A DNA stretch of 41,555 nt from an uncultured bacterium (GTDB lineage: Bacteria > Cyanobacteriota > Vampirovibrionia > Gastranaerophilales > Gastranaerophilaceae): the NCBI GenBank assembly GCA_902802825.1, contig CADCNV010000006.1, positions 41,001-82,555 on the forward strand, written 5' to 3'. Position numbers and translations under genes: made by a program. The notes under the pieces are model-generated. The model saw only the letters and a list, made by a program, of their open reading frames with translations, was not told where the DNA came from and searched no databases. The number at the start of each line of letters is the position of its first letter. Within the stretch, counting starts at the first letter, position 1. This document shows positions 1 to 41,555 of this stretch, one piece after another.

Positions 1-404
1 TGAAGTGCAATACATTTTGGCACCTGCTCCCCTATTAAAACATGTATAAATGTAAGTAAAATAAATGCCAGTGCCGCAACACTTATTTGAGCGATATAAC
101 CGTGAACTGCAGGGATTGATTCCAATAGAGGGGCAAGCATTTTTTCTATTGTAGGAGAACCAAACCAACCTATACCGATACTTGCTATTGTAACCCCAAC
201 TTGAACAGCCGCAATAAAGAAATTCACATCATCGAGTGCCTTCAGTGCTAATTTTGCATCAATATTACCCTCTTTATTAAGTTGCTCTATTCTGTTCTTC
301 CGGGCTCTTACAATAGCGAACTCCGCACTGACGAATAAAGCATTAACAAACAATAATAGAAAAACTATAAGCCAATTAAAAAAGATTGAATTTACTTCGT
401 CCAT
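1..404 (-). CDS. CNNM/DUF21 membrane protein (HlyC/CorC family), 5' part only
   Basis: Only the first ~134 residues are in the window; the gene runs off the left edge. The protein begins MDEVNSIFFNWLIVFLLLF, continues with SAEFAIVRARKNRIEQL and a helix with GVTIASIGIGWFGSPTIE, then ALAFILLTFIHVLIGEQVPK. This order (N-terminal helix, AEFAivrar, sigxGwfgep, GEqvPK) is the signature of the CNNM transmembrane domain of HlyC/CorC-type proteins, which are linked to magnesium/cobalt efflux and normally carry cytoplasmic CBS and CorC_HlyC domains further on (not visible here). The start has AGAGGA upstream and a good promoter at 434-462. The family is confident; the transported ion cannot be read from this fragment. 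Confidence 0.85.
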   Translation of the reverse strand, partial: MDEVNSIFFNWLIVFLLLFVNALFVSAEFAIVRARKNRIEQLNKEGNIDAKLALKALDDVNFFIAAVQVGVTIASIGIGWFGSPTIEKMLAPLLESIPAVHGYIAQISVAALAFILLTFIHVLIGEQVPKCIAL

Positions 405-433
405 TACTTCTTATTTTATTCCTCTAGGCAATA

Positions 434-462
434 ATTATAATATCTGCATGACAAAAATGCAA
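434..462 (-). promoter_or_regulatory. Sigma-70-type promoter for the CNNM gene
   Basis: On the minus strand TTGCAT (462-457), a 17-nt spacer and TATAAT (439-434) form a near-consensus promoter. The predicted start lies about 26 nt upstream of the ATG at 404, leaving room for the AGAGGA ribosome binding site. Confidence 0.6.
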
Positions 463-483
463 GTTACGCAACATATCATGACC

Positions 484-900
484 TTAGTAAACTATTTGAA
501 CATTTACTTTTCTTGCTCTTGCTTTGTTGTCAAAATCTATTAATACTACCTGCTGCCACTGACCAAGCTGCAACACTCCGTCAATTAAAGGAACATACGT
601 TGAATTCCCAACAATAGAAGCTCTTATATGCGAATATCCGTTACCGTCATGCCACATTTCATCATGATGATAATCTTTATTTGCAGGAACAAGTTTATCC
701 ATCACTTCGGGAAAATCTACAAGCAATCCGGGTTCGAATTCAATATTTGTAACTGATACCGTACTCCCCTGAGCATATATGTAAACAACAGCATTTTGCA
801 AACCGTAATTATAAACCACATTCCTTATCTGTGGAGTCAAATCTATAATATCAGTATTACCTTTTGTATGAACAGTAAATTTTTCATTAATAATCGTCAT
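484..900 (-). CDS. yjbQ: YjbQ/UPF0047 family protein
   Basis: A 138-residue protein matching the YjbQ (UPF0047) family. It has the central motif WHDGNGYSHIRASIVGNS followed by VPLIDGVLQLGQWQQVVLIDFD, corresponding to the family's GNGxxHxxAxxxG and LGxWQ signatures. Members are small trimeric beta-rich proteins with weak thiamine-phosphate synthase activity in vitro and uncertain physiological role. I chose the ATG at 900 over an in-frame TTG at 915 because TTTTGGGGA lies at normal ribosome-binding distance before it and the family usually starts near this point. It is separated from the CNNM gene by about 80 nt that hold that gene's promoter, so it is probably a separate unit. Confidence 0.88.
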   Translation of the reverse strand: MTIINEKFTVHTKGNTDIIDLTPQIRNVVYNYGLQNAVVYIYAQGSTVSVTNIEFEPGLLVDFPEVMDKLVPANKDYHHDEMWHDGNGYSHIRASIVGNSTYVPLIDGVLQLGQWQQVVLIDFDNKARARKVNVQIVY

Positions 901-1034
901 AATAAATATCCCCAAAACTTATCTCTTAATTTTACAAAGGACAAAAATAATTTGCAAATATTACCTAAGAAGATTCGGGGATGATTTTTTTTTTACAAAA
1001 ATAAAAAATTAAAACAAAGAAAGGATGGTTCAAA

Positions 1035-1244
1035 ATGAATGCATTAAGAATTTTAGCTTACATATTGGTTATTATAGGAGCAATAAATTGGGGACTTGTC
1101 GGAATGATGGATTTTGATTTGGTCGCTTTATTATTTGGTGAAATGACCGTATTATCAAGAATAATTTATTCTATAATCGGAATTTCGGCAATATTACTTT
1201 TATTAACCACATACCGTGATATTTTTTATCACGAAGATTACTAA
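1035..1244 (+). CDS. DUF378 family small membrane protein
   Basis: A 69-residue protein with two hydrophobic helices (about residues 4-25 and 38-60). It contains YILVIIGAINWGLVG and a FDLVALLFG segment, the typical DUF378 pattern. The function of the family is unknown; it is an inner-membrane protein. An AAGGA site sits just upstream of the ATG. No good promoter was found in the A/T-rich upstream stretch. It appears monocistronic and is followed by an intergenic repeat cluster. Confidence 0.85.
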   Translation: MNALRILAYILVIIGAINWGLVGMMDFDLVALLFGEMTVLSRIIYSIIGISAILLLLTTYRDIFYHEDY

Positions 1245-1268
1245 TTCTGAATATTGAAATCCCGGATC

Positions 1269-1346
1269 AAGGCACTAAGAAAGTTATATTTAATAATTAA
1301 CACCTTTATATCTTAGTGCCTCAGTGCCATAGTATCTTAGTGCCTT
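1269..1346. repeat. Inverted and short tandem 'TCTTAGTGCC' repeats
   Basis: AAGGCACTAAGA at 1269-1280 is matched as a perfect 12-nt inverted copy by TCTTAGTGCCTT at 1335-1346, with another TCTTAGTGCC at 1311-1320 and a TCAGTGCC between them. The unit resembles the short heptamer-like tandem repeats seen in spacers of many bacteria. A transcript from either strand could fold here; it may end the DUF378 transcript, but no clear U-tract follows. Confidence 0.55.
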
Positions 1347-1365
1347 TCTACACATTTGTAACAAA

Positions 1366-1394
1366 TTTACCTTAAATAAAAAATGTGCTATATT
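1366..1394 (+). promoter_or_regulatory. Promoter of the receiver/GspE-like pair
   Basis: TTTACC (1366-1371), a 17-nt spacer, then an extended -10 TGC-TATATT (box 1389-1394). The expected start near 1401 gives a short leader containing AAGGGTG before the ATG at 1427. Confidence 0.5.
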
Positions 1395-1426
1395 GTAGTA
1401 AATTAGCGATGTTTTAAGGGTGAAAT

Positions 1427-1804
1427 ATGAAAAAGATTCTTATTGTTGATGATGAGCAGGATATAGTTGAGAGCTTAAAGTTTGTATTAGAGGGATGCAA
1501 TTATACGTGCTATTGCGCCTATAACGGAGAGGACGGATTAAAACTTGCAAGAGAAATTATTCCTGATTTGATTATTCTTGATGTTATGATGCCGAGGATT
1601 AACGGATACAAAATCAGCAGATTATTAAAATTTGATAAGAAGTATCAAAATATCCCGATTTTGATGATAACAGCACGTTCACAGGAAGAAGATAAACTTA
1701 TCGGAGAAGAAACAGGAGCCGATGAATATATCACAAAACCGTTTGATTTGGATGAGGTTTTAGCAACAGTAAAAAAATATCTGGAATCGGAAGAAGAAAA
1801 ATAA
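1427..1804 (+). CDS. Stand-alone response-regulator receiver (CheY-like)
   Basis: A 125-residue protein that is a single receiver domain with no output domain. All key residues are in place: acidic pair D8/D9, phospho-acceptor D52 in LIILDVMMP, switch T82 and K104 in the KPF motif. It should be phosphorylated by a histidine kinase and act through protein contacts. The next gene starts 3 nt after its stop, so the two are almost certainly co-transcribed and probably work together. No kinase is adjacent; the nearest one in the window is at 12479-14050. Start chosen from the AAGGGTG site upstream. Confidence 0.93.
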   Translation: MKKILIVDDEQDIVESLKFVLEGCNYTCYCAYNGEDGLKLAREIIPDLIILDVMMPRINGYKISRLLKFDKKYQNIPILMITARSQEEDKLIGEETGADEYITKPFDLDEVLATVKKYLESEEEK

Positions 1805-1807
1805 ATT

Positions 1808-3190
1808 ATGTCTGCAATAACAAATAAAACATTAGAAACCTTAAAATATGATTTGGTAAGAGAAGGTCTTGTTCAATACGAAATAGTTGAACAGGCACAG
1901 GAAATTGCCAATGCAAGAAATATTAATATCGGTCAGGCACTAATTGATTCCGGACATATCACAGAAGAACAACTGATTAAATTTTTAGAAGCAAAACTTC
2001 ATACCCCTTTTGTGAATCTTGATGATTATGAACCGGATAAAAAATGTTTGAAATTTATAAGTTATTCAGATGCAAGAAGATATAAAATTATTCCGCTTTT
2101 CAAAATCGAAAATACCCTGACTGTTGCAATGTCAGACCCAAGGAATCTTTTTGCAATAGACAAAATTATGGAGAGCGCCGAATGCGAAATTGAACCGGTT
2201 CTGGCAAATGAAGAAACCATTCTTAAAAAAATTGATGAATATTACAAAATTGATGTTTCAGTAGGAGATATTTCGACCGAATACAATGCCGGCTACGATT
2301 GGCAGGAAGAATTACATAAAGAAGATTTAAGCGATAATCATATTCAAAAAATTATTCGTGCGATCCTTAAACAAGCTATTTTAGAAGACATACACGAAGT
2401 TATATTTCAGGGAGATGATGAGGGCTTAGGCGTAAACTTTAAAAAACAGGGAGAAATGCTAAACCGCGGTTATATTCCGTCAGTATTGATTTCATCTTTT
2501 GTAGCAAAACTAAAAACGCTTTCGGAACTTGATCCTTCAGTATCAGAAGTTCCGCAACTCGGGAAATTATGCTTCAAAGTTGATAATATAGTGGTAATGG
2601 CAAGTACCTCAACATTCCCGACCATTATGGGGGAAAGAATATTTTTGAAAATATATAAGCCGCCAAAATCACTTGAAGAAATTGTATCATCAAAAAATGA
2701 TATTTCAGAAATACGCCAGGCACTTGGTAAACCGGGGATAATTTTGGTTTGCGGCTCTTCATTAAGCGGAAAAACTCACGTTATATATTCATTACTTCTT
2801 GAGGCCGCAAAAACTGCTTCAAAAAATATCATGACTCTTGAAAGTATTGCAAAATACGAGCTTAACGGGGTCAATCAATGCGAATTTAATGAAAATGTCG
2901 GCTTTAATATGGATAAGGCCGCACGCTTTATTGCATTCCAAAATCCGGATATAATCTATCTTGAAGGAATTAAATCAAAAGCATCGTTCGATTATTTTTC
3001 AAGTCTTGTATATGAAGGGAAGACAATTATTATGGAATTCCTTGCCAATAACATGGACGATTTACGTTCTAAAATGGCTTTTTCAGATTTTGATACCCTC
3101 AAATCCATAATATCTTCCATGATATTCATTCACTCTAAAAACAGCGTGGAAGTATTTGGCAAAGACAGTTTGCAGAAATATTTAGGGTAA
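1808..3190 (+). CDS. Degenerate GspE/PilB-like ATPase with N-terminal MshEN domain
   Basis: A 460-residue protein built like a type II secretion / type IV pilus assembly ATPase. Residues ~1-145 form an MshEN/GspE N-terminal domain (GQALIDSGHITEEQL, FVNLDDYEPD, RRYKIIPLF, LTVAMSDPRN). Residues ~175-460 follow the GspE core with its hallmarks eroded: the P-loop is GSSLSGKTH (316-324) instead of GPTGSGKTT, the Asp-box region reads IMTLESIAKYELNGVNQ, the Walker B region is NPDIIYLEGIK instead of the usual DPDxIxxGEIRD, the tetracysteine zinc motif is absent and the C-terminus is short. It may be a non-hydrolysing paralogue regulated by the receiver encoded just upstream. Family confident, activity doubtful. 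Confidence 0.85.
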   Translation: MSAITNKTLETLKYDLVREGLVQYEIVEQAQEIANARNINIGQALIDSGHITEEQLIKFLEAKLHTPFVNLDDYEPDKKCLKFISYSDARRYKIIPLFKIENTLTVAMSDPRNLFAIDKIMESAECEIEPVLANEETILKKIDEYYKIDVSVGDISTEYNAGYDWQEELHKEDLSDNHIQKIIRAILKQAILEDIHEVIFQGDDEGLGVNFKKQGEMLNRGYIPSVLISSFVAKLKTLSELDPSVSEVPQLGKLCFKVDNIVVMASTSTFPTIMGERIFLKIYKPPKSLEEIVSSKNDISEIRQALGKPGIILVCGSSLSGKTHVIYSLLLEAAKTASKNIMTLESIAKYELNGVNQCEFNENVGFNMDKAARFIAFQNPDIIYLEGIKSKASFDYFSSLVYEGKTIIMEFLANNMDDLRSKMAFSDFDTLKSIISSMIFIHSKNSVEVFGKDSLQKYLG

Positions 3191-3194
3191 AAAA

Positions 3195-3884
3195 TTACCT
3201 GACATTTAAAAATTTGTGAACCTGAGGAATTAATCTGACATTCGCATAATTGTTTAAAAATTTGTTGAATATACGTTCAATAAATTCATTTCCTGCGCAC
3301 ATATTATTTCCAATCATCTTTGGCTGCAAAACCAATTCTGTTGAATATTTTTTACCCAAATGCGCACATTTTTTGATTTCATCCTCAGTTATATTTTCAT
3401 CAAAAACAATTTTTGCAAAAGTATAAATTCCGTCACAATTTGCAAGAAATTTATCATGGGCTTCAAAAGTATCTTTTCCGGTTGCTGATGGCAACTTTAT
3501 ATCAGCAGAAATAATATCTGTCTTATCCTTAATTTGTAATAATTCATCAGATAAAGTCGCATTCGTTTCCAAATATATTTTCAAGTTATTGTTTTCAGAA
3601 CGGATTATACTTATAAACTTATCCAAAAAATCAGCGTGCAAAAGTGGTTCTCCGCCTGTCAACGATATTGAATGAATTTTATTCAAATCATATTCGGACA
3701 TTATTTTATTTGCCAATTGTTCAGGGGTATAAATAATAGAATTTTTGCTCCCAAAGTCGGTATCACAATATTGGCAATTCAAATTGCACCCGCAAAAGCG
3801 TATAAATAATTGCTTATACCCTACAACAGGTCCTTCGCCTTGTATCGATTCAAATATCTCTTTTATTCTAGCTTCCGTAACCAA
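3195..3884 (-). CDS. queE: 7-carboxy-7-deazaguanine synthase (radical SAM)
   Basis: A 229-residue radical SAM enzyme. It makes 7-carboxy-7-deazaguanine from 6-carboxytetrahydropterin in the queuosine/preQ0 pathway. The signature is the N-terminal ESIQGEGPxxGxxxxFIRFCGCNLNCxYCD, with the CX3CX2C cluster ligands, then SLTGGEPLLH and a substrate-site stretch LETNATL. The start is a TTG at 3884: it has AAGGA six bases upstream and is the only initiator preceding the domain. It overlaps the 3' end of the dnaJ-like gene by 17 nt, indicating translational coupling. No other queuosine genes are in the window. Confidence 0.9.
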   Translation of the reverse strand: MVTEARIKEIFESIQGEGPVVGYKQLFIRFCGCNLNCQYCDTDFGSKNSIIYTPEQLANKIMSEYDLNKIHSISLTGGEPLLHADFLDKFISIIRSENNNLKIYLETNATLSDELLQIKDKTDIISADIKLPSATGKDTFEAHDKFLANCDGIYTFAKIVFDENITEDEIKKCAHLGKKYSTELVLQPKMIGNNMCAGNEFIERIFNKFLNNYANVRLIPQVHKFLNVR

Positions 3885-4939
3885 AATTTTTCCTTACATT
3901 ATCTGATGATAAATTTTTTAACTGCTCATACAGCTTGATTTCATCATCCGACAAATGCTCAGAAATTTCAATACTTACGGTAACAATTAAGTCACCGATT
4001 TTACCATTCTTTTTCAGTCCCTGTTTTGCTATACGGAATTTTTGACCTGAAGTGGTATTTTTTGGGAGCTTTAATTTTATTGTCCCATCAAATGCAGGAA
4101 TAGATATTTCTTCCCCCAAAGCCGCCTCAAACGGTGTTATAGGTACATTATAATAAATATTTAATTTATCAAAATGTACCTGAGTTTTTGTTTCAATGTG
4201 AACTAAAACATAAACATCTCCGTTTGTCCCTCCATTTTTGCCTGAAGCCCCCTCTCCTTTTAATCTGAGTTTTGTACCGTCTTTTATCCCTTTCGGAATT
4301 GTCAGAGTTATTTTTTTCTCCATTTACAAATTTATGACCAAAGCATTTCGGGCAGGTTCTTGTTGTCCTGATATTTATTATTCTTTTAGAACCCGTCATT
4401 ACTTCATCAGGAGTTATTGTAACTTCTGTTGTCAAATTCTCACCTTTTTGCGGTTTTGAATAATTTTTGCGCTTTCTATCTCTCTTAATACGGGAAATGT
4501 AGTGTCTTACCGCCTTAAATAAATTCAGTGAAAAAGCTTTTTTATTTTCTTTATTTTTTTCTGATTTTACAGAAGATTTTTTTGCTTGAGATTTGTCCTC
4601 TTTTTGATTATTAACCTGCTCAGAATTGCTATTCTCTTCCTTTTGTGGCTTATGTGTTTCTTCTTTTTTATTTTCTTTTTCTTCGTTAACAAAATCAAAT
4701 GCGGGATCTTTTCTGAAAATATGATGAATTGTATCATATTTTCTGCGTTCTAAATCATTACATAATGTTTCATAAGCCGCAGTTATTTCTTTGAACTTTG
4801 CAACCGCATCAGCATCTTTGTTTACATCAGGGTGATAAATTCTGGCAAGTTTACGATATGCAGACTTAATTTCACTTGTAGCCGCATCAGTTTCTACATT
4901 CAAAAGTTCATAATAATTTTTAACACCATTAAACACCAT
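3868..4939 (-). pseudogene. DnaJ-like co-chaperone, interrupted by a frameshift
   Basis: Two overlapping reading frames together make one DnaJ-like protein of ~355 residues. Frame one (start 4939) has a good J domain: NYYELLNV, YRKLARIYHPDVNK with the HPD motif, and YETL. A charged Lys/Glu linker and the start of the C-terminal substrate domain follow (VTITPDEVMTGSKR, then CPKC). Frame two (ending 3868) continues with KITLTIPKGIKDGTKLRLKGEG and the rest of the C-terminal domains. The break falls at a run of seven A (coding strand, 4317-4311); removing one A joins the frames. A sequencing error, a true disruption, slippage or a small deletion are all possible. Only one CxxC remains of any zinc finger. 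It lies between dtd and queE. Confidence 0.8.
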
Positions 4940-4997
4940 ATAAACTATTTAATGATATTTTTGTAAAAATCAATATTCCCGAACGGATTAGAGTTAT

Positions 4998-5435
4998 TTA
5001 TTTTTCAACCATAAAGGTGACAGGTCCGTCGTTGATAAGCTCAACATCCATCATCGCACCAAAACTGCCTGTCTGCGTTTCAATACCATGTTCTTTAATT
5101 TTTGATACGAAATATTCATAAAGTTCATTTGCTTTGTCCGGTAATTCCGCATTGTCAAAGCTCGGGCGAGTGCCTTTTTTGCAATCCCCACAAAGAGTAA
5201 ACTGCGAAACAACAAGCATTTGACCGCCAACATCTTTCAGCGACAAATTCATTTTATCGTTTTCATCTTCAAATATCCGGAGATTAACAAGTTTTTGAGC
5301 GAGTTTATCGGCATTTTCCTGACTGTCACCTTTTTGAACCCCCAAAAATACAAGCAAACCTTTATCGATAGAAGAAAATAATTTATCCTCTATTGTGACA
5401 GATGCTCTTTTTACACGTTGAACAAGAGCTTTCAC
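4998..5435 (-). CDS. dtd: D-aminoacyl-tRNA deacylase
   Basis: A 145-residue DTD that hydrolyses D-amino acids mischarged on tRNA. It has the family start [15 protein letters not shown], the SQFTL motif ([19 protein letters not shown]) and the C-terminal NDGPVTF that carries the chirality-proofreading Gly-Pro. Length is normal. The start is a GTG lying directly after the thyX stop (TAA-GTG), with AGGAA in the thyX tail as ribosome binding site, so the pair is translationally coupled. Confidence 0.95.
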
Positions 5436-6155
5436 TTAAATTCCTGCCTTCTCAAAAAGTTCTGCTTTTGTAATTTTTCTTCCGCAGGATTTGTGTTCGT
5501 CACAAAAGCCCAAAAATTCGCATTTCGGGACTAAATATTCTTTTAGCCATGGTTCTTCTTTGGTTATCTCATCACACATTGCCTTAACCATCATTCTGAT
5601 TTCGTATTGCGCTCTTGTACATAATCTTAATTGTGCAAGGTGAATGAGTTCTCTTAAATTCAAACTTGCAACAAGAGAAGACGAAGTTGCATTTGGCAGA
5701 ACAAACCTTGCATCTTCAGCAGGAATCCCCGCATCCACAAATTCTTGATATTTAGCGGAAATTTCGCCCATAAACGATATAAATTTTTCTTTCAATTCGG
5801 GATTTTTATCAATTGTCGGCGGAATTATGTAATCAAATTGCCCTTTTTCCTGAACATATCTTTGAGATTTTTGAGAAAAAGACATCAATCTGTGTCTTAC
5901 AAGCTGATGAGTACATGCCCTTGATACATTTGAAATAGCAAAACTCACCTGAATATGTTCGATAGTCGAATGATGACCTGATGCAACAACATTTTTTATA
6001 AGTTTAAGCATTTTTTCTTCATCTACATCATTTTCATACATATCAACAGGCGACTGCGCACTGTAACAGGTTCTGCATGCCGTGTAAACCGTCTTTAACA
6101 TATTTTGCGGTTTTGATATAAGTTTTACTATCGGTTTATTATTTCTTTCTTCCAT
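5436..6155 (-). CDS. thyX: Flavin-dependent thymidylate synthase
   Basis: A 239-residue FAD-dependent thymidylate synthase that methylates dUMP using methylene-THF and NADPH. The diagnostic ThyX motif RHRLMSFSQKSQRY (RHRX7S) is present, preceded by HxxxEH (GHHSTIEHIQVSF). Residues near 180-205 (LRELIHLAQLRLCTRAQYEI) match the substrate-binding helix. The ATG has TTGAGGAATT upstream. It leads the minus-strand run thyX-dtd, possibly extending to the dnaJ-like gene and queE. No classical thyA is visible in the window. Confidence 0.96.
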   Translation of the reverse strand: MEERNNKPIVKLISKPQNMLKTVYTACRTCYSAQSPVDMYENDVDEEKMLKLIKNVVASGHHSTIEHIQVSFAISNVSRACTHQLVRHRLMSFSQKSQRYVQEKGQFDYIIPPTIDKNPELKEKFISFMGEISAKYQEFVDAGIPAEDARFVLPNATSSSLVASLNLRELIHLAQLRLCTRAQYEIRMMVKAMCDEITKEEPWLKEYLVPKCEFLGFCDEHKSCGRKITKAELFEKAGI

Positions 6156-6745
6156 AATTCCTCAACTCCCTTTTCTACTATGATAAATGAAAAGTATGCT
6201 TAAAGCAATATAAATAAGATGGGGAATTGGCAAGTTTGTAAGTTGGGAAGTTCATTTCAAATATTAATTATTTTCAAAATAGCAGTATTGTTAATATTAA
6301 TAATTTGAAAAAATCTTAATATCTTAATATCTCAATGGCTTTGCGCCTTTTGCAAATATTAAAAAATCTTCACAATTTAAGCATGGGAGAAAACTCAGAT
6401 GTACAGACATGTTTGAATGTGTGCAAGAGTATTTTAATCATTTTTAACAAAATTTTTGTAAATTTTTCTTTGAGGAATTAAGATTGCGAAAACATAATCC
6501 AACCGCTGATTTTTAAGATTGAAAAAAAAATAATTGTAAAGACTTTGGCATGAAGCAAAAAAAATATTGGTCAAAATCCGAAATTTATTCTATGATAAAT
6601 TTACTTAATCGGGAACGAGATTTTTAAACAAGCAATCAGAAATTTTTTTCTTTTTACTTCATTTATCCATCCATTGAACGATTAATATTTTATGGGAAAT
6701 AGTTTATTATATACACAGAGGAAGTGTAGTCCGGAGGTATTTTAG
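6156..6745. other. 590-bp AT-rich spacer between thyX and cobO
   Basis: No gene of convincing quality is seen. The left end has the thyX promoter. At ~6229-6253 are octamer repeats of the AAGTTxGx type. A possible plus-strand promoter (TTGGTC 6567-6572, 18-nt spacer, TATGAT 6591-6596) would give cobO a leader of ~140 nt. I see no cobalamin box in that leader. A small inverted repeat TACAC...GTGTA (6713-6729) lies next to the GGAGG ribosome site. The rest is A/T-rich sequence without recognised content. Confidence 0.5.
6180..6208 (-). promoter_or_regulatory. Promoter of thyX
   Basis: Minus strand TTGCTT (6208-6203), 17-nt spacer, TATCAT (6185-6180). The start predicted near 6173 leaves a short leader with GGGAGTTGAGGA before the ATG. 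Confidence 0.5.
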
Positions 6746-7279
6746 GTGTTAGAGCATGGTTATATACAAATATACACAGGAGATGGCAAGGGGAAAACAA
6801 CTGCAGCATTAGGTCTTGCTTTGCGTGCTTTAGGACATGGTTGGAAAGTATTGGTTATACAGTTTACAAAAGGTGACGGAGCAACAACTTATGGTGAAAT
6901 GCTTTCATCATCAAAATTTTTACCTAATCTTGAAGTAATGCAGTTTGGAATGGACAGAGTTTGTTATTCTCATAACGTATGCTTAGAAGATTACAAAGAA
7001 GCAAAAAAAGGTTGGGAAAAAGCAAAAGAAGCAATCAACTCAGGTGAATATCAGTTGGTTATTTTGGACGAAATCAATATCTGCACAGCAATGAATATGA
7101 TTAAGGTCAGCGATATTAAAGATGTACTTTTGCATAAACCGGAAAATCTTGAAGTTGTACTTACAGGACGTTATGCTCACCCTGAACTTATTGCAATGGC
7201 TCATTTGGTAACAGAAATGAAGCCGATTAAACACTACTTTGATATCGGTGTTATGGCAAGACAGGGTATTGAATACTAA
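6746..7279 (+). CDS. cobO: Cob(I)yrinic acid a,c-diamide adenosyltransferase (CobO/BtuR/CobA type)
   Basis: A 177-residue P-loop adenosyltransferase that forms the Co-adenosyl bond of coenzyme B12. The hallmark start GYIQIYTGDGKGKTTAALGLALRALGHG contains the modified Walker A (GDGKGKTT). It is followed by VLVIQFTKGD, the acidic LVILDEINI strand and VVLTGRYAHPELI. Full family length. The start is GTG, chosen because GGAGG lies 8 nt upstream. It stands alone with a strong terminator 25 nt after the stop. No other B12 biosynthesis gene is in the window, so salvage or a dispersed pathway is likely. Confidence 0.95.
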   Translation: MLEHGYIQIYTGDGKGKTTAALGLALRALGHGWKVLVIQFTKGDGATTYGEMLSSSKFLPNLEVMQFGMDRVCYSHNVCLEDYKEAKKGWEKAKEAINSGEYQLVILDEINICTAMNMIKVSDIKDVLLHKPENLEVVLTGRYAHPELIAMAHLVTEMKPIKHYFDIGVMARQGIEY

Positions 7280-7304
7280 TTAAAGGATATTAAGAAGAGA
7301 GAAG

Positions 7305-7336
7305 AAGGCGGATGAATAAATATTCATCCGCCTTTT
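7305..7336. terminator. Bidirectional rho-independent terminator
   Basis: AAGGCGGATGAATA and its exact reverse complement flank a 2-nt loop, with T-runs outside on both strands. It sits between the convergent cobO (+) and gtrA-like (-) genes and can serve both. Confidence 0.92.
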
Positions 7337-7350
7337 AACTATCTTATAAT

Positions 7351-7749
7351 TTAATTCTTTTTGAATGCGAAAAACTTGAACAATACATAAGTAGAAATTG
7401 AAACCAAGAACAAAGAAACAAACTGAGCGATGTACACGTTTTTGATTAAAAATCTTACAAAAATTTCAAGTATAATTACGTTTAATACATAACTCACAGC
7501 CCAGGTTGAACAGCATTTGAGATATTCTTTGACATAATTACCTTTTGTGCAGAATACAAAGAATTTTTGATTCAAATAAGAAATAAATGATGATAAAATC
7601 CATTGCAGTGCAACGCACAACTGGTAATAATCCGTTCCGAAAATCAATACGCATATTGCATAAATTATGTATGAAATACCTGCATTTATACAGCCGATAA
7701 CTATAAACCTGATAAAATCAGGAAGTTTGAACCACATATCCATTATCAT
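7351..7749 (-). CDS. GtrA family membrane protein
   Basis: A 132-residue protein with four predicted transmembrane helices and the GtrA pattern: FIRFIVIGCINAGISYIIY, SFISYLNQKFFVF, and a C-terminal YVLFKFFAFKK. GtrA-like proteins are thought to help move lipid-linked sugars across the membrane for glycan or O-antigen decoration. It follows the MEMO-AMMECR1 gene by 9 nt and is probably co-transcribed, although no functional link is known. Three in-frame ATGs (7749, 7743, 7737) are close together and no clear ribosome site separates them. Confidence 0.88.
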   Translation of the reverse strand: MIMDMWFKLPDFIRFIVIGCINAGISYIIYAICVLIFGTDYYQLCVALQWILSSFISYLNQKFFVFCTKGNYVKEYLKCCSTWAVSYVLNVIILEIFVRFLIKNVYIAQFVSLFLVSISTYVLFKFFAFKKN

Positions 7750-7758
7750 AATATGAAA

Positions 7759-9102
7759 TTATCTTTCTTTAATATAAATCGTGTAGAATTTATATGCCTC
7801 AAAAGTTTCTGAGAAATGATCTTCTTTTAAACCTGCTTTTACTTTTAAAGATTTCATAAATTCGTTTTTATCAGGAATTTCTGCCCAGACAGAAGGTAAA
7901 TAAACTGCCTGATTATCACCGTCACGAATAATTATACCGTCTTCATTCGGAACAATTTTTTCCATCAACTGTTCTTCGTTTTCAAAAATAATTTTCTTTG
8001 GATCCGAAAGAATAGAAACGGCATATTTTAGATGCGGTAATTCTTCTTCTCTGACAGGAGAAAATCTCAAATCTTTAAAAGCGGCATCTTTTGCGTGTTC
8101 AACCAAATCAGTGATAAGCGCTCTATGAGCAACAATTGAACCGATACAACCTCTCAGGCGACCGTGTTCTTCAATTGTAACAAAACATGCTCCCGGCTGA
8201 TCGAACACCTGCGGATAAATTATAGACATCGGCTTTTCATTGTATTCGGAATTTACAATCAGTTTGCATAAATCAATGATAAAGCCGGAATGATACCTTG
8301 CAATATAATCATTTTTATTTCCTTCATACAAGAACCAGCAGCCGTATCCGACTACTTTTGATTTATCTTCAGAAATTTCTGATGAATTTGCAAGATCAAT
8401 TCTTATCATAGAAAATTTGTTATTGTTTGCAAACCCGACAAGCCCTGCAATTCCTATAGCACCACATGCCTGTTCATATCTGAAGCCGGCCATATTACCG
8501 GTTTCTATCATTTGCGCCGTAACTTTATCAGTTGCCTTCGCTCTTTCATCTGTCAAATAATGACTCAAATCAGATGAGATAACAAACGCATTCTCTTTAT
8601 CCGGATAATATTTTTCAATAATACTTTTTATAACATCCGGATTTTCTTTTCCGATAAGTACGGGAATAATTTTTGCATCACCCAACAAATGCTGAATTAT
8701 AGGCAATTCAACCTCGATTGAATGTTCATTATTCATTGCATCGTCATTTATATTTGCACCAAAACTGTTATGCAAATCCATACAGATTTCCTGATTTATT
8801 TCGGATGTACCGATAGGAGTTTCCCATGCATCATAGCTTGATAAAGCAATACCGTCAAAGCCCACTCTGTGCGAAGGTGCAAAAATAAAAATGTTTTTTA
8901 CATTTTTATCAATCTGACTTATACCTTCATAGGCAAGACGCCCCGAATAAACAAGTCCGGCATGCGGAACAATAACTGCTCTGGTCGCATATTGATACAA
9001 GTTCTTACTTGTTTCTTTAAAATTCTGTATTTGTAAAATTAAATCCTCTGCGCTGCCTGTGTAAAAAATATTGGCAACTGTTGCTTCTTTTATTTTTCTC
9101 AT
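7759..9102 (-). CDS. AmmeMemoRadiSam protein: MEMO1 + AMMECR1 fusion
   Basis: A 447-residue two-domain protein. Residues ~1-260 are a MEMO1-like domain related to extradiol dioxygenases (VIVPHAGLVYSGRLA, FIFAPSHRVGFDGIAL, HSIEVELPIIQHLLG, VISSDLSHYLTDERA). Residues ~275-447 are an AMMECR1 domain with the signature GRLRGCIGSI and the RFSPV motif. Together with the divergent radical SAM gene this is the AmmeMemoRadiSam set, whose role is unknown. I chose the ATG at 9102 over an upstream one at 9135 because the longer form would overlap the opposite gene and add residues unlike the family. The ATG lies 6 nt past a -10 box, so the mRNA may lack a leader. Confidence 0.92.
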   Translation of the reverse strand: MRKIKEATVANIFYTGSAEDLILQIQNFKETSKNLYQYATRAVIVPHAGLVYSGRLAYEGISQIDKNVKNIFIFAPSHRVGFDGIALSSYDAWETPIGTSEINQEICMDLHNSFGANINDDAMNNEHSIEVELPIIQHLLGDAKIIPVLIGKENPDVIKSIIEKYYPDKENAFVISSDLSHYLTDERAKATDKVTAQMIETGNMAGFRYEQACGAIGIAGLVGFANNNKFSMIRIDLANSSEISEDKSKVVGYGCWFLYEGNKNDYIARYHSGFIIDLCKLIVNSEYNEKPMSIIYPQVFDQPGACFVTIEEHGRLRGCIGSIVAHRALITDLVEHAKDAAFKDLRFSPVREEELPHLKYAVSILSDPKKIIFENEEQLMEKIVPNEDGIIIRDGDNQAVYLPSVWAEIPDKNEFMKSLKVKAGLKEDHFSETFEAYKFYTIYIKER

Positions 9103-9106
9103 AACA

Positions 9107-9118
9107 GTATTATAATAC
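9107..9118. promoter_or_regulatory. Palindromic overlapping -10 region of a divergent promoter
   Basis: GTATTATAATAC is a perfect 12-bp palindrome. It contains TATAAT on the plus strand (9111-9116, 7 nt before the ATG at 9124) and on the minus strand (9114-9109, 6 nt before the ATG at 9102). For the minus strand a TTGATA lies 15 nt upstream of the -10. No clear plus -35 is seen. Both genes would start transcription at or next to their start codons. Confidence 0.6.
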
Positions 9119-9123
9119 AATTT

Positions 9124-10125
9124 ATGAAATATCAAAACATCTTAACAAACGGTAAAATTCAATGCACAATTTGCCCAAGAAACTGCATCTTAGATAAAGA
9201 ACAAAGAGGGTTTTGCCACGTCAGAAAAAATATTAACGGCGAAATAATTTTAGATACATACGGATATAATACCGGTCTTGCAATTGACCCGATTGAGAAA
9301 AAGCCGCTTTATCAGTTTTATCCGACAACAGGAGTATTATCATTTGGGACTTTGGGCTGCAATATGGGCTGCCTGTTTTGTCAAAATTGGCAAACAACAA
9401 AAAACAAAACAAACCCCAAAACTCTGAATTACAATTCCCCGCAGGATATTGTAGCAATTGCGCTTAAACATAACTGCAAAAGTATTGCGTTTACATACAA
9501 TGATCCGATAATATTTTTTGAGTATGCAATTGATACTGCAAAATTGTGCAGGCAATTTGGCATTAAAACAGTTGCCGTAACTTCCGGCTTTATAAACCCA
9601 GAGCCGGCAAAAGAATTTTTTTCATATATGGACGCAGCCAATATAGATTTAAAGGGCTTCAGTGAAAAATTTTACGGGAAAAACTGTCTTGCTAAATTAC
9701 AACCGGTACTTGATACCATCAAATATGCCTGCAATGAAACAAATTGTCATGTAGAGCTGACAACAATGCTTATTGAAGGAGAAAATAACTCGGAAGAAGA
9801 ATTGAAAGCCGAATGCAAATGGATTTTAGACAATGTCGGAGCAGATATACCTTTACATTTCAGTGCATTTTTCCCTCGGTATAAATTTGAAAATCGCAAA
9901 GCAACGGAATTTTCAACTCTATTAAAAGCATATAATATAGCAAAAGAAATCGGTTTGAATTATGTTTATACAGGCAACATAACAAATACGAAAACCTCGA
10001 CAACATATTGCAAAAATTGCGGCAAAGGCGTGATTATCCGCAACGGTTACCAATTACTTGAATACAACTTGACTCCTGACGGGTCATGTAAATTTTGCGG
10101 CACAAAATGCGACGGAAGATTTTAA
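9124..10125 (+). CDS. amrS: AmmeMemoRadiSam system radical SAM enzyme
   Basis: A 333-residue radical SAM protein of the AmrS type. The N-terminus has TICPRNCxLxxxxxGFCHVR, also seen in pyruvate formate-lyase activase relatives. The cluster motif is GTLGCNMGCLFCQNW (CX3CX2C), followed by SIAFTYNDPIIFFEYA and a strand-rich core ending in a Cys-rich tail (YCKNCGKG, then CKFCGTKC) likely to bind zinc. It is divergent from the MEMO-AMMECR1 fusion. Its substrate is unknown. No ribosome site precedes the ATG, which is 7 nt from a TATAAT box. The terminator at 10278-10311 probably ends its transcript. Confidence 0.92.
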   Translation: MKYQNILTNGKIQCTICPRNCILDKEQRGFCHVRKNINGEIILDTYGYNTGLAIDPIEKKPLYQFYPTTGVLSFGTLGCNMGCLFCQNWQTTKNKTNPKTLNYNSPQDIVAIALKHNCKSIAFTYNDPIIFFEYAIDTAKLCRQFGIKTVAVTSGFINPEPAKEFFSYMDAANIDLKGFSEKFYGKNCLAKLQPVLDTIKYACNETNCHVELTTMLIEGENNSEEELKAECKWILDNVGADIPLHFSAFFPRYKFENRKATEFSTLLKAYNIAKEIGLNYVYTGNITNTKTSTTYCKNCGKGVIIRNGYQLLEYNLTPDGSCKFCGTKCDGRF

Positions 10126-10277
10126 AAGCCCGAGCAGAAGCACGAACGAAGAGAGAGGCGAAAAACAATAATCGTAAAATGAATATTTTCGATTTTGTTT
10201 TGAGCGTTGCCGTTTATTGCGAGGGCGTAAGAACCACTGCAAATTTATTTGCAGGGTGCGGAAGACTTTCCGCAAAT

Positions 10278-10311
10278 AAAAAACAGATGCCTTTTTGGTA
10301 TCTGTTTTTAT
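10278..10311 (+). terminator. Rho-independent terminator
   Basis: AAACAGATGCC, a 5-nt loop of T and GGTATCTGTTTTT make a hairpin followed by a T-run. Pairing is complete with one G-U on the plus strand, while the minus strand has a mismatch. It is best read as the terminator of the plus-strand radical SAM gene. Confidence 0.7.
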
Positions 10312-10323
10312 TCTCCCGGAGAT
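10306..10323. repeat. Duplicated tRNA-Gln 3' end (copy 1)
   Basis: TTTTATTCTCCCGGAGAT here is identical over 18 nt to 10510-10527, which contains the 3' acceptor end of tRNA-Gln plus the start of its downstream flank. Both copies lie directly after a terminator-like hairpin. The rest of the tRNA is missing at this copy. Confidence 0.8.
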
Positions 10324-10480
10324 AGGGTTTTCTTGAGTTGTTCGCAATAAACGGGACTACGCATTTTGCTATTAGTGGCTTTCAGCCACAAGCAAAATCT
10401 GCTTCGCCCTCTGCTCACAACTCGCTCGAACCAAGACTGACCTGCCGGTCAGTGTGGTTCGCATTCTATACCACAACAAT

Positions 10481-10513
10481 AAAAGACCCGATACTAAATG
10501 TATCAGGTCTTTT
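10481..10513 (-). terminator. Terminator after tRNA-Gln
   Basis: On the minus strand AAAAGACCTGATAC pairs with GTATCGGGTCTTTT (one G-U) around a 5-nt loop and ends in a T-run. It begins four bases after the tRNA 3' end and would end the tRNA-Gly/tRNA-Gln transcript. Confidence 0.85.
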
Positions 10514-10516
10514 ATT

Positions 10517-10587
10517 CTCCCGGAGATGGATTCGAACCACCGTTAAAAGAGCCAGAATCTTTCGTCCTGCCACTAGACGATCCGGGA
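10517..10587 (-). tRNA. tRNA-Gln (anticodon CTG)
   Basis: Cloverleaf read on the minus strand: acceptor TCCCGGA with TCCGGGA, a D arm containing GTCTAGTGGCAGGAC, anticodon stem AAAGA/TCTTT around loop TTCTGGC (anticodon CTG), and T arm GGTGG-TTCGAAT-CCATC. The discriminator base is G, usual for glutamine. CCA is not encoded, unlike in the adjacent tRNA-Gly. At about 71 nt it is compact but complete. Confidence 0.92.
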
Positions 10588-10601
10588 TTATTTAATTTTT
10601 A

Positions 10602-10676
10602 TGGAGCGGGTGACGAGACTCGAACTCGCGATCTTCTCCTTGGGAAGGAGACATTCTACCACTGAACTACACCCGC
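10602..10676 (-). tRNA. tRNA-Gly (anticodon CCC)
   Basis: Minus-strand cloverleaf: acceptor GCGGGTG with CACCCGC, D arm GTTCAGTGGTAGAAT, anticodon stem TCTCC/GGAGA around loop TTCCCAA (anticodon CCC), T arm GCGAG-TTCGAGT-CTCGT, discriminator T and an encoded CCA. It lies 14 nt upstream of tRNA-Gln in the transcription direction, so the two are likely co-transcribed. Confidence 0.95.
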
Positions 10677-10732
10677 ATGGATTTCGTTCAGCCGAACATG
10701 ATTATAATATCATAAAAAAAATAAACAAAAAA

Positions 10733-11098
10733 TTATTTTCTGTTTTCTTTAAATGGATTACTTACTTTTTGAACACGCATCATCTCATTAAGATCACGTT
10801 CAATTTTTTCTTCCTGCTCTTCGGGCGTAGACTTACGTTTATTTGAATTTATAATATTAGCAACATTCATCATCGCAAGCGAATTTAATGAAGCTCTGAG
10901 AACCGCGCTTTGGTCAACATATCTTGAGCCGTTGTCATTATAATTTTCTTCTTCTTCAGCTTGCTGCTGAGCAAAATATTCTCCGCCCTGCCCCATTTTA
11001 TCATCAGACAACTTGGCAGCTGTGCCTGAAATATCTCCGCTTTTAAAATTAAATGCCCCGCCAATACCAAAAAAACCGGCTGACCTGTTATCGACCAT
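10733..11098 (-). CDS. Hypothetical protein, 121 residues
   Basis: Not recognised. The protein has a Gly/Phe-rich N-terminus (GFFGIGGAFNFKSGD), a Gln/Glu-rich middle (FAQQQAEEEENY), and a helical Ala/Leu/Asn stretch followed by a charged tail ending PFKENRK. No signal peptide or membrane helix. A good AAGGAAAG site precedes the ATG and codon use matches the neighbours, so I think it is a real gene. It ends about 55 nt from tRNA-Gly, which is on the same strand downstream. Confidence 0.7.
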   Translation of the reverse strand: MVDNRSAGFFGIGGAFNFKSGDISGTAAKLSDDKMGQGGEYFAQQQAEEEENYNDNGSRYVDQSAVLRASLNSLAMMNVANIINSNKRKSTPEEQEEKIERDLNEMMRVQKVSNPFKENRK

Positions 11099-11302
11099 AA
11101 GCTTTCCTTTTGTTGAATCACTCCTAAATTCCTCGACTGAAAATCTCAGCGTGAATCCGGAATTCGTGTTTATACTTTCTCTTCATGCATTTTAAAATAC
11201 ATGACAAGATATTAACTCCTATAAATATATTATTTTGCTATTTAGTTAATAAAAGTTTACATATCTTGTCTTATATTTCGAAAATGATTATATCACTTTG
11301 AG

Positions 11303-11331
11303 TTGAAAAAAACAATGTCACATTGTATAAT
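11303..11331 (+). promoter_or_regulatory. Promoter of the prepilin gene with palindrome in the spacer
   Basis: TTGAAA (11303-11308), exactly 17 nt, TATAAT (11326-11331). The spacer's last 13 bases are CAATGTCACATTG, an inverted repeat abutting the -10 box and well placed for a repressor. The rest of the 262-bp spacer (11099-11360) shows nothing else recognisable. Confidence 0.7.
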
Positions 11332-11360
11332 TGCAAAGTAGATAAAGAAGGGAATATAAA

Positions 11361-12062
11361 ATGAAAAATAAAGCTTTTACCTTGACTGAATTACTTATAG
11401 CATTGGCTGTAATAGGGATTCTTATTTCAATATTACTACCTGTAATTTCTAACGTTATGCCTGATCAAAATGCATTGATGGCAAAGAGAGCATACCATGC
11501 CGTTCAGTCAGTTACTTCAAGCTTAATAAACGATGAAGCTTGTTATCCGAATAAAGTTTATGCAATGGGAGAAGACGCAAGAGAAGGTTTTGATGATGGC
11601 TATGGGTATGCAGACTGCACTTTTTGGGGAGGCGGCGGATACAAGGATGACAGCAATAACACAAAAACCGACAAATATATAGATGAAGAAGATGCTAATT
11701 CCAAATTTCTGACTTTATTTACAAATAAACTTGATATTAAAACCGATGATTCGGACATTTTGGTAATACCAGGCAGCGGGACATCAACATATGAATTTAC
11801 CACTAAAGACAAAATGATATGGACTGCTCAAAATATGAATCTTGCTCATTCAAATTCAGATCCGTCTATTGAATTTATGATAGACGTAAACGGACCTGAC
11901 AAACCGAATTGCAAGAGTGCAAGCGATACAGGATGTGAAAACAAAAAAGATTTTGACAGATTTACGGTAAAAATTCATGCCAACGGGAAACTTGATATTC
12001 TTGAAGATTGGGCATTAGATGCCGTTGGTGTGGATGCTGATATTACAGGCAGCGACAAATAA
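11361..12062 (+). CDS. Type IV pilin-like prepilin protein
   Basis: A 233-residue exported pseudopilin/pilin. The class III signal is MKNKA-FTLTELLIALAVIGIL: a short basic leader, cleavage before Phe, Glu at +5, and a hydrophobic helix that anchors and packs the subunit. The prepilin peptidase site has Ala at -1 where Gly is usual. The globular part is Asp/Gly/Asn-rich with several Cys (ACYPN, YADCTFWGGGGY, PNCKSASDTGCENK) that may form disulfides. No pilus assembly genes are adjacent apart from the degenerate GspE-like protein at 1808. AGAAGGG precedes the ATG. Confidence 0.9.
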   Translation: MKNKAFTLTELLIALAVIGILISILLPVISNVMPDQNALMAKRAYHAVQSVTSSLINDEACYPNKVYAMGEDAREGFDDGYGYADCTFWGGGGYKDDSNNTKTDKYIDEEDANSKFLTLFTNKLDIKTDDSDILVIPGSGTSTYEFTTKDKMIWTAQNMNLAHSNSDPSIEFMIDVNGPDKPNCKSASDTGCENKKDFDRFTVKIHANGKLDILEDWALDAVGVDADITGSDK

Positions 12063-12075
12063 TTGAAAATTGAAT

Positions 12076-12415
12076 AAAGCAGCCGGATAATCGCGCCTTT
12101 ATAAGGTGAGGAAAGTCCGTGCATCCAAGAACAGGCATCCGGAGAAACTCCGGGCGGTGTGAACCGGCGGATAGTGCCACAGAAATGAAGACTGCCGATG
12201 GATTTTATATCACAGGCGATGGTGCAACGGTGAGTTAAGAGCGTCACCAGCGGGGCCGGAAGGCCTCGGCTAGGTAAACCCATGTCGGATGCAAGGTTGA
12301 GTTCAGGGTTATAAAGGTTGTTCGCCCACCTGAGAAAAAACCGCTAGAGCTTGAGAGTAATCTCAAGACCAGACAGATGATTATCTAAAACAGAACACGG
12401 CTTACGGGCTGCTTT
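12076..12415 (+). ncRNA. rnpB: RNase P RNA, bacterial type A
   Basis: The catalytic RNA that matures the 5' end of tRNAs. The ends pair (AAAGCAGCC with GGCTGCTTT) as helix P1. The conserved cores are visible: GAGGAAAGTCCG near the 5' end, GCAACGG and GGCCGGAAGGCCTCGGCTAGGTAAACCC in the middle (read in parts), and ACAGAACACGGCTTACGGG near the 3' end. A T-rich tract right after P1 probably ends transcription. Length of ~340 nt is typical for type A. Confidence 0.96.
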
Positions 12416-12443
12416 ATTTTTTTATTTCAAGTTTGTAAACAAT

Positions 12444-12472
12444 TTGTCTAAGTATTCTTTGTAGGATATGAT
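12444..12472 (+). promoter_or_regulatory. Promoter directly abutting the kinase start codon
   Basis: TTGTCT (12444-12449), a 17-nt spacer, TATGAT (12467-12472), then 6 nt to the ATG at 12479. Transcription would begin at the start codon, implying a leaderless mRNA. Confidence 0.5.
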
Positions 12473-12478
12473 ATAGAT

Positions 12479-14050
12479 ATGAGTTTAGGGAAAATATTGT
12501 ATGTCGATGATGACAAATTGTTAACTTCGACCTTTTCAACTTTAATGAAAGTTGAAGGGTTTGATAATGTTGTCATATATAATGATCCCAAAGAGGCCTT
12601 GGAATATTTAAAATTAGAAAGCGTTGATCTTATTATTTCTGATTTTTTAATGCCCGAAATGAACGGGCTTGAATTTTTAAGAGAAGCAAAGAAGCTATAC
12701 CCCGAAACAAGTATGATTCTTTTGACTGCGTACGCAGACAAAGAAAATGCAATTGCAACAATCAATGAAATCGGGGTATATAAATATATTGAAAAACCAT
12801 GGGATACTGATGATTTGATAATGAATATCAAAAATGGTATCGAAAGAAGTCATTTACTTGTAAATTTAAGAGATAAAATTGAAAAGCTTGAAGTTGCCCA
12901 AAAAGAATTAAAAAAATATTCCGAAAAACTTGAAGAACTTGTTGAAGAACGAACAAAAGAGCTGGTTTTAGCCAATAACAAATTATCAGGGATAATAAAT
13001 TATTGTGCAGACGGAATTATAATTATTGATAAAAACGGTTCAATAGAACAGGTAAATCCTGCCTGCGAAAATCTTACGGGGCTTTCAGAATCAACATTAT
13101 GCAATATGAGTATTCAGGAAATTGCATACACCGATAATCCCGCACTTAATAAGGCCCCAAAATCCGAAGTTCAGTCATCAATTTTAGGTTTGGCAGAAGA
13201 GCAATCAGAATTTTTACTGAGAGATTTGTATATAAGAAATTCCCTGAGCGGCGAATATATTCCGGCTGAAATTAATTTTGCATCACTTTCAGATGGAGAA
13301 AGATATGTCGGAGTAATAAGAAACTTTACGGCACAAAAAGAAACCGAAAGATTGAGAGATGATTTTATTGCTACATTAACTCATGATTTAAGAACTCCGC
13401 TCACTGCAGCAATAAAAACGCTGAATTTCTTCCTTGACGGGTCATTAGGAGAAATATCCGAACAACAGAAGCAGATGCTTACAGTTATGACAAAAAGTAA
13501 TGAAGATTTGCTCGGGCTGGTAAACGCCCTTCTTGAAGTTTACAGATTTGAAAGCGGTAAACTTAATCTCTGCAAAACTGTTTTTGATGTCAATTCACTT
13601 TTAAGACAATGTTATGAAGAGCTTTTACCTCTTGCAAAAAGTAAAAACATTAATTTTGATGTTCACTCTGATTTTAAAGACGAAATTTTAATCGACGCAG
13701 ACAGAGCGGAAATAAAACGCGTAATAATGAATTTATGCGGGAATGCCCTAAATTACACAAATAAAGAGGGAACAATAGATATTTATATAAAACTGCAAAA
13801 CGGAGATTTGATATTTTCCGTTACGGATAACGGAAACGGGATACCAAAAGAGGATCTGCCGAATTTGTTTAAAAGATTTTCGCAGGGTACAACAAAAAAA
13901 CGTTCCACAGGAACAGGTTTGGGGTTGTACCTATCCCGCCAGATAATAGAAGCACATGGCGGAAAAATTTGGGTTGAGAGCAAAGTAAATAAGGGCAGCG
14001 AATTTTCATTCCTGTTGACAAATGTTGCTGCCGTATCAAGGGTGGTTTAG
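12479..14050 (+). CDS. Hybrid sensor: receiver-PAS-histidine kinase
   Basis: A 523-residue soluble two-component protein with no membrane segment. Residues ~4-120 are a receiver (acidic cluster at 10-12, phospho-acceptor D55, T83, K106). A coiled coil spans ~130-170 (KLEVAQKELKKYSEKLEELVEERTKEL), followed by a PAS domain (~170-285, IIIDKNGSIEQVNPACENLTG). The HisKA box has H302 in THDLRTPL, and the ATPase has the N box around N422, DNGNG at 450-454 and GTGLGL at 478-483. It is probably a cytoplasmic sensor whose own receiver modulates it. The NarL-type regulator 2 nt downstream is the likely partner. Confidence 0.94.
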   Translation: MSLGKILYVDDDKLLTSTFSTLMKVEGFDNVVIYNDPKEALEYLKLESVDLIISDFLMPEMNGLEFLREAKKLYPETSMILLTAYADKENAIATINEIGVYKYIEKPWDTDDLIMNIKNGIERSHLLVNLRDKIEKLEVAQKELKKYSEKLEELVEERTKELVLANNKLSGIINYCADGIIIIDKNGSIEQVNPACENLTGLSESTLCNMSIQEIAYTDNPALNKAPKSEVQSSILGLAEEQSEFLLRDLYIRNSLSGEYIPAEINFASLSDGERYVGVIRNFTAQKETERLRDDFIATLTHDLRTPLTAAIKTLNFFLDGSLGEISEQQKQMLTVMTKSNEDLLGLVNALLEVYRFESGKLNLCKTVFDVNSLLRQCYEELLPLAKSKNINFDVHSDFKDEILIDADRAEIKRVIMNLCGNALNYTNKEGTIDIYIKLQNGDLIFSVTDNGNGIPKEDLPNLFKRFSQGTTKKRSTGTGLGLYLSRQIIEAHGGKIWVESKVNKGSEFSFLLTNVAAVSRVV

Positions 14051-14052
14051 TT

Positions 14053-14727
14053 ATGGAGAAGAAAATAAAAGTAACAATAGTTGAAGATCACGACATGACA
14101 AGAATGGGATTGTCTTTTGCGTTAGAAAAAAGCGGCATTATAGACGTGATTGGAACAAGTGCAGATGGGCAGGAAGGCGTAGAACAGGCATTGGAATTAC
14201 GACCGGATTTGGTTGTAATGGATATCGGTGTTCCGACAATAGACGGGATTGAAGCAACAAGAAAAATTAAAAATGCCGTACCTGAAATTAAAGTGCTGAT
14301 GAATACTTCAAGAGATGATGACAGCGATATTCTTGATTCTTTTGCAGCAGGCGCAGACGGATACATAACAAAAGGGGCGACTTCAGAACAAACCATAACC
14401 GCAATAAAAGCCGTCAGCGAAGGTGTAGGTTGGCTTGATCCCGCAATAGCAAGAGTAGTATTATCAAATATCCGCAAATCAGCATCTCCTGACGAACCAA
14501 GCGGAGAAATCAATTATAAAAAAGGCAAGAATTTATACGGTCTTACAGAAAGAGAAATGGAGGTTCTTGCGCTTTTGGTTGAAGGTTTAAACAACCCTCA
14601 GATTTCAAAAAAACTTGTAATTACTATTGCCACAACAAAAACTCACGTACATAACATATTACAAAAATTATATGTAAAAACAAGAGCAAAAGCAGTTGCA
14701 ACCGCGATGAAAGATGGTTTGGTATAA
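14053..14727 (+). CDS. NarL/LuxR-type response regulator
   Basis: A 224-residue regulator. The receiver (~1-125) has E11/D12, phospho-acceptor D57 in LVVMDIGVP, and K107 in YITKGAT. A linker leads to a C-terminal LuxR helix-turn-helix (~158-224) with LTEREMEVLALLVEGLNNPQISKKL and a KTHVHNILQKL recognition helix. It should dimerise when phosphorylated and control transcription of unknown targets. The gene starts 2 nt after the kinase stop, with GGTGG in the kinase tail as ribosome site. Confidence 0.95.
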   Translation: MEKKIKVTIVEDHDMTRMGLSFALEKSGIIDVIGTSADGQEGVEQALELRPDLVVMDIGVPTIDGIEATRKIKNAVPEIKVLMNTSRDDDSDILDSFAAGADGYITKGATSEQTITAIKAVSEGVGWLDPAIARVVLSNIRKSASPDEPSGEINYKKGKNLYGLTEREMEVLALLVEGLNNPQISKKLVITIATTKTHVHNILQKLYVKTRAKAVATAMKDGLV

Positions 14728-14806
14728 AATATAATTTGACCGGACATAAATTTATTATTAAATAATAAAACAGCAATATTCTGAAACAAGCTTGGTGAAA
14801 ACATAT

Positions 14807-16318
14807 ATGAAAAAGATTTTAATAACACTTTTAATACTTTCTGTTGGGGTCGGGGCATATGCTCTTACTCCGAAAGCCAAAGCGTCAAAATTCAGAAATC
14901 CTTTTACCAAAAAGGATTATAAATCCAAAGAAATTAAGTATGCATATGAGGTGAAAAAAGAAGATTTACAATATAAAAGAGATAAAAAACTTCTAAATCG
15001 CCACCCAAGCGGCTATATGACTGTTGAAGAGTATGAAAAACGATCCGAATACAGAGATCCGTCTACTTTTAAAGTTGATCCGCCGAAAATTGAAAAACCG
15101 TCAGATTTTAAATATGTACCCCAACCACTTTTTAAAATCGTAAAATACAACGATCCGCCGGGAGGTGTTGAACTTCAGCTCGGACGCAAATTGTATTTTA
15201 ATCGTTATATAAATGGACTTGGTGTAACCTCACCTGATTACACCAAACTTGTTTATCCTGCGATATATTATTACAGTGACTCGGGATCTGTCGGTGCAGA
15301 TTTGTTTGTTATTCCGCTTGATCAAAAAGAAAATAACATGAATAAAATTTTAAAAGCAAACACTTCGCACAGAGAAGAAAATCCTATATTATCAACAGAC
15401 AAAGCAATTGATAATTATGCGGCTTTCAGAACTCTTACTCCTGTTGATTTTAACGCAGACGGAACAAAACTTCTTGCCAAAGAAAAGATAGGCAGCGGAG
15501 AAGACGGAATCTGGGAAACAAGAATTTACATTTACGATTTTAAAACCAAAAAGAACTATGACCTTTCGGCAGTAAGAGATGCCATAAAATACTATTGGAA
15601 AGAGTACGAAAACCTGCATCTGATTGAAAAAAGATGGGATATAAGACCTTTGGGATTTGATGCGGGATACCCTGACAGGGTTGTTGTACAGGCCTATGGC
15701 TATACAGGAGAAAAACCGGTATTTTTGGGAACATGGAGCGTTGACTGCTACGGGGAACAACCAAAATTCGTATCTTTGGATAAAAATTTTATGCCAAAAA
15801 TCAGTATGAACGGGTTTAAACTTCAAAAAGACGGTGCTTTGGAATATCAGGTAGTTGTCCGTGAAGAAAAAGTTTTGGAAAAGCAGGGCAAAATTATTAA
15901 TAAACAGGTAAAAAACGCTGATAAAAAAGAAATTAAAAAAATTAATCAGGATTATAAATTTGAATTAAAAGAACTTACCGCAGACTACAAAGATAAAGCC
16001 AGAGATAATAATCGTCTGCAAAAATTTGCCGGTTCAACCGAAGGTACAGAACTTGAAGAAATGTATCATAAGTACCAGGTTGAACAAACTGAAAAAGATA
16101 TCAAAAAGCTTGAAAAGAAAATCGAAAAAACTCAAAAAAATATTGATAAAAGAGAACAAAAAATTCAGGAATATACAGATAAAACTAAAGAATTAATGCA
16201 TGCACTTGAAGAAGATGAAAAGCAAACCAATAATGCCAATGAAAGCTCACAAATTCAAATGCCTGCTGAAAATGATACAGATGCCCCAGAGGTAAACTTC
16301 CCCCAGGAGGCACAATAA
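14807..16318 (+). CDS. Exported protein of unknown function with C-terminal coiled coil
   Basis: About 503 residues, not recognised. It has a Sec signal peptide (MKKILITLLILSVGVGAYA). A mixed region (~25-355) rich in Tyr/Pro follows, including PPGGVELQLGRKLYFNRYINGLG and SVGADLFVIPLDQ. The C-terminal part (~365-485) is a long Lys/Glu coiled coil, then an acidic Gln/Asn tail. The middle has sugar- or beta-propeller-like spacing but no motif I can name. I use the ATG at 14807; an in-frame TTG at 14792 would put extra charged residues before the signal. It is 80 nt after the two-component pair, on the same strand. Confidence 0.8.
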   Translation: MKKILITLLILSVGVGAYALTPKAKASKFRNPFTKKDYKSKEIKYAYEVKKEDLQYKRDKKLLNRHPSGYMTVEEYEKRSEYRDPSTFKVDPPKIEKPSDFKYVPQPLFKIVKYNDPPGGVELQLGRKLYFNRYINGLGVTSPDYTKLVYPAIYYYSDSGSVGADLFVIPLDQKENNMNKILKANTSHREENPILSTDKAIDNYAAFRTLTPVDFNADGTKLLAKEKIGSGEDGIWETRIYIYDFKTKKNYDLSAVRDAIKYYWKEYENLHLIEKRWDIRPLGFDAGYPDRVVVQAYGYTGEKPVFLGTWSVDCYGEQPKFVSLDKNFMPKISMNGFKLQKDGALEYQVVVREEKVLEKQGKIINKQVKNADKKEIKKINQDYKFELKELTADYKDKARDNNRLQKFAGSTEGTELEEMYHKYQVEQTEKDIKKLEKKIEKTQKNIDKREQKIQEYTDKTKELMHALEEDEKQTNNANESSQIQMPAENDTDAPEVNFPQEAQ

Positions 16319-16325
16319 TACTCTC

Positions 16326-16354
16326 TTGAAATGACATTATCATTGTGATACGAT
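16326..16354 (+). promoter_or_regulatory. Promoter of gltX
   Basis: TTGAAA (16326-16331), a 17-nt spacer, and an extended -10 TGA-TACGAT (box 16349-16354). The leader, from about 16361, contains a small GC-rich hairpin (GTCGGTG/CGCCGGC, about 16377-16396) and AGAAGG before the ATG. Confidence 0.55.
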
Positions 16355-16417
16355 TTTTTTACCGAAATAATGTAGGTCGGTGTTACTACGCCGGCAAATT
16401 TTAGAAAGAAGGCAAAA

Positions 16418-17896
16418 ATGTCAGAAGTAAGAGTAAGAATTGCGCCGTCGCCAAGCGGGAATTTGCATATAGGAACCGCAAGAACGGCATTATTTAATTA
16501 TTTATTTGCAAAGAAAAATAACGGTAAATTTATTTTAAGAATTGAAGATACAGATGCTTTAAGAACTGAACAGGAATATGTTGATAATATTTTTGACAGT
16601 TTAAAAGCATTAGGGCTAAATTGGGATGAAGGTCCGGATGTAGGCGGAGATTACGGTCCTTATACACAATCCCAAAGATTTGATATTTACCCGAAATATA
16701 TTCAGGAATTATTGGACAAAGGTTTTGCATACGAATGTTTCTGCACACCTGAAGAACTTGAAGCAGAAAAAGAAGAAGCAACTGCAGCTAAAAAAGCATA
16801 CGTTTATTCTAAAAAATGCGAAAATCTGACCGAAGAAGAAAAAGCAAAACTTCGCGCAGAAGGCAGAAAACCTGCGATAAGATTTAATATTGCAAAAGCA
16901 CAGGCAGCTTTTCATGATTCTTCAATTCTTGAATTTGATGATTTGGTTAAAGGAAAATTACATGTTGATACAAATTTAATCGGCGATTTTGTAATTATGA
17001 AATCAAACGGAGCTCCAACATACAACTATGCTGTTGTTATCGATGATGCACTAATGAAGATTACTCACGTTATCAGAGGAGAAGATCATATTTCAAATAC
17101 ATACAAACAAATTTTGATTTTTGAGGCGTTAGGTTTTGAAGTTCCAAGATTTGGTCATTTGGGTATGATTTTGGCTCCTGACAGAAGTAAACTTTCAAAA
17201 AGACACGGGGCAACTGCCGTTTCTGATTTTGTAAAAGAAGGTTATCTGACTGATGCTTTGATTAACTTTGTTGCATTACTTGGCTGGTCCCCATCTGACG
17301 GCGAAGAAATCAAAACAGTTGATCAAATTGCTCAGGACTTCAGAATAAATGAGATTTCATCTTCAAATTCAATTTTTGAATACGATAAATTGAAATGGAT
17401 GAACAGCCATTATATCAAGATGTTACCAATGGATGAGCTAAAAGAAAGATTAAAACCGTATTTGACTCAGTATCCGCTTGACGAATTAACTGATGAACAA
17501 TACACAAAAATGGTTGAAATCACAAGAGAACCGTTGACATTATTATCTGATATAACAGATGCCGTTCCGTATTTCTTCGGCAAAGATGTTAAAATCGAGC
17601 CGGAAGCTTGGGAAAAGGCATTAGATAGTGATTCTTGCCAGGACGTATTAAAAGATTTCATTGAAAAAGCACAGGAATGGGAATGGAGTGAAGAAAATCT
17701 TCACGAAAAACTTGCTGATTTCAGAGCATATTGGAAGGAAACAGCAGGAATGAAACCGAAAGTTACAATGTGGGCTATCCGTGCAGCAATTACAGGCAGA
17801 ACCTGCGGAGCTGATATGGTAGGGATTTTAGACATATTAGGTAAAGAAACAAGTTTATACAGAGCTAAAAAAGCCGTAAAACAAACTGTTGCTTAA
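16418..17896 (+). CDS. gltX: Glutamyl-tRNA synthetase
   Basis: A 492-residue class I synthetase that charges tRNA with glutamate. It has the HIGH-region PSPSGNLHIGTARTALFNYL at residues ~9-28, the family's RIEDTD motif, and the KMSKS-type loop DRSKLSKRHG near residue 253. The C-terminal helical anticodon-binding domain is complete. It could be the discriminating or non-discriminating form; a tRNA-Gln is present in the window, but whether a GlnRS or GatCAB exists cannot be seen here. Codon use and spacing are ordinary. Confidence 0.97.
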   Translation: MSEVRVRIAPSPSGNLHIGTARTALFNYLFAKKNNGKFILRIEDTDALRTEQEYVDNIFDSLKALGLNWDEGPDVGGDYGPYTQSQRFDIYPKYIQELLDKGFAYECFCTPEELEAEKEEATAAKKAYVYSKKCENLTEEEKAKLRAEGRKPAIRFNIAKAQAAFHDSSILEFDDLVKGKLHVDTNLIGDFVIMKSNGAPTYNYAVVIDDALMKITHVIRGEDHISNTYKQILIFEALGFEVPRFGHLGMILAPDRSKLSKRHGATAVSDFVKEGYLTDALINFVALLGWSPSDGEEIKTVDQIAQDFRINEISSSNSIFEYDKLKWMNSHYIKMLPMDELKERLKPYLTQYPLDELTDEQYTKMVEITREPLTLLSDITDAVPYFFGKDVKIEPEAWEKALDSDSCQDVLKDFIEKAQEWEWSEENLHEKLADFRAYWKETAGMKPKVTMWAIRAAITGRTCGADMVGILDILGKETSLYRAKKAVKQTVA

Positions 17897-17920
17897 TATG
17901 CAAAATATAAATTACAATAT

Positions 17921-17950
17921 AAAAGACGGATTATGAAATCCGTCTTTTTT
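17921..17950 (+). terminator. Terminator of gltX
   Basis: AAAAGACGGATT, a 4-nt loop and AATCCGTCTTTTTT form a perfect stem followed by a T-run, 24 nt after the gltX stop. Confidence 0.93.
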
Positions 17951-18039
17951 GTAAACAATTGTAAACAAATTAAAAAATACCCTAAAGAATCACACAATAT
18001 GTACCGATTTACATGGTGTAAGCAATAATGAGGTACATT

Positions 18040-18258
18040 ATGGATTTAAAATTTACAAACAACGGATTAGCAGAAGAAATTGATGCATTAAATCGCCTTG
18101 GCGAAGTTGTATTCGTATCAAAAGCAGCTGACGTTGAAGAAAAAGAATTTGATAATGTTGTTCAGATAATTGATGAAACAGGAAACGAAGTAAGCTGCAC
18201 GATTGATAAGTTTATCGAAATTTTTGACAATCAGGGCTTAGAAGGATTTATTCTGTAA
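18040..18258 (+). CDS. Small hypothetical protein, 72 residues
   Basis: Not recognised. A soluble, acidic 72-residue protein (LGEVVFVSKAADVEEKEFDNVVQIIDETGNEVSCTIDKFIEIFDN) that looks like a compact alpha/beta fold. The start is placed at the ATG at 18040 rather than 18028 because GAGGT ends 5 nt before it. It is framed by the gltX terminator upstream and its own terminator downstream, so it is a separate unit and probably real. Confidence 0.75.
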   Translation: MDLKFTNNGLAEEIDALNRLGEVVFVSKAADVEEKEFDNVVQIIDETGNEVSCTIDKFIEIFDNQGLEGFIL

Positions 18259-18283
18259 GAGAAAATAATATATGAAAAAGATT

Positions 18284-18314
18284 GAAGGCGGCCTTAAAAC
18301 GGCTGCCTTTTTGT
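18284..18314 (+). terminator. Terminator of the 72-residue gene
   Basis: AAGGCGGCC and GGCTGCCTT pair (one G-U) around a short A-rich loop, followed by TTTTTGTTTTT. Confidence 0.9.
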
Positions 18315-18403
18315 TTTTATAAAAATATTAAATAAAAGTTAATTTTATATGACTTTATCAAAAATTACGTTAAACTTATAATATAAATTATGGAGTTTAG
18401 TAT

Positions 18404-21001
18404 ATGTTAGATTTTGATAAGTTTACAAATTATTCTCAGGAAATTTTATCATCGGCTAGCAATTTGATGAGTTCGCATAAAAACTCTCAAATCGAGCCGG
18501 AACACATTATGCTTGCAATGATTAAGGATAAAGGAATTATTAAAGATTACCTTGAAGATTTAAAACTTCTGAATCAAAATTTTATAAACAAAGTAGTTGA
18601 GCGTATCGAAAGTCTGCCAAAACTTTCAACTCCTGTTAATCCGCAGGGGATATATATGTCAACCGACACAGGCAGATTATTGGAACTTGCGATTGCGGAA
18701 AGTGAAAAAATTAAAGACCAATTCGTCGGGATAGAAGCAATCCTGCTTGCGATGACGAATCTTGAAAACTCCAATATAAAAACTTTACTTGATAATTTTG
18801 GAGTAAATTCATCAAAAATATTAAATGCAATGAAAAAAATAAGAGGTAATAAAAAAGTGGATAGTAAAAATGCAGAAGAAAATATGAAGGCACTTGAAAA
18901 ATATTCAACCGATTTAACGGAAATGGCACGCAAAGGCAAGCTTGACCCTGTTATTGGCCGAGATGAAGAAGTCCGCAGAATTATGCAGGTTTTAAACCGC
19001 AGAACAAAAAATAATCCTGTTTTAATCGGGGAGCCGGGCGTCGGTAAAACCGCAATTATCGAAGGACTTGCCCAAAGAATTGTCCGTGGGGATGTTCCCG
19101 AAAGTTTGAAAGACGTGAAACTCATTTCGCTGGATTTGGGTGCGCTGGTTGCAGGGGCAAAATACAGAGGAGAATTTGAAGAACGATTAAAAGCCGTATT
19201 GAAAGAAGTAGAAGATTCAAACGGTGAAATTGTAATGTTTATTGATGAACTTCATACTGTTGTCGGTGCAGGCGCAACAGAGGGATCAATGGATGCCGGT
19301 AATTTATTGAAACCAATGCTTGCAAGAGGGGTTTTAAGAACAATCGGAGCAACAACAATCAACGAATACAGAAAATACATTGAAAAAGACCCCGCTCTTG
19401 AACGTCGTTTTCAACCGGTACTTGTAGAAGAACCATCAGTTGAAGACACTATAAGCATCTTAAGAGGTTTAAAAGAAAAATATGAAGTTCATCACGGAAT
19501 AAGAATTTTGGACAGTGCAATTGTTGAGGCCGCGAAATTATCTGACAGATATATAACCGACAGATTTTTACCTGATAAAGCAATCGATTTGATTGATGAA
19601 GCCGCAAGTTCACTGCGTATTCAAATCGATTCAATGCCGGAAGAAATCGATTCTATGACACGTCAGAAAATGCAGCTCGAAATTGAACGTGAAGCCCTGA
19701 AAAAAGAAGAAAGCGAAGAATCGAAATCTAAAATTGAAGATATTAATAAAAAAGTCTCTGATTTACAGAGTAAAATTGACGTACTTCAATCACAGTGGGA
19801 AAAAGAAAAATCTTCAATTACTTCCGAAACAGATATCAAAGATCAGATAAATCAGGTCAATAATCAGATTGAAGAAGCTGAACGTAATATGGATTTGCAG
19901 CGTGCAGCCGAATTAAAATACGGCAAATTGCTTGAACTTCAAAAGCAGTTAAATGCATATGAAAACAAAGAAAAAATTGAAAATAAATTATTAAAAGAAG
20001 AAGTTGAAGCATCAGATATTGACGAAGTTGTTTCTAAATGGACAGGTATCCCTGTTACAAAGCTTGTAGAATCCGAAATGGACAAACTTTTACATATGGA
20101 AGATGTTTTACATAAACGTCTTGTCGGACAGGAAGAAGCTGTTGATACGGTTTCGGATGCAATTCGCCGTGCAAGATCAGGATTGAAAGACCCTAAACGA
20201 CCTATCGGAACATTTTTATTCTTAGGACCGACCGGTGTTGGGAAAACTGAACTTGCAAAATCATTAGCAGAATTTATGTTTAATGATGAAGATGCACTGA
20301 TTCGAATTGATATGTCTGAATATATGGAAAAACACAATGTAGCACGATTAGTCGGAGCACCTCCCGGATATGTCGGATACGAAGAAGGCGGACAACTGAC
20401 AGAAGCTGTCAGACGTAAACCATATTCAGTCGTACTTTTTGATGAAATTGAAAAAGCCCACCCTGATGTATTTAATATAATGCTTCAGATTTTTGATGAC
20501 GGACGTCTGACGGACTCAAAAGGAAGAACGATTGATTTTAAAAATACTTTGATAATTATGACGAGTAATATCGGCAGCGATATTATTTTGGAAAACACTT
20601 TAAACTCAATGGTTTCACCTGAAAAATTCAATGATACAAAAGAACAGGTACTTGAAGTTTTAAGGCAAAAGTTTAAACCTGAATTCCTTAACAGAATAGA
20701 TGAAACAATTTTCTTTAAGGCATTGAATTTACAACAATTAAGCAAAATTGTAGATATTCAGATGGACTATTTGAGAAAGTTACTTAAAGATCAGGAATTA
20801 ACTTTTGAGATTTCTGAGGATGCAAAAGAATTTTTGGCAACTCAGGGCTTCAATCCTGTATACGGTGCAAGACCTTTGAAACGTGTAATTCGCCAAATGA
20901 TTGAAAATCCTTTATCTAAAAAAATTCTGGCACAGGAATTTGTAAAAGGAGATAATATAAAAATTGATATTAATAATGATGAAATTAGTTTCTCAAAATA
21001 A
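18404..21001 (+). CDS. clpB: ATP-dependent disaggregase ClpB
   Basis: An 865-residue Hsp100 protein that dissolves protein aggregates with DnaK/DnaJ. Residues ~1-150 are the Clp N domain. AAA+ module one has its P-loop GEPGVGKT at 209-216 and [20 protein letters not shown]. The coiled-coil M domain spans about 400-530, and AAA+ module two has GPTGVGKTE near residue 608. The long M domain and LDLGALVAG identify ClpB rather than ClpA/ClpC. A TATAAT lies at 18377-18382 with only a weak -35, and no CIRCE operator is visible. GGAG is 10 nt before the ATG. Confidence 0.96.
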
Positions 21002-21081
21002 TTATTAACTTTTATTTTTAAAAATAATTCGGCAAAAAAATATTTTTCAGGTTTTATAGTGTATATTAATAAAGGTTGCAT

Positions 21082-21504
21082 ATGATTAATAATTTATATC
21101 GTATCAGAAATCTTGCTATAAAATTGAATAATTCAATGCATCTGACATCAGGTGCATATAGTTCGCTCGAAAAAGAATATGCGAATTTTATGAGTGAAAT
21201 TGCTAAATCTCCGACACAAGGATATTTAATAAAACAACAATACCTTAATATCGAACACAAACATAATGGAAATATGTATGTAATAAATTCAGAAAGAATA
21301 AAAAAGTCTCCGGTAATTAATGCAATAAAAAAACAAATTGATGACAAAATAAATGAATTATATCCGAAAACAAAAATTGTAAGAAAATATATAATAGAAG
21401 ATAAACGTATTTCTGCTGAATTTATAAAAGAGAAAAAAGGATATAATATATTTGATAGATTTATTATAAATACACTGAAACTCAGAGAAATATTATTTAA
21501 ATAA
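21082..21504 (+). CDS. Hypothetical protein, ~140 residues
   Basis: Not recognised. A basic, Lys/Ile/Asn-rich soluble protein (YSSLEKEYANFMSEIAKSP, then YVINSERIKKSPVINAIKKQIDDKI) with no signal peptide. The ATG at 21082 is preferred over a TTG at 21076 because AAAGG lies six bases before it. It follows clpB by 80 nt. It may be a lineage-specific protein. Confidence 0.65.
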   Translation: MINNLYRIRNLAIKLNNSMHLTSGAYSSLEKEYANFMSEIAKSPTQGYLIKQQYLNIEHKHNGNMYVINSERIKKSPVINAIKKQIDDKINELYPKTKIVRKYIIEDKRISAEFIKEKKGYNIFDRFIINTLKLREILFK

Positions 21505-21512
21505 TATAAAAT

Positions 21513-21542
21513 TTGTTTAAATATATATACTTGTGCTAAAAT
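21513..21542 (+). promoter_or_regulatory. Promoter of the 198-residue gene and nagZ
   Basis: TTGTTT (21513-21518), 18-nt spacer, extended -10 TGC-TAAAAT (box 21537-21542). The leader contains GAGGAG before the ATG at 21576. Confidence 0.5.
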
Positions 21543-21575
21543 CTTCTTATCAGAATTGATGAGGAGATTTTAGTT

Positions 21576-22172
21576 ATGACAAAAACTGCAGTAAAAAGTG
21601 TAAAATTCGATCCGGGATTTGCACAGCATACAACAATTTTATCTATAAACTTAGAATATATTTATTCAAAAATTAATTCATTTAAAAATTTCGGGCAAAA
21701 AAAATCGAGCTTTAAATTTAATTATAATCAAATTCAGAGAATGGTCGATAACAATATAGGTTTTTGCCTTGGAAGTATTCTTTGGGCAGTTTATATAAAA
21801 TCACTCGGAGATTTGCCTATTGATGGGAATCCGTGCTTTGGAGACACTTTTGACAAAGATGAAACCTGCGGAGAAATTGATTTTTCAATTGAATATTATG
21901 AACAGCTGAAAAAAGATGCAAAATATTATCTTGGTCAAAACTATGAGATAAATCCTCTTGCAATTACAATTTTGAACTTATATAAAGAATTCCTGCTGGA
22001 AAATAAAAATTTTGTATCAACAAAGACAACAAATGATATTGTTTTGCCTAAAGATATAAAAACACCTTCCGAAGCTGATTTGAGTAAAATTCATGAAAAA
22101 ATTGAAGAAGTTATAAAATCAGGGAATTTACTTGAATTAACATCAGTATTTGGGCTTATCTATGGGAATTAG
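21576..22172 (+). CDS. Hypothetical protein, 198 residues
   Basis: Not recognised. The N-terminus (KTAVKSVKFDPGFAQHTTILSINLEYIYSKI) is followed by a helix-rich part with two Cys near CFGDTFDKDETCGEIDF. No signal peptide or membrane helix is evident. A strong GAGGAG site precedes the ATG. Its end overlaps the start of nagZ by 11 nt, so the two are translationally coupled. The link to cell-wall recycling is only suggested by this. Confidence 0.7.
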   Translation: MTKTAVKSVKFDPGFAQHTTILSINLEYIYSKINSFKNFGQKKSSFKFNYNQIQRMVDNNIGFCLGSILWAVYIKSLGDLPIDGNPCFGDTFDKDETCGEIDFSIEYYEQLKKDAKYYLGQNYEINPLAITILNLYKEFLLENKNFVSTKTTNDIVLPKDIKTPSEADLSKIHEKIEEVIKSGNLLELTSVFGLIYGN

Positions 22173-23139
22173 CTTGAGAGAAAAACTATATCAAATGTTC
22201 ATCCTCGGACTTGAAGGCGGTGAATATGAATATGCCCTGCAGCAAGGCCTGGGAGGTGTTATATTCTTTTCAAAAGATATTCACTCCGAAAACCAATTTA
22301 AAGAATTGATTAAAAACATAAAAACAAAAAGCTTAATTCCGCCCTTCCTATCAATTGATCAGGAAGGCGGGAGAGTCGAACGAACAGAAAATATACATGG
22401 CGGCAAAAAATATTTATCTGCAAAATTCGCATTTGAAAAAGGGGAGGATTTTTTAGCCGAACAAACAAAACAAATTGCGCGTGAACTCAAATCATACGGG
22501 ATAAATCTTAACTTTGCGCCATGCATAGATGTTAATACAAATCCTGACAATCCGATAATCGGAGAAAGAGCGTTTTCATCAAAGCCGGATGAAGTTATAA
22601 AGGGGGAAGAAATAGTATCGAAAATATACCGCGATAACGGAATTATTCCATGCGTTAAGCATTACCCCGGGCATGGAGATGCAAATACAGACAGTCATTT
22701 GACTTTACCCAAAATAAATTTAACTCTTGAGCAAATGGAACAAACTCATATAAAACCTTTTAAATATGCCATACAAAATAAAGCAGATATGATTATGGCT
22801 GCTCATTTACATTGCACTTGTTTTGAACAGAAGGAAATTCCGACTTCACTGAGCGAAAACGCATTGTCATTTTTGAGAAATAATTTGGAATTTAACGGAG
22901 TAATAATTTCTGACGATATGGTAATGAAAGGAGTTGCCAGATTCGGTCAGCTTGATGCCTGCATAATGGGAATTAAAGCGGGCTTAAACATGTTTATTTA
23001 CAGAAATTCCGATACTTCAACCATTAATATGATTGAAGAATTATACAAAATCGCAAAAAATGATAACGAATTAAAAAATAAAATAGAAGATTCTTATAAT
23101 CGTATTTGCAAATTAAAAATGGACTATAAAATAATTTAG
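22162..23139 (+). CDS. nagZ: Beta-N-acetylhexosaminidase, glycoside hydrolase family 3
   Basis: A 325-residue GH3 enzyme that removes N-acetylglucosamine from muropeptides or other glycans. It has LGGVIFFSKDI, SIDQEGGRVERT, the family signature KHYPGHGDANTDSH near residue 166 with the catalytic His/Asp dyad loop, and the nucleophile strand ISDDMVMKG near residue 249. The length fits single-domain cytoplasmic NagZ and there is no signal peptide. The ATG at 22162 is chosen over a TTG at 22150. It overlaps the preceding gene by 11 nt. It converges with the GNAT gene, 2 nt apart. Confidence 0.93.
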   Translation: MGISLREKLYQMFILGLEGGEYEYALQQGLGGVIFFSKDIHSENQFKELIKNIKTKSLIPPFLSIDQEGGRVERTENIHGGKKYLSAKFAFEKGEDFLAEQTKQIARELKSYGINLNFAPCIDVNTNPDNPIIGERAFSSKPDEVIKGEEIVSKIYRDNGIIPCVKHYPGHGDANTDSHLTLPKINLTLEQMEQTHIKPFKYAIQNKADMIMAAHLHCTCFEQKEIPTSLSENALSFLRNNLEFNGVIISDDMVMKGVARFGQLDACIMGIKAGLNMFIYRNSDTSTINMIEELYKIAKNDNELKNKIEDSYNRICKLKMDYKII

Positions 23140-23152
23140 TATTATTTATTTT
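23129..23152. terminator. Weak A/T hairpin between convergent nagZ and GNAT genes
   Basis: AAATAAT and ATTATTT pair around TTAGT, followed by a T-run on the plus strand. The stem overlaps both stop codons. All-A/T pairing makes its strength uncertain. Confidence 0.4.
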
Positions 23153-23849
23153 TTATCCTTGTAAACCACTCTTGAGGAAGTTTTTTATCTAATTTCATTT
23201 CCATAAAATCCGCATACTCCGGATAATCAATTCTTTCTTTTGCAAGTTCGGAAATTACAAAATCACATGAAGAATTATTTTTATTCATTTTATGAAATCC
23301 TAATTTTTCATAGAAAGATGCTGCTTCTTTATATGCAACAAGAAATACATCGCTGAATCTGTCTTTTGAAGATTTTAAAACACTTGTCAATAATTTTTTA
23401 CCTATATTTATTCCACGATATGAAGTTCTTACAGCCAAAGAATCTACATACAAAGTATCATCATCTTTCAATACCCTGTTCAAGTCCAATGGTCTGGTAT
23501 ACAATGCGCCCACCAAATGTTTTTTCTTATCTTTTATAAGTAAAACAGTTGTATCCGGTTGATGAAAATATTTTTTATATGATTCTACACTCGAACTGAT
23601 ATAATCATCATAAACTCTTATATCCAAAGTAGACTTACGACATTTTTCCCAAAACGGATGAGAAGAAGTATTTGCAAAAATATCAAGGAAAAATTTCCCT
23701 ATATCCTTATAAAATTTATCGGAATAAGACTGCTTATAATCTATTTCCGAACAATACAGAAGACCTTTTGAGCTCCGCATAGTAAACGGTTTTACAGGGC
23801 ATCTCAGGGACGAAAAAGATATTGAATTGTTAGTACTGTTAACTTGCAT
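23142..23849 (-). CDS. GNAT family N-acetyltransferase
   Basis: A 235-residue protein with a GNAT fold in its C-terminal half. LYVDSLAVRTSYRGINIGKKLL is the acetyl-CoA pyrophosphate loop, with Asn where Gly is usual in RxxGxG. AASFYEKLGFHKM is the conserved C-terminal element. The first ~25 residues (STNNSISFSSLRCPVKPF) look like a disordered, low-complexity tail. Substrate unknown. No strong ribosome site is seen before the ATG. The gene is divergent from hom, with 68 nt between them. Confidence 0.85.
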   Translation of the reverse strand: MQVNSTNNSISFSSLRCPVKPFTMRSSKGLLYCSEIDYKQSYSDKFYKDIGKFFLDIFANTSSHPFWEKCRKSTLDIRVYDDYISSSVESYKKYFHQPDTTVLLIKDKKKHLVGALYTRPLDLNRVLKDDDTLYVDSLAVRTSYRGINIGKKLLTSVLKSSKDRFSDVFLVAYKEAASFYEKLGFHKMNKNNSSCDFVISELAKERIDYPEYADFMEMKLDKKLPQEWFTRIKNK

Positions 23850-23881
23850 GCTTATGTATTAAAATTCAAACATAATTTTTT

Positions 23882-23911
23882 TTGCGATAAATTTAATTCT
23901 TATGGTATACT
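23882..23911 (+). promoter_or_regulatory. Promoter directly abutting the hom start codon
   Basis: TTGCGA (23882-23887), 18-nt spacer, extended -10 TGG-TATACT (box 23906-23911), then 6 nt to the ATG at 23918. No Shine-Dalgarno sequence is present, so a leaderless mRNA is likely. Confidence 0.6.
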
Positions 23912-23917
23912 AAACCT

Positions 23918-25189
23918 ATGAAAAATAAAATTAAAATAGGATTAATCGGATTAGGTACCGTTGGAAGCGGAGTTTATAAAACCCTTCAGAATTTTGATGA
24001 TGTAGAGATTGTCAAAATTGCAGTACATAACAAAAAAAAGAAAAGAAATATTGAAAATTTAAATGAAGACATTATTACAGATGACGCTTATGAAATTGTA
24101 AATGATCCGGAAATACAAATTGTAGCTGAACTCATAGGCGGTACGGAACCCGCATTTGATTTGATTAAAACCGCAATCAAAAACGGGAAACATATTGTCA
24201 CCGCAAATAAAGAACTTCTTGCAAAACACGGGGAAGAACTTTTTAATTTTGCTCAGGAACATAATAAAGTGATTTTATATGAAGCAGCAATTGCAGGCGG
24301 AATCCCTTTAATCATGCCTGTTAAAACTATATTAGCAGGGAATAAGATTAACAAAATTAAGGCAATATTAAACGGCACAACAAACTACATTCTGACCAAA
24401 ATGGATGTTTTGGGAGAATCATATAACGATGTTCTTGTAGAAGCACAAGATTTAGGATATGCCGAAACAAATCCGACAGGAGATGTGGAAGGTTTTGATG
24501 CCGCTTATAAAATTACAACACTTGCTACAATTGCTTTTGGCAAAAGGATTAAGTTTGAAAATGTTTATCGTGAAGGAATTACAAAAATTCATCCTGATGA
24601 TATGAAAGCTGCGAATGAAATGGGCTATAAAATTAAACTTATAGCTTCTGCGGAACTTGATGAAGAAGGGAACGCAGATGTCAGAGTTCACCCTATGCTC
24701 GTACCAATATCAAAAACTCTTGCTCACATTGATTATGTAACCAATGCGGTAACGCTAAGCGGACATCCTGTTGGAGAAATAACCCTTTCAGGTCCGGGAG
24801 CAGGGGAATTCCCAACTGCAAGTTCAGTTGTAGGTGATATTCTTGCAATTGTATCCGAAATAGACAAAACAGATTATATTCTGCCTATGATGAGATGCAA
24901 TCACAACGAAATCGCTAAAATGATTGATATTTCAGAAACAAAAAATAAATATTATCTTTCAATTAAAGCAAAAAATAAAATGGGAGTTATAGGTAAAATC
25001 GGGACTGCCTGTGGGAATAACAATATAAGCGTTGAAAGTATTGTTCAAAAAGAGTTAAAAGAAGATTATGCCCAAATTACTGTAATTACAGAACTTTGCA
25101 AAGAAAAATCCATACAAAAATTGATTGAAACACTTGAAAATGATGATAATTTTTGGGGCGTAAACAGCTTAATAAGAGTTTGGGTTTAA
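23918..25189 (+). CDS. hom: Homoserine dehydrogenase
   Basis: A 423-residue enzyme of the aspartate pathway that reduces aspartate semialdehyde to homoserine for threonine and methionine. It has the N-terminal Rossmann motif GLIGLGTVGSGV, then VTANKELLAKHG, AAIAGGIP, LNGTTNYILTKM and ETNPTGDVEGFDAAYK (all typical), and a C-terminal ACT domain (~345-423) for allosteric feedback. It has no fused aspartokinase. It ends one base from the stop of the convergent hpt. The start ATG sits at a promoter (see 23882-23911). Confidence 0.96.
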   Translation: MKNKIKIGLIGLGTVGSGVYKTLQNFDDVEIVKIAVHNKKKKRNIENLNEDIITDDAYEIVNDPEIQIVAELIGGTEPAFDLIKTAIKNGKHIVTANKELLAKHGEELFNFAQEHNKVILYEAAIAGGIPLIMPVKTILAGNKINKIKAILNGTTNYILTKMDVLGESYNDVLVEAQDLGYAETNPTGDVEGFDAAYKITTLATIAFGKRIKFENVYREGITKIHPDDMKAANEMGYKIKLIASAELDEEGNADVRVHPMLVPISKTLAHIDYVTNAVTLSGHPVGEITLSGPGAGEFPTASSVVGDILAIVSEIDKTDYILPMMRCNHNEIAKMIDISETKNKYYLSIKAKNKMGVIGKIGTACGNNNISVESIVQKELKEDYAQITVITELCKEKSIQKLIETLENDDNFWGVNSLIRVWV

Positions 25190-25190
25190 T

Positions 25191-25721
25191 TTATTCTTTA
25201 TAACCTATATAAGGAAGATTTCTGTAATATCCATCATAATCTAAACCATAACCTACTACAAATTTATCATCAACATCGAAACAATAATAATCCGGCTCAA
25301 CATCAACTTTTCTTGTTATTTTTTTATCCAAAAACGAACAAAATTTCAATGATTTAACATGAAAATTCATATTTATAAAATCAATCAAAAATTTTGCCGT
25401 TAACCCGGTATCAACAATATCTTCAATTATCAAAACATTTTTATCGTTTAAATCCGGCAATTTAATATCGACAGCATTAACTTTACCTGAGCTTGTTGTC
25501 GAAGAACCATAACTTGAAAGTCTTATAAACTCCATTTTTAACGGCATATCAAGATGTCTGACCAAATCGACCGCAAATACAACAGCACCTTTTAATACAC
25601 AAACAGCAACTACTTCTTCACCTTTATAAAAATCATTTAATTTTTCTGCAACTTCTGCTACTTTCTTTTCTATTTGTTCTTTACTGTACAAAATTTTCAA
25701 ATCTTCAAATTTAATTTCCAT
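25191..25721 (-). CDS. hpt: Hypoxanthine phosphoribosyltransferase
   Basis: A 176-residue purine salvage enzyme converting hypoxanthine/guanine and PRPP to nucleotides. The PRPP-binding loop is VLIIEDIVDTGLTAKFL; VCVLKGAVVFAVDLVRHL is the pyrophosphate loop region and EFIRLSSYGSSTTSSGKV the flexible loop. The start overlaps the end of tilS by 11 nt. The tilS-hpt pair is a common arrangement in bacteria. It is the last gene of the minus operon. Confidence 0.94.
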   Translation of the reverse strand: MEIKFEDLKILYSKEQIEKKVAEVAEKLNDFYKGEEVVAVCVLKGAVVFAVDLVRHLDMPLKMEFIRLSSYGSSTTSSGKVNAVDIKLPDLNDKNVLIIEDIVDTGLTAKFLIDFINMNFHVKSLKFCSFLDKKITRKVDVEPDYYCFDVDDKFVVGYGLDYDGYYRNLPYIGYKE

Positions 25722-27051
25722 CTGTTTTTACCTCAATTTTGTGAGTTGGCTTTGTTGTTACTTTTATTTTATCACTTAAACCCAAATTTACAGCCCAGAG
25801 AATTTCTTTTCCCTGAGTCATAAACAATAATTCATCTTTTAAATGATTAGGTATTTTCTTTGCATTAAGATATTTTTTTAATTTTTGATGTCCTTTCATA
25901 CCTATCGGCTGAATAATATCCCCATCTGCTCGGTTACGAAATTCAAAATTGAAATCTACGGAGGAGAGATCCACGAAAACAGTCCCGCCAGAAAACTTAT
26001 CAATTTTGTCATACATTCCATCAAATTCGCAAATATTGACAGTAATTCTTCCATTTTTATACTCTCCGGTTTTATCAATTTTTACAGAAAATTTTTCAGT
26101 TTCTTTTTTTTTCAAAAGCTCAATATATTTTTCTGAAACAAAAAGTTCATAACCCGATGTCACCGAACAAACTCTGCCGGATTTTGAATGACAGTTATCC
26201 AATATAAAATCGTGTAATATTTGTATTCTTTTTCGGTCATAATTTTGCGGAACAAGCGGAGTAACAATATTATAAATAACCCGCATTTGAACAGCTCTTG
26301 ATAATTCTAAAAAACCTTTTGTAAGATATTTCCCGTCAATAAAAATTTTCTCATTAATATATTCCATAAATTCATCAATTATCTCTTCTTCTTCCTTTGC
26401 ACAAACAGAAAGAGAATTGATTGCCTCAACAGCATCTGAATTAATTTGGATAATTTTTGGTAATATATCATTTCTTATCAAATTGCGTTTATGTATCATA
26501 TCCGCATTTGAACTGTCATTATTTGGACTTAATCCGAAATCCGAGCAATATTTTTCAATAGAACATCTGTCAACAGTAAGAAGCGGCCTGTAATATAAAT
26601 CCCTGTGCGGAGATATTCCCTGCAAACCAACAATTCCTGTTCCTTTGGAAATTCTGTATAACAATGTTTCCGCATTATCATTTTTATTATGTGCGGTAAA
26701 AATCACATTTGAACTGAATTTTTTAGCGCATTTTTCAAAAAAAATATATCTTAAATTTCTCGCTTCGGTTTCAGTGCAGGAAAGCCCATCAGGGAGTTTT
26801 TCGCTGTAAAATTCTACTCCGATTTTTTCGCAAAAAATTCTGCAATTTTCTTCTTCCCTGTCACTTTCATCCCCTCGCCAATTGTGATTCAAATGAATTG
26901 CGATAATTTTATTTTCAGATACATTTTTTATACAATTCAATAAGCACATTGAATCATAGCCGCCTGAAAATGCGACCAGCAAAGGAATGCCGCATTTATC
27001 AAGATTATAATTTTCTAAAAAATTTTTTACGGTTTGCTCAACTAAATTCAT
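25711..27051 (-). CDS. tilS: tRNA(Ile)-lysidine synthase
   Basis: A 446-residue enzyme that makes lysidine at the wobble base of tRNA-Ile(CAU), essential for AUA decoding. The N-terminal PP-loop motif is AFSGGYDSMCLLN (residues ~28-40). It is followed by HLNHNWRGDESDREEE, FTAHNKNDNAETLLYRISKG and RPLLTVDR. The C-terminal half has the substrate-binding domains (FEFRNRADGDIIQPIGMKGHQKLKKYL), a well-conserved TilS stretch. The ATG overlaps the stop of the preceding gene (TAATG), so translation is coupled. Confidence 0.95.
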   Translation of the reverse strand: MNLVEQTVKNFLENYNLDKCGIPLLVAFSGGYDSMCLLNCIKNVSENKIIAIHLNHNWRGDESDREEENCRIFCEKIGVEFYSEKLPDGLSCTETEARNLRYIFFEKCAKKFSSNVIFTAHNKNDNAETLLYRISKGTGIVGLQGISPHRDLYYRPLLTVDRCSIEKYCSDFGLSPNNDSSNADMIHKRNLIRNDILPKIIQINSDAVEAINSLSVCAKEEEEIIDEFMEYINEKIFIDGKYLTKGFLELSRAVQMRVIYNIVTPLVPQNYDRKRIQILHDFILDNCHSKSGRVCSVTSGYELFVSEKYIELLKKKETEKFSVKIDKTGEYKNGRITVNICEFDGMYDKIDKFSGGTVFVDLSSVDFNFEFRNRADGDIIQPIGMKGHQKLKKYLNAKKIPNHLKDELLFMTQGKEILWAVNLGLSDKIKVTTKPTHKIEVKTDGN

Positions 27052-28214
27052 TATTTTAAATGTTTTTTAATACCTTCACGAATTTCAAGAACATCTGTAC
27101 CAAGCTGCTCTAAAACCTGCATTGCAGTTGATTCGGGTTCGGTTGTAATCGCCCATAATAAATCGGATGATTCGATTTTTGTTTTATTAGTTTTTTTGGC
27201 GATTTCCCAAGCAGTTTCCAGCACTCGTTTAGCACGTTTCGTAAAAACTATTTCTTTATCGGAATAATCATTACCGGCACCAACCATTCTTCCGACAAAA
27301 GTCCTTGCATCTTTAATATTTATTTCCAATTCATTTAAGACAATTGCGCCAACTCCTGTCGCCTCACCTATAATTCCAAGTAAAAACATTTCTGTGCCAA
27401 CGATATTTTTACCCATTGCACGAGCTTCTTGTTTTGCAAGACGCAAAATTGTCAGTGTTTCAGGCATTTCTTTTTCAATTGGCTTGATAATAGTGTGCGC
27501 CAAATCATCATCATTGATTTTAAATTCTTTTAATATATTATATGCAACACCTTTTTTGGATTTTAAAAGTCCCAGAATCATATGTTCGGGTAAAACCTCT
27601 GAAGAACCGAGTTCTTTGGCGGTTTGTTGAGCCAAAGACATTGCAATAAAGGCATTTGGAGTAAATACGATTTGCCTTCCTTCGTATTCTGCACTTCTTG
27701 ACTGAATTTTAGACAATTTATTCTCAAATTCGGCATCAGTAATCCCAAATTGTGCAAGAATTTTTGATAAAGATGAATTTTTATCTTCTAAAATTGAAGA
27801 AATTATTTGCTCTGTCCCCAATATTTCAAAACCTGACGCTGAAAGTTTTGAAACCGCACGCTCCAGAACTTTTGAGGATTCGAAATTATCAAACAAAGTA
27901 TCTGTTTCTTTTGTCAAATCAATTTCCGGCTCTTTATTTTCATCTACTTCCGGATGAAAATCTTTTTTTACTTTTCTCTGAACAAGTTTTTCTATCAGGG
28001 GTCTTGATTTATCAATATCAAAACCCAAAGTTTCAAGGTAGGTCGAAATTTTTGAATGTTTATCATTAATCACCGCCAGAACAATATGCTCATAATGCAC
28101 TGTTGAATTTCCTGATTCATTAACAAGATCCATCGTTCTTTGCAAAATACGCTTAAAATCATCGCTGAACGGAATAGAAGAAGTCATATCAGATTCTTCT
28201 ATATTCAAACTCAT
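27051..28214 (-). CDS. Stand-alone protein of tandem Clp N-terminal repeats
   Basis: A 387-residue protein consisting only of Clp-N type repeats with no AAA+ ATPase. About five half-repeats can be aligned by eye: residues ~15-75 (FSDDFKRILQRTMDL, YEHIVLAVIND), ~107-165 (ILGTEQIISSILED), ~180-240 (FTPNAFIAMSLAQQTA, LPEHMILGLLKSKKG), ~250-310 (GTEMFLLGIIGEATG) and ~325-385 (FTKRAKRVLETAWEIA). Each has the helix-turn-EHxLLxLL-helix pattern of the ClpA/B/C N domain that binds adaptors and substrates. It resembles ClpT-like proteins of plastids and cyanobacteria in concept. It overlaps the 62-residue upstream ORF by 4 nt and tilS by 1 nt. Confidence 0.88.
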   Translation of the reverse strand: MSLNIEESDMTSSIPFSDDFKRILQRTMDLVNESGNSTVHYEHIVLAVINDKHSKISTYLETLGFDIDKSRPLIEKLVQRKVKKDFHPEVDENKEPEIDLTKETDTLFDNFESSKVLERAVSKLSASGFEILGTEQIISSILEDKNSSLSKILAQFGITDAEFENKLSKIQSRSAEYEGRQIVFTPNAFIAMSLAQQTAKELGSSEVLPEHMILGLLKSKKGVAYNILKEFKINDDDLAHTIIKPIEKEMPETLTILRLAKQEARAMGKNIVGTEMFLLGIIGEATGVGAIVLNELEINIKDARTFVGRMVGAGNDYSDKEIVFTKRAKRVLETAWEIAKKTNKTKIESSDLLWAITTEPESTAMQVLEQLGTDVLEIREGIKKHLK

Positions 28215-28399
28215 ATATATGCCAATCTGTCATAAGTAATTCCGTAAGAATTAAAAATTCTTGCACAGAAACCTTTTGCTTCTTTTACAACAGCAAGCAG
28301 CAAATGTTCGGATAAAACTTTATCTGAATGATCATAAATTGCAATATTTTGGGCTTCTGCAATAACATTAAGCGCTTTTTCAGTGAATTTTTCAAGCAT
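28211..28399 (-). CDS. Small Clp-N half-repeat protein
   Basis: A 62-residue ORF that is a single Clp-N half-repeat (FTEKALNVIAEAQNIAIYDH, LSEHLLLAVVKEAKG). It precedes the multi-repeat gene and shares an ATGA with it. A standard Clp N domain has two such halves, and the next ORF begins with the second kind. The two may be one protein split by a frameshift, or two coupled subunits. It starts 2 nt after the DUF1292 stop. Confidence 0.78.
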   Translation of the reverse strand: MLEKFTEKALNVIAEAQNIAIYDHSDKVLSEHLLLAVVKEAKGFCARIFNSYGITYDRLAYI

Positions 28400-28401
28400 A
28401 A

Positions 28402-28689
28402 TTATTCTTCGTCTTCGTCTAATTCTTCTTCATCTAAAATTTTATCAACGTATTCTGAAACTCTGTCAAATTCTTCATCATCTTCGATAGTTTCAAAATA
28501 GCTTGTTCCATCTTCTTCTTTATATGTAGTGATAATGGTATCATACATATCCCCTTCTTCTTCAACAGACATATCAGCAAGAATAGCATATTGCTTATCC
28601 TCAAAGTCAATAATATCGTACAATGCACATTTGATAACATTACCTTCTTCGTCTGTTAATTCAATCAAATTGTTTTCTTCTTCTGCCAT
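28402..28689 (-). CDS. DUF1292 family protein
   Basis: A 95-residue, very acidic protein matching DUF1292 (YrzB-like): LIELTDEEGNVIKCALYDIIDFEDKQYAILAD followed by EDGTSYFETIEDDEEFDRV. Function unknown. In Firmicutes yrzB lies beside the yrrK/ruvX homologue, and here it again follows ruvX, with AAGGAG in the 30-nt gap. The adjacency supports both assignments. Confidence 0.9.
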   Translation of the reverse strand: MAEEENNLIELTDEEGNVIKCALYDIIDFEDKQYAILADMSVEEEGDMYDTIITTYKEEDGTSYFETIEDDEEFDRVSEYVDKILDEEELDEDEE

Positions 28690-28719
28690 TTTTTTACTCC
28701 TTTATGTTTTAAATTGTTA

Positions 28720-29121
28720 TTATATTCTTGATAAATACTGTTCTAATATTATACGGGCACTTTCTATATCCACAAGCCCTTTATCTTTTCTGAAATCAAT
28801 TTTTTGGTTTCTGAGATTTTCTTCTGCTGCCTCAGACGTTAATCGTTCGTCTTCAAATATTATCTCATAACCGTGTATTTTGAAAACAAAATTTTCACAA
28901 TTTTCTGCCTGAAAGCCCTTTGTACCGTCCATATTAATGGGTAAGCCGGCAACAATTTTTTCAACATGATTTTCTTTTGCGATTTTGATTATTTTGTCTA
29001 TTGCCTCAGATTCTGGCTCTCTTGAAATATAAGAATGACCGTTAGCTGTGACTAAAAGGAAATCACTCAGCGCTATTCCGATTCGCTTTGTTCCTATATC
29101 AAGAGCCATAACCTTATACAT
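28720..29121 (-). CDS. ruvX: Putative Holliday junction resolvase / pre-16S rRNA nuclease YqgF
   Basis: A 133-residue RNase H-fold nuclease of the YqgF/RuvX family. The N-terminus is MALDIGTKRIGIALSD with the catalytic Asp; the middle has IVAGLPINMDGTKGFQAE and EDERLTSEAAEENL with the conserved E/R-L-T/S motif; the last acidic residue is D in VDIESARIILEQYL. In several bacteria it trims the 5' end of 16S rRNA precursor. The ATG overlaps the stop of the preceding gene by 8 nt. Confidence 0.92.
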   Translation of the reverse strand: MYKVMALDIGTKRIGIALSDFLLVTANGHSYISREPESEAIDKIIKIAKENHVEKIVAGLPINMDGTKGFQAENCENFVFKIHGYEIIFEDERLTSEAAEENLRNQKIDFRKDKGLVDIESARIILEQYLSRI

Positions 29122-30715
29122 CAGAATTTACCCAATTTTTTTCTATATAAGCTATTCTATCCGAAATAACTTCATCTGTAAACACTAAAACATTCAAATC
29201 TTTATTATATTTTATCAACATAAGATATTCATATACACTGCGCTTTAAAATTTCGGTAAGAAATATCTCAAACAAATTTTCGTCAAATATCAGTCCATAT
29301 ATTTTCTCTGCTTCATCATCCTTGCCTATAACATATTTTATATAAGCAGAAAAAATTAATTTATTTATCCAGCATTGTTTTTCTTCTTCATAAAATATTT
29401 TAGTTTTATAATCTGCAACCAATTTGTCCAAATTTGATTCATTCTTAATATCAGCAATCATATCTTCAAATTCATCACTGTAATCCGCATCCAAAAACCA
29501 ATGAGAAGAAACTTTCATATCATCAAGTTCTTTAATAATACTATCATCGATTTTTTGCGGTATAATATGTTCTTTGACAATTTTATCAAAATATTCATCT
29601 TCAGAATCGATATCCACAAGTAAATTTCGCCAGCAAATGTACTCATAAGGAAGTTCCCAATCAGATTTTGAATATTCAATTGTTTTTATTTCGGCGTTAA
29701 AAAGAATATTTTTGAAATATTCAGGAGCAACCGACACAACTTTTTCATTTTTAAGGAATTTTTCAAGAATCTTATCACATTCAAATTTTGAGATATCATA
29801 AAATCCAAAACAATCCCTTATCCCCGTTTCAAGATTTATAACAATCGAAATAAATCTTATCCTTCCCTGAGAAGTCAATCTTGTACAAATCATCGCTACA
29901 TCACCGCGCCCGTCAGGATACGTCAGATAAAATTTATCGGGTTTGGTATCAGACAAAATCTTTTTATAAAATTCTTTTGAATTATCAGTTCTCATGCCTG
30001 ACATTTTTAATGTCGCAAGCCCCTTTCTGATGCGTTGATTCAATTCTCCTGTTGTATATTTGCCCATTCTCTCAAGCATACTCAGTGCAAGCTGAGATTT
30101 TGTATTCCCTAATAGATTCAATGCCTCACGACCCTCAGGACTGTTTGGTTTTGATTCAAAAACAGGAATCAGAATATTTGCCAGCGCATCCGACTCAAAA
30201 TCCTTTTCAAAAGAATTTAAAAGAGTAATTTTGTCTTCGGTTTTAATAGATGTCAAAAAATCCATAAAATCAATTTGAACTTCAGGATTAATTATTGCAG
30301 TTTTCAAGAGCTGTTTTGTATTTTCATCAAGAATTTCATCAGCATCTTCAACATATTCGGCACAACTGTCATAAGACCAGTCAGCATCAAGCTCTCTGAG
30401 CATGTTCAAAACCATTACCCGAATATCCGTATTTAAGTTTTTATTTTTCATTAACTCCCAAAGTCCGGAAATCAATTCATCTCTACTTACAAAATGTTCA
30501 AGTAAAAAGCATATAACCGAAATTTTTTCCTTTGGAGAATTTGATAATTCTTTGAATAATAATTTCCCCAAAAGTAATTTATCTTCCTGTGCTTCAAGCA
30601 AATCTATATCAGAAAGGCAATCTTTTATATCATTTACGGAATTAATTTTTGAAAGTAGCTTATTCAATGCCGTTTTCATTTCAAACGGATTAAGCTGTTT
30701 AAAACCTGAACTCAA
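29114..30715 (-). CDS. Large helical (HEAT-like) protein of unknown function
   Basis: A 533-residue soluble protein I cannot name. The first ~240 residues look like paired helices of HEAT/ARM type (LLGKLLFKELSNSPKEKISVICFLLEHF, LLNSFEKDFESDALANILIPVF, ALSMLERMGKYTTGELNQRIRKGLATLKMSG). The second half has a beta-rich section (DKFYLTYPDGRGDVAMICTRL, RFISIVINLETGIRDCFGFYD) and helices. It starts at TTG (30715), 3 nt after the stop of the zinc-finger gene, with AAGGCGAG upstream. Its place between a ClpX-type zinc domain and ruvX suggests a role in this operon, but no function can be assigned. Confidence 0.75.
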   Translation of the reverse strand: MSSGFKQLNPFEMKTALNKLLSKINSVNDIKDCLSDIDLLEAQEDKLLLGKLLFKELSNSPKEKISVICFLLEHFVSRDELISGLWELMKNKNLNTDIRVMVLNMLRELDADWSYDSCAEYVEDADEILDENTKQLLKTAIINPEVQIDFMDFLTSIKTEDKITLLNSFEKDFESDALANILIPVFESKPNSPEGREALNLLGNTKSQLALSMLERMGKYTTGELNQRIRKGLATLKMSGMRTDNSKEFYKKILSDTKPDKFYLTYPDGRGDVAMICTRLTSQGRIRFISIVINLETGIRDCFGFYDISKFECDKILEKFLKNEKVVSVAPEYFKNILFNAEIKTIEYSKSDWELPYEYICWRNLLVDIDSEDEYFDKIVKEHIIPQKIDDSIIKELDDMKVSSHWFLDADYSDEFEDMIADIKNESNLDKLVADYKTKIFYEEEKQCWINKLIFSAYIKYVIGKDDEAEKIYGLIFDENLFEIFLTEILKRSVYEYLMLIKYNKDLNVLVFTDEVISDRIAYIEKNWVNSDV

Positions 30716-30718
30716 ATG

Positions 30719-30985
30719 CTATCTCGCCTTTCCCCAAAATGCTTTTAGTATCTGCTGAGCTTCAGCACATGGTATTCTGTCTTCGAGTACGAAATATTGC
30801 AAGGCAATCATGGTACACTCAGAACAAATATTGACCCCGGGACCCTCAATCATCTTTATTACCTGAGTATTAGGACGTCCGCAAAAACTGCAATACACAA
30901 GCTCCTGTTTTTGTTCTTCTTCATTCTTTGTTTCTTTTGCCTTATTCTTTTTGGCTCCAAGGCGTACTACCTTTTCTTCTGACAT
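30719..30985 (-). CDS. Stand-alone ClpX-type zinc-binding domain protein
   Basis: An 88-residue protein with a charged Lys/Glu N-tail and a C4 zinc finger: YCSFCGRPNTQVIKMIEGPGVNICSEC (split here only for description), with ligands C32, C35, C54 and C57. This spacing and the Gly-Pro-Gly loop are those of the ClpX N-terminal zinc-binding domain, which dimerises and binds adaptors and substrates. No AAA+ domain follows. AAGGAG precedes the ATG at 30985. It is the first gene of the eight-gene operon. The divergent spacer to 31092 contains only a weak candidate for its own promoter. Confidence 0.88.
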   Translation of the reverse strand: MSEEKVVRLGAKKNKAKETKNEEEQKQELVYCSFCGRPNTQVIKMIEGPGVNICSECTMIALQYFVLEDRIPCAEAQQILKAFWGKAR

Positions 30986-31032
30986 TTTAAACTCCTTATT
31001 TTCAAATTTATTGTAACTTAAATTAATGAAAT

Positions 31033-31061
31033 TTGCCATATATTTATTATTAAATTATAAT
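31033..31061 (+). promoter_or_regulatory. Promoter of the TPR lipoprotein-lgt operon
   Basis: TTGCCA (31033-31038), 17-nt spacer, TATAAT (31056-31061): close to consensus. The leader of about 24 nt carries AGAGGGGA before the ATG at 31092. Confidence 0.72.
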
Positions 31062-31091
31062 AAGTTAACAACCTGTTTTAAGAGGGGATTT

Positions 31092-31670
31092 ATGAAAAAA
31101 ACGATATTTATAATAAGCGTTTTGCTTGTAGCTGTTGTTTCAACGGCTTGTATAAATAATTTTGCAGTAAGAGATCTTAATAACAAAGCACAAGTATATA
31201 TGCAAAAAGGCGATTACCCGCAGGCAATTGAGCGTCTTAAATCAAGCATAGATTTAGATCCAAATGTTTATGAAACACATTACAATCTTGCAGTTGCATA
31301 TACAAAAGCAGAAGATTACATAAATGCTTCAGAACAGTACGAAAAAGCATTAGAACTCAAACCAAATGATCCGGATACATTTTATTCGCTTGCAACCGCA
31401 CAAAATAACCTTGCTGTCGATATTGAACAAGGCAGAATCAGACTGAATGTTGACGGTAAATTATACAAACCGGCTCCTGATGAAATTGATTTCAATGAAA
31501 AATATGAAATGAATGACAAAGAGCAAGAATTTGTTGCGGAATATAAAAAAGCCGCTGTTCTAAATTATCAGAAATATCTGGAACTTGCCCCGAAAGCTCA
31601 GGACAAAGAAGAAGTTGAAAAGCAAATAGAAACTCTTACAAAAGAAGACAAAGCTAAAACTGAGGAGTAA
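31092..31670 (+). CDS. TPR-repeat lipoprotein
   Basis: A 192-residue predicted lipoprotein. The signal peptide MKKTIFIISVLLVAVVSTAC ends in a lipobox-like STAC with Cys at 20. Two tetratricopeptide repeats follow (~30-95: YMQKGDYPQAIERLKSSIDLDPN, YNLAVAYTKAEDYINASEQYEKALELKPND), then a third, looser repeat and an acidic tail. It is a likely scaffold on the membrane surface. The gene directly precedes lgt, the enzyme that lipidates such proteins. The longer ORF starting at 31026 lacks a ribosome site; AGAGGGG precedes 31092. Confidence 0.88.
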   Translation: MKKTIFIISVLLVAVVSTACINNFAVRDLNNKAQVYMQKGDYPQAIERLKSSIDLDPNVYETHYNLAVAYTKAEDYINASEQYEKALELKPNDPDTFYSLATAQNNLAVDIEQGRIRLNVDGKLYKPAPDEIDFNEKYEMNDKEQEFVAEYKKAAVLNYQKYLELAPKAQDKEEVEKQIETLTKEDKAKTEE

Positions 31671-31674
31671 TTAA

Positions 31675-32478
31675 GTGATTATACCGGCACAAAACGATAT
31701 TGCATTTAATCTTTTCGGCATATCGGTTTATTGGTACGGAATTATACTTGCTTTGGGAATGTTTTTTGCACTTATTTGTGCAAATAAATTATTTAACGAA
31801 TGTCACCCTGAACTAAAAAAGGATATTATTTTAGAATTTTCACCACACATAATAATTTGCGGGATTTTATGTGCAAGATTATATTTTTGTTTTTTAAATC
31901 CTCATTATTATTTATTACACCCGCTTGAAATTTTTGATATAAGAGAAGGCGGACTGTCAATTCATGGAGGAATAATCGGCGGAATTTTAAGTACAATTTT
32001 TATTATAAAAAAATACAAGCTTAATTTTATGACAATTATAGATCCTATCGCTTGTGCGACCTTTTTAGGTCAGGCAATCGGCAGATGGGGGAATTATTTT
32101 AATTCAGAAGCATACGGATTACCCGTCACATCACAAAAATGGGGCTTATTTATCCCCCAAAATCGCAGAATAGCAGGATTTAGCGAATACGAATTATTCC
32201 ATCCGACATTTTTATATGAAAGCATTTTAGACCTGATATCATTTTTCATTCTTTTATTTATATATAAAAAATTCGGTAAAAATTACAAAGGCATAGTATT
32301 TTTTGCATATTTAACAGTGTATGCAATAATAAGATTTTTTATCGAAAAAATACGAATCGACAGTGCTCTCAACATCGGTTCTATACCAATTGCACAAATT
32401 GTTTCGGTAATATTGTTTATTACAGGGATTTTGGGAATAATCACTGTCTTAAAAAAATCTAAAAATCCATCTGCATAA
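31675..32478 (+). CDS. lgt: Prolipoprotein diacylglyceryl transferase
   Basis: A 267-residue integral membrane enzyme that transfers diacylglycerol to the lipobox Cys of prolipoproteins. Signature stretches are IREGGLSIHGGIIGG (containing the catalytic His region) and GQAIGRWGNYFNSEAYG (the Lgt signature), plus HPTFLYES. Seven hydrophobic segments can be seen. The start is GTG with GAGGAG upstream, 4 nt after the TPR lipoprotein. The last 20 nt overlap the convergent gene at 32459. Confidence 0.95.
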   Translation: MIIPAQNDIAFNLFGISVYWYGIILALGMFFALICANKLFNECHPELKKDIILEFSPHIIICGILCARLYFCFLNPHYYLLHPLEIFDIREGGLSIHGGIIGGILSTIFIIKKYKLNFMTIIDPIACATFLGQAIGRWGNYFNSEAYGLPVTSQKWGLFIPQNRRIAGFSEYELFHPTFLYESILDLISFFILLFIYKKFGKNYKGIVFFAYLTVYAIIRFFIEKIRIDSALNIGSIPIAQIVSVILFITGILGIITVLKKSKNPSA

Positions 32479-33619
32479 AATCTTCTTCTTTTTTATAATT
32501 AGTTTTTGCTTTTGAATTTCTGATTTTATCATTTTTCTTTTTAGTACGCTTTGACACTTTTTTATATGCATTATCGACTGAAATTTTAGTTATCGGACTC
32601 CCGTTTTTTCTGTCATAAAAAACAAGCCAAAAATCTCTGTTTAAGTTATCCACGGCAAATGAAACATCAGCAATCAGTCTGTCACCCGGTTTCACTTGCC
32701 TGAACATCAGTTTTGTATTCCCAAATATTGACGGGCTGAATTTTACGCCATAATCATTTTCCAATGCCATATCAAAACCGGATAATGTTTTATCCGACAT
32801 ATTTGAAATAAGCAATGATAAAGTTATAGTATTTGCATTACCAAAAGGATCTTTTTCATGTTTTACATTATTTATATTGATATTTAGACCTTTATATATT
32901 ATTTCTTCTTTCTTAAGTGCTTCTTCTCTGTATACGGGCAAATCAACAGACGTATTGATTTTTACTTTAATCTGATCCCCGGGAGCAATAAGCACCTCTC
33001 CGCCTTTTCGAATCAAAGCAACGCCCAAACCGACAGCACCACCAATAGCTGCTCCACCTGCAAGTGTATAACCCTGAGAAGCAATAGCCGCTTCCCAACC
33101 GAGCCACTGCAATGCCATCAATCCGCCAACGGCACCACCTGCTGCAGTATACCCTACATCCTGAGCCACAATTTTTGCCGTCTCAGCAACAGGATGAAGT
33201 TTTGTACTCATTTTGCCTTCAATAGGAATTTCACGCCCGTCAGGAGTAACCAGATAATCAAATGACAAATTTAATGCTGCAGTTCTACCCATACGTTTTG
33301 TAGAAATTATCTTATCCAATCTGCCATGAGCTTTTGTTCCCTTTGGTATAATAATACCCTTATCCCCATATACATCCGATGTAACTTCGGCAAAAAATTC
33401 ATCACCTTCCATTGATGTTGTTGAATCCAAGACCTGAGATACAGTCATGTGAATAACGTCACTTCTGTCCAAAGTTTCAATTTTTCCGGTAAACATTTGG
33501 TCATAAATTTCCTGAGAAGTCCCTGTTTCAACAACCGAACCCTTTAATGGTTCCTGCGCTAAGACAGGATTGAAACTTAACAAAGATAGTAATAATAAAG
33601 CTCCGAAAAATTTTTTCAT
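32459..33619 (-). CDS. Exported protein of unknown function with Gly-rich hydrophobic segment
   Basis: A 386-residue protein with a Sec signal (MKKFFGALLLLSLLSFNPVLA). After a mixed region (~25-150; GDEFFAEVTSDVYGDKGIIIPKGTKAHGRLDKI) comes a Gly/Ala-rich hydrophobic stretch (~160-205) of glycine-zipper character, then a beta-rich C-terminal half and a basic tail. The IIPKGTKAxGR piece reminds me of VirB10/TrbI-like proteins, but I cannot confirm it. The ATG at 33619 is 6 nt from a TATAAT box and has no Shine-Dalgarno sequence. Confidence 0.75.
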   Translation of the reverse strand: MKKFFGALLLLSLLSFNPVLAQEPLKGSVVETGTSQEIYDQMFTGKIETLDRSDVIHMTVSQVLDSTTSMEGDEFFAEVTSDVYGDKGIIIPKGTKAHGRLDKIISTKRMGRTAALNLSFDYLVTPDGREIPIEGKMSTKLHPVAETAKIVAQDVGYTAAGGAVGGLMALQWLGWEAAIASQGYTLAGGAAIGGAVGLGVALIRKGGEVLIAPGDQIKVKINTSVDLPVYREEALKKEEIIYKGLNININNVKHEKDPFGNANTITLSLLISNMSDKTLSGFDMALENDYGVKFSPSIFGNTKLMFRQVKPGDRLIADVSFAVDNLNRDFWLVFYDRKNGSPITKISVDNAYKKVSKRTKKKNDKIRNSKAKTNYKKEEDFMQMDF

Positions 33620-33625
33620 ACCGCA

Positions 33626-33654
33626 ATTATACTCTATTTATTACTCTCGGGCAA
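33626..33654 (-). promoter_or_regulatory. Promoter directly abutting the start of the exported protein
   Basis: Minus strand TTGCCC (33654-33649), 17-nt spacer, TATAAT (33631-33626), then 6 nt to the ATG at 33619. The -35 lies inside the 3' end of the upstream glycosyltransferase gene. No ribosome binding site, so a leaderless mRNA is likely. Confidence 0.65.
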
Positions 33655-35229
33655 ATGTTGTTTTTGTTCATTATCCTCAGCAACTTCCTGAGCCAGCTGC
33701 TCAATAAAACTGTTTATTTGTGCCGGTTCAAAACAATTACACGTATTCCAGATTAATGTTGTTGGCGGCTCAGATAATAATGGGCTCGGATAATCATTGT
33801 GACATTTACCTTTTAACATATTTGCAGAGCCATCAACCTGAGAACGAAATTTCGCGCAACAACTGCATATTTTTAAAGTCAAGCCGTAATCATTCATCTT
33901 CGACTTCAGTTGCTGCAAAGCATAAATCATACCTAAATGAGAATCTGTCGTATATTTTTTATTTCTGTATATAAATCTTATTTTTGCAAGTCCTGATTCG
34001 GTTGAAATAAATTCTAATTTGCATGGTCTTTCGCCGTGCTTTGTCAAAACCGCAACATCCATTGTCAATTTATCAACATCTCTGTCTGAACCGGACCATA
34101 CTTTTTTCAAAATATATCTTACAGGAGGAAAATTTCTGATAATATGACATATTGAATAAACAGGGTGAAAGAACAAAAGACAAACTTCTTTTTTTGACAT
34201 TTTTGCATTTACAAGACTCAATATGAACACAAATCCTAAAATTGCGGCACTGACTATAACTGTACTTAAACTTATGACAAATTTGTACTGACTTGCAAAC
34301 CATATAATTAAAGCATAAGATGCCGTAATTAACCAAAAATTAGGATTTAATAAAGAAAATATATGTTCTATAAATGCAAAATTTAATGTCAGCAGATTTT
34401 TAAGATTGTCTTGGATAATAGCAAATTTTCTTGTAAGACGCGGCTTTTTAAATGAAATATCCTGTCCATAAACATAAGACTGAATATTAGGATTATATAC
34501 GCATTTGTGCCCCATTTTTGAAAGTTCAATACTAAACTCCAACTCGGAATTTATATCTTTAAAATCTATTCCGCCCATCATATCAACAACATCTTTTCTT
34601 ACCACAAACAGTCCGGAATCAACAATAGTAGCCAAACCACAAAGCGTTCTTGCCTGTTTAAAGAAATTTGCAATATATTTTTTATAAACGGCTTTAATTT
34701 TATCAATTATATCAAGATTTTCCCTGCTAATATTAACTTCCCCGGTTACAGCATCGCTTTTGTTTATTGCAACATTTGCAAGTGTAAGAAAATCAGAATC
34801 AACACGTCTTATTGCATCTATAAAAACATAAGCATCAATATCTTCATCATCTTTTATACTGTTTATAAGCATAGAAATTGACTGAGTTTTGCCAAGAGTC
34901 CCGACATCCTGAATATTCAATACATGAACAAAGCGATCATTTTCAAACATTACTTCAGAACCATCGTTACAGTTATCCAATACCGCATAAACTTTAAAAT
35001 TCCCAAGCGGATAATCCTGCATTTTTAGTTCATTTACCAGCTCCTCAAGACCTGACCTGTTGTTATGCGCATAAATTACCACCGCCAAATTGTTCTTAAT
35101 TGAATCGTATGCCGAATACTTTTTTTCAAGAGTAATACGTTTGTCTTTAAGATTTCTGCAGGCAAGCACAAACATGTATAAAGTATAAATTATTAAATAT
35201 ACATATAAGATGAATAAAATATATTTCAT
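33634..35229 (-). CDS. Glycosyltransferase-2-like membrane protein with Cys-rich C-terminus
   Basis: A 531-residue protein related to processive family 2 glycosyltransferases. An N-terminal membrane helix (~1-22) precedes the GT-A domain (~45-270: LAVVIYAHNNRSGLEELVNELKMQDYP, VYAVLDNCNDGS, GEVNISREN, SGLFVVRKDVVDMMGG), and two helices follow near ~305-350. The catalytic motifs are altered: DxD is DAI in VFIDAIRRVD, the TED region is SELEF, and QxxRW is not seen. The C-terminus (~400-531) has a separate part with ICSCCAKF, KGKC and WNTCNCFEP that may bind metal. It may be a non-catalytic relative. AGAGGA precedes the ATG. Confidence 0.8.
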   Translation of the reverse strand: MKYILFILYVYLIIYTLYMFVLACRNLKDKRITLEKKYSAYDSIKNNLAVVIYAHNNRSGLEELVNELKMQDYPLGNFKVYAVLDNCNDGSEVMFENDRFVHVLNIQDVGTLGKTQSISMLINSIKDDEDIDAYVFIDAIRRVDSDFLTLANVAINKSDAVTGEVNISRENLDIIDKIKAVYKKYIANFFKQARTLCGLATIVDSGLFVVRKDVVDMMGGIDFKDINSELEFSIELSKMGHKCVYNPNIQSYVYGQDISFKKPRLTRKFAIIQDNLKNLLTLNFAFIEHIFSLLNPNFWLITASYALIIWFASQYKFVISLSTVIVSAAILGFVFILSLVNAKMSKKEVCLLFFHPVYSICHIIRNFPPVRYILKKVWSGSDRDVDKLTMDVAVLTKHGERPCKLEFISTESGLAKIRFIYRNKKYTTDSHLGMIYALQQLKSKMNDYGLTLKICSCCAKFRSQVDGSANMLKGKCHNDYPSPLLSEPPTTLIWNTCNCFEPAQINSFIEQLAQEVAEDNEQKQHLPESNK

Positions 35230-35250
35230 AACAATCCTCTACAACTTGAT

Positions 35251-35279
35251 ATTTTACTAGAAACATAATTAAAATTCAA
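35251..35279 (-). promoter_or_regulatory. Promoter of the GT2-like gene
   Basis: Minus strand TTGAAT (35279-35274), 17-nt spacer, TAAAAT (35256-35251). The leader holds AGAGGA before the ATG at 35229. Confidence 0.5.
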
Positions 35280-35402
35280 ATTGCTCGTGTTTTGCAGCGA
35301 TTTTAAAAACTCGCTATTATTTACTCAGATTTCATTAATGTAAAGATATGTAACAAATATATACTTTTTATATAAAATCATGCAATTTTTGAATTTACAA
35401 AT

Positions 35403-35430
35403 TGTTTATATAAGAGTAACGAGGTATAAT
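35403..35430 (+). promoter_or_regulatory. Promoter directly abutting the 59-residue ORF
   Basis: TTGTTT (35403-35408), 16-nt spacer, TATAAT (35425-35430), then 7 nt to the ATG at 35438. Confidence 0.5.
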
Positions 35431-35437
35431 TCAATCT

Positions 35438-35617
35438 ATGGATGAGAAAAGCGGACAAAACTTTGAAGTAATAGAAAATACCAGAGAAAGAGTAAATGAA
35501 GTTTCTGAAAAATCTGTAATTTCTCATCAAACAAATCCAATTGTACGCAAGTTGCTGGACTTTGGCTTGTCCAACAAAACCCGCAAATTTTCCGTACGCG
35601 ATTTGTTCGGTAGATAG
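35438..35617 (+). CDS. Small protein, 59 residues
   Basis: A short ORF on the plus strand: MDEKSGQNFEVIENTRERV at the start, and VRKLLDFGLSNKTRKFSVRD then LFGR at the end. No signal or membrane segment; the C-terminus is basic and amphipathic. Sense codons match the local style and a good promoter ends 7 nt before the ATG, so a leaderless gene is plausible. I do not recognise it. Confidence 0.6.
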   Translation: MDEKSGQNFEVIENTRERVNEVSEKSVISHQTNPIVRKLLDFGLSNKTRKFSVRDLFGR

Positions 35618-35718
35618 ACTTAGTAACACGGTTTTATGAGGATCGATACGTACATAAATTTGTGCGGTTTGCGAAAAGTCGAAAAGATTGTACTTCGTTA
35701 CACTTTTTTGTGTATTTT

Positions 35719-38052
35719 TTAGTGTAATCCAGTTGGGGAAAATTCATCGAAGTAATACGAGTTATTGTACGCAAATAATCTGTCAGGGAATCCTTTGATT
35801 TTCAATTCATTAGCATCAGTACTGATTACTTTTTTTATACCTGCACTGCCTTTATTTGTGGCAAAGCGAGTCATTGCATTTTCAAATAATTCGAAATAAT
35901 CGAGACATTTTGGGAGTCTGTAATAATCATATATTTGATTTTTGGCATTTTTACCGATTGTAGTCCGAGTTTTTTTACTGCCATTTTCGGTAAGCATTGC
36001 AACAGACGAAGTATCCGATTTCAGATAATCTTCCTCTATAATAGTTTTAATTATGAATTTTTCAATTGAATCATTTATATCAAAAATATTTAGAATATTT
36101 GATATTTTTGATTTTTCACTTTGCGAAAGATCTTTATAATCATCATATTTGCAAAGATATTCTATTGCTTTATTCTGACCGGAGTTCTGCACGATTTTTT
36201 TAGCAATTTCTTTATTAGAAGCAAGTTCGAGACTTTGAGGATAATTTTGTACGAATTCAACATTCAATATGTATTTTCCTGCTTTTTCCATATCAATTTC
36301 ATTATTTTGATTATGCGCATATAAATTTGCATTTTTTAATATCGCATTTTCAGAATCGGATAATGAATAATCAAGGTAAGTCATTATACGCATAAGCTGA
36401 GTTTCAGCTTTTTCTTTATTTTTTAATTTATTACCATTAATATTATTCTCTAATACTTCGTTTATAATATTATAAATCTTGACCTGTGCAGGATCTAAAC
36501 TCTTTGGTTTATATTTTGAGCAAATACCGGCTATGTAATTCAGATTATTTTCGTACAAAATATTTATTTTGGCATCAAAGTTATCCTGTATATTTCTGAG
36601 TTCAGCAATTTTTTTATTTTCTGTTTTAATTTCTTCGATTTTTTTCTTTCGCTCAATAGCATTCATTTTTTCGGTATGTACAGGACGTATAGAATTATCA
36701 TATACAAATTCTTCGAGTTCTTTGATTGTTTTTTCTCCGTCCCAAACTTTATCTGCTTCTTTTAAAAATTTGATAAGCATTTGAACATCTTCTTCACCAT
36801 ACATGCAGGAATCAAATTGAACAATCGTATCTAAAAGTCTTTCACTTTCACCAAATTTTTCTGCATAAAATGTGAGCTTCTTTTTAAAATGTTCCCGATT
36901 ATAGTTTTTATAATCTCTTTGAGAGTCTTTAACTCTTGCAGAATCCTGCACAAGTTTTATTATTCTGTTGGGGAATTTATCAAATTTGTATTCCGCTTCT
37001 TTTATAGAAGACACTTTAATAGTTTTCCCGTTCTTATTGTAAATAATATCATTAGGATTTTTAAAGTTTGTATATTGCTCTTTCAAAACCGTCAAAACAT
37101 AATCTTCATAATTAACATTAAGAAGTTTTATGTCATTTTCGGAAATCAGATTTTTATTTAATTTCCTGAATTCAGGAACAGAACTAAACGAACGGGTATT
37201 ATGCAATTTGTAATATCTGGTACTTACTGCTTTTGTTGTCGGTTTTATCAGTCTTTTTAACGCAGATTCTTTTTCTTCAGGAGTTTTTATTTTAATATTA
37301 TCATTCAATAACTGCATTATCTTTGACGATAACAATTCCTGAGCTTTTTTCTTATCTTTTTTCACAAATGCTTCATCTAACTTTTCATAAAAATCTCTGG
37401 TAATAGTGCTTTCCAATTTTCGTGCAATTACATCTTCCGGCTTTTGAGGAATATGAATCTTGGGGTATTTTTCTTTAAGTTCTTTCAAAGATTGAATTTC
37501 ACTTATAGGGCTATAATAATCTAAAAGTACCTTTCTCAAACTAAAATTGTCATCCAGCACACAAGATTTGAATTTATTCACAAGGACATAATCAGTTTTT
37601 TCATCAGAACAATATGCATTATCCCTTACAATGTAAAAATAACCCCTATCATATACTTTTTTAATGGCATTTGCCTCTTTTTTTATTTGCATTGCCCTGT
37701 TGAATTTTTGTTGAGGATTAAGAATTTTATTTTCCCAAAGAACTTCCATTTCAGAGTACATGGCATCAAGCTGTTTTTTCAAAGACATCATAAGTCTTAT
37801 GCCCTTATATTGAATTTCAGTGCTGTTTATTTCTTCTTGCGGAGCATCTTCTTTTAAAATTTCATCAAGCTGCCTTATAAGTTTATTTTTACCCTCATCA
37901 ATATCCACAATTTTTTTACCGGTAAAATACACCAAAGGGTAAGTATAAGGAATAACAAGACTATTTGTTCCATCTGCCTGTTTATCACGTTCGGCATGAT
38001 AAATATTTTGAATACTATTATTAAAAAGTGGTCTTATTGCTTCTATTTTCAT
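35719..38052 (-). CDS. Large hypothetical protein, 777 residues
   Basis: Not recognised. A Lys/Asn/Glu-rich soluble protein without signal peptide or membrane helices. It is largely helical in appearance, with a coiled-coil-like part around residues 450-500 (MNAIERKKKIEEIKTENKKIAELRNIQDNF). The ends are more aromatic: YPLVYFTGKKIVDIDEGK near the start and FAYNNSYYFDEFSPTGLH at the end. The ATG at 38052 is preferred to 38082 because AGAGGAATTCGC lies directly upstream. It diverges from the 38130 gene. Size and lack of known motifs suggest a lineage-specific function. Confidence 0.75.
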   Translation of the reverse strand: MKIEAIRPLFNNSIQNIYHAERDKQADGTNSLVIPYTYPLVYFTGKKIVDIDEGKNKLIRQLDEILKEDAPQEEINSTEIQYKGIRLMMSLKKQLDAMYSEMEVLWENKILNPQQKFNRAMQIKKEANAIKKVYDRGYFYIVRDNAYCSDEKTDYVLVNKFKSCVLDDNFSLRKVLLDYYSPISEIQSLKELKEKYPKIHIPQKPEDVIARKLESTITRDFYEKLDEAFVKKDKKKAQELLSSKIMQLLNDNIKIKTPEEKESALKRLIKPTTKAVSTRYYKLHNTRSFSSVPEFRKLNKNLISENDIKLLNVNYEDYVLTVLKEQYTNFKNPNDIIYNKNGKTIKVSSIKEAEYKFDKFPNRIIKLVQDSARVKDSQRDYKNYNREHFKKKLTFYAEKFGESERLLDTIVQFDSCMYGEEDVQMLIKFLKEADKVWDGEKTIKELEEFVYDNSIRPVHTEKMNAIERKKKIEEIKTENKKIAELRNIQDNFDAKINILYENNLNYIAGICSKYKPKSLDPAQVKIYNIINEVLENNINGNKLKNKEKAETQLMRIMTYLDYSLSDSENAILKNANLYAHNQNNEIDMEKAGKYILNVEFVQNYPQSLELASNKEIAKKIVQNSGQNKAIEYLCKYDDYKDLSQSEKSKISNILNIFDINDSIEKFIIKTIIEEDYLKSDTSSVAMLTENGSKKTRTTIGKNAKNQIYDYYRLPKCLDYFELFENAMTRFATNKGSAGIKKVISTDANELKIKGFPDRLFAYNNSYYFDEFSPTGLH

Positions 38053-38070
38053 GCGAATTCCTCTATGTAT

Positions 38071-38123
38071 ATATAAAATCAAAAATATAAATTTTTGCCA
38101 ATATCTTTTTAATTGAATATAAT
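38071..38123. promoter_or_regulatory. Back-to-back divergent promoters sharing their -35 region
   Basis: Plus strand: TTGCCA (38095-38100), 17-nt spacer, TATAAT (38118-38123), then 6 nt to the ATG at 38130. Minus strand: TTGGCA (38101-38096) overlaps the same bases, with TTATAT (38076-38071) as a likely -10 for the 777-residue gene. The plus gene would be leaderless; the minus gene has a leader with AGAGGA. Confidence 0.65.
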
Positions 38124-38129
38124 TAATTT

Positions 38130-38645
38130 ATGTATGAAATAAAGAAACAAATATATCTTGATTTTACAAAAAACCAAAAATCATCTTTATGCAATTATCT
38201 TCGGGCTTATGTAAAAAAATATTCCGATTTGGATGAAAAAGATATTCTAAAACGCTTTTTGGATGATGAAAAATACTATCAGGAGCTGAATTGCTCTAAA
38301 TTTGAATTTCTGAAAGACATATTGTATGAAGACGAATTTACAAGTGATACCCAAAAATATATTCATGAATGTAAAAAATATTATGCTTACAAAGAATCTC
38401 AGCGTCCGATAATAGAAGCAAATAAGGCATACGAAAAGCAAAAACGAGAATTTCTGAAAAAAGTAAAAATGTCAAAAGAATCTCCGACAAAAAAACAACT
38501 GTATTACTATGACAAACTTTGTAAAAAATACAATCTTGAAAAAAAAGAATTAACCTCAAAACTTGAAGCGATGGAAGAAATTGACAAAATTATATCCGAA
38601 CATAATCAGGATTATAAAATTGCCGAAACAAACGGAGAGAATTAG
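38130..38645 (+). CDS. Hypothetical protein upstream of prmC
   Basis: A 171-residue Lys/Tyr-rich helical protein. Most of it is unrecognised. The tail SPTKKQLYYYDKLCKKYNLEKKELTSKLEAMEEIDKII has the PTxxQxxYxxxLxxKY...A...I pattern found at the ends of some helicases and DUF3072-like proteins, probably a protein- or nucleic-acid-binding helix pair. It starts 6 nt after a TATAAT box without a ribosome site and is co-transcribed with prmC, whose ATG immediately follows its stop. Confidence 0.75.
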   Translation: MYEIKKQIYLDFTKNQKSSLCNYLRAYVKKYSDLDEKDILKRFLDDEKYYQELNCSKFEFLKDILYEDEFTSDTQKYIHECKKYYAYKESQRPIIEANKAYEKQKREFLKKVKMSKESPTKKQLYYYDKLCKKYNLEKKELTSKLEAMEEIDKIISEHNQDYKIAETNGEN

Positions 38646-39479
38646 ATGCTTATAACAGACATTGTAAAAATTTTAACTGATGCCGGGATTGAACAAAATG
38701 AAGCAAATATCGAAGTAAAAATGCTCATAGAACATTTTGCAGGTTACGGGATCGAAGATATTATTATGGGCAAAAAACTTGACGAAGAAAAGTTAGAACT
38801 TGTCACACAAAAAGCAAAACTTCGTGCTTCAACCCGACAGCCAATTCAGTATATCATCGGAGAGGCCGATTTTATGGGAGAAAAATTCATTGTAAATCCA
38901 TCAGTTTTAATCCCGCGTGATGAAACGGAAATTCTGGTGCGAAAAGCAGTTGAAATAATAAAAGAACAGCATTTTAAATCAGTTCTTGATATCGGGACCG
39001 GCTCAGGATGTATTGCCTGTATGATTGCAAAAATGACAAATGCAACAGTAATAGGCGCAGATATTTCTTTTGAGGCGCTTGAAACTGCATTTAAAAATAT
39101 GGAAAAATTAAAACTTTTTAACAGAGCACTATTTAGAAAATCTGATTTATTTTCAATGATAAGAGAAGATGAAAAATTTGATATGATTGTTTCTAATCCG
39201 CCATATATCCCCCCGTCAATGAAAAAAGATATTCAGAAAGAGGTAACATTTGAGCCGGATACTGCGCTTTACACAAACGATGAAAACGGCTTGGAATTTT
39301 ATGACAAAATAATCAAAGATGCTCCTAAATTTTTGAATAAAAACGGCTATCTTCTTTTTGAATTGGGAATAAATGAATCTCTTGCCGTCGCTCAGATAAT
39401 GAAAAATAATGGTTTCAAGAATATCCTGATAATAAAAGACCTTGCAAACATTGACAGGGTGATTTTCGGGAATATTTAA
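38646..39479 (+). CDS. prmC: Release factor glutamine methyltransferase
   Basis: A 277-residue SAM-dependent enzyme that methylates the Gln of the GGQ motif in RF1/RF2. It has an N-terminal helical domain (~1-90), then IPRDETEILV, SAM-binding DIGTGSGCIACMIAK near residue 113, ADISFEAL, and the catalytic NPPY in IVSNPPYIPPSM near residue 183. The ATG follows the previous stop directly, with GGAGAG in the preceding reading frame. Confidence 0.95.
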   Translation: MLITDIVKILTDAGIEQNEANIEVKMLIEHFAGYGIEDIIMGKKLDEEKLELVTQKAKLRASTRQPIQYIIGEADFMGEKFIVNPSVLIPRDETEILVRKAVEIIKEQHFKSVLDIGTGSGCIACMIAKMTNATVIGADISFEALETAFKNMEKLKLFNRALFRKSDLFSMIREDEKFDMIVSNPPYIPPSMKKDIQKEVTFEPDTALYTNDENGLEFYDKIIKDAPKFLNKNGYLLFELGINESLAVAQIMKNNGFKNILIIKDLANIDRVIFGNI

Positions 39480-39529
39480 TTTTCATTATTAAAATAAAAT
39501 TGTAACAAACTATTCACGAATTAGAATTC

Positions 39530-39558
39530 TTCATTCACTATAAAAATTTATGTATTAT
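39530..39558 (+). promoter_or_regulatory. Promoter of dnaB
   Basis: TTCATT (39530-39535), 17-nt spacer, TATTAT (39553-39558). The leader holds GTGAGGAAA before the ATG at 39585. Confidence 0.45.
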
Positions 39559-39584
39559 CATGTTAGAACGAGTGAGGAAATAAC

Positions 39585-40976
39585 ATGCCACCTGTTAAAA
39601 CAAAGAAAAAAGAAATAGATGAAAATTTAATTCCCCAAAATGTTGAAGCCGAAGAAGCAATATTAGGGGCTGTTTTGGTTAATCCGTCAAGTCTTGCAAA
39701 AGTATCTGATGCGCTTGATGCAGGTTGCTTTTATAAACCCGCTCACAGATACATTTACGAAGCAATGATAGAACTTTTCAATAACAACGATAATATTGAT
39801 ATTGTTTCTGTATCGGATGTTTTGAGTTATAACGGAAAATTGGAAGCCGTTGGCGGACGTGCATACATAAATGATTTGGCAGAAAACACAATCACGACCA
39901 CAAACGTTGCATATTATGCCAAAATAATTAAAGAAAAGGCGATTAAACGTGCACTCATCAGTGCCGGTGCAGAAATTGTAAGCAAAGGTTACGATTTAGA
40001 GCCGAGTGATGCTTCAATTGAACAAGCCGAAAAACTTATTTATGACATAAGTTCTAATAAAACAACTTCAGATTTAATTCCTGTCAAAGATTTAGTCTTG
40101 AATGCTTACGATAAAATTGAATACCGCTATAATCATAAAGATGAATTATCAGGTGTTCGTACCGGTTTTGATAAACTTGATATGACTTTGAACGGTCTGA
40201 ATAAATCAGATTTAATAATTCTTGCAGCCAGACCTGCGATGGGAAAAACGGCTTTGGCACTGAATATTGCTCAAAATGTAGCAATAAACGAAAAAGTCCC
40301 TGTTTGTATATTTTCTTTAGAAATGTCAGCCGGGCAGCTTGTGCAGAGAATGTTATGTTCTCATGCCGAAGTTGATTCTCAGAGAATTAAAACAGGACAA
40401 ATGCAGCAAAAAGATTGGGAAAAACTCACTATGGCTATGGATGATTTTTCTCAGGCAAAGATATACATTGATGATTCCGGCGGATGTACCTTAACAGATG
40501 TTCGTACAAAATTACGCCGCTTGAAATCACAGGAAAAAGATTTGGGATTGGTAGTAATTGACTATCTTCAACTTATGGAAAGTTCAGGAAAAGAAGACCG
40601 ATTGCAGCAGATTTCAGCCATTTCAAGAGGTTTAAAAATTCTTGCAAAAGAACTTGATGTTCCTGTCATTGCGCTTTCACAATTATCACGTCAGGTTGAA
40701 AGCAGAAATGATAAACGTCCTATGCTTTCAGACTTAAGAGAATCCGGCTCAATTGAACAGGACGCTGATATTGTAATGTTTATTTATCGTGCGGATTATT
40801 ATGCAAAAGCTGAAGAATCAGAGGAAGAAGAAGCAATTAAAGCAAATTCTAAAGGTCTTTCTGAAGTAATTATTGCAAAACACAGAAACGGTCCTGTTGA
40901 TACAATTAAACTTCTTTTTCAATCTAATATTACAAAATTCAAAAACCCGCTCAATGATTCGTTTGATGCATTTTAA
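39585..40976 (+). CDS. dnaB: Replicative DNA helicase DnaB
   Basis: A 463-residue hexameric helicase at the replication fork. The N-terminal domain has IPQNVEAEEAILGAVL. The RecA-like C-terminal domain has P-loop AARPAMGKTALALNIA near residue 216, SLEMSAGQLVQRML, VVIDYLQLMESS (Walker B), and ALSQLSRQVESRNDKRPMLSDLRESGSIEQDADIVMFIYR. No intein is present. The gene has its own promoter and GAGG site. It is a typical bacterial DnaB. Confidence 0.97.
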   Translation: MPPVKTKKKEIDENLIPQNVEAEEAILGAVLVNPSSLAKVSDALDAGCFYKPAHRYIYEAMIELFNNNDNIDIVSVSDVLSYNGKLEAVGGRAYINDLAENTITTTNVAYYAKIIKEKAIKRALISAGAEIVSKGYDLEPSDASIEQAEKLIYDISSNKTTSDLIPVKDLVLNAYDKIEYRYNHKDELSGVRTGFDKLDMTLNGLNKSDLIILAARPAMGKTALALNIAQNVAINEKVPVCIFSLEMSAGQLVQRMLCSHAEVDSQRIKTGQMQQKDWEKLTMAMDDFSQAKIYIDDSGGCTLTDVRTKLRRLKSQEKDLGLVVIDYLQLMESSGKEDRLQQISAISRGLKILAKELDVPVIALSQLSRQVESRNDKRPMLSDLRESGSIEQDADIVMFIYRADYYAKAEESEEEEAIKANSKGLSEVIIAKHRNGPVDTIKLLFQSNITKFKNPLNDSFDAF

Positions 40977-41167
40977 TTAATATTTCTTAATACAACAAAA
41001 AAAATAAGCAATTATATAGAATAAAAATTGTTTATATATATGTAAGGGATATTAAATCGTAAGATTTTGGGAAAACAAAAACAACTCACGCAATAAAACA
41101 TTGAGCCAAACTTAGTAAATAATGACTCAATAATCAGGGAAAAATTTAGGGGAAAATTAAAATCGAA

Positions 41168-41548
41168 TCATCCATCATAATCAATCTTCTTGGGTGCTGA
41201 ATATATTTCAGTGCCTTTTTTCTTTGCTTTTATTATAGCTTTTACGAGATTGTATAAGATTTCAAGTTTTTTAGGGTTTTGACTAACCAATTTTATATCG
41301 TTTTGAATTTCAGATAGTAATGCTTCTGAATCTTTCAAATGATTGAGAGAAAAAAGCTCATCAGGGGTTGTATTGAAAGCTGCTATAATTTTATCAAGCG
41401 TTTCAGCCGTAACAAAATTTTCACCAATTTCAATTCCACTCATAGTACGCTGAGAAACATCGACTTTTTCGGCTAACTGCTCTTGAGTTAAACCTCTATT
41501 AATTCGCATGCGTTTAATTTTTTGTCCAAGTTCTTGTTTTATACCCAT
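41168..41548 (-). CDS. XRE family transcriptional regulator
   Basis: A 126-residue DNA-binding protein with an N-terminal helix-turn-helix (~8-62): IKRMRINRGLTQEQLAEKVDVSQRTMSGIEIGENFVTAETLDKIIAAF. The C-terminal ~60 residues are helical and end in a basic stretch (KAIIKAKKKGTE) and IDYDG. The target is unknown; its upstream region is cut off by the window edge. The 190-bp spacer to dnaB holds only a 6-bp inverted repeat (ATTGAG...CTCAAT, ~41100-41131). Confidence 0.9.
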   Translation of the reverse strand: MGIKQELGQKIKRMRINRGLTQEQLAEKVDVSQRTMSGIEIGENFVTAETLDKIIAAFNTTPDELFSLNHLKDSEALLSEIQNDIKLVSQNPKKLEILYNLVKAIIKAKKKGTEIYSAPKKIDYDG

Positions 41549-41555
41549 AACTTCA

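Follow-up and report, generated by a model that had tools for sequence, protein, structure and literature searches.

The window, the 41,555-nucleotide stretch of DNA analysed here, comes from an uncultured bacterium of the Gastranaerophilales and carries two divergent genes of the AmmeMemoRadiSam system: a MEMO-AMMECR1 fusion gene (hereafter MEMO) and a gene for a radical SAM enzyme (rSAM). All three domains of the system score above their curated cut-offs (MEMO, TIGR04336, 210 bits versus 26; AMMECR1, TIGR04335, 171 bits versus 99; radical SAM protein, TIGR04337, 469 bits versus 220), and the identities proposed for both genes in an earlier note on this DNA therefore hold. Among named relatives, the nearest are metagenome genomes from the rumen and gut, and many of these carry the label Candidatus Gastranaerophilales. 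Among the 46 genomes of genus g1, 23 contain a MEMO relative and those same 23 contain a strong rSAM match, while the remaining genomes have neither gene or merely distant radical SAM matches; this clean pattern of co-loss supports the view that the two genes form one functional system. The three domains are the same as in other AmmeMemoRadiSam loci (TIGR04335/04336/04337), but here MEMO and AMMECR1 are fused and are divergent from rSAM, whereas outside this group MEMO/AMMECR1 lie on the same strand as rSAM, or were not found adjoining it, in nearly all of 40 sampled loci.

The two start codons (CAT at 9100-9102, the ATG of the reverse-strand gene, and ATG at 9124-9126) are separated by a spacer for which the earlier note's length of 21 bp is correct to the base. 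At its centre lies the perfect palindrome that had been described, offering TATAAT on both strands at 6-7 nt from the ATGs, and no Shine-Dalgarno-like (SD-like) motif is found on either side in the window sequence, as had also been stated (Table 1). The -10 elements share bases on both strands at 9109-9116, as in bidirectional promoters, and boxes 6 and 7 nt from the ATGs without an SD agree with the layout of TA-led leaderless genes, in which a -10 element lies about 12 bp before the start codon. A generic promoter scan did not flag the spacer site, because the scan requires a -35 match. In a random 21-mer of the same composition, the chance of finding ATTATAAT is about 0.002 and that of the 12-mer palindrome about 5e-6; however, it is conservation across relatives, rather than rarity in one genome, that constitutes real evidence for the box.

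Table 1. Features of the MEMO/rSAM locus (positions in the window)
Feature	Position	Strand	Remarks
MEMO-AMMECR1 fusion gene	7759..9102	-	447 aa; predicted leaderless
Intergenic spacer aacaGTATTATAATACaattt	9103..9123		21 bp; proposed as the whole bidirectional promoter core
Perfect 12-bp palindrome GTATTATAATAC	9107..9118		outer GTA/TAC arms frequent, not invariant
Invariant core ATTATAAT	9109..9116		two consensus -10 hexamers with a 4-bp overlap
MEMO-AMMECR1 -10 hexamer TATAAT	9109..9114	-	ATG 6 nt on; 6 nt in 55/60 short-class loci
Radical SAM -10 hexamer TATAAT	9111..9116	+	ATG 7 nt on; 7 nt in 69/80 loci
AmmeMemoRadiSam radical SAM enzyme gene	9124..10125	+	333 aa; predicted leaderless or with a 1-nt leader
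Candidate -35 TTGATA of the MEMO promoter	9130..9135	-	inside rSAM codons 3-4 (TAT CAA), 15 bp from the -10

Conservation of the box and its distance to the start codons

We compared 91 rSAM loci drawn from the genus, family and order; these loci are related and include near-identical copies, which means that the counts lack independence and that Fisher P values come out too favourable. MEMO lies divergently upstream of rSAM in 83 of them, and ATTATAAT is present in 80 of these 83 Gastranaerophilales pairs, the three pairs without it (L037, L038 and L138) all being distant. A chance origin of the box was rejected, as a sequence with a probability of about 0.002 in one spacer has nonetheless been kept throughout these pairs. 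Among the 80 pairs with ATTATAAT, the distance from the box to the rSAM ATG is near-constant. In the 49 loci that share an identical geometry (a 21-bp spacer, with the ATGs at 6 and 7 nt), all eight core columns are invariant, as against none of the other 13 columns of the spacer, and in the same genomes invariance extends to none of 62 fourfold sites and to one of 63 twofold sites. Strong constraint therefore acts on the core, and the bases it holds are exactly those of the two -10 hexamers. The arrangement has been kept across dozens of related gut bacteria, and it is real.

The earlier note had named a spacer not conserved in relatives as something that would refute its proposal, and the proposal passed this test. 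What is invariant is the inner ATTATAAT and not the outer GTA/TAC arms, whose bases are common without being required (G at 9107 in 46 of the 49 loci, C at 9118 in 42). A perfect 12-bp dyad of this kind, extended in a few loci to a 16-bp palindrome (ATGTATTATAATACAT), could instead be mainly an operator at which a dimeric regulator represses both genes, the -10 match being secondary. We consider this improbable: symmetry is not conserved over the whole dyad, as it would be in a transcription-factor operator, but is lost from the outer arms in several genera (GGCATTATAATAC, GGAATTATAATAC) and in loci with long spacers; invariance is limited to the bases needed for two -10 hexamers; and the fixed 6-7 nt to the ATG is a promoter constraint, found with the same spacing in leaderless genes that have no mirror half. 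Still harder to sustain is the idea that the spacer is coding, with MEMO starting upstream (for example, at TTG 9135) and the conserved letters encoding a peptide ...YYNT. An open reading frame from TTG 9135 is indeed listed, and in 54 of 59 short loci no stop codon interrupts the MEMO frame within the spacer; yet TAT TAT AAT shows no synonymous change in the 49 loci, where almost all twofold sites elsewhere vary, spacers of the frame-breaking lengths of 22 and 23 bp exist, and an ATG at the aligned position opens 81 of the 83 MEMO genes. A coding spacer is thus the least credible of the alternatives considered here.

The distance between box and start codon was also examined away from this locus. 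In 737 kb of the genus (G029 contig 2, 396 kb; G024 contig 1, 260 kb; 40 kb of the bacterium's own contig 6; and the window), distances from TATAAT to an ATG opening an open reading frame of 80 codons or more peak at 6 nt, with 33 observed against about 6 expected per position (P 5e-14), from which it follows that leaderless genes are normal in this genus. The same tally over 100 kb of a genome of another family (G069, 38.5% G+C) gave no peak. Two candidate leaderless genes were seen elsewhere in the window, at 33619 on the reverse strand (GAGTATAATTGCGGT immediately 5' of ATGAAAAAATTTTTC) and at 38130 on the forward strand (GAATATAATTAATTT immediately 5' of ATGTATGAAATAAAG). The rSAM box, at 7 nt, does not coincide with the genome peak of 6 nt, and this counts against the promoter reading.

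The double arrangement is rare, occurring in the sampled contigs at the MEMO/rSAM locus only. Across 191 family genomes, the strict pattern CATN6ATTATAATN7ATG has 72 matches, versus 15 for a reversed control, and 33 of the 72 lie at this locus. A second divergent pair, with ATGs 6 and 7 nt from ATTATAAT, joins a uvrC-like gene to a gene for a small cysteine-containing protein; it occurs in two genomes of genus g70 (L142 1501-1527 on G158 contig 1, and similarly on G261 contig 8) and appears from its sequence to be at least one other genuine-looking case.

Short, long and unlinked forms of the locus

The MEMO ATG lies 6-8 nt from the box in 60 of the 80 pairs that have ATTATAAT. The short class (60 loci) has a spacer that is usually 21 bp, with MEMO 6 nt from the box in 55 loci and rSAM 7 nt from it in 53; the long class (20 loci) has spacers of 40-67 bp, with rSAM again 7 nt from the box in 16 loci and MEMO 26-53 nt away. 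SD-like motifs stand ahead of MEMO in none of the short-class loci, versus 16 of the 20 in the long class, and ahead of rSAM in none of the 83 divergent pairs. From these counts and the box distances, rSAM is predicted to be leaderless nearly everywhere, and MEMO in the short class only. The claim that both genes are leaderless thus survives for the short-spacer clade and fails for the deeper relatives, which keep the shared box and a predicted leaderless rSAM but have a MEMO leader of about 20-45 nt, usually with an SD-like motif. One long locus, L120, has in its 67-bp spacer two separate TATAAT boxes, one for each gene and both 6 nt from the ATG that they would serve, and here the shared box looks as if it has split into two leaderless promoters.

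In the rSAM tree (a quick tree with moderate support), all short loci fall in one main clade except L130, which is sister to the long locus L133, and with midpoint rooting the long loci branch more deeply. Because the deeper relatives have a leadered MEMO, the short form looks like the result of later leader loss; on the simplest reading of the sequences, the combination of a shared -10 and a leadered MEMO is the older state, and MEMO has lost its leader on at least two occasions.

Upstream of the MEMO -10, the motif TTGATA falls at 15 bp in 61 of the 80 loci, where the usual spacing is 17. The Gln codon of rSAM that forms part of it is CAA in all 72 paired loci, versus 72% near starts in general, and in the eight unlinked loci CAA and CAG stand at 5:3. 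These counts suggest that TTGATA may be the -35 of MEMO, at shorter-than-usual spacing, which is the least secure part of the interpretation. A convincing -35 was also sought for rSAM and none was recognised; that recognisable -35 elements are weak overall counts against the promoter reading.

In those eight loci rSAM has no neighbouring MEMO. They are nested in the short clade, about five unlinkings being needed to explain them, and their genomes retain MEMO elsewhere. Only one of the eight rSAM genes retains ATTATAAT; L111 has kept TATAAT while its mirror half has changed from ATT to ACT. Four of the eight now lie behind other genes and have lost the promoter altogether, so the evidence for loss of symmetry rests on few cases; after unlinking, the mirror half is usually lost. 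In genus g46 the unlinked MEMO is again 6 nt behind a TATAAT, in a box that is not mirrored. The unlinked MEMO genes L280-L286 (genera g10 and g46) have 48-51% identity to the MEMO of the window, the rSAM identities there being about 70-74%, and possibly represent replacement by a more distant MEMO.

These comparisons bear on whether the shared box might serve rSAM alone, with MEMO expressed from elsewhere and its TATAAT a by-product of symmetry. The rSAM spacing is the more constant of the two and is kept even with MEMO 26-53 nt off, as such a one-sided promoter would predict. We nevertheless regard it as very unlikely, since the MEMO spacing of the short class is fixed too, without an SD-like motif, the mirror half ATT is invariant in pairs and became ACT in unlinked L111, and the codon constraint on TTGATA relaxes once MEMO is unlinked.

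A putative two-way promoter and its relation to known systems

We hypothesize that the spacer is a minimal sigma70-type bidirectional promoter giving two predicted leaderless mRNAs, in an arrangement that has been inherited. This is very probably correct: comparison of the genomes lends the promoter reading strong support, with start sites that are predicted. If sigma70 polymerase starts in both directions at the start codons, four observations are explained: which bases are invariant, how far the box lies from each ATG, why SD motifs are missing, and why symmetry disappears once the genes are unlinked. Each of the three alternatives (an operator, a one-sided promoter, a coding spacer) leaves one or more of the four unexplained. 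The earlier note's central proposal, one shared -10 for two divergent leaderless genes, is in this sense borne out by the comparison of pairs, the starts being predicted. With a consensus -10 on each strand of ATTATAAT, RNA polymerase would bind in either orientation, one at a time, and would start at the A of each ATG (9102 on the reverse strand; 9124, or 9123, on the forward strand), that is, on opposite strands and 21-22 bp apart. The two leaderless mRNAs would be translated from a 5'-terminal AUG, and the upstream promoter contacts of each gene would lie inside the first codons of the other. The ancestral state would have been a shared -10 with a leaderless rSAM and a leadered, usually SD-led MEMO, and losing the MEMO leader would then have made both genes leaderless in one main clade and, separately, in at least one other lineage. 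What selection favours would be the joint expression of the parts of a single protein system. A fuller version, in which we have about as much confidence as doubt, makes the locus a self-contained 21-bp two-way module: one 8-bp box, two leaderless mRNAs, and first codons that double as the partner's upstream promoter element (rSAM TAT-CAA as TTGATA for MEMO), which would have come into being when a bidirectional promoter that already existed lost an SD leader by deletion.

The earlier note had further proposed that polymerases compete at the shared box and so fix an expression ratio. As an addition to the promoter reading, rather than an alternative to it, a fixed MEMO:rSAM ratio could be the selected function. 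Mutual steric exclusion of two polymerases does follow from the geometry, and competition has been seen in Escherichia coli when one side is strongly activated (PMC12825309). However, the five E. coli bidirectional promoters that have been tested had too little basal activity for polymerases to compete, and none of them showed substantial competition at that level (PMC12825309), and after about five independent unlinkings both genes have been retained. We therefore set this part of the proposal aside as unlikely.

Bacterial bidirectional promoters of the kind described by Warman and Grainger have divergent starts 10, 18 or 23 bp apart (PMC12825309, PMC10268837). Like them, the present site has a pseudo-symmetrical -10 that can be read on either strand, lies between divergent genes with linked functions (as theirs often do), and has opposite-strand starts, which are about 10-23 bp apart there and are predicted here. 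It differs in that the predicted starts coincide with start codons and are 21-22 bp apart rather than the usual 18, and in having two perfect consensus -10s with a 4-bp overlap at a putative promoter that is conserved across a family. Leaderless genes with a -10 next to the reading frame have already been described, according to excerpts of PMC3160421 and, for Deinococcus-Thermus, PMC12340547; the TA-led genes in these excerpts likewise have a TATAAT-like box about 12 bp before the start codon and no SD, but they are single genes, whereas here one box would serve two divergent genes. Our literature search found no leaderless genes reported in Melainabacteria. In Mycobacterium tuberculosis, the divergent neighbours prpD and Rv1129c have both been mapped as leaderless mRNAs (excerpt of PMC3898074); unlike the present pair, whose products are two parts of a single protein system, they encode a regulator and an enzyme, and the excerpt reports no shared palindromic -10. 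Bidirectional promoters, leaderless genes and a doubly leaderless divergent pair (in M. tuberculosis) are thus already known; what is new is that a single conserved 21-bp module combines them, and that it can be compared with leadered forms at orthologous sites.

So far, descriptions of bidirectional promoters and of leaderless genes come mostly from a few model organisms among the bacteria. In uncultured gut bacteria, the present locus packs both features into the least space possible, and it is well enough conserved to be used as a natural experiment, with orthologous sites that have or lack the MEMO leader and have or lack the partner gene. Such contrasts allow direct tests of whether a shared -10 couples two genes, and of the way in which leaderless translation takes the place of SD-led translation. 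If the two-way module is true, it would make the switch from SD-led to leaderless translation traceable at one orthologous site.
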